Assembly (NCBI RefSeq): GCF_002902965.1
Contig: NZ_CP026108.1
Coordinates: 806,001 to 870,000, forward strand
Reading direction: 5' to 3'
Origin: Paraburkholderia hospita
GTDB taxonomy: Bacteria > Pseudomonadota > Gammaproteobacteria > Burkholderiales > Burkholderiaceae
DNA: 64,000 bases
Positions 1 through 64,000 of the stretch are shown in pieces (the stretch's first letter is position 1; every line of letters begins with the position of its first letter). A program made the position numbers and the translations under genes. The notes under the pieces are model-generated. The model was not told the DNA's origin and ran no database searches. It saw nothing but the letters and a program-made list of their open reading frames with translations.

Positions 1-1358
1 AAAAGTTCGTGGTTGATTATTATTCAACCGGCATGCCCAAACTTTTCGCCAGTGATATCGTGGTCACGGACCATAAGACTGGGCAACGCGTTCAGGCACG
101 CGTCCAAGTGAACAAGCCGTTCACCTACGACGGCATTTCAATTTATCAATCCAGCTTTCAGGACGGCGGATCCAAGGTCGCGATGACCGTGTGGCCGATG
201 GCCGGCACAGGAGAATTCACGGAGCAGCTTCAAGGCGTAATCGGGGGCGTTACGCAGATTCACCTTCCGGCCGCCGGAGAAAATAGAGAGATCGTGGAGC
301 TGACCGACTTTCGTTCGATCAACGTCGAAGACACTCATAACGCGGACGATGTCCGTAGTGCGCGAGGCGCTCTGAAGGAACATTCTCTCGAGAAGGAGAT
401 TGACGCACGACTCGGATCGGGCGCGAAAAGTAATCTACCTACGAGATTACGAAATCTAGGGCCCTCGATGCAGTACAAGGTTCGCGATATCAACGGGCAG
501 GCCCACGAATATCAAACCTTCATGCTTCCAGTAAATATCTCCGGCCAGCAGGTGTTTATGAGCGGCGTAAGGCTGGGGGTCAACGATTCATTCCGCTTTC
601 TCAGGATCCCCGCAGACGATTATAATTCAGTAAGGGACTGGATGAATCTTCGAGCCGCCCTGCAGTCTCCGAGCATGCGGAGCCAGGCCGTATCCCGATT
701 CGTACGGCGTTCGTATTCGGATGCAGATACTGACGCTCAGAAAGTTGCTGCATCCGACGTATCTCGGCTGCTAGACCACTTCGCTGGGGCCGAGGGAACT
801 AAGAGCCCAATGACAGTCCCGGCATCAGCCGGCGGCTTCATGGCGATTGCTGGCTTGATCGACCACTCCATGCCTGCGGCGCAACAGGAGAAGGCGGTGA
901 TGGCCCTCCTACGCACGCTCAACGGTGTTATGTGGGATCTATGGCAGCTATCTCGCATTAAGCATGGCGAGCCTGAGACGAAACAAGATCCGTCACATAT
1001 GTCCTTTATCCGGGCTTCGGTCGATGCACTGTCAGACAGCTTCTACTACGGCGCGCCGATCTTCCTCCAACTTGACTCGTTCACGCAAGTTCAGGCGTCG
1101 GCATTCCAGTTGACTCGGGCACCAGGTAAGCGCTTCGTATATATCGGTAGCCTTTTGCTGGTGATCGGCATCTTCTCGATGTTCTATGTGCGCGAGCGGC
1201 GCCTCTGGTTCTGGATCAAGAGTTCAAAAGAAGGTGGCGCAGAAGTCTTGATGGCGATGTCCACCGCTCGACGTACGCTTGACTTCGAGAGGGAGTTTGT
1301 ACGTACGCGCGACGCGGTACACATCGCACTGGACACGAAAAGCGCTCAGACACGCTGA
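1..1358 (+). CDS. resB: ResB, system II cytochrome c assembly protein (5' truncated by window edge)
   Basis: C-terminal part (about 450 residues) of ResB/Ccs1, the membrane protein that with CcsA carries haem to and ligates it on apocytochrome c at the outer face of the inner membrane. The reading frame is open to the left edge, and the first residues (KFVVDYYSTGMPKLFASD) continue a typical ResB periplasmic domain, so the GTG at 9 is not the real start. A membrane segment lies at residues 373-395 (VYIGSLLLVIGIFSMFYV) before a charged tail, as in the family. Its usual neighbour ccsA is not next to it but 24 kb away on the other strand (25897-27102), which suggests a rearrangement. Function is assigned by family resemblance; the N-terminal membrane segments are outside the window. 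Confidence 0.88.
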   Translation, partial: KFVVDYYSTGMPKLFASDIVVTDHKTGQRVQARVQVNKPFTYDGISIYQSSFQDGGSKVAMTVWPMAGTGEFTEQLQGVIGGVTQIHLPAAGENREIVELTDFRSINVEDTHNADDVRSARGALKEHSLEKEIDARLGSGAKSNLPTRLRNLGPSMQYKVRDINGQAHEYQTFMLPVNISGQQVFMSGVRLGVNDSFRFLRIPADDYNSVRDWMNLRAALQSPSMRSQAVSRFVRRSYSDADTDAQKVAASDVSRLLDHFAGAEGTKSPMTVPASAGGFMAIAGLIDHSMPAAQQEKAVMALLRTLNGVMWDLWQLSRIKHGEPETKQDPSHMSFIRASVDALSDSFYYGAPIFLQLDSFTQVQASAFQLTRAPGKRFVYIGSLLLVIGIFSMFYVRERRLWFWIKSSKEGGAEVLMAMSTARRTLDFEREFVRTRDAVHIALDTKSAQTR

Positions 1359-1425
1359 GGTCCCCACCAGCCGGGCAACAAGTCCGGCTGGCACATGACG
1401 TATCAAAGACCGGCGCTCGATGACA

Positions 1426-1731
1426 TCAGCGACGAAGCAATGTCCGTGGGAGCAGAAACCGAAAGACGAATCCTGGAAACGAAAACACCATCAATAGTGA
1501 TACGGTGATTACATAGAATTGCCATCCTTGGTCAAACACCCTACCCTCCCGTGCCTCCAACGAATATGCCGCTGAGGCCAAAATCATGTACATCAATACA
1601 AACTCCACTATATAAACCAAGGATGTCTTGCCATTTCGAAGGGTGATAACACCAAAGAACCTGCGTGTGGTAAAAGGAAAATTGGCCAACGATACGGCCA
1701 AGGTGAGAATAAACCAGCCGGAGACTGACAT
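1426..1731 (-). CDS. DUF2818 family small membrane protein
   Basis: 101 residues. The pattern GWFILTLAVSLANFPF at the start, then a VYIVEFVLMYMIL segment, a QGWQFYVITVSLLMVFSFPGF segment and an arginine-rich end match the DUF2818 family of beta-proteobacteria. Three hydrophobic segments are visible, so it is an inner-membrane protein. Family members usually follow the nuo (complex I) genes; none is visible here, so it may be displaced. It converges with resB with 67 bases between the two stop codons. No biochemical role is established that I can name. Confidence 0.72.
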   Translation of the reverse strand: MSVSGWFILTLAVSLANFPFTTRRFFGVITLRNGKTSLVYIVEFVLMYMILASAAYSLEAREGRVFDQGWQFYVITVSLLMVFSFPGFVFRFLLPRTLLRR

Positions 1732-2509
1732 TGAGATTGACCTTATATCGCTTGTAACGTCGGATGGGAAGCTCCATGATGAGACCTGTGAATCCTGGTT
1801 CAGATGACGGGCTCAATAGTCTCAAAGCTACCAGCGTTCAATTGAACGCAACATCAGAACATAATTCAATGCTCCAAAGGTATAAATATTTAATACCTAA
1901 ATACACCTAGGCGGTCCCCGCGTGACCAGACAGACATAAGAGCCAGTCACGGCATCATGCGACCATGAACATGCAGGTTGCGCAGGTACGCGGGGACAAC
2001 ACTCATCGCTATCTTTGCCTACTATAAGCGCACACTTGGCGAAATCGCGCTCTCAAAGCCTTCTGTTCTAGATTCCTGTTGAAGTACAACCACAGATCGC
2101 GCTGCCGTAGGCCCTGACAAGTGGTTCAAGAACCGTCACATTGTGCCCCGCTTCCCGCCAACGGCCCGCAACGCTCAGGAGATGGGCAAGGATTCAGGAT
2201 GATTGCAGGCAGCGCGTAAGACGGATTGTCAATGCTAGCTTTGGGCGTGAACCTGTTCCGCATCTGGGCATTCGCGACTTTATACGCGGGTCTATCCATG
2301 GATACCAGAGGCTCGTTGATTATTGGCTGGACGCCTTATAAAATTGCACGGTGATCGCTGCATACAGGGCGAGCACAAGACTTGCACTGTTCGATCGACA
2401 GGCACCGATAGGCTTCTATCTTGTTGCTAGTTGACAGCCGTTTTCTCGGTCGGCGGAGAGCCCATATTCAGACGCACTATCTCGATAACCGAATTCAAAG
2501 GAAAAGCAA
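1732..2509. other. Intergenic stretch, no gene recognised
   Basis: Divergent upstream region of the DUF2818 gene and the cold-shock gene. An AT-rich patch lies near 1880-1908. Short open frames (for example 2141-2341) have no recognisable protein character. The last 100 bases form the leader of the cold-shock gene and contain TTGACA at 2431-2436, but no well-placed -10 box. Confidence 0.5.
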
Positions 2510-2713
2510 ATGGCTACAGGTACTGTGAAGTGGTTCAATGATGCAAAAGGTTTTGGTTTCATCAAACCCGATGATGGGAGCGGAGACCTCTTCGCACATT
2601 TCTCGGAGATTCGAGCGACCGGATACAAGTCTCTCCGGGAGAATCAAAAAGTTTCCTTCGAGATCGGCGTGGGTCCAAAAGGCAAGCAGGCAGCAAATAT
2701 CCGGGCATCATGA
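2510..2713 (+). CDS. cspA: CspA-family cold-shock protein
   Basis: 67 residues, a complete cold-shock domain that binds single-stranded RNA/DNA and melts secondary structure. The nucleic-acid binding motifs KGFGFI (RNP1, residues 14-19) and DLFAHFS (RNP2-like) are intact, and the protein starts [14 protein letters not shown] as in most proteobacterial copies. The start is supported by AAAGGA 8 bases upstream. It stands alone with a leader of unknown length. The symbol is generic, because bacteria of this type carry several csp paralogues and I cannot say which one this is. Confidence 0.93.
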
Positions 2714-3226
2714 ATCGCGAGTCAAAATTCGGATCGCGTGCCTCAGGCCAAGCTATCGTTCGTGGTTCGACGATCGGTCAGGATCGTGCCGGGGCCGTAA
2801 TGTAATTTCTGCTGCAAGTCGGCCGTCCTGGCTCCGAGCATCTTCACTGCTGCATTGATGAAGCAACGATGACACAAACTGCATCTGGAACGGGGGCATC
2901 GCTTGCTGCTCCAGTGGCGGCCGTCGATTTGGACGTCGTCTACGACAACGATCGATTCTGCTATTCGACGCGCGACGCGAAAGCATATCCACGCCACCTA
3001 GCGCGGCTGCGCATTGCGCGGCCACTAGGCGGGTTATGAACTGTCCCTTTCGAGCGGCAATGACGACGACGGTCAATGATGCTTTCAGGACCACCCGCTA
3101 ACAGCCGGAATTGCCAGACCCGTCAGGAGCCATCGAAGATGACCTAGTCAGACGATCATTTCTTGTCCCTATGGCACGTTTCATTAACTGGATAAAATTC
3201 GCGCGGTGCAACAAGGAGAAGACGAT
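2714..3226. other. Intergenic stretch, no gene recognised
   Basis: About 510 bases between the cold-shock gene and the acetyltransferase. Open frames on both strands are arginine/serine-rich shadows without a recognised domain. A TAAAAT sequence near 3193 could be a -10 box for the following gene, but I see no matching -35 box. Confidence 0.4.
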
Positions 3227-3691
3227 ATGGGTACGAACGTGACGTTCCAGCATCTTGAGTCCCCCGATGATTGGATCCGCGCCTTCGACGTCATGAAGGA
3301 ATTGCGGCCGCATCTGACGAACCCCAAAGCCTTCTGTGACCAATTGCGCCGTCAGCACGAAGAGAACTATCGTCTACTCGCCGCGCGCAGCGCGGAAGGG
3401 ACAATCCTCGGTCTAGCCGGGTATCGCGCGCAAACGAATACACTGTATGGGCGCTTCATTTATCTCGACGACCTTGTCGTAACTTCTCGACTGCAACGCA
3501 GTGGCATAGGAGCGGACCTGCTCAACAAGGTTCGCGAGATTGCGCGTCAAGCGTGCTGCGCGCACTTCGTGCTCGACACGGGGCTGCACATGCCGCTCGC
3601 GCAACGTTTCTACTTCCGCAACGGCCTGCTCGCCAAAGGTATGCACTTCGTGGAACCACTCGCGCCCTGCGGATCGGGTTGCGAACAATGA
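3227..3691 (+). CDS. GNAT-family N-acetyltransferase
   Basis: 154 residues from the ATG at 3227, chosen over the in-frame codon at 3206 because AAGGAG lies 10 bases before it. The acetyl-CoA pyrophosphate loop is visible as RLQRSGIGADLLN (Q/R-x-x-G-x-G), preceded by the usual beta strand IYLDDLVV and followed by the FYFRNGL segment typical of the C-terminal half of the fold. The substrate cannot be told from sequence. The stop overlaps the ATG of the next gene (ATGA), so the two are probably translated together. Confidence 0.85.
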   Translation: MGTNVTFQHLESPDDWIRAFDVMKELRPHLTNPKAFCDQLRRQHEENYRLLAARSAEGTILGLAGYRAQTNTLYGRFIYLDDLVVTSRLQRSGIGADLLNKVREIARQACCAHFVLDTGLHMPLAQRFYFRNGLLAKGMHFVEPLAPCGSGCEQ

Positions 3692-4305
3692 AAATTCTTT
3701 TCGTGAACGCCAGCCCGCATGGCCAAACGAGCCACGGCTACCGTCTCGCCGTTGAGATGATTCGCTCGCTGGGTGAGAATGTGCATAGCACGCTGGTGGA
3801 GCGCGATCTCGTTTCGACACCATTGCCGCCGATCACGCAGGACTATGCGAAAGCCATTACGTCACGTGAACCCGATGTAAGCCTGTTCGACGTGTCTGAC
3901 CAGCTCATTCGTGAGATCGAAATGACGGACGCGCTCATCATCAATACACCGATGCACAACTTCACGGTTCCGGCCGCGCTGAAGCTCTGGATCGACTACG
4001 TACTGCGGGTTCATCGCACCTTCTCCGTAACGCCGGAGGGGAAGGTCGGTCTTATGCGCGACCGGCCCTCCCTTGTGATAGTCGGTTCCGGTGGTTTTCA
4101 TAGCGGCGATCGGGCCTGGCAAGGAGATTTCCTCACCCCATATCTACGTTACGCGCTCCGGTCCATCGGATTGCAGAGCACTCATTTCGTGTTGCTGCAA
4201 GGACTCACGCGTGGCGACGACGCTGTAACAGACGCCCTCCAGCGAGCACGGGAAGAAATCGCACAACACCCACTCTTTGCATCAGGCGATTCCGTTTCTA
4301 GCTAG
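3688..4305 (+). CDS. FMN-dependent NADH-azoreductase/quinone reductase-like flavodoxin-fold protein
   Basis: 205 residues, starting MKILFVNASPHGQTSHG, where the SPxG-type loop binds FMN phosphate. The segment TPMHNFTVPAALKLWIDYV (residues about 88-106) is the second FMN-contact region of the AzoR/NQO family, and VGSGGFHSG matches its third. Such enzymes reduce quinones and azo dyes by two-electron transfer from NAD(P)H in the cytosol. The start ATG overlaps the acetyltransferase stop, so this is a two-gene operon. A longer upstream in-frame extension exists but lies entirely within the acetyltransferase coding region. Confidence 0.85.
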   Translation: MKILFVNASPHGQTSHGYRLAVEMIRSLGENVHSTLVERDLVSTPLPPITQDYAKAITSREPDVSLFDVSDQLIREIEMTDALIINTPMHNFTVPAALKLWIDYVLRVHRTFSVTPEGKVGLMRDRPSLVIVGSGGFHSGDRAWQGDFLTPYLRYALRSIGLQSTHFVLLQGLTRGDDAVTDALQRAREEIAQHPLFASGDSVSS

Positions 4306-4915
4306 CGCCGCATATGCGTCGTACGTGTGCCGCGGTAAGGTTGCAACGCAACCTCCTTCATTGGCCTCCTGAGATACGAGGCTGAGAACTGGTCCGTGCT
4401 CCGGCGCGCCTTGTACGCGCTCGGGTACCGCGCCCAGTATGCCCCCTTCACTACGGTCGAACCTCCCGTCCGGTCCTGAAAACACGCCCATGTGCGTGCC
4501 ATCCGTCGACGGAAGCATAGGCGCTGATCCCGAGCTGCACGGACTCCGACCGGGGCCGACCGCGCCCGCGTCGACTTCCACGCTATTAGAACCTTTAACA
4601 AAATGATTGCCGGGGGCTGTTTACTTCCAACGACTGCTGTAATCTATGGCGCCCCCCGCTTTTGCAATGATGATTTTTTTGGTGTGTTGGCTTGCGCAAA
4701 TCTAACCGGCGTCGGAGCAGAGTGAATCGTCGCGCCTCGATGAGAATCGCGCCTGGCGGTCCTTATAACAGAAGCAGCCTCGGAAGCTGGCTAACCTCTC
4801 AGGATTTCCGTCAGGCCGGCTTGCCGTTCACGTCATCAATATTTCAGCAATCGCAAAACCAGATGGGTTGACTACGGTAAGTAAGTAAAAAAGCTGGCCG
4901 CTTGTGCACCGGCGC
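4306..4915. other. Intergenic stretch before IS110 relic
   Basis: About 610 bases. Two overlapping minus-strand open frames (4282-4601) are low-complexity, arginine-rich and match nothing I know. An AT-rich patch at 4590-4690 contains TTTTTTGG, but no convincing promoter or terminator. Confidence 0.4.
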
Positions 4916-5927
4916 TCACGTGCCCAGCTCGAATATAGCGTCGCGGCTCGCGATCGCCCATGCGATTCGCGCCAACTTGTTGGCCAAAGCGCAGGTCACC
5001 ATGTTTGAGTGTCGTCGTGCAAGCATCGAGCGCACCCAATCGGCGACTGGGCCAGAGTAACTGTGCAGATGCAACATGAAGGCGTGGGCACACTGGACGA
5101 GCAGGCGGCGAATGTTCGTGTCTTCCCGCTTGGAGATTCCGAGCAGGTTCGATCGGCCTCCCGTGCTGTACTGACGTGGCACCAACCCGACAGCAGCGGC
5201 AAAGTAGCGGCCGCATCGATATTGCTTGCCATCGCCGAGTTCGGAGCTGAGCAGGCTTGCCGTAATCGGCCCGACTCCGGGAATCGTCAGCAGTCGCTGA
5301 CCTATGGAGTCTTCTGCAAGCTGTCGGTTGAGTTCCTTTCCGATCTCGCCAATCTGCTCAACAAGGTATTTGAAATGTGCATGCAGGCGCTCGAGGATCG
5401 CAACGATACGCGGCGGCAAGGAATGCTCCGCGAGCAGTGCTGGCAAGCGCCTGACAACCGCATTGCCAACAGGGAGTGTCACGCCGAACTCGAGCAGGAA
5501 CCCATGCATCTGGTTGGTGGTGCGCACCTTGTCCCTCACCAGTGCGTCGCGTACACCGATGCAACGCCAACAACGTCTGCGGCGATTCAGTCTTCGGCGT
5601 AACGAAGCGCATCGACGGTCGGGAAGCGGCTTCGCAGATTGCCTCTGCGTCGACAAAACCATTCTTGTTGCTCTTCACGAACGGACGTACGAACTGCGGA
5701 GAAATCAGCTTTATCTCGTGCCCGAATGCCATGAGTTTACGTGCCATGTAGTGAGCCCCTACGCAGGCTTCCATGACGACGGTACATTGCTGGAAGGCGG
5801 CGAAGAATTCGAAGAGCTGCTTGCGGGATACCTTTCTGCGAAACACGGCTTTGCCTGCCTTGTCCTGACCATGAAGGTGAAATGCATGCTTGCCCAGATC
5901 CATTCCGATCAGCGTGACGTTTTGCAT
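4916..5927 (-). pseudogene. IS110-family transposase, frameshifted
   Basis: The DEDD transposase starts MQNVTLIGMDLGKHAFHLHG at 5927 and carries the first Asp in GMDLGKH, the Glu in VVMEACVG and an Asp pair region in FVDAEAI. At about 5555 the frame moves: the N-terminal part ends in LLALHR, and the sequence resumes as VRDALVRDKVRTTNQMHG in another frame, consistent with one extra base. The C-terminal Transposase_20 part (LTIPGVGPITASLLSSELGD) then runs to the stop at 4916. The protein would be about 336 residues if repaired, the normal family length. The element ends were not identified; IS110 elements usually lack clear inverted repeats. Confidence 0.85.
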
Positions 5928-6028
5928 GGCAGTGATCCCCCTAGGAAATTCCCGGCAGCGTACACCCGCTGCGCGGGAGGGAGTGACCATCCCATTAACC
6001 TCATCATTGTTTCGGTGACGAAAAGGAT

Positions 6029-6969
6029 ATGGCCAAACCGATACTTGATGACGAGTTGTGGCAGCTCATCGCACCTTTGCTGCCCCCGCCCAAAACTCGC
6101 CGTTCGCGCCACCCGGGACCTAAGCCGCTCGATGATCGTGCGGTGCTCACGGGAATCCTGTTCATCCTGCAGACGGGCTTGCGCTGGGACCTGCAGCCGC
6201 GCGAGATGGGCTGCGGCAGCGGCATAAGCTGCTGTCGCCGTCTTCGGGACTGGCAGGCCGCCGGCGTCTGGGACCGACTGCATGAAGTCCTGCTCGCAAA
6301 GCTACGCGCGGCTGACCAGATTGACTGGTCCCGTGTCATCGTCGATTCCTCCTCGATCCGCGCAGTGGGTGCTGGTCAAAAACGGGACCGAATCCCACGG
6401 ACCGTGCGCGACCCGGTTCAAAGCACCACCTCATCACCGAAGCGCAGGGCACCCCGCTCGCGATAATCCTCACTGGCGCCAACCGCAACGATGTCACCCA
6501 GCTTCACCCACTGGTCGACGTTATTCCACCCATTGCTGGCAAGCGCGGCCGGCCGCTTTCCAAGCCGCGCATCGTTCAGGTCGACCGGGACTATGATCAC
6601 GACAAATACCGCAGCCCGTTACACGCAGCCGGCATCGTCACTGAAATCGCACGACGTGGCGAGCCTAATGGCAGCGGACTCGGAAAAACACGCTGGGTTG
6701 TCGAGCGCACCATTTCATGGCTCCATAACTTCCGCCGACTACGCATCCGCTTCGAACGCCTTGCATTTACCCACGAAGCCTTCATGAAAATCGCCCGCTG
6801 CATCATCTGCTGGCGCAAACGCCTCTTAGCGGCGAGCAAGATCAGCCGACATTCCCAACGACCAACTCTCTCATCGTGGCACAAAGCAAGGTGTTATTAC
6901 TGGATGTGCTACTTTACCCGGTCCGGCCTTTGTGAGCGATCTCGCCCTCAAGGCCAGGGCTTCCTATGA
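6029..6969 (+). pseudogene. IS5-family (IS427-like) transposase in two frames
   Basis: The first frame (6029-6466) starts MAKPILDDELWQLIAPLLPP and contains the first catalytic Asp in VIVDSSSIRAV. After GAGQK the homologous sequence continues one frame back (HHLITEAQG, RGRPLSKPRIV, the second Asp region VDRDYD, and the final Glu in TRWVVERTISW). The switch lies at a run of five A bases near 6380, so it may be programmed -1 slippage, which IS427-group elements use, or a lost base. The region usually read GDRGYD is VDRDYD here, hinting at decay. The end after residues CIICWRK is unlike the family, so the 3' end may be fused to other sequence. Confidence 0.8.
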
Positions 6970-7863
6970 AGCGCCATCTTTCGATAAAGCCATCTGACGC
7001 TCCGCAGCTGATGTAAGCGTATGACGCCCTCCTTTACCGCCGTCTCACCACAAGATAATAGCTCGCATGGGACATCTCCTGTGGATATCTCATGCGGTAA
7101 CAGCTTCTAAACGCATGGTCAGGTTGTGGGGGCCAACCATTCCATCGCAAACTCCCCCGGCAGCTTGCATCGTCTCTCGGCGAGATGTTCAGCAATGCAT
7201 ATACGGATGTATCGCTTTCGATACTTCGTTCCGGTTGAATATATTACGATTTGAACATTTAATAGCAGTTCCGGAAAAATTGTCACTATATTTCCTGAAC
7301 CTTAATTGTTACCTGACTGGGACTAGCGATGCAGCCAGACGAAAGGATTTACTTCTCATATGTTGAAGGGCATCCATTAAGTAATTTCGCATTGACTGCC
7401 ACTACTCCAAAAGATCACCGGCAATCGCTCTCTCGATTTCCTTTCGATCCGGCATCAAACATCTTTCGGTTCAATCCGAACGGTGAATCTGCTCGGCGCC
7501 GATAGCCAAGCCTTGATCTGAAAATGACGGCGCGGTGCGTTGGCGCAAACCAAGCTTCTCGACCGTGTCACGCCGTTGTCGTCGCGAGTTACGGCAACTG
7601 ATCTGGCAGTTAAATCCGACCATGTTGGTATCGTCCGCAATTGCGTACATAGAAGACGTCAAGCACGTCGACGAGAGGTTCGCTGCATCTGACGCGCGCG
7701 ACCGCGCCCTGCCGCAACAGCCTGCTCTACATCGCAAAAGAACGATTCTCGTGGCGAACAATTTCTAGCGCCAGCTCGAAAATTGCCGACACGCTTGCGC
7801 TGATTCAATTTCCGTGAGCTTATCGACGTTCGAGCTGACGAAAACCTTCAACTCCGTTAAATC
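6970..7863. other. Intergenic stretch, about 890 bases
   Basis: No gene recognised. Open frames such as 7067-7366 (+) and 7471-7761 (-) lack family resemblance and good ribosome sites. An ATAC-N4-GTAT palindrome (7201-7212) is listed separately. Base composition is more AT-rich around 7200-7400 than in the coding regions. Confidence 0.4.
7201..7212 (+). promoter_or_regulatory. ATAC-N4-GTAT palindrome, weak candidate operator
   Basis: ATACGGATGTAT matches the palindromic core of the motif found before the DUF3331, AhpD-like and DUF417 genes. A TATATT sequence lies 28 bases after it, two bases off the -10 position of the better sites. No gene starts within 600 bases downstream, so its significance is doubtful. 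Confidence 0.2.
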
Positions 7864-8286
7864 ATGGAGAAATCTATGCGTTGTTCTGCACTCGGGTCTC
7901 CCACCTCATCGAAAACGAAGTCGGGTGACAACGCCCCTCCCACCCAACCTAAGCTTCGATGGTTGATGATGTCAGGCAACGCGGATCTTTTATCCTCGAA
8001 GCAAATCTCTACAAGCATAGAAGAGCAGACCGAGAGCATATGGAGAAGCACGGTTGACGCACTTGAGAGATCAGGAATGACAGTGCATGATATCGTTAAA
8101 GTGACACAATATCTCAAACTCGAAGAACATATACCCTTATATTCAGCGATTCGAGAAAAATATCTTCAAGGTGCAACTCCTGCTTCCACACTCTTGGTAG
8201 TCCCCCATCTTGATCCGTCGAGCAGGTTAGTTGATGTGGAAATTATCGCAGCGAAAGACGTTTTGGAGTTCTCGCCGAAACAGTGA
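7864..8286 (+). CDS. RidA/YjgF-family protein with divergent N-terminus
   Basis: About 140 residues. The C-terminal two thirds follow the RidA family: IEEQTESIWRSTVDALERSG, then MTVHDIVKVTQYL, YSAIREKYL and PASTLLVVPHL. This family hydrolyses reactive enamine/imine intermediates in amino-acid metabolism. The final strand reads RLVDVEIIAAKD, as in active members. The N-terminal 35 residues (CSALGSPTSSKTKSGD and on) do not look like the usual strand with the PYSQA motif, so the 5' end may be degraded or shifted. Two starts are possible, ATG 7864 and ATG 7876; GGAG at 7866-7869 favours 7876. Confidence 0.6.
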   Translation: MEKSMRCSALGSPTSSKTKSGDNAPPTQPKLRWLMMSGNADLLSSKQISTSIEEQTESIWRSTVDALERSGMTVHDIVKVTQYLKLEEHIPLYSAIREKYLQGATPASTLLVVPHLDPSSRLVDVEIIAAKDVLEFSPKQ

Positions 8287-8700
8287 ATATTTCGCTGCGA
8301 AGGACGTCCAATGGACGCTTATAGTGCAGTCATGCCCACGACCCAATATGTCTCTTACGCGTAGTTCACACTCTCCGTCTTAGCGCTTCTATCGGCTTTG
8401 TAGCCGAACCCATCGGCCACTGGCGACGATCGACATTCATATCGAAAATCAGAGACCCAACCTACGACACGTCGGATACAACCAGGCCTGAAGTTCGCGA
8501 AGCGTGATCGGAAGATCGGCAAGCTTAGCCCTCGCGGTCTGGACACAGCAGCGGTCGCTTAGCGCTGAATTGCCCACCGCTAAGCGTTGACGACCCATCA
8601 TAGCGACGCCCTAAGCGACCGGACATTTTCGCGGTGAAATGTCGCCACGCTGCAAAAGGAATGCTCCCTCACTGTCGCCGTCGGGGATGGTCAGGGAATT
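8287..8700. other. Intergenic stretch with inverted repeats
   Basis: About 410 bases between the RidA-like gene and the stop of the methyltransferase relic. No coding region is recognised. The inverted repeat at 8556-8586 and a further inverted copy near 8611 are the only structure seen. Confidence 0.4.
8556..8586. repeat. Perfect 9-bp inverted repeat
   Basis: CGCTTAGCG at 8556-8564 and its exact complement CGCTAAGCG at 8578-8586 are separated by 13 bases. A third related piece, CTAAGCGACC at 8611-8620, is the complement of GGTCGCTTAG at 8553-8562. It could form alternative hairpins at the 3' side of the RidA-like gene. There is no T-run, so it is not a typical intrinsic terminator. Confidence 0.6.
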
Positions 8701-9562
8701 TCAAGATGGCTTTCTAGCTATAACCGTAGGAAACATACGCGCTCGGTCGTTCAGAAAAGTCACATCTCGGAAACCAACGCGCTCAAGCTGAGCACGTGTT
8801 TCCGAATGAGTGCGGAACGAGCTCCATTTGACCTCTACTATCTGTACAAATAGTAAGTGTTGGAGCGCAAGCGCATCGTGTGCGACCGCATTCACGTCCC
8901 ATGGCGATTCATCCGACAGCCCAGGCGGCGGCGTCAAAAAACTCGTAACAAGCTGACCGCCGGGCCTCAGTGCGTTGAAGAACTTAAGATATAGGCTGAC
9001 CACGCGTTCGTTATCGGATTCGTATATATTCAGACCATTGCTTGTCAGTATATCCACTTCAGCGTTCAGGTCCATCTCCCACGCGTCGGCACGGCGCAGC
9101 TCTATCTGTCGAGCGAGGCCGCGTTGATTCGCAAATTTTTGTGCTCCGTCGAGCGCGTTTTGATCGAGATCAAGGCCCAACAACCTCACGTCAGAACTAC
9201 GCTCATAATCGAGCAGCAACAAGTCACCCATCCATCCGCAAGGCACAGACGCAAGCGCGAATCCCGGTTCTATCCTCGCCTGCAATTCCTGACGAAAAAT
9301 CTTGAAGCGTTCGCGAGTGGCGAGTACCGCCGGAAGTCTCTCAAAAATGAGGTATTCGCGCTGGACACTCGCTTCGCCGCAAGGAGTCCGTCTCGTGAGT
9401 TACAAGTCGATGCGTCCAATAGGCATCGAGCCCGCGGTTGGCCAGCAGGAACCTTCCAAATTCGAACCTGGACAACTGATCAACGAGAGCGAGTTGATGC
9501 TTGAGAGTCGCTACGGGGACGTTTCCGCCCCTGCGCAGCCGAGCTTTTACTGCCTCAACCAC
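8701..9562 (-). pseudogene. SAM-dependent methyltransferase, frameshifted
   Basis: The C-terminal frame (195 residues, ending at 8701) holds a class I methyltransferase: FALASVPCGWMGDLL is motif I, VRLLGLDLDQNAL carries the acidic residue for SAM ribose, VDILTSNGLNIYE is motif IV and LRPGGQLVTSFL is motif V/VI. Its M is a TTG, and the homologous frame continues upstream as REYLIFERLPAVLATRERF until a stop near 9390. The N-terminal frame (9341-9562, QLSRFEFGRFLLANRGLDAYW) matches the expected helical N-terminus. A single frameshift near 9340-9385 would therefore join them. The substrate is unknown. A sequencing error is an alternative to a real mutation. Confidence 0.7.
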
Positions 9563-9779
9563 TCGTTGGTTCGCGGGATCGACCTGGCATTGTGAGAAAT
9601 TAGTCGAGAGGAGTCTGTCACTGGGCTACGTTTTACGTGGTTAGTCACGAAGTCAATCATAGCTGGCAGACCGTCCATTCCAAACTGTTTTGAAATGCAT
9701 CCATCTCGGCGACGACCGAACAATCGACACCATGAGCCAACGAAATTTCCCGAGCTACCGTTCAAGGCTCGGGAGGAGG

Positions 9780-10244
9780 TCAAGCGCGCCTGTATCCCAT
9801 CCGATCAAACGATTCTCCGGCGCGAAACCGCTCCAAACGGTGACCGGCTTCGATGATTGCCGCGAGTGGCGCGCGACGCATTTGATAATCGTATGTGGTG
9901 ACAATGGTAGCGAAATGCTGGAATTCTTCCTCCTCAAGCATCCACAAGTCGGAATGTCGACCTCGATTGAATGCCGCGAAAAGAATGCTTTCGGCCTGCT
10001 TCATTTGGTCGAACGTAGCGTCGCCATAACCCGCTTCGATGAGCAGGCCAGTCACGATCATGACTTGGCATAGCGTACGCGCGGCATCGGCATTGCCCCT
10101 TTTTCGTCGCATGGCATCGAGTGCGACGTGCACCTGCAAGCTGACACGGTCCGCTTCGGCACGAGCTATAGGTAACAACGCCGCCTTACTCCGGCGCACC
10201 CGCGCCGCCTGGGCGGTTCTTTCAAATGCAGTCATCCTAGTCAT
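9780..10244 (-). CDS. Conserved Burkholderia-type protein annotated as Fis-family regulator
   Basis: 154 residues from MTRMTAFERTAQAARVRRSK. I recognise the pattern RRSKAALLPIARAEADRVSLQVH, LDAMRRKRGNADAARTL, LIEAGYGD and TTYDYQMRRAPLAAI from Burkholderiaceae proteins that databases often label Fis family. I see no clear Fis-like helix-turn-helix, so a DNA-binding role is uncertain. The start could be either ATG at 10244 or 10235; an upstream in-frame codon at 10301 would add 19 residues unlike the family. It stands alone. Confidence 0.65.
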   Translation of the reverse strand: MTRMTAFERTAQAARVRRSKAALLPIARAEADRVSLQVHVALDAMRRKRGNADAARTLCQVMIVTGLLIEAGYGDATFDQMKQAESILFAAFNRGRHSDLWMLEEEEFQHFATIVTTYDYQMRRAPLAAIIEAGHRLERFRAGESFDRMGYRRA

Positions 10245-10301
10245 CACATGAATAAAGCATGGTTTAAAATGGCATCGAGGTCGAATACTACACCGCTTCA
10301 T

Positions 10302-10773
10302 GCCGGAATATATAACGTCGGGCTCTCGTCAGCCGTCCATAACGCATCGACGCTCGAAATGCGCAATCCCGAAGTTCAAGTAGCGCAATCACAGGGATAT
10401 CGCTTCAATACCTAAGTATGTTTTCATTTCCTTCTGGAACGTTTTAGAGTAGTGCAGAAGCGATTGACGTCTGAAATGTAACCGCGAGAAATGCGTGGCT
10501 TGTCACTATGAACTGCTATAAGAAGAAACCTGAGGCAATCGCACGACATGCTCGTGAGCAGCAGTCAAAAGTCACTTCGGCCACGTATTCCTCGATGGTC
10601 CTCGAGAATGCAGAACGGATATGAAAGGATGATATGCGCCGCTAACCAAAGTCGGTGAGACCGCACTCGGTTACGAATACCGTTGTGCTCTGCGCGCACC
10701 GACAAAATGGCCCACTTCTCAACGAGTGCAACATCCCAGCCGGCGCGACCGCGCCCTTTTTTGATTGATCCAC
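10302..10773. other. Intergenic region upstream of MFS gene
   Basis: About 470 bases with a candidate activator-type promoter at 10408-10450 (listed separately) pointing toward the MFS gene. No open frame with protein-like composition was seen. Confidence 0.4.
10408..10450 (+). promoter_or_regulatory. Candidate activator-dependent promoter (ATAC-N4-GTAT plus -10)
   Basis: ATACCTAAGTAT (10408-10419) is followed by GTTTTC and, at the same offset as in the three aligned promoters at 48983, 55193 and 55841, by TAGAGT (10445-10450) as a -10-like hexamer. If real, transcription would start near 10457 and read toward the MFS gene with a leader of about 315 bases. That leader is long, so this is the weakest of the four aligned sites. 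Confidence 0.35.
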
Positions 10774-11973
10774 ATGCACGCCTCCTCCACATCTTCGATT
10801 TCCCATTCGCGAATGAGTGCACCGGAATTGCGCGCGACGCTCTCGCTCGCCGCAATCTTTTCCCTGCGCATGTTGGGCCTGTTCATGATCATGCCGGTGT
10901 TTTCGATATACGCGAAAAGCATCGCAGGTGGCGACAATGCACTGCTAGTAGGCATCGCTCTCGGCGCCTACGGCGTCACACAGTCGCTGCTGTATATTTT
11001 CTATGGCTGGCTTTCTGACAAGTTGGGACGAAAGCCAGTGATCATCACAGGCCTCGTGATCTTTGCAATCGGCAGCTTCGTGGCGAGCTTCGCGCACGAC
11101 ATCACATGGATCATCGCTGGCCGGATAATCCAGGGCATGGGTGCGATTTCCTCCGCAGTGCTAGCGTTCATCGCCGACCTAACCTCCGAGGCACACCGCA
11201 CCAAGGCCATGGCTATGGTGGGCGGCTCGATCGGCATGTCATTTGCCATGGCGATCGTCGGCGCGCCCATCGTGTTCCACTGGCTAGGTATGGGCGGCCT
11301 CTTCGCGCTCGTCGGCACATTTTCAATTCTTGCGGTAGCCGTCGTGCTATGGATCGTGCCAGATGCGCCCATGCCTGTGCATGTGCGGGCGCCGTTCGCG
11401 GAAGTACTGCGCAATAAAGAGTTGCTGCGTCTTAACTTCGGCGTACTCGTGCTGCATGCCACTCAGACCGCGCTCTTTCTGGTCGTCCCACGCCTGCTCG
11501 TGGACTCGGGACTCCCCGTCGCGTCACACTGGCAGACCTATCTGCCGGCTATGGGCCTTTCGTTTTTTCTCATGGTGCCTGCTATCATTGCCGCTGAAAA
11601 GCGACACATGATGAAGTCGGTGGTCGTCTCAGCTATTGGACTCGTCCTCATTGGCCAGTTTATGCTTGGCTTGCTCGCGCATACTATAGTAGTCGCGACA
11701 ATCCTGTTGTTCGTGTATTTCCTTGGTTTCAATATCCTCGAAGCCGTGCAGCCATCGTTGGTATCGAAGCTCGCGCCGGGCAACCGCAAAGGGGCAGCAA
11801 CGGGCGTCTACAACACCACGCAGTCGATCGGTCTTGCGCTCGGCGGTGTGGTGGGCGGATGGTTGCTCAAACACTCCGGCGCGAGCGCAGTGTTTTACGC
11901 GTGCTCGTTTCTTGTCCTATGCTGGCTCCTCGTCGCTTTCGGCATGAAGGCGCCAGTGCCGCGCAAAGCCTGA
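10774..11973 (+). CDS. Major facilitator superfamily exporter
   Basis: About 399 residues with 12 hydrophobic segments. The MFS signature after the second segment is GWLSDKLGRKPVI (cytoplasmic loop 2-3), and GRIIQGMGAISSAVLAFIADLT follows, as in drug/proton antiporters of the YajR-like group. The C-terminal half has EAVQPSLVSKLAPGNRKGAATGVYNT. The start is uncertain: ATG at 10774 or ATG at 10813 (MSAPELRATLSLAAIF); neither has a strong ribosome site, and the second gives the more usual N-terminus. The substrate is unknown. Immediately downstream on the other strand is a decayed TnpB. Confidence 0.85.
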   Translation: MHASSTSSISHSRMSAPELRATLSLAAIFSLRMLGLFMIMPVFSIYAKSIAGGDNALLVGIALGAYGVTQSLLYIFYGWLSDKLGRKPVIITGLVIFAIGSFVASFAHDITWIIAGRIIQGMGAISSAVLAFIADLTSEAHRTKAMAMVGGSIGMSFAMAIVGAPIVFHWLGMGGLFALVGTFSILAVAVVLWIVPDAPMPVHVRAPFAEVLRNKELLRLNFGVLVLHATQTALFLVVPRLLVDSGLPVASHWQTYLPAMGLSFFLMVPAIIAAEKRHMMKSVVVSAIGLVLIGQFMLGLLAHTIVVATILLFVYFLGFNILEAVQPSLVSKLAPGNRKGAATGVYNTTQSIGLALGGVVGGWLLKHSGASAVFYACSFLVLCWLLVAFGMKAPVPRKA

Positions 11974-12009
11974 CTTTTGCATCGGGCGCGAACGAGGAAT
12001 TGACGTCCT

Positions 12010-12800
12010 ACCTGCCTTCGACTGGCGCGGGTGGGACCGGGATTTTTTCTGCAAGACGGAGACGTCCCGCTGCGAGAATGTTGATTGCCGCGCTGGTGCC
12101 GCGGTGACGATACGCGGCACATTCGGCGCAGGTCCGTTCTCCTACCGAGACCTTCCCGGCGCTTCAGGCCAATGCGCCCTGTTACAGCAGCCGCGGGTCA
12201 CGGTTGAGTGACTTTCATCGAGCTCATCGAACCACACGCCGGTGTGACCGCGCTTGTACTGCAGCATGCTCTGGAACAGGCGAACAGGCTCCAGCCCGCG
12301 TCGAGCACGGATTTGGCCGTCCATGTCCTGACCAGCGCCGAAGCGTTCACGTTCCCGCCGACAAAGATGGCGCCGTACTCCTTGTCGAGCGCCGTGGAAA
12401 ACTTATGCAATCGATCTTTCCGCGATTCCGGATCTTTGCATAGGAGCGCACCTACGCCCGCCTTCTTCCGCGCGCGTTGCGCCTCGCTGAGCTCTGCGCC
12501 GGTCAAGCGTAATAACATTCGCGTCGCTTGTGGCCGTTAGGTCCTTCAGACCGAGATCGATACCTACGGTCTTGCAGCCCCCTGCGGGTTCGGCCTTCGG
12601 ATTTTTCGGAGAATTCGATATACCATAGGCGCGCGCATCCTCGCAGTTGTTCCTGGCCGTATAGGCGTGCCTTCAATTCCTCCGAAAACATCAGCACATT
12701 GTTACCGCGTTGTCTACAAGAGCCTTTCATCCCCTTGAAGGCCGAGGTCTTCAGGCTTAGCGTGAATAAACGTCAATGTCAGTCCGTACCGATCTGGTCA
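12010..12800 (-). pseudogene. IS200/IS605-type TnpB (OrfB) relic
   Basis: On the minus strand, pieces in all three frames spell a TnpB: KTSAFKGMKGSCRQRGNNV and LWYIEFSEK near 12620-12760, a RuvC-like GIDLGLKDLTATSD (about 12520-12570), KDRLHKFSTALDKEYGAIFVG (12380-12430), the MLQYKRGHTGVWFDELDE segment (12205-12260) and the final INILAAGRLRLAEKIP (12030-12080). At least three frame changes are needed and the N-terminal third is missing; it ends at the ccmI stop. TnpB is an RNA-guided nuclease of transposons. This copy cannot be functional as a protein. Confidence 0.8.
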
Positions 12801-12819
12801 AGCTTTATATGAAGCATCG

Positions 12820-13641
12820 CTACTTCGTCAAATCGCGGGCGCGAGCGACGTCTTTGGCAATCGAGGCGCGGCTTGCGTCTCCCTCAGGCAGTGCGGCCAT
12901 AAGTCGTTCCCAGTAACTAACCGCGTTACTGTATTGACCGGCTTGAAACGCGGCCATGCCTACTAACTTTAGGCTCACTGCCTCTTGCGGGTTGCGGGCG
13001 AGAGCCTCGTCGGTGAGTGCTTGCAACTTGGGAGTCCATTTACGATCACCCGCGAAATATTCGGCCTCTGCCCAGTGACCCAGCAGTTCCGGCGGCCGCC
13101 CTGCAAGCGTCGCCGCGCGCTCGTACGCCCGGGCCGCTTCGGACATGCGTCCTTGTGCCATGTAGGCGCGGCCCAACGACGACCAGCCATCGGCCGAGTC
13201 GGACGTAGCAGCTAAAGATACTGCTTCCTGGTGCATAACGATTTTCTCGACATTTTGTGCTACGGAGCGTTGGTGGAAGAGCTTAAGCTGGTCAAGCGAG
13301 CCCCAGTGCAGGTACAGCGCCAGCGCCAGAAACGGCGTTGATAGCGCGGCTGCAACCGGAATAGTTCTGCCTAGGGGAAAATCAACGGCATTCTCCGCAT
13401 GCCGGGCATCGTCCAGCAGTTCACGTGCAGCCTCGACGCGCCCGAGATCGAACTGGGCGGCGTCGAGCGCGCCGACGCGGTGCTGCTCTTGCAATTCGTG
13501 CAGACGTTCGCGGTAGAGGTCGACATTCATACGGGTGCGATCGGCATCATCGTGCTTGCGCGAGAGGCCCAACTGGGGCACCAGGATGAAGCCTAGCGCT
13601 GCTGCGAACAACAGTCCTGCGTAGACCCAGAAACTGATCAT
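12820..13641 (-). CDS. ccmI: CcmI, apocytochrome c chaperone
   Basis: 273 residues. The N-terminal anchor MISFWVYAGLLFAAALGFILVP is followed by a coiled-coil stretch with LYRERLHELQEQ, a second membrane segment (TIPVAAALSTPFLALALYL) and a TPR-like C-terminal part with repeats (WSSLGRAYMAQGRMSEAARAY). This is the CcmI/CycH layout; the protein delivers apocytochrome c to the CcmF/H haem-ligation complex. The start ATG at 13641 overlaps the ccmH stop (ATGA), and a longer upstream frame lies inside ccmH. It is the last gene of the operon; its stop abuts the TnpB relic. Confidence 0.9.
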   Translation of the reverse strand: MISFWVYAGLLFAAALGFILVPQLGLSRKHDDADRTRMNVDLYRERLHELQEQHRVGALDAAQFDLGRVEAARELLDDARHAENAVDFPLGRTIPVAAALSTPFLALALYLHWGSLDQLKLFHQRSVAQNVEKIVMHQEAVSLAATSDSADGWSSLGRAYMAQGRMSEAARAYERAATLAGRPPELLGHWAEAEYFAGDRKWTPKLQALTDEALARNPQEAVSLKLVGMAAFQAGQYSNAVSYWERLMAALPEGDASRASIAKDVARARDLTK

Positions 13642-14126
13642 ATATCTCGTCCAATGGATGTGTCCGCGGCTCCAAGCAGGCCCGCTAAGCGACGCTGCTC
13701 GTCGTCCGACAATGGACTTGCTGTCGGATGGTGTGTTCGACGCCGGCTTGCGACGATAACGGCGATGATCGCACCTCCAGCGAGTAAAATTCCTGCAGGG
13801 CCAAGCCATAGCAGCGCCGTGCGGCTGGAAAGAGGCGGGTCGTACGACACGAAATCTCCGTAGCGCGCGACCATGAAGTCAATGATTTGGTCGTCGCTTT
13901 GGCCTTCGAGCAACATGCGATGAATCAGACCACGCAGATCGTTGGCGATCGGTGCATCCGATTCCGCGATGTTCTGGTTCCGACACTTGGGGCAACGCAG
14001 CTCGACGGCCAGCTCGTGATAGCGTTCGCGCTGGCTGTCGGTATCAAAGTCACGGGGATCGATGGCGGCGTAGCAGGCACTGATCACGCCGAGCGCTAGC
14101 GCGATCAGAGCGAAAACACGCTTCAT
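13638..14126 (-). CDS. ccmH: CcmH, cytochrome c thioreductase subunit
   Basis: 162 residues with a signal peptide (MKRVFALIALALGVISACYA), the family active site LRCPKCRNQNI (Cys45 and Cys48), which reduces the haem-binding cysteines of apocytochrome c, and a membrane helix at residues about 104-126. The N-terminal domain faces the periplasm. It overlaps ccmG upstream (four bases) and ccmI downstream, so the order G-H-I is translationally coupled. The length fits a short CcmH, with the TPR part encoded separately as CcmI. Confidence 0.93.
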   Translation of the reverse strand: MKRVFALIALALGVISACYAAIDPRDFDTDSQRERYHELAVELRCPKCRNQNIAESDAPIANDLRGLIHRMLLEGQSDDQIIDFMVARYGDFVSYDPPLSSRTALLWLGPAGILLAGGAIIAVIVASRRRTHHPTASPLSDDEQRRLAGLLGAADTSIGRDI

Positions 14127-14662
14127 GGTCCGGCCTCCTGCAACAGCTTGGTATAAACCGGGGCAAGTTCATTCCGCCAAACATCCTCGTCGAGGATTCC
14201 GACATACTTGTCGCGGATGACCCCTTGAGCGTCGATGACAAACGTCTCAGGTGCACCATAAACGCCAAGGTCCACACCTAAAGATCCGACGCTATCCTCA
14301 ACGTCCAGCAGGTACGGATTGTCCGACTTACCCAGCCAGCGGAGCGCCGTGGATCGGTCGTCCTTGTAATTGACACCGTAGATGACTACGCCTCGAGAGG
14401 CCAGTTGTATCAAGAACGGGTGCTCCAGTCGGCAGGATGAGCACCATGAGGCCCAGATGTTAACCAACGCCGGTCTTCCTACAATGTCCTTGCGTGTCAG
14501 GGTGCGCGACGGCCGGTCGAGAGCCGACAGGGCGAAAACGGGAAAATTTCTTCCGATTAGCGCGGATGGCACGTTGCTCGGATCGAGGAATAAACCGCGA
14601 TACAGCAGACCCGCGATGAGTAGAAACACCGCCAACGGCAACAGCAACGGCAACCGCTTCAT
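14123..14662 (-). CDS. ccmG: CcmG/DsbE thiol:disulfide oxidoreductase
   Basis: 179 residues from [18 protein letters not shown], an N-terminal membrane anchor, followed by a thioredoxin-fold domain with active site WCSSC (residues 73-77) and the cis-proline region YGAPETFVID. It keeps apocytochrome c or CcmH cysteines reduced in the periplasm using electrons from DsbD-type proteins. The usual family motif is WCxxC with Pro or Val between, so SS is slightly unusual. The start at 14662 overlaps the ccmF stop; the longer upstream frame is ccmF sequence. Confidence 0.93.
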   Translation of the reverse strand: MKRLPLLLPLAVFLLIAGLLYRGLFLDPSNVPSALIGRNFPVFALSALDRPSRTLTRKDIVGRPALVNIWASWCSSCRLEHPFLIQLASRGVVIYGVNYKDDRSTALRWLGKSDNPYLLDVEDSVGSLGVDLGVYGAPETFVIDAQGVIRDKYVGILDEDVWRNELAPVYTKLLQEAGP

Positions 14663-16629
14663 GTTCGCGCTCCGCGAATGGGTCTCTCCCGGGCCAACCT
14701 GGTAGACTTGGCGCGATAGCGCCGGTCTGTCGCCGCGAGGGAACCGCCCAACGCCATCAGCAGCACACCCACCCAGATCCAGCGAACGAAAGGTTTGATC
14801 TGTACCCGCACCGCCCAAGCGCCGTCGGCCAGCGGTTCACCCATGGCTACGAACAGATCTCTGGTGAAACCCGCCTCGATAGCGGCCTCGGTCATCGGAG
14901 TCCTTTGGACCTGGTAGACGCGTTTTTCCGGATGCAGAATTGCCACCTCGCGCCCATCTCGACGGACCCGTACACTGCCGCGATCGGCGACATAATTCGG
15001 CCCCTGAATCCGCGTCGTACCTTCGAAAATAAAATCATAGCCCCCGACCTGGATGGCTTTTCCTGACGTCATGCGCAAATCCCGGTCAACGCTGCAGACA
15101 CTTGTCAGCACGGCGCCCAAGGCGCACACTGCGAAGCCTAGGTGGGCCAGTTGCATTGCCCAATACTTACGGCCGAGAGTGGGCAGGCCCGTGAGCAATC
15201 CTTTGTTGCGCGTTTTGTAGAACACGTCACGTATGCCTGCGAATACGATCCACGCAGCCAGGAAGCAGCTTGCAGCCACTGCCCAACGCGACCGGGTCTG
15301 CAAGGTAGCCGCGACCATTGCGAGCGTCAGACTCGCCGCCAGCACAGGAATGAGCATTCGCGCGAGCCAGCGCACTGGCGTGGCTTTCCACCGCGTGAAC
15401 ATGCCGACCGCAGCCGTCGCCATCAGCAGCGCCATCAGCGGCACGAACATGGCATTGAAGTAGGGCGCCCCCACCGACAGCTTCGTGCCGGTAAGCGCGT
15501 CCAGAACCATCGGGTAGAGCGTCCCGAGTAGGATCGCGGCCGCCGCCACTGACAGCAACAGATTGTTGACCAGCAGCAGCGTCTCACGTGACCAGATTCC
15601 AAAGCTTGCATGGCTCTTGACCACTGGCGCGCGAAAAGCAAACAGCGCAAGCGACCCGCCCACCACGCCCAGGAGAAACGCGAGCACGAAGACGCCGCGT
15701 GCCGGGTCGGTGGCGAAGGCGTGCACGGAGGTCAACACGCCCGACCGGACCAGGAATGTGCCTAGCAAGCTGAGCGAGAAAGCGGCGATCGCAAGTAGCA
15801 CAGTCCAACTCTTGAATGCGCCACGTTTCTCAGTTGCTGCCAGAGAGTGAATCAGGGCCGCGCCCATTAGCCAGGGCATCAACGACGCGTTTTCGACGGG
15901 ATCCCAGAACCACCAACCGCCCCACCCGAGCTCAGAGTAAGCCCACCATGACCCGACGGCGATGCCAACGCCGAGAAACGCCCACGCTACGTTTGTCCAG
16001 GGACGAGACCAGCGTGCCCATGCGGCGTCGAGCTTGCCATCCAGCAAGGCAGCGATGGCGAATGCGAAGGCGACCGAGAAGCCAACATAGCCCATGTACA
16101 GTATGGGCGGATGGACGATCAGGCCGACGTCCTGCAACACAGGATTGAGGTCACGGCCATCGACTGGGACATTAGGTAGCAAGCGCGCAAACGGGTTGGA
16201 GGTGCCGATCAGAAACAGCAGAAAGCCAGTGCTTATCATGCCCATCACGGCCAGTACTCGCGCCTGCATCGCCTCCGGTAGTTGGCGCGCGCCGAACGAG
16301 ACTGCAGTTGTCCATCCGGCCAGTATCAAAGCCCATAGTAGCAACGAGCCTTCGTGCGCACCCCAGACTCCACTGACCTTGTAATACCAGGGCAGCGCAC
16401 TGTTTGAGTTTTCCGCAACATAAGCAACCGAGAAATCGTCCGTTAGGAATGCGTGCACCAGGCAGGCGAAGCTGAACATCAAGAACGTGAGCTGTCCCCA
16501 CGCGGCCGGCTTCGCCAGCGCCATCCAGCGTTGACTGCCCCGCCAGGCGCCAACTAATGGGACGCTTGCTTGAACCAGTGCGAGACACAGCGCCAGGATT
16601 AGGGCTAATAGTCCGAGTTCCGGGATCAT
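14659..16629 (-). CDS. ccmF: CcmF, haem lyase
   Basis: 656 residues with about 14-15 hydrophobic segments. The WWD haem-handling domain is intact at residues 229-247 ([17 protein letters not shown]), with conserved histidines nearby (IVHPP at 172-175; WGAHEG at 89-93). CcmF takes haem from holo-CcmE and ligates it to the CxxCH site of apocytochrome c. The start ATG at 16629 overlaps the ccmE stop by four bases, and the stop overlaps ccmG. Length and motifs are those of a full-size system I lyase. Confidence 0.95.
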
Positions 16630-17093
16630 CTATACGACTCCTGTTTGCCGCGCGGAACCTGGCCTCCCGCACCGATTTTCTTCAGCGCACCCAGCGCTTC
16701 AGGCGGCATGTATTTCTCATCATGCTTGGCAAGGACTTCATCAGCGTGCAGTGCGCCGTCGGGCTCTATGTGACCCATGGCGACTATGCCTTGGCCCTCG
16801 CGGAAAAGGTCAGGCAGGATGCCCTCGTAGCGTACGAGGATGCTGCTCTCTCCGTCCGTCACGACAAATCGCAGTGCCAGTGAACCCGGCGAGCGTTTCA
16901 ACGAACCGGCCTGTACCAGCCCGCCCGCGCGAATGCGTGCGTCGCGCGGTGCCTCACCAGCCGCGATCTGAGTTGGCGTGTAAAACAGATTGATGTTTTG
17001 CCGCAACGCCGCCATTGCCAATGCCGCGGCCGCGCTCGCGCTACAGAGCAGCGCCAGCATCCAATACAGTCGCTTTTTGCGTGCGGGAGTCAT
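16626..17093 (-). CDS. ccmE: CcmE, periplasmic haem chaperone
   Basis: 155 residues. The N-terminal anchor (residues 10-30) is followed by an OB-fold beta domain. The haem-attachment motif is [12 protein letters not shown] with His124 as the covalent site and Tyr128 as axial ligand. CcmE receives haem from the CcmABCD complex and passes it to CcmF. Its ATG overlaps the ccmD stop codon and its stop overlaps ccmF. All key residues are present. Confidence 0.95.
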
Positions 17094-17269
17094 TGTGATA
17101 CCTCACGGCGGCGGCTGCGCGAGAGTTTGTTCAGATACCGACGGCGTGCCAGCAAAGGCAGTATCACGTTCAATGCCAATAGAGCAACGCACAAACCATA
17201 GCCGCTCCAGACGTAGGCGCCGTGTCCACCCATGGCGAGAAAATCAGCGAACGACGCGAATGCGATCAT
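17090..17269 (-). CDS. ccmD: CcmD, small haem-exporter membrane protein
   Basis: A 59-residue gene found by reading the gap between ccmC and ccmE. The product begins [20 protein letters not shown], has one membrane helix ([20 protein letters not shown]) and ends in a basic cytoplasmic tail ([15 protein letters not shown]). This is the classic CcmD pattern; the protein helps release holo-CcmE from the CcmABC complex. Its ATG overlaps the ccmC stop and its stop overlaps the ccmE ATG. Confidence 0.92.
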
Positions 17270-18021
17270 GTCCGACGCTCCAGAAGCCGGGCAACCTCAG
17301 CATCGGCCCAACGGCTGCCAGTCTCGCGCTGCAGCACTGCCAGGCGCATGCGCGCGAACAAGACCGCTCCGAAGAAGCCATAGAATCCCAGCACGGTTAA
17401 TAACAATGGCATCCACATCTGCGCCGGCATGGCCGGCGCATGCGTAAGCGAGAAGCTGGAGGGCTGATGCAGAGTGTTCCACCATTCGACCGAATACTTG
17501 ATGATGGGAATGTTGACAACGCCAACCACCGATAGCACCGCACAAGCGCGCGCGGCATTATCGCGATTGGTGATCGCCTGGCCCAACGCGATGACACCTA
17601 GATACAGGAACAGCAGGATCAGCATGGAGGTCAGGCGCGCGTCCCATACCCAGTAAGTGCCCCACGTGGGCTTGCCCCATATCGCCCCCGTGCTCAGCGC
17701 GATGAATGTCATCCAGGCACCGATGGGGGCCGCCTGCTGTAGCGCGACGTCCGCCAGCTTTATTTTCCAGATCGTCCCGATGACCCCGGCAGTCGCCAAC
17801 ATGACATATATCGATTGAGCAAGCAGAGCAGCCGGCACGTGGATGTACATAATGCGAAAGCTGTCGCCCTGCTGGTAGTCTGCGGGCGCAAATGCCAGTG
17901 CCCATGACAGGCCGATCACGAGCAAAAGCGCGCTCGCAGATCCGAGCCATGGCAGACACCTGCCACTCATGGAGTAGAACAGCTTTGGCGAGCCCCATTT
18001 GTGTAGCCAGGTCCAGTTCAT
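17266..18021 (-). CDS. ccmC: CcmC, haem-handling membrane protein
   Basis: 251 residues from MNWTWLHKWGSPKLFY, with six hydrophobic segments. The WWD domain is WGKPTWGTYWVWDAR (residues 115-129), and the flanking haem-ligand histidine is His61 (MYIHVP). CcmC presents haem to CcmE. An upstream in-frame stretch to 18153 overlaps ccmB and lacks family resemblance, so the ATG at 18021 is chosen. There are 47 bases between the ccmB stop and this start, the largest gap inside the operon. Confidence 0.94.
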   Translation of the reverse strand: MNWTWLHKWGSPKLFYSMSGRCLPWLGSASALLLVIGLSWALAFAPADYQQGDSFRIMYIHVPAALLAQSIYVMLATAGVIGTIWKIKLADVALQQAAPIGAWMTFIALSTGAIWGKPTWGTYWVWDARLTSMLILLFLYLGVIALGQAITNRDNAARACAVLSVVGVVNIPIIKYSVEWWNTLHQPSSFSLTHAPAMPAQMWMPLLLTVLGFYGFFGAVLFARMRLAVLQRETGSRWADAEVARLLERRT

Positions 18022-18068
18022 TCGAGTTGCTCTTGAGCGGTCGTCGGGTCGGCACCACGGGTGGCGCG

Positions 18069-18734
18069 TCATTCGGCAACACTGATGGAAAGCGCCGCGG
18101 CAATCGCAAACGGCGCTAAAGTCATTGCCAGCGCGGTAAGGCACGACAACCACAGCAGGTATCCCGCAACAGGCAGGCCCTGCAACGCGGCTTGCAGAGC
18201 ACCGCTACCCAGGATCAGCACCGGGACGTACAGCGGCAGGATCAGCAGCCCCAGTAACAACCCGCCTCGACGCAAACCAACCGTGAGCGCGGCGCCGACT
18301 GCACCGAGCAGGATTAGCACTGGCGTCCCCAGCAATAGGGAAAACAGCAGCGCGCCAAAGCAATGGACCGGGAGGCCCAGCATCAAGGCAAGGAGAGGTG
18401 CCACCACCACCATTGCCAGACCGCTGCAAATCCAGTGCGCGGTTACTTTGACCAGTACCAGCGGGAGCATCGAGTGCGATGAAATCATCCATTGCTCCAG
18501 CGAGCCATCTTCGAAATCAGCGCGGAACAGGCCGTCTAGCGAAAGCAGCACGGCCAGCAACGCCGCGACCCACACTAGCCCTGGCGCCGCCTGTTGCAGA
18601 AACCGTGATTGCGTCCCTAGCGCTAGCGGAAACAGAGCGACGACAACGGAGAAAAACGCTAAGGGGTTAACAACGTCCCCTGGCTGGCGACATAACAGAC
18701 GCAACTCGCGGTTAAGTAAGGAAATCACGACCAT
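18069..18734 (-). CDS. ccmB: CcmB, haem exporter permease
   Basis: 221 residues (or 223 from the ATG at 18740), with six hydrophobic segments. The early motif LLNRELRLLCRQPGDVVNPLAFF and the loop DFEDGSLEQWMISSHSM are diagnostic of CcmB. It forms the membrane part of the CcmAB ABC complex that powers release of haem-loaded CcmE. The start region overlaps the 3' end of ccmA by a few bases, keeping the operon coupled. Confidence 0.93.
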   Translation of the reverse strand: MVVISLLNRELRLLCRQPGDVVNPLAFFSVVVALFPLALGTQSRFLQQAAPGLVWVAALLAVLLSLDGLFRADFEDGSLEQWMISSHSMLPLVLVKVTAHWICSGLAMVVVAPLLALMLGLPVHCFGALLFSLLLGTPVLILLGAVGAALTVGLRRGGLLLGLLILPLYVPVLILGSGALQAALQGLPVAGYLLWLSCLTALAMTLAPFAIAAALSISVAE

Positions 18735-18736
18735 GG

Positions 18737-19426
18737 TCACGTCGCGTACTGCCCAAGATCAAGGACAGCGTAAGCTCGCGCCCGTTTGGTCAGTTCGTGG
18801 TGCGTAGTCAGCACCACCGTACCGCCGCGCTCACAATGCATTGCCATATGCGCTTCAAGTTGCTCTGTGCCTGCCCTGTCCAGCGCCGTAAACGGTTCAT
18901 CCAGTAGCCATAGCATCGGTGCACTTGGCAGGTACAGGCGCGCCAATGCAACGCGACGCTGCTGGCCCGCTGAAAGGGCATGGCAACGCGTGTCCTCAAA
19001 ACCACGCAGGCCAACCGCAACAATCGCCCGCTCTATCGCGGCAATCGCATCGCGCCCATGCAATGCTCCTAGCCATGACAAGTTTTCCTCAACGGTCAAG
19101 AGTGCCTTCACACCGGGGGCATGACCTATCCATAGCAGCCGAGAAGCGAGGGCTCCGCGCTGCTGGGCGAGCGCGTGACCGAACAGCTCGACATGCCCCT
19201 CAGCAGGCTGAGCCAACCCGCATAGCAGACGCAGCAGGCTGCTTTTTCCGCTGCCATTGGGGCCTGTGATGCGCAACATGTCACCAGCCGCGAGGCCGAA
19301 GCTCACGCCGTCGAACAACCGACGCTGGTTTCGTTCGCAACCGAGACGGACCGCGTCGAGCACTCGGCGCGCAGTGCGAAAACTGCCATCTGGCCAGACG
19401 CAAGGATCTTGCATGACGTAATGCAC
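18737..19426 (-). CDS. ccmA: CcmA, haem exporter ATPase
   Basis: 229 residues from a GTG at 19426, or 225 from ATG 19414 ([12 protein letters not shown]). Walker A is GPNGSGKSS (residues 55-63), the ABC signature [14 protein letters not shown] begins at 151, Walker B is LWLLDEP (172-178), and the switch histidine lies in TTHHEL. This is the cytoplasmic ATPase of CcmABCD. The first 30 residues before [10 protein letters not shown] are longer than in most CcmA. The GTG follows the msrA stop with no gap, so ccmA may be translated by coupling from msrA. Confidence 0.93.
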
Positions 19427-19978
19427 CTAAGACCGGGTATTCGCGCCAGCAAGAGTACGAATCGTCGCGGAATTGTCTGCTGTCTCGCGCTTCGGAAGGA
19501 CCCAGTTTTGACGAGGAAAGTGACAGGTGTACCCTCCCGGCTGCTTCTCAAGATAGTCTTGATGCTCCGGCTCAGCTTCCCAGAAGTCTCCGACCGGCTC
19601 GAGTTCAGTGACAACGCTGCCCGGCCACAGGCCCGATGCTTCCACGTCGGCAATGGTCTCCAGCGCCACCTTTTTCTGTTCGTCGGTCGTATAGAAAATC
19701 GCCGACCGGTAGCTTGTTCCGACATCGTTACCTTGACGGTCCAGTGTCGTCGGATCGTGGATTTGAAAGAAATACTCGAGAATGCGCCGGTAGCTCGTCT
19801 GCGTTGCATCGAACACAATCTCGATTCCTTCGGCATGAGTGCCGTGATTTCGGTAGGTCGCGTTCAAAATGTCGCCCCCGGTATAACCGACGCGAGTCGA
19901 AACAACGCCGGGAAGCTTGCGGATTAGGTCCTGCATCCCCCAAAAGCATCCTCCAGCAAGTACAGCACGCTGATGCAT
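19427..19978 (-). CDS. msrA: MsrA, peptide methionine sulfoxide reductase A
   Basis: 183 residues, starting [18 protein letters not shown] with the catalytic Cys11 in GCFWG. The segments [22 protein letters not shown] and [17 protein letters not shown] are typical MsrA. It reduces S-methionine sulfoxide in oxidised proteins. GGGAGG lies 7 bases before the ATG at 19978, so the longer frame to 20053 is rejected. It sits in the same direction and immediately before ccmA, so it probably heads the ccm transcript; no terminator is visible between them. Confidence 0.93.
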
Positions 19979-20037
19979 GTTAAACCTCCCTGATCTGATG
20001 GAAAATATCATTACGGCGCTCGCTCTGCGTGCCGTCG

Positions 20038-20307
20038 CTATTTGAAGACCCAACGGTGGAGCGCCACTAAACTGGTAGCGCAGCTCTCTACCGGAACACT
20101 CGCGGACAACACTCCGAACATAGCTTTAGCCGCGGAATGGATCGACTCGCCCGTGTCAATCTCGAGCGACAAGACAAAACCGTCGTGTGGCGAGGAATGT
20201 TCTTCCCCGAAGACAGCACCGTCCGTTCCCGTCCTCGTGGCAACATAGGGCGAATATGCAGTCGTTCGAACGCGAACGCGTCCTTCGACTATCGAAACCG
20301 CAGTCAT
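20038..20307 (-). CDS. Small hypothetical protein
   Basis: 89 residues from [21 protein letters not shown] do not recognise a family. No membrane segment or signal peptide is visible, and the composition is plausible for a small soluble protein. GGAG lies 5 bases before this ATG, which is the main argument that it is expressed. It lies 59 bases upstream of msrA on the same strand, so it could be cotranscribed. Confidence 0.3.
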
Positions 20308-20467
20308 GAGACTCCGTTGCCTTGCTGTCGCGGAACACGTTACCGTTGGCAGTCGAGCTACATGCATCGCACATGTACTACATTTTTTGGCCGGACAGAC
20401 CGCAGCAAAGCGCTCGGGCGAGCAAGCAAATATTTATGTGTGTCGGTTACCGCGCTTTACCGACTCC

Positions 20468-21385
20468 TCACTGACGAATGCGGATGATCGTCTTTCCTTC
20501 ACGTCGTTTGCTCGGGTTCAAGGCTGCGACGGCATCGTCGAGGGTCGAGATCTCGCCAATGTTCGTCCGTAGTCGTCCGTCCCGCACGCGCTGGACAATC
20601 TCGGCCAATTGGGCGCGATCGGACTCGACAACAAAATCTATCGCACGCCCGTTATAAGGACACGCCTCGGACGGCCCGACAACGGACACCAGTGTCCCTC
20701 CGGCTCGAACCAGACCTGCGGATCGTTTCCCGATGTCGCCACCGATGACATCGAATACGAGATCAACACCACCGACGTCCTCCAGCGTATCGCTATCGAG
20801 GTCGACAAACTCTTGCGAGCCAAAGTCGAGCGCCTTCTGACGGTCGGCGGCGCGCCCTGTGCCAATGACATACGCGCCGGCCTCTCGCGCCAGTTGCGTC
20901 ACCATCGTGCCGACCGCCCCGGCGGCGCCGTGAGCGAGCACGCGCTGGCCTGCCCGGAGGCCCCCATGTTGAAACAGCCCTTGCCAAGCGGTCAGCCCTG
21001 AGATCGGCAGGCTAGCGCCCTCTGCAAAGTCGACGTCCCCGGGCAGCGGTGCAAGGTTCCGCGCCTCAATCGCGACATACTCCGCCAAGGTTCCGTCACG
21101 GTACCAGTCGGCGAGTCCGAACACTCTCTGGCCTACCGACAGACCCGTCGTTCCGTAGCCGAGAGCGGTGACCACACCGGCCAGTTCATGGCCAGGGATC
21201 GACGGCCTTCGGTCATGGTCGCTGCGATCGGCCCACGTTGAGGGCCACGCCATTTCGGTAGGGACGAACCCAGATGCATGAATCCGAACAACAACGTCGT
21301 TTATCCCCGCCGACGGCTCGGGCCGCTCGACAAGATTCAATCCTGCCAATCCCGCTGCCTGATCGGTTGCTACAATCGCCTTCAT
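20468..21385 (-). CDS. NADPH:quinone oxidoreductase-like MDR protein (copy 1)
   Basis: 305 residues from MKAIVATDQAAGLAGLNLVE. Zinc-free medium-chain dehydrogenase/reductase: the GroES-like domain has SIPGHELAGVVTALG, and the nucleotide-binding motif is VLAHGAAGAVGTMVTQLARE (the AAGxVG type of quinone reductases), with TGRAADRQKAL near the adenosine phosphate. The catalytic zinc ligands of alcohol dehydrogenases are absent. GGAGAG precedes the ATG at 21385. It is a tandem duplicate of the next gene (21449-22366), about two thirds identical by eye; both are on the minus strand 63 bases apart. The substrate is unknown. Confidence 0.88.
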   Translation of the reverse strand: MKAIVATDQAAGLAGLNLVERPEPSAGINDVVVRIHASGFVPTEMAWPSTWADRSDHDRRPSIPGHELAGVVTALGYGTTGLSVGQRVFGLADWYRDGTLAEYVAIEARNLAPLPGDVDFAEGASLPISGLTAWQGLFQHGGLRAGQRVLAHGAAGAVGTMVTQLAREAGAYVIGTGRAADRQKALDFGSQEFVDLDSDTLEDVGGVDLVFDVIGGDIGKRSAGLVRAGGTLVSVVGPSEACPYNGRAIDFVVESDRAQLAEIVQRVRDGRLRTNIGEISTLDDAVAALNPSKRREGKTIIRIRQ

Positions 21386-21448
21386 GTGCATTCTCTCCAT
21401 GTTGCGTGCTTCTTTACTGGAACCGTCGCAGTGACGTCGGGGTATCGG

Positions 21449-22366
21449 TCACGGACGAATTCGGATGATCGCTTTTCCGTTGGTCTTTTCGGTCGGGTTA
21501 AGCGCAACAACGGCGTCCTCAAGGTTAGAGACCTTGCCGATATGCGTACGTAACCGACCCTCACGCACTCGCCGGACGATTTCGCTAAGTTGGGTGCGCT
21601 CAGATACGACAACGAAGTCGATCGCCAAGCCGTCAACAGGACGCGCCTCGGTCGGCCCGGCAATTGTCACCAGCGTTCCTCCGGCTCGAGTTACACGAGC
21701 GGACTGCTTCCCGATTTCACCACCGAACACATCGAAGACCAGATCCACTGCACCGACATCTTCCAGGTCGTCGTTCTCAAGATCGATAAATTCTTGCGCG
21801 CCGAATTCGAGCGCGGTCTGCCGGTGTCTAGCGCGTCCGGTGCCAATGACATGGGCGCCTACCTCGCGCGCGAGCTGGGTTACCATCGAACCGACTGCAC
21901 CGGCCGCTCCGTGCACAAGGATGCTTTGTCCTGCCTGAAGGCGACCGTGGTCGAATAGTCCCTGCCACGCGGTCAGGCCCGGCATTGCGACGCTTGCGCC
22001 CACCGTGAAGTCGACGTCGCCTGGCAGCGGCGCGAGGTTGCGCGCCTCGATCGCCACATACTCGGCCAAGGTGCCGCTGCGATACGAGTCCGTAAGGCCG
22101 AACACGCGCTGCCCCACCGAAAGTCCCCTCGTGCCATAGCCGAGGGCGGTGACTACACCTGCCAACTCTTGTCCGGGAATTGATGGTGTCCGGTCACGAC
22201 CCTGACGATCAGTCCACGTGGACGGCCACGTCAACTCATCCCAAGTGAATCCCGACGCATGGACTTGAACGACTACGTCATTTATCCCTGCCTCCGGCGC
22301 CGGCCGCTCGGCGAGCTTCATGCCGGTCGTCCCGGCAGACTGGTCCATCACAATGATTGCCTTCAT
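21449..22366 (-). CDS. NADPH:quinone oxidoreductase-like MDR protein (copy 2)
   Basis: 305 residues from MKAIIVMDQSAGTTGMKLAE, same architecture and length as the downstream copy. Shared blocks include VVTALGYGTxGLSVGQRVFGL, TLAEYVAIEARNLAPLPGDVDF and a DVFGGEIGKQSA region. The cofactor motif is VHGAAGAVGSMVTQLARE. The duplicates differ mostly in the first 60 and last 40 residues, which line the substrate site, so the two may have split substrate ranges. The start has AGGAG-like sequence (GAGGAGATAAATCAC) 8-10 bases before it. Confidence 0.88.
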   Translation of the reverse strand: MKAIIVMDQSAGTTGMKLAERPAPEAGINDVVVQVHASGFTWDELTWPSTWTDRQGRDRTPSIPGQELAGVVTALGYGTRGLSVGQRVFGLTDSYRSGTLAEYVAIEARNLAPLPGDVDFTVGASVAMPGLTAWQGLFDHGRLQAGQSILVHGAAGAVGSMVTQLAREVGAHVIGTGRARHRQTALEFGAQEFIDLENDDLEDVGAVDLVFDVFGGEIGKQSARVTRAGGTLVTIAGPTEARPVDGLAIDFVVVSERTQLSEIVRRVREGRLRTHIGKVSNLEDAVVALNPTEKTNGKAIIRIRP

Positions 22367-22549
22367 GTGATTTATCTCCTCGGTTTTTCGCCGAAACGCA
22401 GCAGCGGCCGAAAACCGTTCGACGCCTCATATCAGACGCCAGGGGAACTTTCAAAAGCAAAGGACAATCAGCACGGCGCCGTCATCCTCGCTTTTCCAAG
22501 ATGCTGAAGCTAGCGCAGCGGCTCGACAACAGCCGAGACCGTGTCCACC

Positions 22550-23128
22550 TTAGCGACCGAGAGGCGGATAACCCGTCGTATATATCCAGTCTGAAGCTTG
22601 CGCCGGTATGTGACATCCCTGGCAGTCTTTCTTATAGTCCGTGGATGTAGTTTTCTTTGGATCGCCTGCATCAAACCAGGACCAGCCCCATCCGTCGCCC
22701 CAAAGCTTGTTTTCCGGAAAGCGACCGACGTCATCTCTAACCATCACGAACCAGCCTGAAAGGGTGCCCGCACTGCTTACCGTACCTGTCGTCATTGGAT
22801 TTGTGTTCGCCTTGTACACTTCCTTCACCAGAACAGCGCCATCTGGAAAATGTCCGGTCTTGCGATATGCGGCGATGGTTCCCGGTGACGCATAGACCAC
22901 GTGCAATTGCTTTGAGCCCGGGCCACTGTCTGCGGCAACAGCCCAACTGCCCAGCATCTGATAACTGGTCCGGTAATCGACCGGCACGTGCATATTCCCC
23001 TTGCCGTCGACAACGGCCGCGGTCGTCCCCTTGTACGGTAAGCGCGTCTCCGACTGCCCGTAGGCGCTAACAGCTACCGTCACGGACAATCCTGCCAGGG
23101 CGACGCACAAGACACCGGCTATTCTCAT
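22550..23128 (-). CDS. Cytochrome P460-domain c-type haem protein
   Basis: 192 residues with a cleavable signal peptide (MRIAGVLCVALAGLSVTVAVSA). The P460 domain shows VYASPGTIAAYRKTGHFPDGAVLVKEV and GWFVMVRD, and the haem-binding CQGCH is near the C-terminus (residues 169-173). P460-type haem proteins oxidise hydroxylamine or related small molecules; the reaction here is unknown. It needs covalent haem attachment, so it is a natural client of the Ccm or ResB/CcsA systems in this window. AAGGAG before the ATG at 23128 sets the start. A candidate operator lies 84 bases upstream. Confidence 0.85.
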   Translation of the reverse strand: MRIAGVLCVALAGLSVTVAVSAYGQSETRLPYKGTTAAVVDGKGNMHVPVDYRTSYQMLGSWAVAADSGPGSKQLHVVYASPGTIAAYRKTGHFPDGAVLVKEVYKANTNPMTTGTVSSAGTLSGWFVMVRDDVGRFPENKLWGDGWGWSWFDAGDPKKTTSTDYKKDCQGCHIPAQASDWIYTTGYPPLGR

Positions 23129-24005
23129 GGCACTGCTCCTTGTGTTGATGAACACGTATAGTTTGCTGCCGGAAGACTAGAGGTGCAACGGCGCTTGAGT
23201 ATGCAAGGAATATGCGTGAGTATGCCTCCGGGCTCACACATACATGGCGCAGGACCATGAGATGCCTCAGAAAATTCGGCTCACCATGGAACATGGCTGC
23301 CACGCACAGCAAACACTCTTCACCGGGAGTAACAATCGTCTGACCGTGAAACGCAGATCGCCGGCTCTCCAAGGTTTCGATTGGCGTCATCCCCAGCGTT
23401 GCTCCGCAAACCCCTGTAGCACTGCCGGGTTCACCTTTCTGGCCGCAAAGCGAACTACTCGGACTGTGAGCATCGTTTTCAACCAGACGTCGACGCAGCA
23501 CCAGGCTTTACGTCATGCCGCCGGCTTTGCACTGGCGATACATCGGCGTCACGGGTGGGAACGCCCTGGCCCTGCACTGACCCGCGCGACCACGTCAAAG
23601 ATGCACACGTATCAACAGCGTATACCGAAGGATGCAGCGCTTCCGTTTTCACATCATTTAAAATGACGGAAACTCGTGATTTGCGTCGAAGCGCTTGCGT
23701 GTGGCCAGCGCGCACCGGGCTAGTCATCGAGACAAACGAAAGAAGACACTGATATATTGTTCGCCGGTTAATACGCGGCAACCTTTCGTGACGCGCCGGT
23801 TGCGCTCCATCTACAGACTGTGCCCTTTGGTTTTAGCCGGGGTATTTCTCGTCGCTCTCACTCGGGGGCACGCAAAGACGGCGCAGCAGTCCGGCATCAA
23901 CCGCCTCATTAAGTCCGAACCTGCGTACGGTCGCACATACCACGTGGCGCCGGAAGCAAACTTTTGCCGATCAAGTTTTACCTTGACGATATTTAGGAGT
24001 ATTCG
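23129..24005. other. Intergenic stretch, about 880 bases
   Basis: No gene assigned. One candidate operator (23212-23223) precedes the P460 gene. A plus-strand frame at 23695-24117 has a hydrophobic patch (CPLVLAGVFLVAL) but overlaps the next gene and has no family match. Other frames are shadows. The AGGAG at 23994-23998 belongs to the hydroxylase gene. Confidence 0.4.
23212..23223 (-). promoter_or_regulatory. Variant ATAC-N4-GCAT operator before P460 gene
   Basis: Read on the minus strand the site is ATACTCACGCAT, the same half-sites as the DUF3331 site (ATAC-N4-GCAT) and the same first eight bases as the DUF417 site (ATACTCAC). It lies 84 bases before the P460 start codon. No -10 hexamer stands at the offset seen in the aligned promoters, so regulation by the same factor is only suggested. 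Confidence 0.3.
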
Positions 24006-24908
24006 GTGCGCGTGTTCTTCTTGTTTTGGTTTGTTGCTAGCGCGTCCTACGTGGCAATGCGAGGTAGGCTACGCTTCCCATTTTGGCGGCAATTATCGGA
24101 CCATTCGACGTTTCTAGCGCCGATTAATGCCGTCTTCTATATGTTCTCAACTCTGAAACGAGGCGCGTATATCGACGTGTCCAGCTTTCCTGAACTCATG
24201 TCGTTAAAAGCCAACTGGAAGACTATCCGCGATGAGGCCATGGCAGTCGACGCAGCACAGAAAATTGCGGCTGCACAAGACTATGGCGACATTGGGTTTA
24301 ATTCATTCTTCAAGACCGGCTGGCGCCGGTTCTATCTAAAGTGGTACGACCAACCTCATCCGTCCGCAACGGCGCTTTGTCCAGTAACGACACGTTTGCT
24401 ACAGGAAATTCCATCCATAAGAGCGGCGATGTTTGCCCAGTTACCGCCTGGCGCGAGCCTCGTTAGACATCGCGACCCATACGCCGGATCCATCCGTTAC
24501 CATCTCGGACTCGTTACGGCCTCCAGTCCCAGTTGCTTTATTGAGGTGGATGGGGAGAAATATTATTGGCGCGACGGTGAGGAGGTCATGTTCGACGAAA
24601 CCTATATCCATTACGCAAAAAACGAAACCGCAATTTCGCGCATCGTCCTCTTTTGCGATATCGAACGTCCGATGCGTTATCGGTGGGTTGTTTCATTCAA
24701 CAGGGCTTTCTCGAACGTAGTGCTCCGCGCGGCAACCTCTCCAAACGAAACCGGAGACCGTATCGGCTTCCTGAATCGTGTATTCAAGTATATTTACGCA
24801 ATCCGTAGATTGGGAAAGCGGATGAAGGCTTGGCATCGGCCCACCTACTATGCAATTAAGTGGTTGCTGTTCGGATTAATCTTTGCAGGCGTTATTTACG
24901 CTCTTTAA
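24006..24908 (+). CDS. lpxO: LpxO-like aspartyl/asparaginyl beta-hydroxylase family protein
   Basis: 300 residues from a GTG start at 24006 with AGGAG 7 bases before it. Membrane helices lie at both ends (residues 2-16 and about 283-299). The Fe(II)/2-oxoglutarate binding facial triad is seen as VRHRDPYAGSIRYHLGL (His155, Asp157, and Arg164 for 2-oxoglutarate) and the distal His202 in ETYIHYAKN. LpxO hydroxylates the secondary acyl chain of lipid A at the inner membrane, altering resistance to peptides. The symbol rests on overall resemblance; other membrane hydroxylases of this family are possible. Confidence 0.8.
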   Translation: MRVFFLFWFVASASYVAMRGRLRFPFWRQLSDHSTFLAPINAVFYMFSTLKRGAYIDVSSFPELMSLKANWKTIRDEAMAVDAAQKIAAAQDYGDIGFNSFFKTGWRRFYLKWYDQPHPSATALCPVTTRLLQEIPSIRAAMFAQLPPGASLVRHRDPYAGSIRYHLGLVTASSPSCFIEVDGEKYYWRDGEEVMFDETYIHYAKNETAISRIVLFCDIERPMRYRWVVSFNRAFSNVVLRAATSPNETGDRIGFLNRVFKYIYAIRRLGKRMKAWHRPTYYAIKWLLFGLIFAGVIYAL

Positions 24909-25896
24909 TCGCCCGTAGACCTTCCTCCCTAACCTCGGAGTGCCGGAGCTATCCATAGCCTATTGACCAGAATATCATCCGCGAGCTGGCGACGTCCTGC
25001 CGTGCGACTATCCACCGCTGCAACAATGACGGAGCCTGCGCATTGGTGATCAAGATGGCGGGCGCCGCCGAAGCCGCCTATCTGTCTACCGGTCTTAGCG
25101 TCGGGCGCCTGCGGCGTCGCCAATGGCCCTCGCACTTCCTAAGCGCCCCGTTTCACGGGGTATGGCATTTCGCGCGTGCGTTGCAGGGAGATCGAACGAG
25201 TATCTCGGGGTCGCAATCGAAGCGGACAACGTCGCCACGAAGATATTCGCAGTGGTCGATGCGATCGGATACGCACCGCGACGAGGGCCGGACCGGGCAT
25301 GTTACCGCAGCGGGCGTCATCGCCCGCTGCGGACGACGTTGACTCAAAGTCCTGCGACGCTCACGGCTATCCGTGTGCCGGTAGGGGTTGACCATCATGC
25401 AACGAAGGGCCGTGTCGGTCGGCGCCGCATTGAGTTCGCGGTTTCACAGAGGCGAATGGGAATGGCGTACGATATTTCAATCCGACGCATTGGGAGCTTT
25501 CGGGCGCTCAAACGGTACCTCTTCAGTAAGCGCTCCTGTCTACAGAGCTTCACGGTTTGATAGCGTCAGACTCCAAGTCCCGTCAGCGTGCAACAGCGGC
25601 TCACGCTACATGCAGTCTGAGCAATGGCCGGCTGTCAAGAACATCGCGTTGTGCCGCGACTCGCGATAAAGAGCCCGTCCTTCATTGGAACGAACACAAT
25701 GAAAAAGGCTCGATCTGCGCGCCCCTGTGCGAAGTGATCATGATCTGCTGGAAACCCGAAGGACCGACCAACGTAGCTAAAGTTAGCCGGCGCATGCCGC
25801 CCACTTCGGGCGGCAGCGCATGATCCTCTTAACACACGCCGCCTGACTAGCGAACGGCCCGTAGACCGCCGGTCCTCAAGAAGGCGCACACCACTT
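24909..25896. other. Gene-poor stretch containing a TnpB-related relic
   Basis: About 990 bases. The only recognisable sequence is a decayed TnpB-related fragment at about 25260-25405 (listed separately). Several overlapping open frames are shadows of it or of random sequence. A stem TGCCGCCC/GGGCGGCA near 25796-25816 is present without a T-run. Confidence 0.4.
25260..25405 (+). pseudogene. TnpB-related relic (homologous to 32123-32790)
   Basis: The plus-strand DNA from about 25260 to 25405 aligns by eye with the minus strand at about 32360-32510. Shared blocks include GCGCGACGAGG-like sequence, GCCGCAGCGGGCGT, GTTGACT, and CCGTGTGCCGGTA. The better-preserved copy encodes VKYAARRGWSVHAAAAGVIARR of a TnpB-related protein. 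This copy has short insertions and no long frame. Confidence 0.65.
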
Positions 25897-27102
25897 TCAG
25901 AGTTTGCCGTAGCTATGCAGACCAGAAAGAAACATATTGACGCCGATGAACGCGAATGTCGTGACTACTAACCCCGTCAACGCCCACCACGCTGCAGGTC
26001 TGCCGCGAAGGCCCTTGAGCAGACGCATATGCAACCATGCAGCATAGTTCAGCCATACTATCAGCGCCCAGGTCTCCTTTGGATCCCAACTCCAATAACC
26101 GCCCCACGCTTCCGCCGCCCATAGCGCACCTAGAATCGTTGCGATGGTAAAAAAAGTGAATCCGACAGAAATTGACTTGTACATCACATCGTCTAGTACT
26201 TCAAGCGCCGGGAGGCGATCATCCAGGACCCCCTTCTCTTTCATCAGGTAGGCAACGGCTACCATCGCAGATAGAGCAAAAGTGCCGTACCCGATAAAGT
26301 TCGCCGGTACGTGTATTTTCATCCACCAGCTCTGGAGCGCCGGGACAAGCGGTTGAATTTGTTGTGCATCCCGCGATATCGAATACCACATCATAAAAAC
26401 CACCGCCGCGCTAACCACGAGCAGCACGAAGGCTCCGAGCGCATGTGTATTGTAGTGTCCCTCGTAATAGAGATAGAAAAGCGCCGTGATAAGGTTGAAC
26501 AGTACAAAGACTTCATACAGGTTCGAGATGGGAATGTGCCCGATGTCAGGTCCGATCAGATAAGATTCGTACCAGCGCACCATCATCCCGACGAAACCCA
26601 TCAGAACAGCGCTCCATGTGAGTTTCGATGCGATCCCACCCGCCGACGCCGAGCGGGCTATCATGGCAATCCAGTAGAACAGTGTTGCCAGGACGAACAG
26701 CGCGCTCATCCAAAGAATTGCGGATTGACTCGATAGAAGGTACTTCAAGAAAAAGGCGTGATCGGCTCGATCGAGAACGTTGCCGTACAGGTTAATCGCA
26801 AATAGGGATAAACCAGCGATACCGAGCATTAGCATGCGCGCCGGCTTCCAACGCCATCCCAGCGTGGTAAGAGCAGGAATCGCGCATACCAGCACCAATC
26901 TGTCGTAAAAATTCATGTGCGAGTGATACTTGGCCAACGCGAACACTGCCCCGCCGACCAAGGTCACCGCGAATAGCACATCAAGAAGCAACGTTTTCGG
27001 GGGGATTCTCGGCTGCCAGACCGTAACGCGTGAAGAGGGCGCGATTTCCACCTTCTTGTCGCGCGATGGTGGGAGATGCGGAGCATCTGACGTCATGTCC
27101 AT
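25897..27102 (-). CDS. ccsA: CcsA/CcsB, system II cytochrome c synthase subunit
   Basis: 401 residues, 8-10 hydrophobic segments. The haem-handling WWD motif WGGYWSWDPKETW (residues 333-345) is intact, and flanking histidines (KIHVPANFIGYG; WLHMRLL; LHSYGKL) are those used as haem ligands. With ResB it exports haem and joins it to apocytochrome c. The start MDMTSDAPH has GAGGTCGAAA before it. In related genomes this gene directly follows resB. Here it is 24 kb from resB and faces the other way, next to a HiPIP gene. Without inspection of the rest of the genome I cannot exclude a second resB. Confidence 0.92.
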   Translation of the reverse strand: MDMTSDAPHLPPSRDKKVEIAPSSRVTVWQPRIPPKTLLLDVLFAVTLVGGAVFALAKYHSHMNFYDRLVLVCAIPALTTLGWRWKPARMLMLGIAGLSLFAINLYGNVLDRADHAFFLKYLLSSQSAILWMSALFVLATLFYWIAMIARSASAGGIASKLTWSAVLMGFVGMMVRWYESYLIGPDIGHIPISNLYEVFVLFNLITALFYLYYEGHYNTHALGAFVLLVVSAAVVFMMWYSISRDAQQIQPLVPALQSWWMKIHVPANFIGYGTFALSAMVAVAYLMKEKGVLDDRLPALEVLDDVMYKSISVGFTFFTIATILGALWAAEAWGGYWSWDPKETWALIVWLNYAAWLHMRLLKGLRGRPAAWWALTGLVVTTFAFIGVNMFLSGLHSYGKL

Positions 27103-27303
27103 TTTCGACCTCGATCTTGGAAAATATGCCTCATAGGCCGTTCATCCGTGAAGTGGTGTGCATCGGAGACAGGCGCTCGGGCAGGCGACGTCCTGGGGGA
27201 GGCTAAGAGCCCCCCTTGTTTGACTCGACGCCGTCGGAGAATGGTAATTCGAACGCACGATTCGTCGCAGAACTCCCGACTCGCGCGGGCGGCAACCATT
27301 GAG

Positions 27304-27615
27304 TTACCCTCTCTGCGCGTACCCATTACACCAGCCAGCCCCTTCGACAGTCTTGCCGGTGAATAAGGGGCAAGCAGCAGTCTTTGAGGATGCTTTGCCT
27401 TGGTAAAATTGACAGTTTGCACAGTTCTGCCCGGCCGCGTACCTCGGAAACTTTGCTTTGTCCACCTTGCTCGCGTCCACCCGGTACCCGAGTGCCACTG
27501 CGCTCGGATCTGCCTCAGAAAGTTCCTCCGCTGCATGACCGACGAGCGGAAAGAAAGCGCTCGAAACTAACCCCACAGCGCTTCGTACGATGAACTCACG
27601 ACGACACGACTTCAT
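27304..27615 (-). CDS. High-potential iron-sulfur protein (HiPIP)
   Basis: 103 residues. The N-terminal Tat-type signal carries CRREFIVRSAVGLVSSAFF, as expected because the cofactor is inserted before export. Four cysteines bind the 4Fe-4S cluster: Cys65 and Cys68 (CANCQFY), Cys82 (ACPLF) and Cys96 (GWCNGY). It is a soluble periplasmic electron carrier. GAGGAGG stands 5-6 bases before the ATG. It lies 200 bases upstream of ccsA on the same strand, in keeping with a respiratory or periplasmic redox role. Confidence 0.9.
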   Translation of the reverse strand: MKSCRREFIVRSAVGLVSSAFFPLVGHAAEELSEADPSAVALGYRVDASKVDKAKFPRYAAGQNCANCQFYQGKASSKTAACPLFTGKTVEGAGWCNGYAQRG

Positions 27616-28029
27616 TTCAACCTCCTCATTGGCTTGTTGGGCAATATTGGCTATTCAAGAGACTTTCATGAGATGAAAATCTGGAACAGCCTGGACAACG
27701 TATTCACTGGTGCTGCCCGCCGGAGCGTATCGTATCGGCTGACAGGACAGCATGTCGCCCTAGCAATTGATGGTATGGCGATGTGCATTCAGCCGCAATG
27801 TCCCGTGGGTATCGGGCTTATATACTGCCGCATACGAGTCCGGGGTTACTCGCGCGCGCCCTGAACCTGCATAACAGGCTGCGGAAATACACCCCACCAG
27901 AAGCAACGTCCATATCGCCGAGCGGTTGCCGCCGCAGATTTTCTGCATTGCGAAATTCCAACGCCAATTCAACTCTTTTTTCGACGCCCTGAGGAACATT
28001 TTTCGCCCCGTTATCGCGATTTCCGATAC
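27616..28029. other. Intergenic stretch upstream of HiPIP
   Basis: About 410 bases between the HiPIP gene and the end of the IS5 relic. A minus-strand frame at 27760-27948 is listed separately as a weak candidate; nothing else is seen. Confidence 0.35.
27760..27948 (-). CDS. Possible small lipoprotein
   Basis: 62 residues from MQKICGGNRSAIWTLLLVGC. The segment TLLLVGC resembles a signal-peptidase II lipobox, and the rest is small and polar (AGSGRARVTPDSYAAVY). No good ribosome site is visible, and the frame starts inside the 3' part of the IS5 relic region. It may be chance. Confidence 0.22.
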   Translation of the reverse strand: MQKICGGNRSAIWTLLLVGCISAACYAGSGRARVTPDSYAAVYKPDTHGTLRLNAHRHTINC

Positions 28030-29177
28030 CGCGGGCGGACCTGCCCCAAAGAGCGCATGCGCACGAGGTGTAGGCGGCCATGTTCAACACGACCATCTGG
28101 TCGACTTTCTTCAACCCGCGCACCATCACCTGCCGCATGCGCCCCACGGTCTTCGCCCACCCGAAGCCTTGTTCGATCAGCTTGCGCTTTTGCTGCGATA
28201 TCGCATAGCCCACGGTGTGCACGATGGCATCGGGCACAGCTGAACGACGACCCGAGGTGTTCTGTGCCACGTGCGGCGTGACCTTCGTCCGCTGGCAGGC
28301 TTCGATGAATTCCTGTGCGTCGTAACCCTTGTCCGCGCCCAGCGTGATTTACGCAGCCGCGTGCTTCGCTGCTTGCCGCGCATCGTTGATCATGCCCTTG
28401 ACCGCTTCACATTCGGCATGTCCGTCAGCACAACTCACGCTGGCGTTGACCACTAGCCCATGGCGGTTGTCGGTCAGCGTGTGGCCCATGAAACGTTCGC
28501 TGGCCGTCTGGCCCTTGCGGTAAAGCCGAGCGTCGGGATCGGTCGTCGACCCGTGCATCTCGTTACTCCGCTTGCTGCCCTTAAAGTCGCCCCCGCCGCG
28601 ACCAGCGTCGTTATCCCTGTCGTTACCGTCCTTGCGCACAAAGCTCTTGTGTCCCGCCCACGCCTGGATCAGCGTGCCGTCCACGCTGAAGTGCTCGCCC
28701 GACAACCAGTTCTTCTTCTGCGCGATGGACAGCACTTCATTGACGAATTCGACCACCGCATCGTGGCGGATCAGACGCTCGCGGTTCTTCGTGAACACCG
28801 TCAGCACCCACACCGAATCGTCCATCGATAGACCGATAAACCACCGAAAAAGCAGGGTGTATTGCGTTTGCTCCATGAGTTGGCGTTCGGACCGGATCCT
28901 GTAAAGCACTTGCAGCAGCATGGCCTGCAGCAGTTTCTCCGGCGGGATACTCGGGCGCCCGCCCTTGATGTCAACTCATACATTCCGGGAATAACCCGTC
29001 CATCTTCGCCAGCGCCTCATTCGCCATGAGGCGAATCGAGCGCAGCGGATGTGGGCCTGGAACGAAATCGTCCAGCTTCCGTACGCAAAACAGACTTTCG
29101 GTGAACGTGTCGGCGCCGCGCATGATCTCCCGAGGGACAAGTGAGCTTCTCACATCAAGGATTTTACTATCCGTCAC
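28030..29177 (-). pseudogene. IS5-family (IS1182-like) transposase, multiply broken
   Basis: Reading right to left: an N-terminal part (MRGADTFTESLFCVRKLDDFVPG) ends early at 28971 because of one extra T after ECMS. The frame resumes as LLQVLYRIRSERQLMEQTQ, contains the first catalytic Asp in HFSVDGTLIQAW, and is stopped by a TAA after KHAAA at about 28350. The same frame then carries on as ITLGADKGYDAQEF (second Asp), VGYAISQQKRKLIEQGFGWAK (Glu) and ends in another frame change near 28070. At least three disabling changes are present, so it is inactive. Confidence 0.82.
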
Positions 29178-29879
29178 GATGACTTCCGCGCGAGGTATTT
29201 CCGCAACCTGCTAAGGCCGCCTCTTTCTTTGACTATGAACCGCATTCGCCAAACGAAAGCCATAGACGAGGCGAGACAATCTACCCCGCGTGAAACCCCG
29301 CTTCGCGCCGCAATATACAAGCTATTACGCGGCGTGTGCTTCGTTGAGATCGGCAAGTAAAACCGAACCGCACTTCTCACCCCGCCGCTACCGTGTAACG
29401 AAACATCACGTGGTAGGTTTACGTCGGTGATAAGCTTACCTTGACGACACCCCTGTTGTCAGACTTGAAAGGAAATTTGCCCGCCTTATTGGCGGGTCTT
29501 TTTTTCAATATGTTCCTCAATGAAACGCAATTCAAGCGGAATCACAAAAGCGAAAGGTCCAAGAAAAGTGTGCTCACTTCAGCTTAACGCGTTTGCGCAC
29601 ACCGCAAATCCATTCTGATCAATCAGCGGGTCTCAAACCGAGGCTAACAATTGATGGAAATTCGGCGGTGGACGGGCAGTGCGTGGGGATATGTACGCCG
29701 GAAAACACAACTTTTAGAAATCGAGCAGCCAATCAGCACCGCGACAGCACCGAAGCGATGCACCCTCTCACGGATTTATGTCCTAGTCTCGCGAATGGAC
29801 AGCGCTCCTCCGCGCTCAAAGTACAGCAAAAAACTTCAGGCCTGAACTAAGAGAAATGACGACGGTCTTGCAGAGCAGC
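29178..29879. other. Intergenic stretch with an orphan terminator
   Basis: About 700 bases. The only clear signal is the intrinsic terminator at 29480-29505. There is no recognisable gene upstream of it on the plus strand, leaving room for a small RNA. Open frames at 29593-29850 lack family resemblance. Confidence 0.4.
29480..29505 (+). terminator. Rho-independent terminator without an assigned gene
   Basis: A perfect six-pair stem CCCGCC/GGCGGG (29480-29485 and 29491-29496) with loop TTATT is followed by TCTTTTTTT. It ends plus-strand transcription. The nearest upstream plus-strand gene is LpxO at 24908, so it probably ends a small transcript or belongs to lost sequence. Confidence 0.8.
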
Positions 29880-30341
29880 TCAGCGGAAATGTCGGGTGAC
29901 AAGAGGAAGCAACAGTAATATCCCAAGTGCCGCTACCTTAAGAAAAAGATCAACCACCAGCACACTAAACACCAGCGGAGACGATTCATATGCCATCGAT
30001 AGCGCTTCCGCGATAACGATTGAGCTGACGGCACAGAGGAAAAGAAAAATAGCCTTGGCAAACCGCATCTTGACTACAGTGCCGACGGCTAACGCGACCC
30101 ATATCAATCTCCCCAGCACAGAAGCGAGACGCTCCGGCGATGATCGAGCGAGTATGAGCTCGATTGGTAATTCCAGTATCGACCACACTGCAACAGAAAG
30201 CGGAAGCGCGCACCGCGCGGTTCTCGGGATTACGTGCAACAGACTAGCCAGGAATCCTTCCTCTTTCTCCCGGAAAGAATTCATTCGACTGATTACATTT
30301 TCAAGTCGTTTCTCTAGTCTGCTCGAACGAGTGGCCGACAT
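29880..30341 (-). CDS. Small membrane protein of unknown function
   Basis: 153 residues from MSATRSSRLEKRLENVISRM. GGAG lies 5 bases before this ATG (30341), which rules out the longer frame to 30539. After a charged, possibly helical N-terminus, four hydrophobic segments follow (ALPLSVAVWSILELPIELIL, LGRLIWVALAVGTV, AIFLFLCAVSSIVIAEAL, LVFSVLVVDLFLKVAALGIL). I do not recognise the family. It lies 160 bases downstream of the DUF3331 gene on the same strand and may share its transcript. A 234-residue antisense frame here is a shadow. Confidence 0.6.
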   Translation of the reverse strand: MSATRSSRLEKRLENVISRMNSFREKEEGFLASLLHVIPRTARCALPLSVAVWSILELPIELILARSSPERLASVLGRLIWVALAVGTVVKMRFAKAIFLFLCAVSSIVIAEALSMAYESSPLVFSVLVVDLFLKVAALGILLLLPLVTRHFR

Positions 30342-30501
30342 GTTAGCTCCAGTGTACCAAGACCTTGGAAGGCCGCACCGCGGCTTCGTTACTGACTCGT
30401 GTAATGGCCGCGAAGCAGATACGACCATCTTGTCCAAAACGAACGCAGTTCCCTCTCTGACTGTCAAAAGACGCGCTCTCAGTTTGATCAGTGCCTCGCC
30501 A

Positions 30502-30927
30502 TCATCGTCGTGCGCTCGGTACGCGCACGCACGACGCAAGAATCATTCGATGACTATTTGCGGGCGCCCGAGTCTCGCTCACCCATGGTCGAAAAACTGA
30601 ATCCCCGATCTTGATCGGCATACCACTGAGTGCGCAGAATGATCGGCCGTGTGCGAGACCCATCCTCCAGACCTGATCGCCAAAATACCCCGTAGTCGAG
30701 TCGCTCCAGCAAACACTGAGCGTGACGGATGAAAGCCACTCAATAATCGAAATCCTTGCCGGCATCAGCTCCTTCCGCGGCTTTTCCTTTGCCGCCTCAG
30801 AAAGCAAGGTCTTAGTTAGACGAAGTTTCTTCTTTTTTACAAGCGCTGCTGCAGCCGGTGCCGGAGCCGGCGCCAAAAGGCAAAGCAACGCTCTCTCAAT
30901 AATGTCTTCGCGAGCTTCTAGAGTCAT
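30502..30927 (-). CDS. DUF3331 domain protein
   Basis: 141 residues from MTLEAREDIIERALLCLLAP, with AGAAGG 6 bases upstream of the ATG (30927). The DUF3331 core is seen in the C-terminal 80 residues: VCWSDSTTGYFGDQVWRMG, then the paired motif CALSGMPIKIGDSVFRP and the closing NSHRMILA. CALSG and the preceding conserved residues look like a small metal- or nucleic-acid-binding fold, but no function is established that I can name. The middle contains an Ala/Pro run and a lysine-rich patch (VKKKKLRLTK). A second DUF3331 gene lies at 49189-49611. Confidence 0.72.
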   Translation of the reverse strand: MTLEAREDIIERALLCLLAPAPAPAAAALVKKKKLRLTKTLLSEAAKEKPRKELMPARISIIEWLSSVTLSVCWSDSTTGYFGDQVWRMGLAHGRSFCALSGMPIKIGDSVFRPWVSETRAPANSHRMILASCVRVPSARR

Positions 30928-31432
30928 TTGACACCTTCTTCGTTTGTCGACATCACCATTAGGGAACTTTCTCATCACGGCTACGCGAGCGTTGTGCCTC
31001 TTCTGAGAGGCAAGCGTGACCGTGATATTTACGCCCCGCGTGCGGTCCAAACTAAGCAATCCGTGATTGATTACCGGCCTGACGGGACTGGGAGGCAATG
31101 TTAGCCATGTAGAGGCTACGCTACAATATTCGTTGCGTATCGTCACTGCATCCATCGGTATATTCGACTTCCAATCCCGTCTTAAGCTCCTTACGTATTG
31201 TTGCTAGAAAAACGAAGGAGGTTCATGTGATTTTGTGTCATCGTTGTGACGGAAGACATCGTTTACTCCAAAAGACAATTTTGACGGCATCGAGAACAGC
31301 AGATGCGGTGCAATACGTTGGTATAAAACATCGATACCAAATATCTGCATCGCATATTTGTGAAAGGCGGCTCCCGCGACGTACACTCGCAGCATAAACT
31401 CCCGCGAATGTATAGGCCGAAAATAGTAAACC
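30928..31432. other. Divergent intergenic region
   Basis: About 500 bases between the DUF3331 gene (minus) and cytochrome b561 (plus); it must hold both promoters. AT-rich patches at 31260-31350 include TTGGTATAAAAC. No shared operator at the spacing of the other sites is seen, and no gene was recognised. Confidence 0.4.
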
Positions 31433-32119
31433 TTGGATACGACATCAGAGTCACCTTCCCCCGAAATAGAACGCCTGCCTGTACGGGTTTGGGACCAATC
31501 AGTCAGAATCTTTCACTGGTCGATCGTGGGTCTCGTCATCGGGGCCTATGTGACGTCTCGGTTCAATTGGATGACGTGGCACGTTCGTCTTGGGCAAATA
31601 ACCCTTACCCTATTGATCTTCCGGATTCTGTTGGGTTTTTGGGGCAGCGAAACCGCGCGCTTCAGGCGATTTCTCGTGCGCCCCTCAAGCGCGTTGATCT
31701 ATACACGTCGCTTCTTTTCCCACGCTGAGACGAAGTACGTCGGACACACACCCGCCGGGGGATGGATGGTGATTGTGCTCATTTTGGTACTGTCGATGCA
31801 GGTATTGACCGGATTATATGCGTACAACGACGTGGCTCGGGTAGGACCGCTTTTCGGTATGTTCTCCGGTGACACCTCAAATATTTTGGTATCTGCGCAC
31901 GGGTTACTGTTCACAATCTTGATGACGTTTGTCGCTATCCACATAGCAGTTATTACACTGTATCGGATCGTGAAGCGACAAGATCTGATTCGACCAATGA
32001 CAACGGGAATACAATATCTACCACCAGGCTTTCGGAAACCAAAGATGATCTGCGCAAGTCGAGCATTGTCGCTGTTTCTTTTCGCGGTCGTCATTGCGAC
32101 ACTGGTCTCCCAGCTATGA
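31433..32119 (+). CDS. Cytochrome b561-family membrane protein
   Basis: 228 residues. Four membrane helices carry the four haem-ligand histidines expected of the b561/b-type hydrogenase-subunit family: RIFHWSIVG, TWHVRLGQ, VSAHGLLF and AIHIAVITLY. VRVWDQSVRIFHW at the start is a family signature. It moves electrons between quinone and a periplasmic partner, probably a c-type cytochrome or HiPIP nearby. An in-frame stop six bases upstream forces a TTG start at 31433, and no good ribosome site is visible, so the true 5' end may be disturbed. Confidence 0.82.
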   Translation: MDTTSESPSPEIERLPVRVWDQSVRIFHWSIVGLVIGAYVTSRFNWMTWHVRLGQITLTLLIFRILLGFWGSETARFRRFLVRPSSALIYTRRFFSHAETKYVGHTPAGGWMVIVLILVLSMQVLTGLYAYNDVARVGPLFGMFSGDTSNILVSAHGLLFTILMTFVAIHIAVITLYRIVKRQDLIRPMTTGIQYLPPGFRKPKMICASRALSLFLFAVVIATLVSQL

Positions 32120-32122
32120 CCG

Positions 32123-32790
32123 CTAACTTAATGGTGCACAAATCTGCACATGCAGATTTGGGTCGCGGGGGTAACGGTGGTCCCTGCTAAGGGGCACGGC
32201 GTTGCTACCGTGACCAGTGATGCCTGTCGCACTCCGACGCAGCAAGCCGCCCCGGGTGCCGAGCCAGCGCTCGTGTATCACACCTCTGTACGCTGCATGA
32301 ACGCTGCGCCAGGCGGCCACACGCGAATCGCCGCTTCTCCTTGCAGGTAGCTCGAGGGCCTGATGACCACCCCGTACCGGCACACGGACAACCGTGCCAG
32401 TGCGCGGCAGACGTTCAGTCAACTTCTGTCCACGACGGGCAATCACGCCCGCTGCGGCAGCATGCACACTCCAGCCTCGTCGCGCTGCGTACTTCACCGC
32501 ACCGATGATCGACGTATAGGCCGGATCAACCAGAATCAGCTCGACACCCGCCCCGAAAGCACTTCGCTTCGAGCAGCTGTCGGTATTTTGCATAGAGCAG
32601 CCCCGAGAGCATGCGTACTCCTCTCGGGCTGAGCTGCGCCATCGCTTTCTTCTTTGCTGCGAAATCAAGATTCTCTGCAACGACGGGTTTCAATTCGTGC
32701 TTCGCCCACGCAACTGCCGCCGACAGCGCCTCGGAGAGCACCGCCTCACGCTGGCCCGACGTGGCATCTTCACGAAGCAACACGAAGGCC
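32123..32790 (-). pseudogene. TnpB-related protein, 3' half, interrupted by IS3
   Basis: Minus-strand sequence encoding LSEALSAAVAWAKHELKPVV, NLDFAAKKKAMAQLSPRG, MLSGLLYAKYRQLLEAKCF, then, after a frame change near 32555, VELILVDPAYTSIIGAVKYA, GVIARRGQKLTERLPRTG and a C-terminal tail to 32123. This is the C-terminal half of TnpB-related proteins that accompany IS607 serine recombinases. The N-terminal half is missing, replaced by the IS3 element that starts at 32791. The matching tnpA relic is on the far side of that insertion (35660-36201). Confidence 0.8.
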
Positions 32791-32847
32791 TGAGGCCGGC
32801 TGAAAAAAGTGGAGGCCAACGTTTCGTAAAATAGAGGAACGGAGGCA

Positions 32848-33120
32848 TTGATGAATCGGATCCCGAAAGCGGTCTATACGAAGGAATTTCGCGAAGAGGC
32901 AGTCAAGCTCGCGCAGACGGAAGGCGTCGGCGTGTCGGAGGCGGCACGCCGGTTGTCGATCCCGATGAAGTCGCTGGCGAACTGGGTGCGCGCCGCGAAA
33001 GCGGGCAAGCTCAAGACGGTTGGGCAAGGGCAAAAACCACTGACTGACCTGGAGATGGAACTGAACCGTGTCAAACGGGAACTGGCGGAAGTGAAGATGG
33101 AGCGCGATCTGTTAAAAAAA
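32848..33120 (+). pseudogene. IS3 OrfA, 5' part
   Basis: MMNRIPKAVYTKEFREEAVK begins the OrfA helix-turn-helix (GVSEAARRLSIPMKSLANWVR) and leucine-zipper part (EMELNRVKRELAEVKMERDLLKK). After the second Lys codon at 33120 the frame runs into the IS110 insertion. The remaining OrfA codons (KFAAYFAKESR and stop) reappear at 34711-34745. Confidence 0.85.
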
Positions 33121-34710
33121 CATCTCAAGGGACGCGCCCCTGCCCGAAGGGCAGAAACTCCGCGGCACAAGTACACTGGTGCGCATCAGGGAGAGCGGCC
33201 GTTGAATTATTGGTGATTCATCCCGTTAAAAAACATGGTCCAGGGACTGATGCGGACCCAGCATTGGTGACGCCGTCAGGCGATCCCGTTCAGGAAGGTG
33301 ATCTACTCCGCTGTCCCGCTCTCTGACGATCGCCAGGCGGAGGCAGACATGAAGACGACGAAGTCCCAGGGCGCCACCAGCGGCGCATCGTTTACGGTAG
33401 TGCATCCTTATGCTGCAGCCATCGACATCGGCGCGAAGTTTCACGTCGTCGCGGTTGGACCGGAACCGGTCCGGTCATTTGGCAGCTTTACGCAGGAGCT
33501 TCATCAACTCGCGCAGTGGCTGAAGCAGATCGGGATCGCGACGATCGCGATGGAATCGACCGGTGTTTACTGGATTCCCGCTTTCGAAGTGCTGGAAGCG
33601 TACGGCTTCGAGGTGGTGCTGGTCAACGCACGGGATGCGAGGAACGTGCCGGGCCGCAAGACTGACGTCAGCGACGCGCAGTGGCTGCAGACGTTACACG
33701 CGCACGGCCTGCTGCGGGCCAGCTTCCGTCCCCGGCATGATATCGCGACGTTACGCGCCTATCTGCGTCAACGCGAACGACTACTCGAGTATGCCGCAGC
33801 ACATATCCAGCACATGCAGGAGGCGCTGATGCAGATCAACCTGCAACTGCATCATGTCGTGCAGGACGTCACCGGCGCTACCGGCATGAAGATCATCCGC
33901 TCGATCGTTGCCGGCGAACGCAATCCGGAAGAACTGGCCCGGCGTCGTGACGTCCGCTGCAAGGCGTCGAGCGAAACGATTCGCGATGCGCTGGTTGGCA
34001 ATTACCAGGACGAACATGTGTTCGAACCCACCCAGGCGCTCGCACTCTATGATTTTTATCAAACGCAGGTGGCGCAGTGCGACGAACGTATCGAAGTCGT
34101 GCTCCGACAATTACATGCAAATGCGACGCCTGTGAGCACTCCGTTGCCTGCCGCGCGTCGTCGGAGCAGGCAGTTGAACGACTTCTCGTTCGACGTACGT
34201 GCGGAGCTCTACAGCATGCTCGGTGTCGACCTCACACAGATCCACCGATTCGGACCTTACCTTGCGCTGAAGCTGGTCGCTGAATGCGGCACAGACATGT
34301 CGCATGGCCGACGGTGAAGCACTTTACATCGTGGCTGTGTCTGGCGTCCGGCAACAAGATATCTGGCGGGAAGGTCCTGTCGTCCAAAACGCGGCGCTCG
34401 TCCAGCAAGGCTGCTGCTGCGCTCCGTCTTGCCGCCGTCACCATCGGCAAGACAGACACGGCACTGGGCGGATTCTACCGACGTCTGTCGGTACGGATCG
34501 GCAAGGCGAAGGCCCTCACCGCTACGGCCCGCAAGGTCGCGGTGCTGTTCTACAACACGTTGCGTTACGGGATGAAATACGTCGATCCCGGCGCCGAATA
34601 CTATGAGGAACGGTACCGCCAGCGGGTCCTGAACAATCTCACCCGACGGGCCGAATCGCTGGGCTACGTGCTGCAGACCAAACCAGCCTGATGGTTCGAG
34701 TTTCTCAGGA
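33121..34710 (+). mobile_element. IS110-family element inserted in IS3 orfA
   Basis: The junctions are deduced from the split OrfA codons: orfA sequence stops at 33120 and resumes at about 34711, so the insert is about 1,590 bases, the normal length of an IS110 element. The family usually makes no long terminal repeats, and none is seen. The exact edge could shift by a few bases. Confidence 0.75.
33349..34691 (+). pseudogene. IS110 transposase, single-base frameshift
   Basis: From MKTTKSQGATSGASFTVVHP; catalytic residues are in AAIDIGAKFHV (Asp), IAMESTGVYW (Glu) and KTDVSDAQW (Asp pair). The frame breaks near 34300, where TGTCGCATGG stands for an expected TGTCGGCATGG; after the missing G the Transposase_20 part continues (VKHFTSWLCLASGNKISGG, ALGGFYRRLSVRIGKAKALT) to the stop at 34691. 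One base restores about 447 residues. The rest is well preserved, so the inactivation is recent or a sequencing error. Confidence 0.85.
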
Positions 34711-34741
34711 AGTTTGCGGCCTACTTTGCGAAGGAGTCGCG

Positions 34742-35618
34742 GTGAAGTACGGCGTGATCGAGCAGATGCGACGGAACTACCCGGTGCCGCCGATGTGTCG
34801 GCTGCTGGGTGTGACGACCAGTGGCTACTATGCGTGGCTCAAAACGCCCACCCTCGTCCCGTTCGCAACAGGACCCCCGTCTGGAAGCAGAAATCCTCGC
34901 CGCGCACCAGCGCACGCGCGAGACATTCGGCGCTGAACGACTGCAGAAAGATTTGACGGAACACGGTGTGCAGGTGGGTGTGCATCGCATCAAGCGATTG
35001 CGCAAGAAGCTTGGATTGCGTTGCAAGCAGAAGCGCAAGTTCAAGACGACAACCAATTCGAAGCACGACCTGCCAGTCGCGCCGAACCAACTGAATCAGA
35101 ACTTCACGGTGAGCGCGCCGAACCAGGCGTGGTGTGGAGACATTACGTACATCGCAATCGACGAGGGCTGGCTGTACCTGGCGGGGCTCAAGGACCTGTT
35201 CAGCGGAGCGCTGGTCGGCTATGCGATGAGCGAGCGTATGACCAAGCATCTGGTGATGCAGGCGCTGTTTCGGGCGGTCGCGTCGCACCGACCGCCGCCT
35301 GGCCCGATTCACCACACAGACCGCGGCAGCCAATATTGTGCGCACGCGTACCAGAATCTTGTCAGCCAGTTCGGCATGCAAGCATCGATGAGCAGACGAG
35401 GCAACTGTTTTGATAATGCTCCGATCGAATCATTTTGGGGTACGCTGAAGAGCGAGCTGGTCTATCATCGGCGGTTCGCCACTCGGCAGCAGGCGCAGCA
35501 AGAGATCACGGAATACATCGAGATATTTTATAACCGGCAGCGGACATAGGCGCGGCTTGACTATCTGTCTCCCGCCGCGTTCACGCAGCGTTTCTCCTTG
35601 AACAAGATCGCTGTTTAA
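34742..35618 (+). pseudogene. IS3 OrfB transposase, broken
   Basis: It starts at GTG 34742, overlapping the OrfA stop. The sequence VKYGVIEQMRRNYPVPPMCR changes frame near 34865 (SRSQQDPRLEAEILAAHQRT continues) and carries a full DDE integrase core: AWCGDITYIA (Asp), IHHTDRGSQYC (Asp) and NAPIESFWGTLKSEL (Glu). A TAG at 35547 interrupts the end where the family has Gln; the frame beyond it (ARLDYLSPAAFTQRFSLNK) runs to the TAA at 35616. Two disabling changes are seen. Confidence 0.85.
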
Positions 35619-35659
35619 CCCGTCGGCGTCCACGAGTTCCGACCGACGTCAGCGCGGCG

Positions 35660-36201
35660 AAAAGACCGTCAGTATTTCAACAAGGTCTTCGGTGAGTCGC
35701 TGCTCGCGGCTGGCATTCGGGGGTAGCATCCAGAACTACGACTTCGACGCGGAAAAACTCGCAGATACGGACAGCAGTTCACTACCAAAGCGCAACAGCC
35801 GGTCTTTCGTCACCAGCACAAGCCGCGCGACGCGTCCACGAAGGATTTCCTCCAGCAACCGCTGCAGTCCCTTTTTGCGATAATTCAGACCGCTGCCCAG
35901 GTCCGAAATGATCTCGATATCTACGAAGCCTGCTGCGACACAATGCTTCTGCAACCGCGAGGCCTGTGTCTTTAGCTGACTCAGCCTGGTCGTGCGATGA
36001 AACGCGCGTGTAACAAACCGTCTTGCCCGCTACAGCAGGGGCAGCATCACCCGCAGCCTGCACCGTGTCATGCTGATATCGGCGGTGCCCACCCATGGTT
36101 CGGCAGGACGGCGACAATAGTCCCTGCCGATGCCAACGTCGCAGCGTGCCGACCGCAACACCCAGCTGTGCTGCCGTTTCCCCAATCGATAACAGTCGCA
36201 T
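35660..36201 (-). pseudogene. IS607-type serine recombinase TnpA relic
   Basis: The start MRLLSIGETAAQLGVAVGTL is a MerR-like DNA-binding domain, followed by the serine-recombinase catalytic start VCYTRVSSHDQ. Near 35970 the frame shifts and resumes as LQKHCVAAGFVDIEIISDLG, GLNYRKKGLQRLLEEILRG and ARLVLVTKDRLLRFG. A further frame change precedes the C-terminal TEDLVEILTVFS near 35670, where the IS3 end cuts it. IS607 elements place tnpB after tnpA, which fits the TnpB-related relic at 32123-32790 in the same direction. Confidence 0.82.
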
Positions 36202-36226
36202 GAGATATCCCTCCGCGATATCTCAT
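36200..36226 (-). promoter_or_regulatory. Start-codon hairpin of IS607-type tnpA
   Basis: A perfect 9-base inverted repeat, ATGAGATAT (36200-36208) and ATATCTCAT (36218-36226). On the tnpA transcript the loop holds GGAGGG, the ribosome site, and the 3' arm ends in the AUG start codon. Such a hairpin would hide the start and lower transposase synthesis. It could alternatively be a recombinase or repressor site. Confidence 0.5.
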
Positions 36227-36302
36227 AAAGCAATCGTCTTTAAACGTAACGATGAGGTTTGTGCACGTTCAACAGTTACAGTTGCAAACCCGGGCCGCCC
36301 TC

Positions 36303-37313
36303 TCATGATGCGGATCGCGGATGAATCTTGCCCACCGCTTCTCGCGTCGCCTCATCAAGCAAAAGCGGTTCAAGAGCGAAGCCGGCAGCCCGCCACGCCT
36401 TAAGTCCTCCGGCGAGCGGAAAGACGTCGCTGTACCCTTCCGCCTTCATTTGCTCCGCAACCAATGCCGCACTCACTTCGTTTGGACAATCGCAGTAGAC
36501 GACAAATTTCCTGCTTCTGTCCAATCCGTCGAGCTGCGCCACCGATGCATCGTGGTCAAGCACAATCGCGCCTGGGATCCGCACTGGATCGCACTGTCGC
36601 TTCATTCTCCGTCGCGCATCTATGATCCAAGGCGGAGGCTCTTGTGTCAGTAGTGCATCGAGCTGCCCAGCGTCGACCCGTGGCATGCGCAAACGCCGGC
36701 GCAGAGTGGCTCGGTGTCGCCATCGGATGCCTACATAGATAATCAGAGAGAAGGCGGCAATAATCGCAGTCCCAACACCCAACCAATCGAGGGCTTTAAG
36801 AATCGGTTCTACGGTTTCAGCAAACACCGAGCCGAGAGCTACTCCGACGGTCGCCCATATTGCAGCCCCGACGGCATCGTAAAAGAGAAAATTGATGAGC
36901 GGTACGCCCATCGCACCAGCCACCGGGACCGCCAGCGTAGAGAGGCCCGGAATAAACTTGGTAACGACAAGTGCACGAACGCCGAACTTGCCGAAGAGCT
37001 CACCGCTTTTGCTCACACAACTGTCCCGCGACATCGACATGCTGCATAGGAATCCCAAGACCCGACTTCCATAACGTCGTCCCAGCCAGAACCACAACAA
37101 GTCGCCTACGAGAGCAGAACTCGTTGCGACGAGAACAACAGTGAACAGGGAAAGCCTCATCGACCAAGCGTTCTCATGGCCGCCTACCAATGAGGTAATT
37201 ACGCCGGTGAGTAAAAGTGTTGGCATCGCAGGCACTGGCAAACCGAGCGACTCAATCAGTACGTTCAGAAATACCAGTGGCAAACCGTACTCGGCAATCA
37301 GTTCTCGAAGCAT
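36303..37313 (-). CDS. DedA-family membrane protein fused to a rhodanese domain
   Basis: 336 residues. Residues 1-195 are a DedA/SNARE-associated domain: LPLVFLNVLIESLGLPVPAMP, GDLLWFWLGRRYGSRVLG and the signature VVTKFIPGLSTLAVPVAGAMG. Residues about 215-320 are a rhodanese domain (WIIDARRRMKR, PGAIVLDHD, FVVYCDCPNEVSAAL with the candidate active Cys274 or Cys276, VFPLAGGLKAWRAAGF). DedA proteins move polyprenyl or phospholipids and affect membrane potential; the rhodanese handles sulfane sulfur in the cytosol. The fusion is known in related bacteria. No operon partner is visible. Confidence 0.88.
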   Translation of the reverse strand: MLRELIAEYGLPLVFLNVLIESLGLPVPAMPTLLLTGVITSLVGGHENAWSMRLSLFTVVLVATSSALVGDLLWFWLGRRYGSRVLGFLCSMSMSRDSCVSKSGELFGKFGVRALVVTKFIPGLSTLAVPVAGAMGVPLINFLFYDAVGAAIWATVGVALGSVFAETVEPILKALDWLGVGTAIIAAFSLIIYVGIRWRHRATLRRRLRMPRVDAGQLDALLTQEPPPWIIDARRRMKRQCDPVRIPGAIVLDHDASVAQLDGLDRSRKFVVYCDCPNEVSAALVAEQMKAEGYSDVFPLAGGLKAWRAAGFALEPLLLDEATREAVGKIHPRSAS

Positions 37314-38245
37314 CGATTCGACTCAAGGAATAAGACTCAACAGCCGCCAGCACCGATTCAGCTCGAACACCTGATGCTGCCCCTTACTCTTACGGCAGTG
37401 AGCCTGTAGAAGTACCTCATATATTGCACCCATATGCGGTCATAGGCGATGCGATCAAGTCTTCTCCCGTGCCTGCACCGTCCACTGACGTTTACGGCAA
37501 CCGGCCGGATTCTCTGATGAACCGCCCGGCCAGCGCGCCAAGATCGCTCCAGCTACGTGATCATAAAGCCGAGGTTTAAAAGATTCCAAACTTCCGTGAA
37601 GTCCTCATGTAACTTGAATGAGCGCCCGCACCGTTACCGCGTAACGATATTTTCGGACTAACTTGACTTGCAATGCATCCTACAATCCGGGCCAAGATGA
37701 AACGCTTCTTGCGCCCCGGCAAAGACTTCCAAGTAGAACATACCGAAGTATATCGGGTGAATACGTATGCGCTGCCGCAACGAACTCGGAACTTGCTAAT
37801 ATCAGCAAGGATCTTGTCCCGGCGTGACGACGATAGGCAATGGGAGGAAGTGCTGGAGGTCATATCGCAAACCGCCTCAGCCAAGGCCCCAGTATTGTGT
37901 CTGGATGGAAAATGTCCGTATCGAACAGTTCAGCGAGTGCTATACGCGTGTGCGACCGTCGAATAGTAATCCGCAACACTCGGACTTGAGGCTCGGCCGA
38001 TCTGACTCAATTTAGATATTGCGACATAGATAGACATACACGACATGACGACTAATGACATCCCGGCGTGGCAGGCTATTCGTCTTGAGAGAAGACCATA
38101 CCGTGCCGCGTGACGTCTACGAACACTTCCGGCAAAGTTGCAACGGAGGTCCAAACAAACCTTGATTTAGCACGCAAAAAAAGGAACGCTTGTCTGCAAA
38201 GTTATCTATACGCGGGCCCAGATCCGGGTTCCTAAACAGCTGAAC
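37314..38245. other. Gene-poor stretch, about 930 bases
   Basis: No gene assigned. A plus-strand frame (37697-37966, MKRFLRPGKDFQVEHTEVY) has reasonable composition but no family match or ribosome site. It contains an ATAC-N4-GTAT palindrome at 37740-37751. Confidence 0.35.
37740..37751 (+). promoter_or_regulatory. ATAC-N4-GTAT palindrome
   Basis: ATACCGAAGTAT, identical over all 12 bases to the site at 42069-42080 before the P460-like gene. No -10 hexamer at the expected offset and no intact gene immediately downstream; the TetR relic starts 500 bases on. Possibly a remnant of a duplicated promoter. Confidence 0.25.
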
Positions 38246-38830
38246 TTGCGCACAATCATGCCACTTCCACAAGAATTCTATGGGTTCGATGTCATTGACG
38301 CAGCCATCATCTATTTTGGCGCAAACAATCTCCGGAACGCGTCGGTGCACATTCTCGCGCTCCATGCGGGGGTAAGCTGCGCAAGTCACTACAACGCTTT
38401 TGGCGACAAGCCGTCCTCGTTCCGCAGTTCACTCGCTCAGACCGTCGCGCGAAGTTTTAGACACGCAATAGAAGCGGAACTGACCGAGCTCACTCCACTC
38501 CGTAAAATCGAGCGCTTCTTCGTTCAGCACTTGACACGGGCGTTCATCCGGCGAAAAGTGACGCGAGGCGGTCACTCCGTGCCGGTTTCGGCAAAGAAAA
38601 GCTCGATACAGACTGTTTTACACTCGTCTCGAGGACAATCGAGGGGATCGAAAAGTACTCGGCAAGTGCATCTATGCGGGCCAACTGCAGGGAGAAAATA
38701 TCTGCATTCAACCCGCGATGGACCTCGGGAGCCTCCTCCTCGCAACGTCGCTCAGCATGAACATCCTCTTCCGCTTAAGGCATGAGCCCAGGAACCTTGA
38801 AGAGGCCGTTTGTCGCTCCAACAACTCGGG
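38246..38830 (+). pseudogene. TetR/AcrR-family regulator relic
   Basis: The N-terminal helix-turn-helix is recognisable in FDVIDAAIIYFGANNLRNAS and GVSCASHYNAFGDKPSSF, which parallel FDEAAALDAAVEHFWLHGYQ and GITGASLYNAFGDKRALF of the intact TetR at 50619-51197. The C-terminal helix DLGSLLLATSLSMNILFRLR lies in another frame at 38718-38780 and parallels DLARLLLGALLGIRVLARVR. The middle is scrambled by frameshifts. It lies directly before a sensor kinase and response regulator, as the intact copy lies next to the second pair. Confidence 0.7.
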
Positions 38831-38932
38831 AGCCCGAAGATCGGCTAGCCCGGCAGACATATGCAGTTTCACCGCATGCGACACTCCAAGCGGGCAAGCG
38901 GCAGCAAGGCAGCTCCCGTCACACCTAAACGA

Positions 38933-40642
38933 ATGAGTATTGAAACAGGCATGATGGGTAATGGGCATCGCAGGCAGCTACTGGAGATAGTGCAGGCTTT
39001 TCAGCAATTTTCACGTGATACCAGCGAAGAGGAAGTCGTCGCAACTTTTTTGAAGAGCGCAATATCGATGGCGAAGGCATCCCGGGTAAGGCTCATCAGG
39101 AACGACGGGGGAAACATACTCGTCGAATGTGAGGCACGGCGCTCCCAAAATAATGCAATTGTTGTCAGCCATGGTAGGCGACCCGTCGAATCGGAGGGAC
39201 TGTTCAGGAACGTCTTCAATTCGGCTTCACTCACCTATATGCCAGTTTTCTTAGGGTCTACCTCGTTTGTGCAGGCGCAGGCCTGGGCGAACCCACAGAC
39301 AGACACCATTGATAGCCCCATGTTGTGTGTGCCCGTGCTACTTAATGAAGAGAGCAAAGAAATCCTCTGCCTGGACACACGCAGCGATACGGCACCGCTC
39401 GATTCAACCCTAGTTGATCACCTGACCTTACTTTCAGCACAAGCGGTGATGAAACGAGAAAATCTGCGGCTCCGTGCACGCATCGCTCTCGAAAATCGAA
39501 AGATCGAAGAAGTCGAAGTTGCGCTCTGCGCAAACAAGAGAGAGCTGGCCCACATGCAACGAATGAGTCAAACCGGCAGCTGGAGGTGGCGCGCGGCTAC
39601 GGACACGTTAGAAGCGTCATCAGAATTTCTCCGGATATATGAAATTTCGCGTGAACGAAGCATTCCGAGCGGAAAACTAATTAATCTGACCCATCCTGAT
39701 GACCTCCCACTTGTGCGAATAGCACTCGTGAAAGCCATTGCCGCACGGCGCGTCTTTAAACTCGAATTCAGGATCATCGTCGGCTTCGGGGAAATTAAAT
39801 ATGTCCAAGTGGAAGGTCACCCGCAGACTAACGACACGGAAGATCTGCAGTATATAGGAGTGACCGTTGACGTCACGGAACGACGTAACGCGGAAAATGC
39901 GCTCCAAGCGGCGCGCGCGGAACTCGCGCGTGCTCACCGCCTATCCACGATGGGTGAGATGGCAGCATCAATCGTCCACGAGGTTTACCAGCCACTCACT
40001 GGAATTATTACGAACGCGGAGGCTTGTCTCAGATGGCTATCGAAATCACCGGCCGAAACAGCTCGAGCACGCGATTCCGCTCGACGAGTGGCTCGAGACG
40101 CCCGTCGAGCTGCTGATGTATTCAGAGGGCTAAGGGCTGTGGCATCCAATTCGGGTATCACTAAGGTTCCTGTGGACCTCGACGATGCTATAAGGGAAGT
40201 CGCCTTTCTCCTGCAGGGCGAGCTCGACCGCGCGAATATCAGACTGCGCTTGGAAACCGCCGTAGCCAAGCCTGTACTCGGCGATCGCACACAAATTCAG
40301 CAGGTTCTGGAAAATCTGATACGTAATTCTATGGACGCTTTGCTGCCCGTCGTCGGGATGCAAAAGTCCCTGTTTGTAAATTCCGCCTCGCATGATCCCG
40401 CGTTTGCGATGGTGACCGTCCAGGACAATGGGTGTGGGTTCGGCAAGCACTCCGCAGAGACGCTTTTCGATGCACTCTTTACAACTAAACCCAATGGTAT
40501 GGGCATGGGGCTCAAAGTTTGCCGCTCCATTGTGGAGGCGCACGGCGGACTACTTCAAGCCGAACGGCGTGAGCGCGAAACAGTGTTCCGGTTCACGTTG
40601 CCATATATAGACGGCACATCAGTCAATGATATCCAGAACTAA
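38933..40642 (+). CDS. Sensor histidine kinase (GAF-PAS-HisKA-HATPase)
   Basis: 569 residues from ATG 38933 (ATG 38951 is also possible; the frame extends to 38861). No membrane segment, so it is cytosolic. Residues about 10-175 resemble a GAF domain (LCVPVLLNEESKEILCLD), residues about 220-325 a PAS domain (SQTGSWRWRAATDTLEASSE, then YIGVTVDVTERRNAE), and the H box is ASIVHEVYQPLTGI with His349. The ATPase shows the N box NLIRNSMDAL, G1 DNGCGF and G2 NGMGMGLKVC. It precedes a FixJ-type regulator by 50 bases, its likely partner. The C-terminal half resembles the kinase at 52667-54688. Confidence 0.9.
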   Translation: MSIETGMMGNGHRRQLLEIVQAFQQFSRDTSEEEVVATFLKSAISMAKASRVRLIRNDGGNILVECEARRSQNNAIVVSHGRRPVESEGLFRNVFNSASLTYMPVFLGSTSFVQAQAWANPQTDTIDSPMLCVPVLLNEESKEILCLDTRSDTAPLDSTLVDHLTLLSAQAVMKRENLRLRARIALENRKIEEVEVALCANKRELAHMQRMSQTGSWRWRAATDTLEASSEFLRIYEISRERSIPSGKLINLTHPDDLPLVRIALVKAIAARRVFKLEFRIIVGFGEIKYVQVEGHPQTNDTEDLQYIGVTVDVTERRNAENALQAARAELARAHRLSTMGEMAASIVHEVYQPLTGIITNAEACLRWLSKSPAETARARDSARRVARDARRAADVFRGLRAVASNSGITKVPVDLDDAIREVAFLLQGELDRANIRLRLETAVAKPVLGDRTQIQQVLENLIRNSMDALLPVVGMQKSLFVNSASHDPAFAMVTVQDNGCGFGKHSAETLFDALFTTKPNGMGMGLKVCRSIVEAHGGLLQAERRERETVFRFTLPYIDGTSVNDIQN

Positions 40643-40692
40643 TCCGAAGCCATTAAGCGAATATGTCTTTTTCAGAATAGGAGAATCATCAT

Positions 40693-41328
40693 ATGGAATC
40701 ATCTCCTTTGGTCTACGTTGTCGATGACGATATCTCGGTCAGAGAATCTGTCGCGGACTTGTTAGCGACCGTGGGCCTAGAAGTAAGGCTCTTTAACTCG
40801 GCCACGGAAATGATTGACGTGTTGGTGAAGAACCAAGACAAAGCCGCCGCGCAGCCGAGCTGCCTCATCCTCGATATCCGAATGCCAGGGATCGGCGGAC
40901 TTGAGGCACAAGAGCGCCTCGCCAAGCTCCAAGTCTACATACCAATAGTCTTTATGACCGCGCACGGTGATATTGCGATGACTGTGAAGGCGATGAAGTC
41001 GGGCGCCCACAACTTTCTGAGCAAGCCTTTTCGTGACCAGGACATGCTCGACGCGGTTTGTTCTGCGATGATTCACGACCGCGCACGGCGCGAAAGCGAA
41101 CGCGGCCGTCGAGAGTTACGTGAACGATACGAGTCCTTGACTGCTCACGAGCGAAAGCTCCTGTCAATGGTGACAGCAGGTCTGATGAACAAGCAGATCG
41201 CGGCAAAGCTCAATCTGAGCGAGATAACCATAAAAGTGCATCGTGGGCAACTCATGCGCAAGATGAAAGCGAACACGCTCGTTGAACTTGTCAAAATGGA
41301 AACCCGCTTGCCAAAGTCAGATCGCTAA
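40693..41328 (+). CDS. FixJ/TodT-type response regulator
   Basis: 211 residues. The receiver domain has acidic residues at 11-13 (VVDDDIS), the phosphorylation site Asp61 (LILDIRMPG), Thr (FMTAHGD) and Lys in FLSKPFRDQD. The LuxR-type helix-turn-helix is YESLTAHERKLLSMVTAGLM followed by NKQIAAKLNLSEITIKVHRG. It is partnered with the upstream kinase. It is closely similar in both domains to the regulator at 51494-52189 (FLSKPFRDQD and GLMNKQIAA are shared), so both may bind similar DNA sites. It is a candidate activator of the aligned promoters at 48983, 55193 and 55841. Confidence 0.92.
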   Translation: MESSPLVYVVDDDISVRESVADLLATVGLEVRLFNSATEMIDVLVKNQDKAAAQPSCLILDIRMPGIGGLEAQERLAKLQVYIPIVFMTAHGDIAMTVKAMKSGAHNFLSKPFRDQDMLDAVCSAMIHDRARRESERGRRELRERYESLTAHERKLLSMVTAGLMNKQIAAKLNLSEITIKVHRGQLMRKMKANTLVELVKMETRLPKSDR

Positions 41329-41438
41329 GTCATCTCTCGCAGTCATAATTCGCCTCCAGCACCGACGGTCCGTAGTAGTAGCAGCATTAGCTACAATCTT
41401 GTTTTTCGTCCTCGTATCCTTTTAACCGGAGAAACTAG

Positions 41439-41987
41439 ATGGCCCGAATCGCAATTCCGAGGCGCGACGAAACGCCCCTCGCCTCGAAACCGATACTTGA
41501 TGCGTTCAATAGACAGTTCGGATTTACTCCGAACCAATTCAGTATCATGTCTCTCAGCCCAACCGCTTTAGCTGGTTGGACGGGCCTCCAGGGAGCGCTC
41601 TCGAAGACACTAGATTCAAAGACAAGAGACGGGATTGCACTGGTTGTGTCGCAAGTAAATTCCTGCCGATACTGCCTATCCGCGTACACCTTCTGGGCAG
41701 CTAATACCGCTAGTCTCAGCCTAGAGGAAATCTCCCTCAATCGAATGGGCACATCCAGTGATTCGAAAAGGGACGCTGCTGTCCGATTTGCGAAAAAATT
41801 ACTGGAAACTCGCGGTAAAGTAACCGAATCAGATCTTGACATCGTGCGACAAGCTGGTTTCACGGACGCCAACCTTGTCGAGATCATTGCGCTTAGCGTG
41901 CAATTCCTATTTACTAATTTCATAAACAACGTATTCGACACACCTATTGACTTCCCAGTTGTTATTTTGGACTCGAAAACGGCATAG
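41439..41987 (+). CDS. AhpD-like carboxymuconolactone decarboxylase-family protein (copy 1)
   Basis: 182 residues. Pattern: MARIAIPRRDE, FNRQFGFTPNQFSIMSLSP, DGIALVVSQVNSCRYCLSAY, RFAKKLLETRGKVTESDL and FINNVFDTPIDFP, which is the peroxidase-related CMD family. The CxxC pair of AhpD enzymes (CRYC) is kept, but the histidine three residues after it in the CxxCxxxH proton-relay motif is Tyr here (CRYCLSAY). GGAG lies before the ATG. It follows the response regulator by 110 bases and may be read from its own promoter. The family reduces peroxides or decarboxylates lactones; the substrate is unknown. Confidence 0.88.
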   Translation: MARIAIPRRDETPLASKPILDAFNRQFGFTPNQFSIMSLSPTALAGWTGLQGALSKTLDSKTRDGIALVVSQVNSCRYCLSAYTFWAANTASLSLEEISLNRMGTSSDSKRDAAVRFAKKLLETRGKVTESDLDIVRQAGFTDANLVEIIALSVQFLFTNFINNVFDTPIDFPVVILDSKTA

Positions 41988-42068
41988 TTGATTATCTTGA
42001 CCTAAGCTCCGCGGTGGTCTCAGCTATCTCGCACACTTGTCACCGGTGTATTATCGATGCCCGTGGGT

Positions 42069-42080
42069 ATACCGAAGTAT
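42069..42080 (+). promoter_or_regulatory. ATAC-N4-GTAT palindrome before P460-like gene
   Basis: ATACCGAAGTAT, 87 bases before the start at 42168, followed by CTTGTG. A GATGAT hexamer lies 19 bases after the palindrome, seven bases closer than the -10 of the aligned promoters. It could be the same operator in a different promoter geometry. Confidence 0.35.
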
Positions 42081-42167
42081 CTTGTGACCAGCCTGGAAGA
42101 TGATTGACGAAGCCGCCGGATTTTCGTTGAATTGCCGCATCGGTGACAACCTAGCGTGAGGAGTGTG

Positions 42168-42686
42168 ATGTACGACCCGGCCGAGATGATGGAGATATTT
42201 GCTATCTGCGTTGCGTTAGCGGGGATCGCTTACCTGCGTCAAATTCTACTTATGTCGAGGGAGCGTACATCTGTGACGACAGCGGCGCTGAAATATTCAA
42301 TTTACGGCGATCTCATCCTACCAACCAACTTCCACGAGTGGGTTAATCTCCGCTTGACCAATGAATCAGTTCGTACCCTTGTCGACCACTGCATAGTAAC
42401 GAGTTATCCGGACGCCTACGTTGACCCCATCGCCTATAAACGTTTTCTTTGCAACAATACTTTTCCTGAAGGCATCGTAGCCTTCAAGAGAACCGACGAG
42501 AGTCGCCCCATTGCTAGCTCAAGGCTCGCCGATCGAAGCTGCAGACTGTGTTCTGACTCCTCCGCGATGGAATGTGCCAATGTGGCGGTTAAGGACAGTC
42601 TGCAATTCGGTGAAGATCCAGGATGGAGGTTCTTTTGCCTGAGCCATACGGAGCCTGCCGATTCGCCGCACAAATTGTCAACATAG
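42168..42686 (+). CDS. P460-like domain protein lacking CxxCH
   Basis: 172 residues from ATG 42168 (AGGAG 5 bases before it). An N-terminal anchor (MMEIFAICVALAGIAYL) precedes a domain that follows cytochrome P460: NFHEWVNLRL, YVDPIAYKRF, NTFPEGIVAFKR, NVAVKDSLQF and GWRFFCLSH. The usual C-terminal CxxCH haem site is absent; the protein ends 13 residues after WRFF (CRLC earlier is not followed by His). So it is either a truncated P460 or a haem-free relative. It lies between two AhpD-like genes. Confidence 0.55.
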   Translation: MYDPAEMMEIFAICVALAGIAYLRQILLMSRERTSVTTAALKYSIYGDLILPTNFHEWVNLRLTNESVRTLVDHCIVTSYPDAYVDPIAYKRFLCNNTFPEGIVAFKRTDESRPIASSRLADRSCRLCSDSSAMECANVAVKDSLQFGEDPGWRFFCLSHTEPADSPHKLST

Positions 42687-42772
42687 ACCTGCGAAAGCCA
42701 CAAGGGGGACAGTTTCGTGCTCAGGTGCGTGCTAGCTGTCCAGCGCAAGAGATATACGCAAGAAGCATGTCG

Positions 42773-43369
42773 CTAGTTATCATAGGACGACGCTGACCGC
42801 TCGGCGCTGATCAAGTCTTCATGAACAGCTGCAACAGTTGAAAACTCCGGGAAATCGGGCTGAATGTCAAATACGTTGGCTAGAAGGTTGGATAAAAATA
42901 CCTGGGCACAAAGTGCGATGATTTCCACAATTTGCCCATCAGAGTACCCTGCGGCGCGTATATCGTTCAGGTCCTCGGTCTCCACTTTTCCCCGCAATAC
43001 TGAAACCTTCCGTGCGAAGCTAATCGCGGGTTGTGCATCGCGGTTCAGCGATCGGCCGAGGCGGTTCAAGGCTATCTCTTGCGGGAGCAGTTTGGCGAAA
43101 TAGTGTCCGACGTACGAATGAGCACAAACACAATAGTCACAGCGGTTGACTTCAGACACAGCTATCGCGATGCTTTCGCGTGTACGCACATCCAATGTTT
43201 GTGAGAGCGCTGCCTGCATCTCCATCAATCCAGTCAGCGAGTGTGGACTGATGGACAAGATACGATAAAGATCCGGTACGAATCCGAAACGCCTGCTAAC
43301 AAAATGAAATAGAGGTTGCAGACTGGATGCAGCAGTTTCTTGATGACCAGGAATATCGATACGGGACAT
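42773..43369 (-). CDS. AhpD-like carboxymuconolactone decarboxylase-family protein (copy 2)
   Basis: 198 residues from MSRIDIPGHQET (GGAGGAG before ATG 43369). It has the family blocks FVSRRFGFVPDLYRILSISP, IAIAVSEVNRCDYCVCAHSY, ISFARKVSVLRGKVETEDL and LANVFDIQPDFPE. The active-site motif CDYCVCAH is complete (CxxCxxxH), with a third Cys inside. The C-terminal tail (TVAAVHEDLISAERSAS) is longer than in the other copies. It is convergent with the P460-like gene. Two direct repeats lie just upstream (43416-43435). Confidence 0.88.
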   Translation of the reverse strand: MSRIDIPGHQETAASSLQPLFHFVSRRFGFVPDLYRILSISPHSLTGLMEMQAALSQTLDVRTRESIAIAVSEVNRCDYCVCAHSYVGHYFAKLLPQEIALNRLGRSLNRDAQPAISFARKVSVLRGKVETEDLNDIRAAGYSDGQIVEIIALCAQVFLSNLLANVFDIQPDFPEFSTVAAVHEDLISAERSASSYDN

Positions 43370-43739
43370 GTTGCTCCTCCGAATGCGCTGACCAAGTGCA
43401 GCACCCCGTCCATCATAATATTGCCTCAATATTGCGATAAGCCAACGATTCTGAAAAGTGCAATTTCAAAACGTAAGAACTACGCCGCGTGCTACAAGCG
43501 CTAACCAGCAACCGTTGCCTTGGAGATGGTCCGCACAATGCCCTAACAAAACGTACGGTTAATGCGTTAAATTCAACGAAAATTGGCAAGGCGGATGCGC
43601 AATTCGTTGAAGCTGGACACGAGTTTCGCGTGAAGGTGGACGGCCGATTCGCGCGAAGCCGGATAGTCTGAGTGTAGCGAGGCAGGGTTCCGCTCTTTAC
43701 TCTGACCGGGGTTTGTCAGTCAAACTCTTTCTTGTTTAT
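43370..43739. other. Upstream region of AhpD-like copy 2
   Basis: About 370 bases. The direct repeats at 43416-43435 are the main structure. A plus-strand frame at 43489-43671 has no family match. The left end of the split IS3 relic follows. Confidence 0.35.
43416..43435 (-). repeat. Direct repeat AATATTGC spaced one helical turn
   Basis: AATATTGC occurs at 43417-43424 and 43428-43435 with an 11-base period, about 50-65 bases before the start of AhpD-like copy 2. One-turn spacing on the same face suggests a dimeric or oligomeric regulator site. Confidence 0.4.
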
Positions 43740-44105
43740 GGATCGATTCGCCGCTGAGATCGACGCGATAGGTGTTGTGCACGAGACGAAGGTTCATCAT
43801 CCGTTCGACCGTGGAGCGCGCCACGACAATGCCTTCGCTCGTAATTGCTTCCAAACCTTATCGGCACCATAAACCTGGAAGTTGTCTTTCCACACGCGCC
43901 GGATCTCAACCTCGAGCATCTTGTCGCCCTGGGCCCGTGACGGCACCAGGTCAGGAACGGCGCGGCGGGCCACGCGCGTGTAGTATGTCGACGGTGCGAT
44001 CGACAGCGCCCTGAAAATCGGCTCGCCCCCGTAGACGTGTCGGAGAGCATCGACGAAGGTGATCGTCACTCGGTGGGCCGTCGAGTTCCGCCTGTACGAA
44101 ATGCC
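43740..44105 (-). pseudogene. IS3-family OrfB, N-terminal half (inverted)
   Basis: Minus-strand sequence VTITFVDALRHVYGGEPIFR, ALSIAPSTYYTRVARRA, KMLEVEIRRVWKDNFQVYG and ADKVWKQLR is the N-terminal part of an IS3 OrfB, followed in another frame by VVARSTVERMMNLRLVHN. It points away from the C-terminal half at 44156-44716, so the two pieces of one gene lie head to head. Confidence 0.75.
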
Positions 44106-44155
44106 CTGACCCGGAGCCTGCGCGGCGTGCTGCGGGCAAGACAGTACGCACAAAG

Positions 44156-44716
44156 ATGAGCGATGGTTCGACGCCGCGCCCGAAGGATCTGGTGAACAGG
44201 CAATTCGCGGTCGAAAGGCCCAACGCGCTGTGGTTGACAGATTTTGCTATGTATCGAGCTGGCAGGGCTTCGTCTATGTCGCGTTCATTCAATGTGTTCC
44301 CCGGGGGCATTGTCGGCTGGCGTGTGTCGAGCTCGGCGAACTCGGGCTTCGTTCTGGATGCGCTGGAGCAGGCCTTGTACGAACGACAGCTGGCGCATCA
44401 GGACGGGCTGATCCGTCACAGCGACCGCAGCGTTCAATACGTACCCACTCGCTATTCGGATCGGCTGGTCGACGCTGGTATCGAACCCTCGGTAGGCAGC
44501 GTGAGCGACTCCCACGCTGACGCACTGGTTGAAACGATCAACGGCCTGTACCAGGCAGAAGTGATCCATCGTCCTGGTCCGTGGCGTAACCTGCAGGCCG
44601 TTGAAATGGCGATGGTCGAATGGGCGGACGAGTTCAACAATCGTCGGCTGCTCGGCCCCATCGGCGACATTCCACCTGCCGAGACAGGAAGCCGCTTAGT
44701 ATTCGAAACTCACTGA
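44156..44716 (+). pseudogene. IS3-family OrfB, C-terminal half
   Basis: The integrase core: RPKDLVNRQFAVERPNALWL, TDFAMYRAGRASSMSRSFNV (degraded; the family has FTYVATW and VDVFARRIVGW), LIRHSDRSVQY with Asp, ADALVETINGLYQAEVIH with Glu, and the end RRLLGPIGDIPPAE. The first catalytic region is partly altered (LTDF). It starts where the inverted N-terminal half begins on the other strand. Confidence 0.78.
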
Positions 44717-44982
44717 TTCCGCCATCGGGGCGTGACTCAAGCAAAACAGCCTCCGAAACCCTCGGGGGGTTCAGTCCATCTTCGCGTGAAATGCCTGTCC
44801 AGCTTGCCGCGATATCACTGTCCAATTTTGTGTGAAATTCGCAAGGTGTGACGTGGTTGAGGGCGTGAGATGGGAGTAGAAAAGACGCCACCCGCGGTAG
44901 AGGTACCACGACGCAGCGAAAATGCACTTGTGCCCTGCGCCTCACATCCATATGTACACTTTTATGCTCATCAAACCAGCTG

Positions 44983-45573
44983 TCATAAGTCTTGTGGAGC
45001 AGCTGAGATCACCGCATTAAGGAGTGCACTGGTAACCGCTGTGACTTTCGCATGGTTCATGTGTATATTGCGCATCACAGCAATCCCACGTGTAGTTGCA
45101 ACAACGAGCTTTGCCGCGTCGTCCGCTGACATGGACAATTGTATACCGTCGGGCTCTTCGCTAAGCGCGTCGGATAACAGCTGCTCGAGCTTGGCAAAAA
45201 AATCTGCCAACGAATCCCGTAGCCTGTGTGACGAATCCCCCGATTCAGTGGTCAACCGGGTCGCTATAACGGCAGCACACCGAGAAGTGGTACCGACAGG
45301 GATGATCAATTCAAAAAATGACTGCAAGCCAGCGCGCCTATCAGGCTTCGTAAGAGCATGGTCAACCTGCTCGTAAAACTTGCCGGCCAGGTAGTTGAAG
45401 GCCCTAACGATGAACTCTTCTTTGCTTCCGTAAGCGTTATAGAGTGCGCCACGTCGCACCCCCGTTGCCTCAGCCAACTCGACCATAGTGGCTTCCTTGT
45501 ACCCTCGTCGCTCCAGTAACTCCATTGCAACGTTGAAAACCAATTGCTCATCAAATCGTCTCTTTCCAGCCAT
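44983..45573 (-). CDS. TetR/AcrR-family transcriptional regulator
   Basis: 196 residues from MAGKRRFDEQLVFNVAMELL; AAGGA lies 7 bases before ATG 45573, so the extension to 45654 is not needed. The N-terminal helix-turn-helix is ERRGYKEATMVELAEATGVR followed by RGALYNAYGSKEEFIVRAF. The ligand domain contains TSRCAAVIATRLTTESGDS, common in TetR proteins that sense small electrophiles or drugs; the ligand is unknown. It is alone; the nearest gene on its upstream side is AhpD-like copy 3, same strand, 430 bases away. Confidence 0.9.
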   Translation of the reverse strand: MAGKRRFDEQLVFNVAMELLERRGYKEATMVELAEATGVRRGALYNAYGSKEEFIVRAFNYLAGKFYEQVDHALTKPDRRAGLQSFFELIIPVGTTSRCAAVIATRLTTESGDSSHRLRDSLADFFAKLEQLLSDALSEEPDGIQLSMSADDAAKLVVATTRGIAVMRNIHMNHAKVTAVTSALLNAVISAAPQDL

Positions 45574-46006
45574 CTCAAATCCTTGCCGCAAACTTCGATT
45601 TACCATCCCTAGCAAGTTGGCGAGCTGTCTGTCTGCGCGGTGTCGATTGTCCATCGACGTACAAGTTTAACAGCACCGACCATGCCACCGTGAACCCGCC
45701 TCGTCTGAGCACTGGCAACCTCATTCTCGGCCCAGATCACGACTGCCCAACGTTATTACCTAGGCGTCTCTGGACCATCCCGGCGTCCAATATCCAACGT
45801 CATGACGATGTCAAACGATCTGATCAAACGCCGCCTGCTCTGTCATCCGGCTAACAGAACCGTCGCCCTGCTACGACCTCACCCGCCCGAGCACTTTAAG
45901 AGTCACGCGTTATTGCTGTAGACACTCGCGGGTATTGCAGGCATCCTCCTAGCGGCTCAAATGCGTGTGCATATCGAATATTAGATTCGTGCTCTCGCGA
46001 GAAGCG
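45574..46006. other. Intergenic stretch, about 430 bases
   Basis: Lies between AhpD-like copy 3 and the TetR gene, both on the minus strand. No gene, terminator or operator recognised. It must hold the TetR promoter. Confidence 0.35.
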
Positions 46007-46555
46007 TCACGCTGCCTTCGAATCAATGTCTACTTCGGGGAAGTCGACTTTCGTGTCAAACACGTTATTGATCAGGTTCATGAAGATAAAAAATGCGCTC
46101 GCCGCCACAATCTCGATGATTTGAGCGTCATCAAATCCAGCATCTCGAATCATTTGCAACTCGCTGTCTACGACTTTTCCTCGCGTCTCGACCAATTTCC
46201 GGACGAACATCACGAGCGCCGTCGACTTTGCGTCGGTGGAATCACCCCACCGGTTGCGCAACATTTCGTACGGGCTCAGTTTCCCAAAGTTCATGCCAAG
46301 ATACGTATGGAGGGACAGGCAGTATTTGCATTCATTAACCTGCGATACCGCTAGGGCTATGCGCGCGAGGGTTCGCGCGTCAAATGCTCTGGACATGGCC
46401 CCGCTGAGCTGTGTCAACCCTGTGAGCGCCTCAGGGCTTATCGAGGCGGCGCGGAAGAGCGCAGGTACGAACCGCAGCTGTCTGGCGACGGCATTCAACA
46501 TTTCCTGCGACTCCGGTGGCGCGTCATCTCGATCTGGAATCGGGACTCTGGTCAT
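46007..46555 (-). CDS. AhpD-like carboxymuconolactone decarboxylase-family protein (copy 3)
   Basis: 182 residues from MTRVPIPDRDDAPPESQEML with AAGGAG before ATG 46555. The active-site motif CKYCLSLH is complete (CxxCxxxH). Other family blocks: FVPALFRAASISPEALTG, RKLVETRGKVVDSELQMIRD and NLINNVFDTKVDFPEV. It is divergently transcribed from a LysR-type regulator with 112 bases between the starts, the classic arrangement for control by that regulator. Confidence 0.9.
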   Translation of the reverse strand: MTRVPIPDRDDAPPESQEMLNAVARQLRFVPALFRAASISPEALTGLTQLSGAMSRAFDARTLARIALAVSQVNECKYCLSLHTYLGMNFGKLSPYEMLRNRWGDSTDAKSTALVMFVRKLVETRGKVVDSELQMIRDAGFDDAQIIEIVAASAFFIFMNLINNVFDTKVDFPEVDIDSKAA

Positions 46556-46667
46556 CTCTTTCTCCTTTTGACCACCCATTACGAATTGAAAGGAATACTA
46601 ATATCGCCCGCACTTTTTGATAATCCTGTATTTTCGATATGTTTTATCTCACCAAATGAGAGGATCG
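46556..46667. promoter_or_regulatory. Divergent LysR/AhpD-like promoter region
   Basis: 112 AT-rich bases between the two start codons. LysR proteins bind T-N11-A boxes in such regions and regulate both genes; several A/T dyads are present (around 46600-46640), but I cannot choose one with certainty. Confidence 0.45.
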
Positions 46668-47648
46668 ATGGATCGCTTCGAGGCAATGTGGTTCTTTGTC
46701 ACCGCAATAGACTTGGGCAGCTTCTCTGCCGCAGCCCGTAAACTCGGCACTCCCTTGCCGACCGTAAGCCGCAAGGTCGCAGAGCTTGAACAGCATCTGA
46801 ACGCACGATTGCTCGTTCGCTCCACGCGGAGGCTGACGTTGACGGAGGCTGGCGAAGCATATCTAAACGCTTGCAGGACTATCCTCGATCAGGTCGGCGA
46901 CGCCGAGCGGAACGCGTCGGGTGAATATTCGACCCCTTGCGGCGATATGGTCGTCACAGCGCCCATCGTATTCGGCCGCCTTCATCTCTTGCCAGTCGTT
47001 AGCGATTTCCTCGCCGCTTTCCCGGAAATTCGCATCAAGCTCATCCTATCGGATCGAAGTCTGCACTTGATTGACGACAGAATCGACATTGCACTGCGTA
47101 TCGGCCATTTGCCTGACAGTTCGCTAGTAGCAACACACGTCGGTACGGTATGTCGTGTGTTCTGCGGAAGTCCCGCCTACTTCGCTGGCGCTGGCAAGCC
47201 CAAGAAGCCGGAAGATCTGGCAGAACATTCCTGCGTAAGCTTCGAGGCACTGGCTTCTGGGGCAACCTGGACCTTCGCCTCTAATCAAGGCCAGCGGCCA
47301 GATCGGCAGGTCGGTATTCGTCCTCGCCTCTCCGTAAACACGGCCGAAGCTGCAATCGACGCTGCCATCGCTGGTGTCGGCGTAACACATGTTCTTTGCT
47401 ATCAGATTGCGCACGCGGTGGAAGCGGGTTTGCTAACACTCGTCCTCAGGGATTTCGAGCCAGAACCGATGCCGGTCAGCGTCGTGCACACTGGGCATAA
47501 GATGCAGCCCATCAAGATCCGAAGATTCATCGAATTTTGCGTCCCGAGACTACGTACGGCCTTGAATGGTGATAAAGACAGACTTATGGTCGGCGACTCG
47601 CGTCGCGCGGATCAAGACTCCGTTCGGCATCACCGAATCACATTTTAA
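46668..47648 (+). CDS. LysR-family transcriptional regulator
   Basis: 326 residues from MDRFEAMWFFVTAIDLGSFS; AGAGGA precedes ATG 46668. The winged helix-turn-helix is SAAARKLGTPLPTVSRKVAE, the linker helix follows, and the effector domain shows DMVVTAPIVFGRLHLLPVVS and RIDIALRIGHLPDSSLVATH, typical of the PecT/DmlR-like branch. It probably controls the divergent AhpD-like gene at 46007-46555. The effector is unknown. The basic tail (DSRRADQDSVRHHRITF) is longer than usual. Confidence 0.92.
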   Translation: MDRFEAMWFFVTAIDLGSFSAAARKLGTPLPTVSRKVAELEQHLNARLLVRSTRRLTLTEAGEAYLNACRTILDQVGDAERNASGEYSTPCGDMVVTAPIVFGRLHLLPVVSDFLAAFPEIRIKLILSDRSLHLIDDRIDIALRIGHLPDSSLVATHVGTVCRVFCGSPAYFAGAGKPKKPEDLAEHSCVSFEALASGATWTFASNQGQRPDRQVGIRPRLSVNTAEAAIDAAIAGVGVTHVLCYQIAHAVEAGLLTLVLRDFEPEPMPVSVVHTGHKMQPIKIRRFIEFCVPRLRTALNGDKDRLMVGDSRRADQDSVRHHRITF

Positions 47649-47700
47649 AACAGCTTAACTAAAACCTGCAAACGCCGCCAAAGCTAGCCCATGGATAGAA

Positions 47701-47724
47701 CAATATGCTCAACAATATGCTCAA
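47701..47724 (+). repeat. Tandem 12-bp repeat CAATATGCTCAA
   Basis: Two perfect copies lie head to tail (47701-47712 and 47713-47724), 137 bases before AhpD-like copy 4. The CAATAT core also occurs twice, on the same face, before AhpD-like copy 2. It may be a regulator site or a replication-slippage duplication. Confidence 0.45.
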
Positions 47725-47860
47725 GAGGATCAAGGGCCAACTACTCCTTGTGAGCCTCTCAGTTTTTGAGACAAGACATATCATATGAAGCGGGTTACCC
47801 TTGCTTGTTTAGCAGGATAGGATTCCTCCAATCAGAACAACGCGTTTGACTGGAGAACAC

Positions 47861-48409
47861 ATGGTCGATAATACTAGCCTATCCCTCACGCAAATCCCGG
47901 CCGATTCGCAGGCCACCCTTGACAGTTTGGAGAAGCTTTTTGGGTTCGTTCCGAACGTTTTCGCGTTGATGGCACAGAGTCCACACGCGTTAGCGGCGTT
48001 CAAAGGTTTGCAGACTCCTCTGGAGCGAACGCTCGATGCTGCGATGCGCGATCGTATCGCACTCGCCGTATCGGAAGTGAACGGCTGTCACTATACGGTC
48101 CGTGCTCACACCTATATCGGGGCTCAATTCTGCAAGCTTGATGTAACCGAACTCGAGATGAGCCGTTACGGTAAGTCCAGTGACCCAAAGGTCGAGGCGG
48201 CCGTCCGGTTCGCGAAGAAGGTCACTGAGACACGCGGGAAGGTGATGGGAAGCGATTTGCAACGGGTCCGCGATGCAGGGTGGACGGACGCTCAGATTAT
48301 CGAGATCATCGCGCGGGTCACACAATTCTTGTACGCCAACTTCGTAAGTAATGTATTCGAGACTGAGATCGATTTCCCGGCGCCACAGGCCATCGCCGAC
48401 GAAGCCTAA
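47861..48409 (+). CDS. AhpD-like carboxymuconolactone decarboxylase-family protein (copy 4, altered active site)
   Basis: 182 residues from MVDNTSLSLTQIPADSQATL (GGAG before ATG 47861). It keeps the family frame: LEKLFGFVPNVFALMAQSP, IALAVSEVNGCHYTVRAHTY, RFAKKVTETRGKVMGSDL and FVSNVFETEIDFPAP. In the redox motif the second cysteine is replaced by Thr (CHYT for CxxC), while the His of the motif remains. So thiol-disulfide peroxidase chemistry of the AhpD type is unlikely; a decarboxylase-like or binding role is possible. Confidence 0.86.
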   Translation: MVDNTSLSLTQIPADSQATLDSLEKLFGFVPNVFALMAQSPHALAAFKGLQTPLERTLDAAMRDRIALAVSEVNGCHYTVRAHTYIGAQFCKLDVTELEMSRYGKSSDPKVEAAVRFAKKVTETRGKVMGSDLQRVRDAGWTDAQIIEIIARVTQFLYANFVSNVFETEIDFPAPQAIADEA

Positions 48410-49188
48410 AGCAGAGGCTCTATGGTTCGTGTGCAATAGCCCGATAACGGCTGTTGATGTAAGACTCGCCAGCGAACCTCACACTCCTCTCCATCAGGTG
48501 GCGTAATGACTATGCCGTCAAGCTTTCCCGCAAGCTCCGAACGTGCAGGCTGGAGCTTGCGGAACCTCTTCGAACGAACAACGAGGCACGCGTCGCACGC
48601 AACCGTCGTCACTTCTTTAATCCCGCCACCCAGCCGTTCCCTGACTCATAGGCCAGCCTAGCTCGCCGAACCATGCTGCATCGGGTCATTCCCTATTCGA
48701 GAGCTTGGCGGTCACTCGCGCATCCGAACGAAGACGGTGGGGTAATTTCGCAGAACGGTGCCTTTGCCGTACTGCAATAAACGCGTCATTGCGCGGTGCC
48801 TTTTATCCGATCAATCATTCTTTCTTGCATACCGCACAGCTTCCTTTTCTGGGCACAGAGGAAGACCCCACTATAGCCAAGTCGCCTCTCGTTGCACGTG
48901 AACAAAGTGCTTCGACCCGACCCAAAGATTAGTTAACCGTCTCAGGTCTAGACGAATCGTTATCCTTTGGCGTCGAACTTCTATACCGACGCATGTTTGT
49001 TTCAAGCACTAGCGCCGCGTACTATTTTTACATCAGTGCCGCACTCATCCGTCACAGAATATCCCGGTTGATAGATATCCATATCACCCATCTGTGCGAT
49101 CGAGGGCCCTACTTCACGGATCGGCGCTCGATCTCCACCGCCATCTCACTCTATCCGCCGCTAAACCCGAAGTTCCCGGAGACTAGAT
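48410..49188. other. Intergenic stretch before DUF3331
   Basis: About 780 bases. The strong candidate promoter at 48983-49025 drives the DUF3331 gene with a leader of about 155 bases. A minus-strand frame at 48406-48612 has no recognised family. Confidence 0.4.
48983..49025 (+). promoter_or_regulatory. Activator-type promoter of DUF3331 gene
   Basis: ATACCGACGCAT (48983-48994), then GTTTGT (48995-49000), 19 bases, then -10 TACTAT (49020-49025). The palindrome is centred about 34 bases before the -10 centre, the position of an activator overlapping the -35 region. After the -10 the sequence CATC continues to match the DUF417 promoter (TATTTTT.CATC). Confidence 0.6.
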
Positions 49189-49611
49189 ATGGACGCACCG
49201 GCTACAACGGCCAAAGTCGCACCATGGAAGAGCATCGTGCGGTCGCTCGCGCAATCAGGTTCACAATCGCTGGAAAAAATTCTATTAGCGAACCTGAGAA
49301 CGCAAACGGAAACCCCGTTGTCGGACGACATGCATTTGCGCCACGCGACCGTCAATATCCTTGAGCGGGCATCCCAATGCACCGTGATAGTATCGTGGCA
49401 TGACCCGACACTATGCAGTTACAATTTTCAGCTTTGGCGTCGTTCTGATGCGACCCGACCGGGAATTTGTTCTCTCAGCGGCATCATAATCAACACGGGG
49501 GATAGCATATACAAACCCGTTTCAAAGCCACGACCAATCAACGCGTCCGCAATGATACTTGCGACCGAAGTTGAAAGTCGTCTCGTCTGTGAATCTCTTG
49601 AAAATTGTTGA
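49189..49611 (+). CDS. DUF3331 domain protein (second copy)
   Basis: 140 residues from MDAPATTAKVAPWKSIVRSL; GGAG lies 7 bases before the ATG. The DUF3331 core is VIVSWHDPTLCSYNFQLWRR, CSLSGIIINTGDSIYKPVSK and NASAMILATEVE. It aligns over its whole length with the gene at 30502-30927; the pattern WxD, CxLSG, GDSxxxP and ILA is shared. No function known. Its promoter belongs to the shared set described in the findings, which ties it to the AhpD-like and DUF417 genes. Confidence 0.75.
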   Translation: MDAPATTAKVAPWKSIVRSLAQSGSQSLEKILLANLRTQTETPLSDDMHLRHATVNILERASQCTVIVSWHDPTLCSYNFQLWRRSDATRPGICSLSGIIINTGDSIYKPVSKPRPINASAMILATEVESRLVCESLENC

Positions 49612-50618
49612 AGATACGCATCGGAAGTAAGCTTGTCCACATATACAGGCGTACCGCCGCCGAAGAACGCCTCGCTCTCGTTACGCCGTAACAAAAGGGT
49701 TGACCTGGACTTCCGTTGGCAATATAAAGCTTTATTAATTTCGAGGCCGGAGCGGTAGATCATCACGATCGCGAATGCGTGGCTTATGGCCCCGGCCTTT
49801 CTGGTATCGGTCTTGCCGAGCATGCTGATCGCAGAATACAGGAACAAAACCCAGTTGCTCGTCGCCTCGCTCGGCTGATATATAGATAACCGTTCCGCTT
49901 TGATGCTTAGATAATTGCGTAAAATATATTGTCCCGACGTTGCGATTCTCTGCTTTTCCGCATGATCAGCCAGCGATCTTTGATCTTCGGAGGTGGTAGC
50001 GCGAGGCTGATCTTTACCCCTGTCATTGGTCTTGCCGCTTTTAACCCGCTATTTGAGCACATCATCTCAAGCGCCATGCAGAAACTCGAGACCTTTTTCC
50101 ACGAATGCATGATCGAGGGCGAGGAGGCGATCAACAATATGACACGGGAGCCCGCTGAGAACGTCGCCAGGATATTAATCGGATCTGTAGCTCTGCTTCC
50201 AGCACTGACGCGCGTCGAGGTAATCATGCAACCGCAGATCAATTCGTCAGGTCCGTCGAGTTGTTACTGCGAAGAGCCGCGGCTAACGATGTTTCTATGA
50301 TGTAGTACGGTAGCTATCGTCAAGCCCTCAACCGTCAGAAATAATGTGCGGCAAGGCATGCGTACGACGGAATGTCCGTCGTAAGACGTTCTGATCTGAG
50401 GAAGACCGCACGTGATCATCAGACAGGCGGTCCAGCATGAGCGTCCCCCCTTACTGCGACACCCTCCCCTTCGGATCTCGGTCCGTCGAAAGCGATCCTG
50501 CTCGCACTAGGGATAAACGCAGGACGCCCTTCGGGATTCAGGCGTGTGACCGGCGGGACGGATGGCTCCCTGCGGCAGCCCAACGCTCGGGCGCTAAAGA
50601 GCGTCTGCACGGAACGCA
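49612..50618. other. Gene-poor stretch with TetR relic
   Basis: About 1,000 bases. A decayed TetR C-terminal domain lies at 49990-50240 (listed separately). The minus-strand frame 49428-49847 overlaps the DUF3331 gene and has no family match. Confidence 0.35.
49990..50240 (+). pseudogene. TetR C-terminal domain relic
   Basis: AAFNPLFEHIISSAMQKLET, FFHECMIEGEEAINNMTREP and AENVARILIGSVALLPALTR run parallel to the ligand domain of the intact TetR at 50619-51197 (VEIEAFFRRAIAGGQEQGEV, AADLARLLLGALLGIRVLAR). The N-terminal DNA-binding part is missing. The frame is open for 124 codons but has no ribosome site. Confidence 0.6.
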
Positions 50619-51197
50619 TCACCGCTTCAAAACGAGGAGCGCCGAACGGGCAATACTTTCTAGAAGAGCACGGTTGGGGCGAACGCGGGCCAGTACGCGG
50701 ATTCCAAGTAAAGCACCTAATAAGAGGCGGGCCAGGTCTGCCGCAGGGAGCCCGGTCGACACTTCGCCTTGCTCCTGTCCGCCTGCTATTGCTCGCCTAA
50801 AAAACGCTTCTATCTCAACGAAAACATCTGACACGACTCCTTTGAGTTCCGTGTCTTCGTCGCTGAGCTCAAGGGCTGAATTCACCAGTAGACAGCCTTT
50901 TCGGCTCTTGTCTTTTATGGAATAGTCGACGATATCTTTGAAAAATTCCTCTATCGCGTGTACGGTAGACTGACGCTCCCGAATGACGCGACCTTCGATA
51001 CCTGTCTCAATGTAGCGTGCGAGCGCCATTTTAAAAAGAGCGCGTTTATCGCCGAACGCGTTATACAGACTGGCGCCGGTAATCCCCATCGCGGACGCCA
51101 ATTCACGAACCGACGTCGACTGGTATCCATGGAGCCAAAAATGCTCAACCGCCGCGTCAAGCGCGGCTGCCTCATCGAATTCTCTGGGGCGCGCCAT
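50619..51197 (-). CDS. TetR/AcrR-family transcriptional regulator
   Basis: 192 residues from MARPREFDEAAALDAAVEHF. The helix-turn-helix is STSVRELASAMGITGASLYN followed by AFGDKRALFKMALARY. The ligand domain has SRKGCLLVNSALELSDEDTE, a cysteine-bearing segment common in this branch (as in NemR/YxaF-like proteins sensing electrophiles). It lies 296 bases from the divergent response regulator at 51494. Two decayed copies (38246-38830, 49990-50240) show it was duplicated in this region. Confidence 0.92.
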   Translation of the reverse strand: MARPREFDEAAALDAAVEHFWLHGYQSTSVRELASAMGITGASLYNAFGDKRALFKMALARYIETGIEGRVIRERQSTVHAIEEFFKDIVDYSIKDKSRKGCLLVNSALELSDEDTELKGVVSDVFVEIEAFFRRAIAGGQEQGEVSTGLPAADLARLLLGALLGIRVLARVRPNRALLESIARSALLVLKR

Positions 51198-51493
51198 TCA
51201 ATCTGTCCTCTAGTGGTTTCTACAGAAGGCAATGCGGGTTGCGATCCAATTATAAGTGCCTGCACAGTGAGCTCCTCGCCGAGCTAGTCAATCAACCGCA
51301 TTACCGTATGGGCAAAGGTGTGACAGTCTGCCACAATTGTCAGACCTCCATCCGTCCCCGGTTCATGTCATGGGATTAGCTATGCCCCACAGGTAGCAAG
51401 GGACACGATGTCGTGTAATACTTCTTTACCGGACAAGAGTTCATCCCGGTGTCCGCACGGTCCACGTACGGTCAACTGTAATTCAAGGGAGAA

Positions 51494-52189
51494 ATGATGT
51501 TCGCGCGTTCCCACTCGCCCCAACGAACACTTGCAGGCAGAATAGAGCCCGAACACGAGTCGATCGTGTACGTCGTGGACGATGACGAGCCGACGAGGCG
51601 GTCTTTGAGCGCCCTTTTTCGTTCCGTGGGTCTGCGCGCGGAGACGTTCGGGTCTGCGGCTGAATTCCTTTCATTTACCAAGCCGGAGTTACCCAGTTGT
51701 CTCATTCTCGACGTGAGGCTTCCACACGAGAGCGGGTTGGAGCTTCAACAGCAGCTTGTAAAAATGGGACTATCTGCTTCCATCATTTTCATCAGCGGGC
51801 ACGGCGATATTCCGATGACTGTTCAGGCCATGAAGGCGGGCGCGTTAGACTTCTTGTCTAAACCGTTTCGGGACCAGGACGTCCTGGACGCCGTCGCCTC
51901 AGCATTGCGCCACGACGCCGAGCGTCTGTCAAACGAACGTTCGATGGCAGACTTGCGCTATCGCTACGATTCAATGAACGCCAAAGAACGGACGGTGATG
52001 GGCTATGTCGTCGCCGGCCTCATGAACAAACAGATCGCGGCCGAAATGAATCTAAGCGAAATCACAATAAAAACGCACCGCGCTCATGCGATGAAAAAAA
52101 TGGCGAGCCGGACGCTGGCGGAGTTCGTCCGTATAGGGGAGATTCTCGGTATCGAGCCAGATCGTCAGTTTCTATCGAAACGCGACTGA
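51494..52189 (+). CDS. FixJ/TodT-type response regulator (second copy)
   Basis: 231 residues from ATG 51494 (AGGGAG just before; ATG 51497 also possible). The receiver has the acidic residues VVDDDE (about 27-32), Asp73 (LILDVRLP) and Lys in FLSKPFRDQD. The LuxR-type DNA-binding domain is NAKERTVMGYVVAGLMNKQI followed by AAEMNLSEITIKTHRAHAMK. Its likely kinase is the convergent gene at 52667-54688. It could act on the same sites as the regulator at 40693. Confidence 0.92.
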   Translation: MMFARSHSPQRTLAGRIEPEHESIVYVVDDDEPTRRSLSALFRSVGLRAETFGSAAEFLSFTKPELPSCLILDVRLPHESGLELQQQLVKMGLSASIIFISGHGDIPMTVQAMKAGALDFLSKPFRDQDVLDAVASALRHDAERLSNERSMADLRYRYDSMNAKERTVMGYVVAGLMNKQIAAEMNLSEITIKTHRAHAMKKMASRTLAEFVRIGEILGIEPDRQFLSKRD

Positions 52190-52666
52190 TAGTTAAGGCC
52201 CGCGATTTTCTGATGGGCAGCTGCTTCACTTTCATAGCAGCAATGCTTTAAGTTGCAAGATATCCCACGAGCGCTATTTGGCATGTCGGGCCAACACTTT
52301 CGCCCTTCTCCATCGCACAAGGATCGACGTTACGCGAAATCGTTTTCACCGGCGATGATGGATCCGTTAAAGTGCCGTCGCGAGTCTGGTGGGAACAATA
52401 GGTGCTAGAACTGGAACGTTCGCGTCAATGCAGGTTTTGCCTTCATCCGGAGTACATGACCAAAGGGAATGCGCCGCATCTGGTTTCAAGACATCGCCGC
52501 CGAGGCGATCAACCTGCCGTTGATGCTGAATCAGCAAATTCACGCAATCCCGACACATTCATCACGGCGTTCCGGGGCTACTCTGTTCGGAGGGACGCGA
52601 TCTCGAATTGTCCAAGTTGTCATCTTGTAACCAAGTTGACGTCCGGCCGTTTGAAAACATATCGAA
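52190..52666. other. Convergent intergenic stretch
   Basis: About 480 bases between the ends of the response regulator and the kinase. No terminator hairpin with a T-run and no gene seen; open frames are shadows. Confidence 0.35.
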
Positions 52667-54688
52667 TCAAGTACCAAATCCAAGCTGGGCCGAAACCCTG
52701 CCTCCAGCTTCGGGCAGCGATACTTCGAAGCGAGTGCCGTGAGGAGTCGATGGTTCGACGGTAAGGCGCCCCGCATGCGCCTCCACTATCGACCGGCATA
52801 TCGGTAGACCCATTCCCATGCCATGCGACTTCGTTGTGACAAATGGCGTAAAGATGTAATCAGAGGACCCTTCCTCGATGCCCACTCCTGTGTCTTCGAT
52901 TACGAGTCTCACGAGCCCTTCGACGGTCGAACTTCCCAGCAGCAGCCGACGTTCGCGATCGATAATCTCCTGCATTGCCTCAATCGCATTGACTACCAGA
53001 TTGAGCACTACCTGCTGTATCTGGATCTTATCGCCCCACACGAAACTCGTACCGGGGCCGGTAGTCGCCTCGACTCGGATAGCGTGCTTTTCCAGCTGAG
53101 TCCTCGTGACCAACAACACTTCGACGACAGCATCGTGTATGTCGAACGCTGAAAAGGAAGGAGCAGATCGTCTGCCCAGTGCCCGCAGGCTGCGCACCAC
53201 GTCATGCGCGCGAGTACTATCCGATTGAATCCTCTGCAACGCTTCCTCGACTTCTGAGAAGTCAGGTTCGTCGAGTCTCATGAATCTCAATGCCGCGCCG
53301 GCACTCGCTGCTATAGATACTAGCGGTTGACTAACTTCGTGTGTAACAGACGCGACTAGCTGCCCCATCGTCGTAAGGCTTGCCACCCGCGCGAGTTCCG
53401 CTCGTGAATCCCGGAGCTCCCGCTCCGCAGCTTCGCGCAGCGCGTTGCTCTCCTGAGTCGCTGCGTACAGTCGTGCGTTCTCGAGCGAGATTGCGGCTTG
53501 CGACCCAAATACTTCAAGCAATGTCGTCTTTTCCCCACCAAATGCGCCCGCGACGAGGTTGTTCTCGACATAAAGTATTCCGACGAGGTCAGATTGTTTC
53601 AGCAAGGGCAGGCACAGCACTGACCGCAGACCTCGTTGGCTAACGTAAGGATCCTCTGCAAAATCACCACAACGGGACGCGTCTACGAGCAACACTCTCC
53701 GTCGAGTCTTTGCGACACGCATGAATATTCCGAGAGGGAGCTCGACGTCCTGGAGCTGACGCGATTCGATGACATGTACGATACCGTCTAAAGATGTTCG
53801 TGCTTCGGCTTCGATTCGGAACTCCCCTTTCCATTGAAGCGCTACCGCACACCTCTCCGCTCCAGCGTGCGTGAGCACGTTTCCGATAAGCACTTCGAGG
53901 AGTCTGGAGAGTACGATTTCACTAGAAAGCGCATGAGACGCCCTGATTATCGCTCTGCTATCCAGGTGCTGCCGGAACGTATCGTTCGCGGGTATCTTCC
54001 GCTCAAGATGGATAGCCCGCGTGAGGCGAGATTCGATCTCTAGCGCTTTCCGTTCCGCGCCCCAATGAAGATAGGCATAACGGGCATCTCTCAGCAATGT
54101 CTCGGCGACAACAGAAAGTTTCTGAGCTAAATAGAAACTCGCCGCAGCTTCGAGTGCCACGGCCTCATTGTGAACGAACTCTTGCTTGCGACTAAGCTCG
54201 ATCGCTTTTTCATATAACGACTGTGCATCACCTATCCGACCCTGTACCCTCGCCAGTTCGGCTGCCGCCAATGCCGCGCGATCGCCAAAATAATCAGGAC
54301 ATGACTGCGCCCGCAACTCCAAGTAATAATTATGCTCTTCCAGAACGCGGAGGTGCGTTTCACGCACCCGTTCTTCCGTCGCCCGCGAGAACGCAGCCGC
54401 TCGACAGAGCGCGCCGTAATAAGAGACGTCTGCGGCCTCGACGGGGGCGGGGGCGAGGCCGAGCAATCCTTTCGCTTTGTGCTCAGCTTCCAAGGCGCCC
54501 TCCCAATCACGAAAAAGGACGCAATTCTGAAGGCGATGTACCCAGAATGCGGATGCGCCGGCGCTCGCGAACGCAGTGCCATCAATAAGATTCTCACTCC
54601 AGTCCGGCTCTAGGCCCCTAACCTCGAACGTCTGAATGTAGCTCATATAATACGCAACCCAAGGAATATAGATCCGCCCCTCGATCAA
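52667..54688 (-). CDS. Sensor histidine kinase, C-terminal part of a trifunctional kinase family
   Basis: 673 residues. The N-terminal 240 residues are helical repeats (AKGLLGLAPAPVEAADVSYY, RAALAAAELARVQGRIGDAQ) like the linker of the very large protein-kinase/AAA/histidine-kinase proteins. A GAF domain follows (RSVLCLPLLKQSDLVGILYV), then the H box ASVTHEVSQPLVSI (His450), N box NLVVNAIEAM, G1 DTGVGI and G2 HGMGMGLPIC. The usual upstream Ser/Thr-kinase and ATPase domains are absent and I see no remnant in the 660 bases upstream. So it is a truncated but still plausible kinase, partner of the regulator at 51494. The start codon is uncertain. Confidence 0.82.
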   Translation of the reverse strand: MIEGRIYIPWVAYYMSYIQTFEVRGLEPDWSENLIDGTAFASAGASAFWVHRLQNCVLFRDWEGALEAEHKAKGLLGLAPAPVEAADVSYYGALCRAAAFSRATEERVRETHLRVLEEHNYYLELRAQSCPDYFGDRAALAAAELARVQGRIGDAQSLYEKAIELSRKQEFVHNEAVALEAAASFYLAQKLSVVAETLLRDARYAYLHWGAERKALEIESRLTRAIHLERKIPANDTFRQHLDSRAIIRASHALSSEIVLSRLLEVLIGNVLTHAGAERCAVALQWKGEFRIEAEARTSLDGIVHVIESRQLQDVELPLGIFMRVAKTRRRVLLVDASRCGDFAEDPYVSQRGLRSVLCLPLLKQSDLVGILYVENNLVAGAFGGEKTTLLEVFGSQAAISLENARLYAATQESNALREAAERELRDSRAELARVASLTTMGQLVASVTHEVSQPLVSIAASAGAALRFMRLDEPDFSEVEEALQRIQSDSTRAHDVVRSLRALGRRSAPSFSAFDIHDAVVEVLLVTRTQLEKHAIRVEATTGPGTSFVWGDKIQIQQVVLNLVVNAIEAMQEIIDRERRLLLGSSTVEGLVRLVIEDTGVGIEEGSSDYIFTPFVTTKSHGMGMGLPICRSIVEAHAGRLTVEPSTPHGTRFEVSLPEAGGRVSAQLGFGT

Positions 54689-55350
54689 CCGACCGGTTGA
54701 TCGTCTCGCTCGCTTACGGGACGAGATAACGCATAGACGTGCTGGACAAGTCGCTTACCGATCCACGACCCCTCCTGTACTCCGTCGCGCCACCCGAGGC
54801 TGTCAACTTTCGGCACAGTTCAATCTGACCTGTCTGAAGCCAGGTCGTATCGAGCATGGAAGATTCGTTCATGTTGGCTCGGCAGATAGCAATTGCGGTC
54901 TCGTAGACCGCATCGTTCCTCTAGACGAGCAGCCATTTTATTCGATGCGTTCTAAAATGGTAGAACCTTTTATCTGGCACTATTTTTTAAATACCAACGA
55001 CCGAGTGAAGATCAACCACATCATTGATTTACAATATCGTTACAAAAAGGAACGCAGCGCCGACCCTAAGGTTGCGCATACCTGAAATCGCGTCTTCGAC
55101 GTCATTGAACCGGCTTAATTCGAAGAACGCCTTCCGGCTTCAAGGGCGCTGTAACTAGACGTCAACGGGCGCGCGTTGCATATATTTTCTATATACCCGC
55201 GTATGTTTGTCAGTAGCCGGACGCCGACATATGATCCCATTGATGGGGACAGCCCCGTAGACTCGGTCAGTCGTATTTTTGCCGTATGTGATCAACCGTC
55301 GGGAGCGCCGAGTCTTAACAGACGCCGCTTCGTTGCATTAGGAGATAAAC
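54689..55350. other. Intergenic stretch before AhpD-like copy 5
   Basis: About 660 bases. AT-rich at 54930-55060. It contains the candidate promoter 55193-55235. No trace of the missing N-terminal domains of the neighbouring kinase was found. Confidence 0.4.
55193..55235 (+). promoter_or_regulatory. Activator-type promoter of AhpD-like copy 5
   Basis: ATACCCGCGTAT (55193-55204), GTTTGT (55205-55210), 19 bases, -10 TATGAT (55230-55235). The geometry is identical to that at 48983 and 55841. It lies 147 bases before the start codon at 55351. Confidence 0.6.
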
Positions 55351-55656
55351 ATGTTGGACATGTCAAATCTGGACCGTCTTCAAAAGCTTGAAGAACATGC
55401 ACGAGCAGGAATGGCGGCGTTCTGGGCCTTTGATAAAGCCGCCTTTGAGGAAGGCGTTCTGTCCGTACAGACGAAGCAATTGATTGCGATTGCTGTCGCA
55501 CTAACCACACAGTGTCCGTATTGTATTGAGCTTCATACAACCGCCGCACGGGACGCCGGTGCGACGAGCGCACAGTTAGCCGAAACCGCAGTGGTCGCAG
55601 CCGCGATCCGGGCAGGAGGAACGATCACCCACGCCACTCATCTGATGCGGGAGTAA
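55351..55656 (+). CDS. AhpD-like carboxymuconolactone decarboxylase-family protein (short, copy 5)
   Basis: 101 residues, a single CMD domain: MLDMSNLDRLQKLEEHARAG, then LSVQTKQLIAIAVALTTQCP with the complete active site CPYCIELH (CxxCxxxH) and the closing helix VVAAAIRAGGTITHATHLM. It belongs to the short YciW/AhpD-type group, distinct from the 180-residue copies. AGGAG stands 6-8 bases before the ATG. It has its own promoter of the shared type. Family members detoxify peroxides with thiols. Confidence 0.9.
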   Translation: MLDMSNLDRLQKLEEHARAGMAAFWAFDKAAFEEGVLSVQTKQLIAIAVALTTQCPYCIELHTTAARDAGATSAQLAETAVVAAAIRAGGTITHATHLMRE

Positions 55657-56075
55657 CGGGCATTTCTCACCGGTACGCGCGCGCGTTATTTAGTTATAGG
55701 ATACTGTTGTTGGTGCGCATCCCGCACCGATGCGTTTCCTCCTGGCACACGACGAACGCCAGACTGCGTCGTTCTCTGAACACAACAATCGCTCCTCGTT
55801 GCTGGGAACCGTCCCTGCGAGTCCATACGGACATCAAACGATACTCACGTATGTTTGTGAATCGTGAAGCGGGGGGATATTATTTTTCCATCTGACGCTC
55901 ACGGAGCACCCCGACCTATAACAGCTTCGGATTGAATTGAGCGTCAGGCTGACGTTCAGATTGCTTGGTCGTCTAGCCAGGAGCCAATTTATCGACGCAC
56001 GCCCGATTACAACAGAATCATAAGGCGTTGGCTCATTCGTCCAAATTCTCAAACAAAGTTAATGGAGCGAAAGAT
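55657..56075. other. Intergenic region before DUF417 gene
   Basis: About 420 bases with the promoter at 55841-55883; no gene recognised. A long leader (about 180 bases) lies between the predicted start of transcription and the gene. Confidence 0.4.
55841..55883 (+). promoter_or_regulatory. Activator-type promoter of DUF417 gene
   Basis: ATACTCACGTAT (55841-55852), GTTTGT (55853-55858), 19 bases, -10 TATTAT (55878-55883), followed by TTTTCCATC. It is the closest match to the DUF3331 promoter, with matching bases continuing past the -10. Confidence 0.62.
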
Positions 56076-56582
56076 ATGCTTAAAAACGTACATGTCGCCG
56101 AGAAGTATGACACTTCGGTCTGGCCGCTTGGGTTCCTTCGCTGGGCCTTGGTGGTCATATTTCTTTGGTTCGGTTGCATGAAGTTCACTAGTTACGAGGC
56201 TCACGGAATCTCTTCGTTTATTGTACATAGTCCGATTATGGGTTGGCTCAATACCCTATTCGGGGTACAAGGTGCGAGTGATGTGATTGGCGTCCTCGAA
56301 CTGTCGACGGCTGCCGCCCTGATCCTTGGCGCATTTGTCCCGATCTTTTCGGCGCTTGGCGCTGCGATGTCATGCGCGACTTATATCGTCACCTTGACGT
56401 TTATGTTTAGCACCCCTGGCGTAACCGCGGCTCCCTTGGGCGGCTTCCCGTGGCTATCAGGCGATGTCGGGCAATTCTTGCTTAAGGACCTTGTTCTTCT
56501 CGCGGCGTCCGCCTGCCTTCTGATGAAATCAATTCAATTGGCACCGAGCGGCGCCCATGAGACGGCTGCAATGTCTCGATAG
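56076..56582 (+). CDS. DUF417/YkgB (RclC-like) membrane protein
   Basis: 168 residues from MLKNVHVAEKYDTSVWPLGF; GGAG lies 10 bases before ATG 56076, so the extension to 56028 is rejected. Four hydrophobic segments and the family blocks WALVVIFLWFGCMKFTSYEA, IVHSPIMGWLNTLFGVQGAS, IGVLELSTAAALILGAFVP and PWLSGDVGQFLLKDLVLLAA identify DUF417. In E. coli the homologue RclC belongs to the reactive-chlorine resistance operon rclABC. Here it follows an AhpD-like gene, consistent with oxidant defence. Confidence 0.88.
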   Translation: MLKNVHVAEKYDTSVWPLGFLRWALVVIFLWFGCMKFTSYEAHGISSFIVHSPIMGWLNTLFGVQGASDVIGVLELSTAAALILGAFVPIFSALGAAMSCATYIVTLTFMFSTPGVTAAPLGGFPWLSGDVGQFLLKDLVLLAASACLLMKSIQLAPSGAHETAAMSR

Positions 56583-57052
56583 ACCAAATCAACCAATGGC
56601 GTCCCTTATGCCGGTTAGTCTGAGAATAAATCTGGTGTCTATGTCAAGCAATGGCATAGACACCAGATAGGCATGGGCAGGCGCCGCAACCTCAGAACGA
56701 ACACCGTCTCCGGATTTGGCATCCAGACCGGACGCTCGACGCTACCGGCGGCGAAATCGCCGCCGCGCGTAAGCTGCGGGCGTTACGCATCAGTCAGATG
56801 AGGCGATACGCAGCCCCGCACCACTCATGCGGTTGCGCCGAACTGCGTAGGCCACCACCCGGTTCCGACAAGCAGTTTTCTATGTGAGCGAAAACCAATG
56901 CCTTAGATGACAGTATGGATCCAACTGTCTTTCGCGACAAAATCAATGCGCCATCGAAGCAGATACAGCGCAGAACTGTCTGTTGCTATGCCGCGCACTT
57001 CATAACCCACCAAGACTTTAACCTAGCTAAAGGATCGCTCGGCGCGACGTGT
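56583..57052. other. Convergent intergenic stretch with long hairpin
   Basis: About 470 bases between the ends of the DUF417 gene and the flavoprotein gene; holds the hairpin at 56630-56668. No gene recognised. Confidence 0.4.
56630..56668. repeat. Perfect 14-bp inverted repeat downstream of DUF417 gene
   Basis: ATCTGGTGTCTATG (56630-56643) and CATAGACACCAGAT (56655-56668) are exact complements separated by 11 bases. It begins 48 bases after the DUF417 stop. No T-run follows, so if it ends transcription it is not a classical intrinsic terminator; it may stabilise the 3' end of the mRNA or be a protein site. Confidence 0.7.
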
Positions 57053-58966
57053 TCAATGCACACTCGCTCGCGTGAGCATCGAATGAATTTCCGATATGAC
57101 AGCCGCACCTTCTCCGACCGCGGCCGAGACTCGCTTGATAGACGAGGAGCGCACGTCACCTATCGCGAAAATACCCGGCACATTGGTCTGAAATGTGAGG
57201 CAACGAACAGGATCAGATGCATCAGCAGTCCTTGTTAAAACGAATCCTCTATCGTCGACTTCTACTTCGCATTCGCGAAGCCACTGAGTATTTGGATCGG
57301 CACCAGTGAAAAAAAAGAGGTGTCTGGTCAAAATAGACGCGCCACGTCCGTTTGCCTTGACTGTCAACCCGCAGAGCCCGTCTTCATCAGTGGACGCCGA
57401 TTCGATCGTCGCACGTGTGTGTATCGTTACATTGTGTAGCGCCATTACACGATCAATCAGATATCGAGACATAGTTTCCTGAAGCCCGCCTCGCCTTACA
57501 AGTACGTGGACATGGCTCGCATAGTTCGAGAGGTACACGATTGCCTGGCCGGCTGAATTTCCCCCTCCAACAAGTACAACTTCCGTCCCCTGACAAAGCT
57601 TCGCCTCGACGGCTGAAGCCCAATAATAGACGCCTTTGGCAGTGGCCAAGTCCAGACCAGCGATATCTGGACGGCGATACGAGGCCCCGCTCGCTATCAC
57701 GACTGAGTGCGCGCGGACTAGACGGCCGCCGGTGAGATGCACTGCAAACGGCGATGCCGCGCACTCCAGCTTCAAGATTTCCGATGGAATCGAGATTTCC
57801 GCACCGAACTTCAGTGCCTGCATAAACGCCCGATATGCCAACGCTTGACCTGAAATTCCAGCAGGAAAGCCGAGAAAGTTTTCAATACGCGCGCTGGCCG
57901 CTGCCTGTCCTCCGGCACCGTGTGAGTCAAACACAATGACCGACAGGCCCTCCGATGCCGCGTATACCGCGGCCGCCAATCCGGCTGGCCCCGCGCCGAC
58001 TATCGCTACATCATAGATCTTCGTCGGCGTCAATTCTGGCAAAAGCCCGAGCCTTTCAGCGAGAGTTGGCTCGTCGGGGCAACGCAATATCGTTCCATCG
58101 GCCAGCACCACGATAGGTGTCGATTCGCGCCAGTCTGGCAGCTTTGAAAGAACGCTCACGGTTTCCAGATCACTCTCCGTGTCAACCACCCGGTACGGAT
58201 GATTCGCCCGCCGAAAAAATCCCTCCAGTGCCAAGGTCTTGCTATCTGTCGATGGCCCGATCAGTACCGGTCCACTGCCGTCCTGAACGAGTTCCGCGCG
58301 GCGCAGTATAAGTGCGCGCATGATGATTTCGCCAAGCTGTGCCTCCTCTATGAGAAGCGCACGCAGCTGGGAGGGTGAGATCAGAATCGCACGGACATCT
58401 TTGATCGCAGATCCGTCTACCAGGTACGGTTTCCCGGTCAGCTGCGCAGTCTCCCCAAGGAATTGTCCTTCGCCCAGTTCAACCAAAAATTGTGACTGCC
58501 CCAGCCCATCTCGCCGGGTAAGCACGACACTGCCACGTAAAATAATTCGTATTCCCAGTCCTGGGTCACCGGCTCTGAACATGGTTTCACCGCTTTTCCA
58601 AGACTCAATCGTCCCAAACCGACGTAACCGTTCGACGTCCGCATCGTTCAGCCGGGGAAACATCTGAGGGCGCCGTTGCGCGAGAACAGTCCCCTGCCTT
58701 TCTTGCTCGGGCGCACGACTACGGTTTAGGTAATAGCCATAGTTGGCGGACCGCCCCTCAGGCGCATTCCGTGGTGTGTCCGCTCCACCACTCGACGGTA
58801 CATTGGAAATGTAGCGTCCGTAATTTGCGGAAACACCGTGGCTGAGAACAGTGGTCCCCGGCGGGATATCAGGGAAGTCGTCGGTCATGCTGGGCGACTG
58901 TCCATTCGCATTGTCTTCCCAAGCATTGGGTTCGAGGTCGAACGTGAATTCATCGTCTGTATTCAT
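57053..58966 (-). CDS. cNMP-binding domain/thioredoxin-reductase-like flavoprotein
   Basis: 637 residues from MNTDDEFTFDLEPNAWED (AGGTG before ATG 58966). Residues 1-100 are a disordered extension with two SANYG motifs (46-50 and 73-77). Residues about 108-235 are a cyclic-nucleotide-binding-like domain (SGETMFRAGDPGLGIRIILR, GQFLGETAQLTGKP). From about 335 on it is a thioredoxin-reductase-type FAD/NAD(P)H protein (AIVGAGPAGLAAAVYAASEG, VVLVGGGNSAGQA, FAIGDVRSSSIKRVSAAVGE). The redox CxxC is absent (VYYWASAVEAKLC), so electrons must go to another partner. A thioredoxin-like linker may lie between the two domains. Confidence 0.88.
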   Translation of the reverse strand: MNTDDEFTFDLEPNAWEDNANGQSPSMTDDFPDIPPGTTVLSHGVSANYGRYISNVPSSGGADTPRNAPEGRSANYGYYLNRSRAPEQERQGTVLAQRRPQMFPRLNDADVERLRRFGTIESWKSGETMFRAGDPGLGIRIILRGSVVLTRRDGLGQSQFLVELGEGQFLGETAQLTGKPYLVDGSAIKDVRAILISPSQLRALLIEEAQLGEIIMRALILRRAELVQDGSGPVLIGPSTDSKTLALEGFFRRANHPYRVVDTESDLETVSVLSKLPDWRESTPIVVLADGTILRCPDEPTLAERLGLLPELTPTKIYDVAIVGAGPAGLAAAVYAASEGLSVIVFDSHGAGGQAAASARIENFLGFPAGISGQALAYRAFMQALKFGAEISIPSEILKLECAASPFAVHLTGGRLVRAHSVVIASGASYRRPDIAGLDLATAKGVYYWASAVEAKLCQGTEVVLVGGGNSAGQAIVYLSNYASHVHVLVRRGGLQETMSRYLIDRVMALHNVTIHTRATIESASTDEDGLCGLTVKANGRGASILTRHLFFFTGADPNTQWLRECEVEVDDRGFVLTRTADASDPVRCLTFQTNVPGIFAIGDVRSSSIKRVSAAVGEGAAVISEIHSMLTRASVH

Positions 58967-59496
58967 AGAGCACCTGGCTGTTCGAAACATTCGCCACTTA
59001 GAGCGTGCCACAACGGTGACTTATGGAAGTTATCCGGGTCCACATTCCAATAGCCCGCCACTGTGAGTTTTGATGCGGTGCAGCGCGACCTCCTGGCCAC
59101 ATCGATTAACAGTTGATCCTGTCATCCGTGCGTTCCGTTAAACGGTCGCAGTCATGATCCCGGCTCGCTCCAGTGTCGTGTTTGTCGAAGATTCCAGCAA
59201 GGCCGTCAAGGTATCGGGTTCATATCCTCAGGTATGGACCAACAATACGTTTTCTCTATGTACACTTATTAGATACGTCGCTAACAACGTCCCTAAATTC
59301 CGGATCGCAGTCGGATTTCTCAATATCGCATCTTCGAACAACCGTCAGCATCCGATCCATCCGAAGGATAGCTGTACGCCTCTTCAGTCATTTAGTGGCG
59401 GTCCCACTTAATGGCCAAATGTCTAGCCGACGCTCCACGGCAATCAGCCAGACCGCTACTCATCGTGCGATTTGGTCTTTTATGGGATACAAAAAC
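58967..59496. other. Divergent intergenic region
   Basis: About 530 bases between the flavoprotein and ACT-domain genes. ATATCCTCAGGTAT near 59222 recalls the operator half-sites but has a 6-base spacer. No gene recognised. Confidence 0.35.
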
Positions 59497-59937
59497 ATGC
59501 ACGAGAGTACTACGAATCTGAGAACACTTATCGCCTCTATGTCTCCAGTTCTCAATCAGGAGCGCGTCGCGTTTGTAAGTCTCGCTTTGGGTGAAATGGC
59601 CCCTGAAGGTATTCCAGGCAGCGCGATTATCGGTACTTTTCGGGAACAAGAAGGGCTAACCGTTTTTGTAGAGCTCGGCGTAGCGGAACGGTTCAATTTA
59701 GAGATTTCGTTTCGTGCAGCGTGGATAACTTTGCTGCTTCGCTCGGACCTGACCTCAGCTGGGCTTACGGCTGCGTTCTCCGGTGCATTAGGCGCCGTCG
59801 GAATAAGCTGCAATGTGGTCGCTGCGACCTATCACGATCACATTTTTGTGCCGTTGGAAGCTGCCGATGACGCGATGTGCGTCCTTGAGCAACTTCAGCG
59901 CGACGCCGCGAACCAGTCCGGTATGACACTTCAATGA
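59497..59937 (+). CDS. ACT-domain-type small protein
   Basis: 146 residues from MHESTTNLRTLIASMSPVLN; ATG 59482 is a possible earlier start. The pattern RVAFVSLALGEMAPEGIPGS, then TVFVELGVAERFNLEISFRA (usually written as one strand of the first ACT-like unit), and TSAGLTAAFSGALGAVGISC with VAATYHDHIFVPLEAADDAM resembles the ACT_3 family, small proteins with two ACT folds that bind amino acids. No enzymatic domain. Its role here is unknown; it is followed 236 bases later by a nitroreductase. Confidence 0.72.
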   Translation: MHESTTNLRTLIASMSPVLNQERVAFVSLALGEMAPEGIPGSAIIGTFREQEGLTVFVELGVAERFNLEISFRAAWITLLLRSDLTSAGLTAAFSGALGAVGISCNVVAATYHDHIFVPLEAADDAMCVLEQLQRDAANQSGMTLQ

Positions 59938-60173
59938 ACCGTGACGCGCTGCCAGGGGCGGCCGCCCGACACAACGGGACCCTTCACGTGCAGCGCCGCA
60001 GGGCCTCGATATTCACGCGCCGATGTCCGCTTGCCGATGCAGAAGGATAGTCGCAACAGCGTCATGCACACAGCAATCCCTAAGCAAAGGAGGAGAAACC
60101 ACGTCGAACCATATTCAGGCACCCATACTGCGGAAGTACTGTTGTCCCTCAATCTATTACTAGCGGAACCAGC

Positions 60174-60791
60174 ATGACCAATGCCGTCATTGAATGTATC
60201 CTGAGCCGTAGCGCCGCCAAGTACTACGACCCCGCCGCCACCTTGAGCGACGACCAGATTCGCGAACTGGTGCGTATCGGCACCTCGGCGCCAACGTCCT
60301 TTCACTTGCAGAACTGGCGCTTCATCGCCGTTCGCACGCCCGAGGCCAAGGCCAAGCTAAGTCCGATCGCCTGGAATCAGCCTGCGATCACCGATGCCGC
60401 TGTTACCTTCATCGTCTGCGGCCAGCTGGCCGATTCCAGCGTGATACCCGATCGCCTGGCTCCTCTTGTGGAAGACGGCGTCATGCCCGCGGAGATGGTG
60501 TCGGAATGGGAAATCCCGGCGCGCGGTCTGTACAAGGAATACCCCCAGCGTCAGCGAGACGAGGCAGTGCGCAGTGGGACCTTTGGCGCCGCAGCAATGA
60601 TCTATGCGGCCCGCTCACTTGGACTGGGTTCTACGCCGATGATCGGTTTCGATGCCGAAGCCGTGCACCGTGAGTTTGGTTTGGCCGACGATGAAGTGCC
60701 GGTCATGTTGTTGACAGTAGGTGCAGAGCGTTCGGGAAACTGGGCACAGAAGCCGCGCCGTCCCGTCGCCGATGTACTGGACCTGGTATGA
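60174..60791 (+). CDS. Nitroreductase-family NAD(P)H flavin oxidoreductase
   Basis: 205 residues. FMN contacts are visible in LSRSAAKYYDP (Arg-Ser near the start), GTSAPTSFHLQNWRFIAV and the later FGAAAMIYAARSLGLGSTPM with IGFDAEAVHREFGL. The family reduces nitro groups, quinones and related electrophiles with an FMN bound at the dimer interface. The ATG at 60174 has only a weak ribosome site (GCGGAACC). The base composition of this gene is more GC-rich and regular than its neighbours. Probably part of the redox/stress set. Confidence 0.88.
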   Translation: MTNAVIECILSRSAAKYYDPAATLSDDQIRELVRIGTSAPTSFHLQNWRFIAVRTPEAKAKLSPIAWNQPAITDAAVTFIVCGQLADSSVIPDRLAPLVEDGVMPAEMVSEWEIPARGLYKEYPQRQRDEAVRSGTFGAAAMIYAARSLGLGSTPMIGFDAEAVHREFGLADDEVPVMLLTVGAERSGNWAQKPRRPVADVLDLV

Positions 60792-60977
60792 GTGATTCGC
60801 CGCAGCGGTGACCGCGGCGACAGATTAACAGGCCAGCAGGTGAGAGGCGATCACAGACCACTTGCCGCCTGAAGGCCTAACCAGCTTCGAGCCTGCCTGG
60901 GCACGAAGTAAGCCGACGGACAGTTCCTGCAAGGGCTTCCTTCAATTAGTTAAACAAGTTACTTAAGGAGTACTGAT

Positions 60978-61523
60978 ATGCCAAGAACTATTGTGCTATC
61001 GCCGGAAAACGTGCCGGCTGAGTCGAAACCTACTCTCGATGCTTTCACGAAAAACATCGGATTCACTCCGAACATGATGGCATCCTTCGCACAAAGCCCG
61101 ATCGCGTTCAACGCCTGGGCGACCCTGCTCGGCTCCCTGAGTAAGGCGCTCGACGTGAAGACGCGCGACAGCATCGGTCTGGCTGTCTCCGAGGTGAATG
61201 CCTGCAACTACTGTCTGTCAGTTCACAGCTTTACGGCCAAGCATATGGCCCAGCTGGCGCCGGAGGAAGTCGTTCTCGCCCGGAAGGGCCACGCGAGCGA
61301 TCCGAAGCGCGACGCCGCCGTCCAGTTCGCGCGCAAAGTCATCGAGACACGCGGCCAGGTCACTGACGCCGATCTGAAAGCCGTCCGCGATGCCGGGTAT
61401 TCGGATGCGAACGTCATGGAGATCGTCGCGCTGGTCGCCATGTATTCTCTGACGAACTTCTTCAATAACGTGTTCGACCCCGAGAAGGACTTCCCCGCCG
61501 TTACACCGGCTGGCTCCGTCTGA
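60978..61523 (+). CDS. AhpD-like carboxymuconolactone decarboxylase-family protein (copy 6)
   Basis: 181 residues from MPRTIVLSPENVPAESKPTL; TAAGGAG stands 8 bases before the ATG. The active site CNYCLSVH is complete (CxxCxxxH), and the family blocks FTKNIGFTPNMMASFAQSP, RFARK-type FARKVIETRGQVTDADLKAV and FFNNVFDPEKDFP are present. It is the most canonical of the long copies. It stands between a nitroreductase and an SDR on the same strand. Confidence 0.92.
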   Translation: MPRTIVLSPENVPAESKPTLDAFTKNIGFTPNMMASFAQSPIAFNAWATLLGSLSKALDVKTRDSIGLAVSEVNACNYCLSVHSFTAKHMAQLAPEEVVLARKGHASDPKRDAAVQFARKVIETRGQVTDADLKAVRDAGYSDANVMEIVALVAMYSLTNFFNNVFDPEKDFPAVTPAGSV

Positions 61524-61753
61524 ATCGCTCGGACTTCGCACCGGAAATACAAAGGATTACGTTACGATTTCAATGATGTAAGCGTTACCCTAAGCGTCAA
61601 TCGGGCAGATGCGCCGCGCCATCAGTGGCTGCCATCAGCAAACAAGGCAGATTGAGGTATGTGCTAAACCCGAATTGACGTACCCACGTCCGGTCGCGGC
61701 GGAGCTGCCAACCAGACTCTCGTTATGCTCCGCCAAAAATTTATGAGGTCGCT

Positions 61754-62467
61754 ATGACCAGCACATCTCAAAAAGTTGTGGTTGTAACCGGTGCATCGCA
61801 AGGCATAGGCCGCGAAGTAGTCAGGATGTTTCAAGGGCTTGATTATCGCGTTGTCGCGACTGCGCGTTCAATCAAACCGTCGGACGACGCGAATGTTATG
61901 GCCATCGCGGGAGATATTGGCGATCCGGCAACCGCACAACGCGTCATTTCCGAAACCATCGCGCGATTCGGCCGGCTCGACACGCTGGTAAACAACGCAG
62001 GCATCTACATCGGCAAACCATTTACGGAACACACCCTCGAAGATTACGCTGCAGTGGTAAACGTGAATCTGTCAGGCTTCTATCACATCACTCAGCTCGC
62101 CATCGCGGAAATGGAAAGACATTCGAGCGGCCATGTGGTTAGCGTTACTGCAAGCGTAATTGACGCTCCGCGCACCGGTGTATATTCAGTTCTCGCCGCC
62201 TTGACCAAGGGAGGTCTAAACGCGGCTACGAAGTCGCTGGCGATTGAGTACGCGAGGAAAGGGATTCGTGTGAACGCCGTCGCGCCCGGAATCATCAAGT
62301 CGTCAATGCATCCACCTGAAACCCATAAGGCACTGGGAACCTTGCATCCATTGGGACGCATGGGCGACATGAGCGATATCGCTAACGCAATTCTCTTTCT
62401 TGATTCCGCACCATTTGTCACAGGGGAAATCCTTCACGTCGACGGTGGCATGAGCGCCGGTCATTAG
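61754..62467 (+). CDS. Short-chain dehydrogenase/reductase with altered catalytic motif
   Basis: 237 residues from MTSTSQKVVVVTGASQGIGR (GAGGTCGCT before the ATG). The cofactor loop TGASQGIG and NNAG (LVNNAGIYIG) are intact, the catalytic Ser region is VSVTASVIDAP, and the C-terminal GEILHVDGGMSAGH is typical. The usual YxxxK is not present: the segment is VYSVLAALTKGG, with Ala four residues before the Lys and a Tyr eight residues before it. A similar pattern (xLAxLTKGG) occurs in a known subgroup. Divergent from a MocR regulator at its 3' side (convergent ends). Confidence 0.88.
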   Translation: MTSTSQKVVVVTGASQGIGREVVRMFQGLDYRVVATARSIKPSDDANVMAIAGDIGDPATAQRVISETIARFGRLDTLVNNAGIYIGKPFTEHTLEDYAAVVNVNLSGFYHITQLAIAEMERHSSGHVVSVTASVIDAPRTGVYSVLAALTKGGLNAATKSLAIEYARKGIRVNAVAPGIIKSSMHPPETHKALGTLHPLGRMGDMSDIANAILFLDSAPFVTGEILHVDGGMSAGH

Positions 62468-62587
62468 CCGTTTGCCGAGCACAGCAAGCCGGTGCAGTTT
62501 CATATCCGACATCTATGCGCTTGCACCAACCGGCGATGGGTATGCCCCCAACGCATACCGAAGAAAGTCTTCGGGCACGCGGCGCGC

Positions 62588-64000
62588 CTATGAGAACTTC
62601 CGGATCAGCTGTTGCAAACGATCACACGCATTCGGAAGTTGCCGTTCAATCGCAGTGGCTACGCCGAGGAGTAGCCCCGATCGCTGTGTGTCCTCTGAGC
62701 AATACCAGCGCGACAAAGGCCCCGGCGCAAGCCCGTAGGCATATGCTTCCCGGACGATCCTCTTATCGTCCACGCCATCGGCAAGCCTGAGCACCACTGC
62801 AAGTCCGGATGGATAGACCTCCAACCCCTTGGCTTCCAGACTCGCCAGAACCGCGTTGCTTCGGCTCGCATAGATTCGCTTCATCCGACGCAAATGCCGC
62901 ATATAGTGCCCATCTCGCATGAATTCCGCGGTCGCCAATTGCACGGCCGGACCGGGAGCGGTGGCGAGACAGGCCACAACTTCTTCAAACCGCGACACGA
63001 GGGAAGCCGGCGCAACGACGAATCCGAGCCGAAGTGTCGGGCTGATGGTCTTACTGAAAGAACCTATATGAATCACCCGGCCCGCTCTGTCCAACGATGC
63101 AAGGGCGGGCGCGGCGCGCCGTCCCAGCTGAAGCTCACCCAGATAATCGTCTTCAATGATCCAGGCATCGGCATTCCCTGCCCATTCCAGGAGCCGAACG
63201 CGTCGGGCAAGCGACAATGTGGGACCTAAAGGCGCCTGCTGCCCGGGCGTTACGAGAGCAATCGCAGCGTCCGGTGCGTGCCGTTCGCCGTAAGCGACGT
63301 CGAGACCGTCTTCGTCCACCGGAACGGGAACCGTTTCGAGCCGCGAAAGCTCCAAAGCCATACGACTGGGGAGAAATCCCGGGTTCTCGACCCACGCCTT
63401 TCGACCTTCCGGTTGTATCACTCGGAGTGCAACACCAAGCGCCCCTGTAAACCCTCCCGAGATGAAGATTTGGGAGGGCAAACATTCGACGCCGCGTGAC
63501 AGAGCCAGATGGGCCGCGATTTCTCGCCGCAGTTGATGTTCCCCGCGAGGGTCCGGATAGGACGCGAGCGCTTCGACCTCGTCACGCGCCGCACGAGCTC
63601 TGAGCCGAGCAAACAGGATACGAGGGAAACAGTCCGACGCTGGTACCCCATTCTGAAAGATGGAAGACCCGGACAGGAAGTGTTGGTATAACGCAGATGG
63701 CTGATTCGTCTCAAAGGAACGCGCAGGTTCCCCGGAAGGACGCGCCATGCCCGTATGGTCGGAGATTCTGGTCCCGCCCGCGCGAGATGAAACGACCAAC
63801 TGCGCATCGGACAGCCGCTCATACGCTGTCCGGACTGTGCCACGTGCCACTCCTAGCTGCGTAGCCAAGTCCACCCAAGAAGGCAGCCTGGCACCAGGAA
63901 CGAGTATTCCATTTTCGATCGCACCAACGATGCCCAGTCGAATCTGCTCCGACAGCGAGGTTTTGGACGCACGGTCAAGCGTCAGATTCAGAATAGTCAT
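62588..64000 (-). CDS. MocR/PdxR-type GntR-aminotransferase regulator
   Basis: 470 residues; the ATG is the last codon of the window, so an upstream start cannot be excluded. Residues 1-75 are a GntR winged helix (LPSWVDLATQLGVARGTVRT, AYERLSDAQLV). The rest is a fold-type I aminotransferase domain with the PLP-binding lysine in IHIGSFSKTISPTLRLGF, the cofactor Asp in WIIEDDYLGEL and FISGGFTGALGV. Such regulators sense PLP or amino compounds and usually control neighbouring genes. It converges on the SDR gene. Confidence 0.92.
   Translation of the reverse strand: MTILNLTLDRASKTSLSEQIRLGIVGAIENGILVPGARLPSWVDLATQLGVARGTVRTAYERLSDAQLVVSSRAGGTRISDHTGMARPSGEPARSFETNQPSALYQHFLSGSSIFQNGVPASDCFPRILFARLRARAARDEVEALASYPDPRGEHQLRREIAAHLALSRGVECLPSQIFISGGFTGALGVALRVIQPEGRKAWVENPGFLPSRMALELSRLETVPVPVDEDGLDVAYGERHAPDAAIALVTPGQQAPLGPTLSLARRVRLLEWAGNADAWIIEDDYLGELQLGRRAAPALASLDRAGRVIHIGSFSKTISPTLRLGFVVAPASLVSRFEEVVACLATAPGPAVQLATAEFMRDGHYMRHLRRMKRIYASRSNAVLASLEAKGLEVYPSGLAVVLRLADGVDDKRIVREAYAYGLAPGPLSRWYCSEDTQRSGLLLGVATAIERQLPNACDRLQQLIRKFS

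Follow-up and report, generated by a model that had tools for sequence, protein, structure and literature searches.

Three genes in the window, i.e. the whole 64-kb stretch of DNA that was analysed, are preceded by the same promoter element, which consists of the palindrome ATAC-N4-GYAT, a GTTTGT box and a -10-like hexamer at identical spacing. The element is conserved, its geometry is fixed, and its palindrome is linked to one subfamily of response regulators. It probably represents a class II-type operator of this FixJ/StyR-like subfamily; the regulator encoded at 51494 (RR 51494) is the likeliest binder, and activation of the three genes is predicted. The observation made in an earlier note on this DNA was confirmed, and it proved to be stronger than first claimed.

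All three 43-base sites were found as the earlier note had written them. The site at 48983 reads ATACCGACGCAT-GTTTGT-N19-TACTAT; it begins with a GCAT variant of the palindrome (48983..48994, +), the putative regulator site of the DUF3331 promoter, and continues with the GTTTGT box, the -35-like TTGTTT (48997-49002), a 17-base spacer and the -10-like TACTAT (49020-49025; box to hexamer 48995..49025, +). The downstream gene (49189..49611, +; Pfam PF11811) encodes a DUF3331 protein, a family with no mention in the literature searched. The site at 55193, ATACCCGCGTAT-GTTTGT-N19-TATGAT, precedes the gene of a 101-aa AhpD-like (CMD) protein (55351..55656, +; PF02627), and here the palindrome (55193..55204, +) is followed by the box, the -35-like TTGTCA (55207-55212), the spacer and the -10 TATGAT (55230-55235; together 55205..55235, +). 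The site at 55841, ATACTCACGTAT-GTTTGT-N19-TATTAT, comprises the palindrome of the DUF417 promoter (55841..55852, +) and the box, the -35-like TTGTGA (55855-55860), the spacer and the -10 TATTAT (55878-55883; together 55853..55883, +). The DUF417 (RclC-like) gene is located at 56028..56582 (+; PF04224), and its real start may be a few codons downstream. The weaker fourth site, ATACCTAAGTAT-GTTTTC-N19-TAGAGT (10408..10450, +), has the same offsets, as the note had described, and lies upstream of an MFS gene (10765). A general rule that asks for a palindrome with no more than one mismatch, for TT at positions 15-16 and for TAnnnT 25 bases past the palindrome was applied to both strands of the window and matched four places only, namely 10408, 48983, 55193 and 55841.

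With the last hexamer set as -12 to -7, the palindromes of the trio span about -49 to -38 and are centred at -43.5. Transcription is predicted to start at about 49032, 55242 and 55890; the DUF3331 start codon (49189) would then lie about 157 nt past the start site. The weak -35 (TTGTTT, TTGTCA, TTGTGA), whose TTGT is part of the GTTTGT box, is located 17 bases from the -10 and two bases past the palindrome; the palindrome thus abuts the -35, in contrast to the overlap that had been assumed. At class II activator promoters, e.g. of the CRP and LuxR type, the activator site immediately precedes a weak -35 and keeps a fixed spacing to the -10, and its centre is at -41.5 for CRP and -42.5 for LuxR, compared to the inferred -43.5 of the trio. 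The trio has this layout, that is, a site adjoining the -35 at fixed spacing, a poor -35 and a good -10.

The exact palindrome ATAC-N4-GTAT is present seven times in the window, whereas 0.25 copies were expected from 100 dinucleotide shuffles (largest number 2). The previous count of six had missed the copy at 31313. Genome-wide, pattern searches and fetched stretches yielded 47 copies compared to 15 for the backward control. The longer pattern ATACN4GYATGTTTGT was found at three exact, no one-mismatch and 34 two-mismatch places of the 11.5-Mb genome, i.e. at 37 places with up to two mismatches versus 24 for the backward control. Three exact copies lie before a cytochrome b561 gene (31313..31324), in the gap between a DedA gene and a PAS kinase gene (37740..37751), and before a P460-like gene (42069..42080), where a variant had been reported. 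By eye, none of these three has a -10 at +25, and all are conserved in relatives, which indicates that use of the palindrome extends beyond the three gene families. No exact palindrome was detected upstream of RR 51494, both kinase genes, the TrxR-like, nitroreductase and LysR genes, and two CMD genes. Upstream of RR 51494, palindromes with fewer than two mismatches were also lacking; upstream of the TrxR-like gene, a one-mismatch palindrome without a -10 at +25 and a two-mismatch palindrome with TATTGT at +25 were found, the latter being treated as chance level.

The full element (palindrome, GTTTGT, 19 bases and a TATNAT-like hexamer, with at most one mismatch) was detected in 7 of 144 genomes of the same genus. 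In each of the seven, it occurs in exactly three copies, before the genes for DUF3331, the 101-aa AhpD-like protein and DUF417, and backward controls yielded no match in any of the 144 genomes. The RR 51494 orthologue is present in the same seven genomes, a co-occurrence that is weak on its own because trio and regulator form one linked locus, and their DUF417 proteins are at least 88% identical; thus, none of the three promoters lacks the element there. A comparison among genomes showed that the element is far better conserved than its flanks. This comparison used one row per genome per block, with six genomes in the AhpD block; G371 and G372 had their AhpD sites misfiled under DUF417, and two G374 sites were filed under DUF3331, one of them perhaps a chance GCAT match. 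Eleven positions were invariant in the site counts, partly by construction because the search pattern itself fixes most letters. In a genome of another genus (G051), the AhpD palindrome is preceded by a sequence that does not resemble those of the other genomes, and despite this, palindrome, GTTTGT and TATGAT are all at the exact offset. At the DUF417 offset of G051, the hexamer is GATTGC and not a -10. Nine DUF417 loci of lower identity (64-71%) lacked the element, and two of the nine had a bare palindrome (L195, L197). Among 80 AhpD relatives, four carried the element (L071, L072, L073, L075), three a bare palindrome (L093, L123, L124), and 73 had no palindrome in the DNA stretches examined.

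Both FixJ-type response regulators of the window, RR 51494 (51494..52189, +) and RR 40693 (40693..41328, +), consist of a receiver and a C-terminal GerE (LuxR) HTH domain (Pfam PF00072 and PF00196, above the cut-off). By eye, the acidic pocket, the phospho-accepting Asp and the Lys of the receivers are present (VVDDD, ILDVR/ILDIR, SKPFR). From gene position, RR 51494 would pair with a convergent GAF-domain histidine kinase (52667..54688, -), and RR 40693 with a PAS-domain histidine kinase (38861..40642, +). In four genomes, the window's own (G000), G051, G387 and G305, a palindrome was found within 5 kb of 16 out of 20 FixJ-type regulators with at least 50% identity to RR 51494, but of only 1 out of 24 regulators below 50%. 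The individual values were 8/11, 4/5, 3/3 and 1/1 for the former group and 0/6, 0/6, 0/5 and 1/7 for the latter; two of the G387 regulators are apparently near-identical copies. When the window locus and its relative were left out, 6/9 in G000 and 3/4 in G051 remained, and the association holds at loci unrelated to the window too. These counts cover the own genome and three of eight further genomes. Of the remaining five, G193 and G270 contain only regulators below 50%, none of which (0/6, by eye from complete palindrome lists) has a palindrome within 5 kb, and G320, G338 and G335, whose palindrome lists were incomplete or missing, were left out. Of the control palindrome TATGN4CATA, a single copy was located at most 5 kb from a regulator, which was RR 40693. 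The residue preceding the conserved T of the recognition helix is I or V in 13/13 aligned palindrome-linked regulators and in 3/3 unlinked regulators of at least 50% identity, whereas it is K, Q or Y in 5/5 readable distant regulators. The earlier proposal of a FixJ-type regulator as the best candidate is borne out insofar as relatives of RR 51494 with at least 50% identity adjoin the palindrome far above chance.

The geometry of the trio is also found genus-wide, with 52 matches, many of them orthologous copies, in 38 of 144 genomes and no control match. In 28 of the 30 loci examined, a gene for a lone receiver domain is located just downstream, the domain starting 113-226 bp past the palindrome, and 13 of the 30 loci also contained an HTH match to RR 51494. 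At control loci, regulator matches were found in 2/37, both of which were re-found near-regulator palindromes. As cases outside the set used to form the rule, three lone-receiver genes that lack an exact palindrome were examined; they have copies with one, one and two mismatches and TAnnnT exactly at +25. Of the single regulon that had been proposed for the three families, the common element stands, with its trio conserved in 7/144 genomes; use of the palindrome goes beyond these families, and the same geometry recurs at lone-receiver genes.

We propose that the element combines a promoter of the sigma-70 type with an activator site of class II type. Its palindrome ATAC-N4-GTAT, the centre of which is about 43.5 bases before the start, would be bound by a FixJ/StyR-like regulator as a phosphorylated dimer. 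Positioned just upstream of the poor -35 within GTTTGT, the dimer would recruit RNA polymerase and place it at the good -10 that starts 25 bases past the palindrome. In this way, the genes for DUF3331, the small AhpD-like protein and the RclC-like membrane protein of the DUF417 family would be switched on rather than repressed, presumably upon a redox or respiratory stress signal, and the same may hold for the MFS gene downstream of 10408. The dimer would most likely be RR 51494, controlled by phosphorylation from the GAF kinase, and RR 40693 with the PAS kinase may share the site, given its near-identical recognition helix.

Of the other conceivable binders, RR 40693 is the best candidate, although we consider it rather unlikely that the site serves mainly this regulator and the PAS kinase and that RR 51494 does something else. 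RR 40693 is a member of the same subfamily with palindromes at distances of about 0.7 and 3 kb, and its truncated copy in G051 adjoins the AhpD site. However, it is RR 51494 and not RR 40693 that the target genes flank, in the window's genome as well as in six relatives, and in G051 the sites were kept although the RR 40693 copy is broken. A TetR-family repressor (50619-51197), a rival binder left unnamed in the earlier note, could instead occupy the palindrome and block the -35, but this is improbable. Palindromes are typical binding sites of TetR proteins, this one abuts the -35, and the gene (Pfam TetR_N match), located between those for DUF3331 and RR 51494, has counterparts of 81-97% identity in six relatives. 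Yet tblastn (E 1e-4) found no TetR match in 12 other palindrome loci, two of them only 3 kb long, and on this ground TetR was set aside; G051 has the sites and, over the 32 kb that were examined, no TetR match, the palindrome goes with the regulators instead, and the poor -35 is as expected of an activated promoter, which argues against a repressor. Slightly less probable still is binding by an unlinked regulator of another family, with the FixJ-type regulators nearby through a common gene-cluster type. The G051 locus lacks RR 51494, its kinase and DUF3331 while the AhpD and DUF417 sites are kept without a linked regulator pair (the remaining RR 51494 paralogues are at most 61% identical), and of the 11 regulators with at least 50% identity in the window's genome, 3 lack a palindrome within 5 kb; against this, the association is limited to one regulator subfamily and recurs in unrelated clusters. 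Chance, for which the lower regional GC content (55.7%) would yield more matches, or recent duplication of a single promoter into the three present ones, whose spacers and flanks are however unlike one another, are practically negligible and were set aside, chance on the shuffle expectation, the genome-wide count and the lack of control matches in 144 genomes.

The preferred binder, RR 51494, resembles known systems only in part. The operator of StyR is ATAAACCATGGTTTAT, a palindrome other than that of the window. StyR (PDB 1yio, 1zn2) is the closest solved relative of RR 51494 (E 3.8e-52, residues 24-216). StyR has a role in styrene breakdown (PMC3224230), and no styrene genes were among the window proteins scanned. 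FixJ of rhizobia has the same receiver and GerE HTH build as both window regulators; however, these score 186.8 and 190.8 bits with the NCBIfam FixJ model NF006900, below its cut-off of 255, and neither fixK nor nifA was among the window genes scanned. Two FixJ SELEX motifs, GTAGTTTCCC and GTAMGTAG, are given in PMC4999443, together with TAAGTAATTTCCCTTA as the site at fixK; by eye, the trio sequence A(C/T/G)G(T/C)ATGTTTGT bears a partial likeness to them, with a GTA (or GCA) core followed by a T run. The placement differs, as the same paper puts the Sinorhizobium meliloti fixK footprints at -69/-44 and -57/-31, compared to one 12-base palindrome abutting the -35 in the window. By Pfam, the window DUF417 belongs to the same membrane protein family as RclC of the reactive chlorine system, but scores only 75.4 bits with the RclC model NF040476 (NCBIfam; cut-off 275). 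The known regulator of that system is RclR, of the AraC family, in contrast to the FixJ-type candidates of the window. In the available texts of the literature searched, the palindrome was absent as ATACNNNNGTAT, ATAC-N4-GTAT or ATACN4GTAT, and TACNNNNGTA occurred only in unrelated CsoR work. Rfam gave no match at gathering score in seven loci.

The bacterium, a Paraburkholderia-like soil inhabitant, has the three, perhaps four, site-bearing genes on a large replicon, and its genome encodes eleven regulators with at least 50% identity to RR 51494, including the two of the window. A wider reading, which we put forward tentatively and hold to be somewhat less than probable, is that the genus contains a FixJ/StyR-like subfamily with one operator and geometry, each member driving its own lone receiver, that the operator was here recruited to redox effectors, and that the kinases cross-talk. 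As the paralogues have the recognition helix in common, one operator would be the endpoint for many kinases, and the lone receiver is possibly a phosphate sink giving feedback. To our knowledge, no such cross-talking stress network has been described. The element offers a concrete candidate operator for a group of uncharacterised two-component regulators and connects DUF3331, alongside AhpD-like and RclC-like genes, with a defined promoter and a candidate signalling pathway. If the operator is indeed common to paralogous systems, two-component cross-talk within one cell would become directly testable.

Three promoters in the window share one element, in which a palindrome (ATAC-N4-G(T/C)AT) is directly followed by GTTTGT, 19 bases and a -10-like hexamer. 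The sites precede a DUF3331 gene (48983, hexamer TACTAT), a gene encoding a 101-aa AhpD-like protein (55193, TATGAT) and a DUF417 gene (55841, TATTAT), and all three 43-base sites were found with the common spacing described in the earlier note. Among the named relatives, Paraburkholderia and Burkholderia had the closest AhpD-like gene. In a weaker fourth site (10408), GTTTTC takes the place of the GTTTGT box and TAGAGT that of the -10-like hexamer, with unchanged offsets. A general rule run on the window returned these four sites alone. The proposed excess of the exact palindrome (ATAC-N4-GTAT) also held, albeit with seven copies, not six, versus 0.25 expected from shuffles. In the complete genome (11.5 Mb, six contigs, the window being positions 806001-870000 of contig C4), 47 exact palindromes were present, 19 of them on C4, versus 15 for the pattern read backwards. 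The palindrome plus GTTTGT had three exact matches in the genome, no match at one mismatch, and 34 at two mismatches; when up to two mismatches were allowed, the pattern read backwards had 24. Exact palindromes lacking the promoter geometry include one at 7201, some 660 bp upstream of a RidA-like gene, and a pair (L050, 1138 and 2772) on C6, a small contig.

The last hexamer of the element was taken as the -10, and the position of the palindrome was counted from there. Its centre is located at about -43.5, and two bases separate it from the weak -35 hexamers (TTGTTT, TTGTCA, and TTGTGA), so the overlap of palindrome and -35 that had been proposed was not found. The spacer to the -10 is 17 bases. 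Because the Burkholderia cenocepacia consensus, as reported in PMC4603805, is TAnAAT for the -10 and TTGCC for the -35, the three -10 hexamers fit, and the -35 hexamers are poor. This anatomy is that of an activator-dependent promoter of the class II type. From the predicted start sites, the leaders would be about 157 nt long for DUF3331 and about 109 nt long for the AhpD-like gene.

The pattern ATACN4GYATGTTTGT-N19-TATNAT, with at most one mismatch, was searched in 144 genomes of the same genus. It yielded 21 sites in seven genomes, three per genome, before the genes for DUF417, the AhpD-like protein, and DUF3331 (only 49% identical in genome G372), whereas the backward controls yielded none. 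The same seven genomes contained DUF417 with at least 88% identity and an orthologue (E <= 1e-85) of a FixJ/StyR-like response regulator (RR 51494; 51494-52189). Within positions 1-18, 11 were invariant and positions 2, 7, and 18 varied in one or two sites, a count that is partly circular on its own because the search pattern demanded most of these letters. Outside the demanded letters, position 7 was A in 20 of 21 sites and position 24 was G in 19 of 21, and the element was the best-kept block of the promoter alignment. A family-wide search of 299 evenly drawn genomes (GTTT and TANNAT, no mismatch) returned the three known sites, one in G051, a member of another genus, and one in G019, with no hits for the controls. 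In G051, the site is upstream of the orthologue of the AhpD-like gene; the DUF417 orthologue of this genome is preceded by the palindrome and GTTTGT, with GATTGC in the -10 place. In G051, a rearrangement (L069 6135-6830) had placed a truncated orthologue of a second FixJ-type regulator (40693) and a P460-like gene beside the AhpD promoter. The three promoters are a real, conserved set sharing one operator. At 30502-31155, the window encodes a further protein with a DUF3331 domain (E 1.7e-14), 217 aa in length.

Besides the element, its conservation, and its geometry, the analysis showed an association with one regulator subfamily. RR 51494 has 16 relatives in its own genome at E <= 1e-25. The distance from regulator to nearest palindrome was measured in four genomes, with a limit of 5 kb. 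A palindrome was present within this limit for 16 of 20 regulators at least 50% identical to RR 51494 (13 of 17 when the window locus and its G051 counterpart were left out), compared to 1 of 24 less identical regulators. In the own genome, 3 of 11 close regulators had no palindrome within 5 kb. In the recognition helix, the residue preceding the conserved T is I or V in all 13 palindrome-linked regulators and in all three unlinked close ones, and K, Q, or Y in all five readable distant ones. StyR is the nearest solved structure to RR 51494, followed by FixJ, for which it scores under the cut-off. Two observations count against this regulator as the binder, as do the close regulators with no palindrome nearby: no palindrome with fewer than two mismatches precedes RR 51494 itself, and the G051 locus, which lacks DUF3331, RR 51494, and its kinase, retains two sites. 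Possibly, a TetR regulator (50619-51197) acts at the palindrome at the window locus, but a search of 12 further palindrome loci gave no match to it. A regulator of the RR 51494 subfamily would bind the palindrome under phosphorylation control and activate transcription, with presumed start sites, kinase partner, and signal.

The palindrome was also kept at other genes of the window. It is located 112-115 bp before cytochrome b561 (31313) in the own genome and in five of seven relatives examined, and those in the DedA/PAS-kinase gap (37740) and before the P460-like gene (42069; 20.6 of 27 bits, under the Pfam cut-off) were each kept in five of seven, not always the identical five. Two control palindromes occurred zero times or once each per region. 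G051 has an additional palindrome inside the broken regulator, roughly 100 bp upstream of the P460-like gene. A -10-like hexamer 25 bases after the palindrome was not seen at 31313, 37740, or 42069.

Outside the window, both directions were read for 21 palindromes that lie close to regulators of the RR 51494 subfamily or share a cluster with them. TAnnnT was present 25 bases after the palindrome in 5 of 42 readings, at 39 or 40 bases in eight, and at every other offset in at most one; in 62 readings of other palindromes of the own genome, it occurred at most twice at any offset. A lone receiver-domain gene was downstream in all five +25 cases. Three lone-receiver genes checked later had palindromes with one, one, and two mismatches and TAnnnT at +25, the last being weak. 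The pattern ATACN4GTAT-N-ATT-N21-TAnnnT, which the three window sites do not match, was found at 52 places in 38 of 144 genus genomes, with no hits for the backward controls. In 28 of 30 returned loci (L211-L240), a number that exceeds that of independent cases because L219 and L224 were already among the cases read before and many loci are orthologous, a receiver domain begins 113-226 bp after the palindrome; in 13, the 3-kb locus also contains an HTH match to RR 51494, and L217 and L228 contain neither. Among 37 control loci, only L030 and L045 had regulator matches, both being near-regulator palindromes found again. Near regulators of the RR 51494 subfamily, a small protein (about 42 aa; LHNWIF.G.NAYDEYTFVPWLN.NVYRRTVDL) that is conserved but was not found in the window is encoded in L005, L181, L206, L208, L209, L239, and L240, and in truncated form in L046. 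In L005, L046, L181, L206, L208, and L209, it lies downstream of promoters of a second class, in which a TAGAAT/TACAAT-like -10 follows the palindrome at 39-40 bases.

The nitroreductase and CMD genes (60174-61523; L048 3887-5230) are each present a second time on C4, some 4-5 kb past the window end, and the encoded proteins are about 99% identical. This kind of control is already known; for the operator and the regulon, no prior description was found in the open-licence PubMed Central literature. Because of the genes served and their neighbours, which encode the AhpD-like protein, DUF417, a cNMP-domain/thioredoxin-reductase-like fusion, nitroreductase, the P460-like protein, and cytochrome b561, redox or respiratory stress is suggested as the signal.
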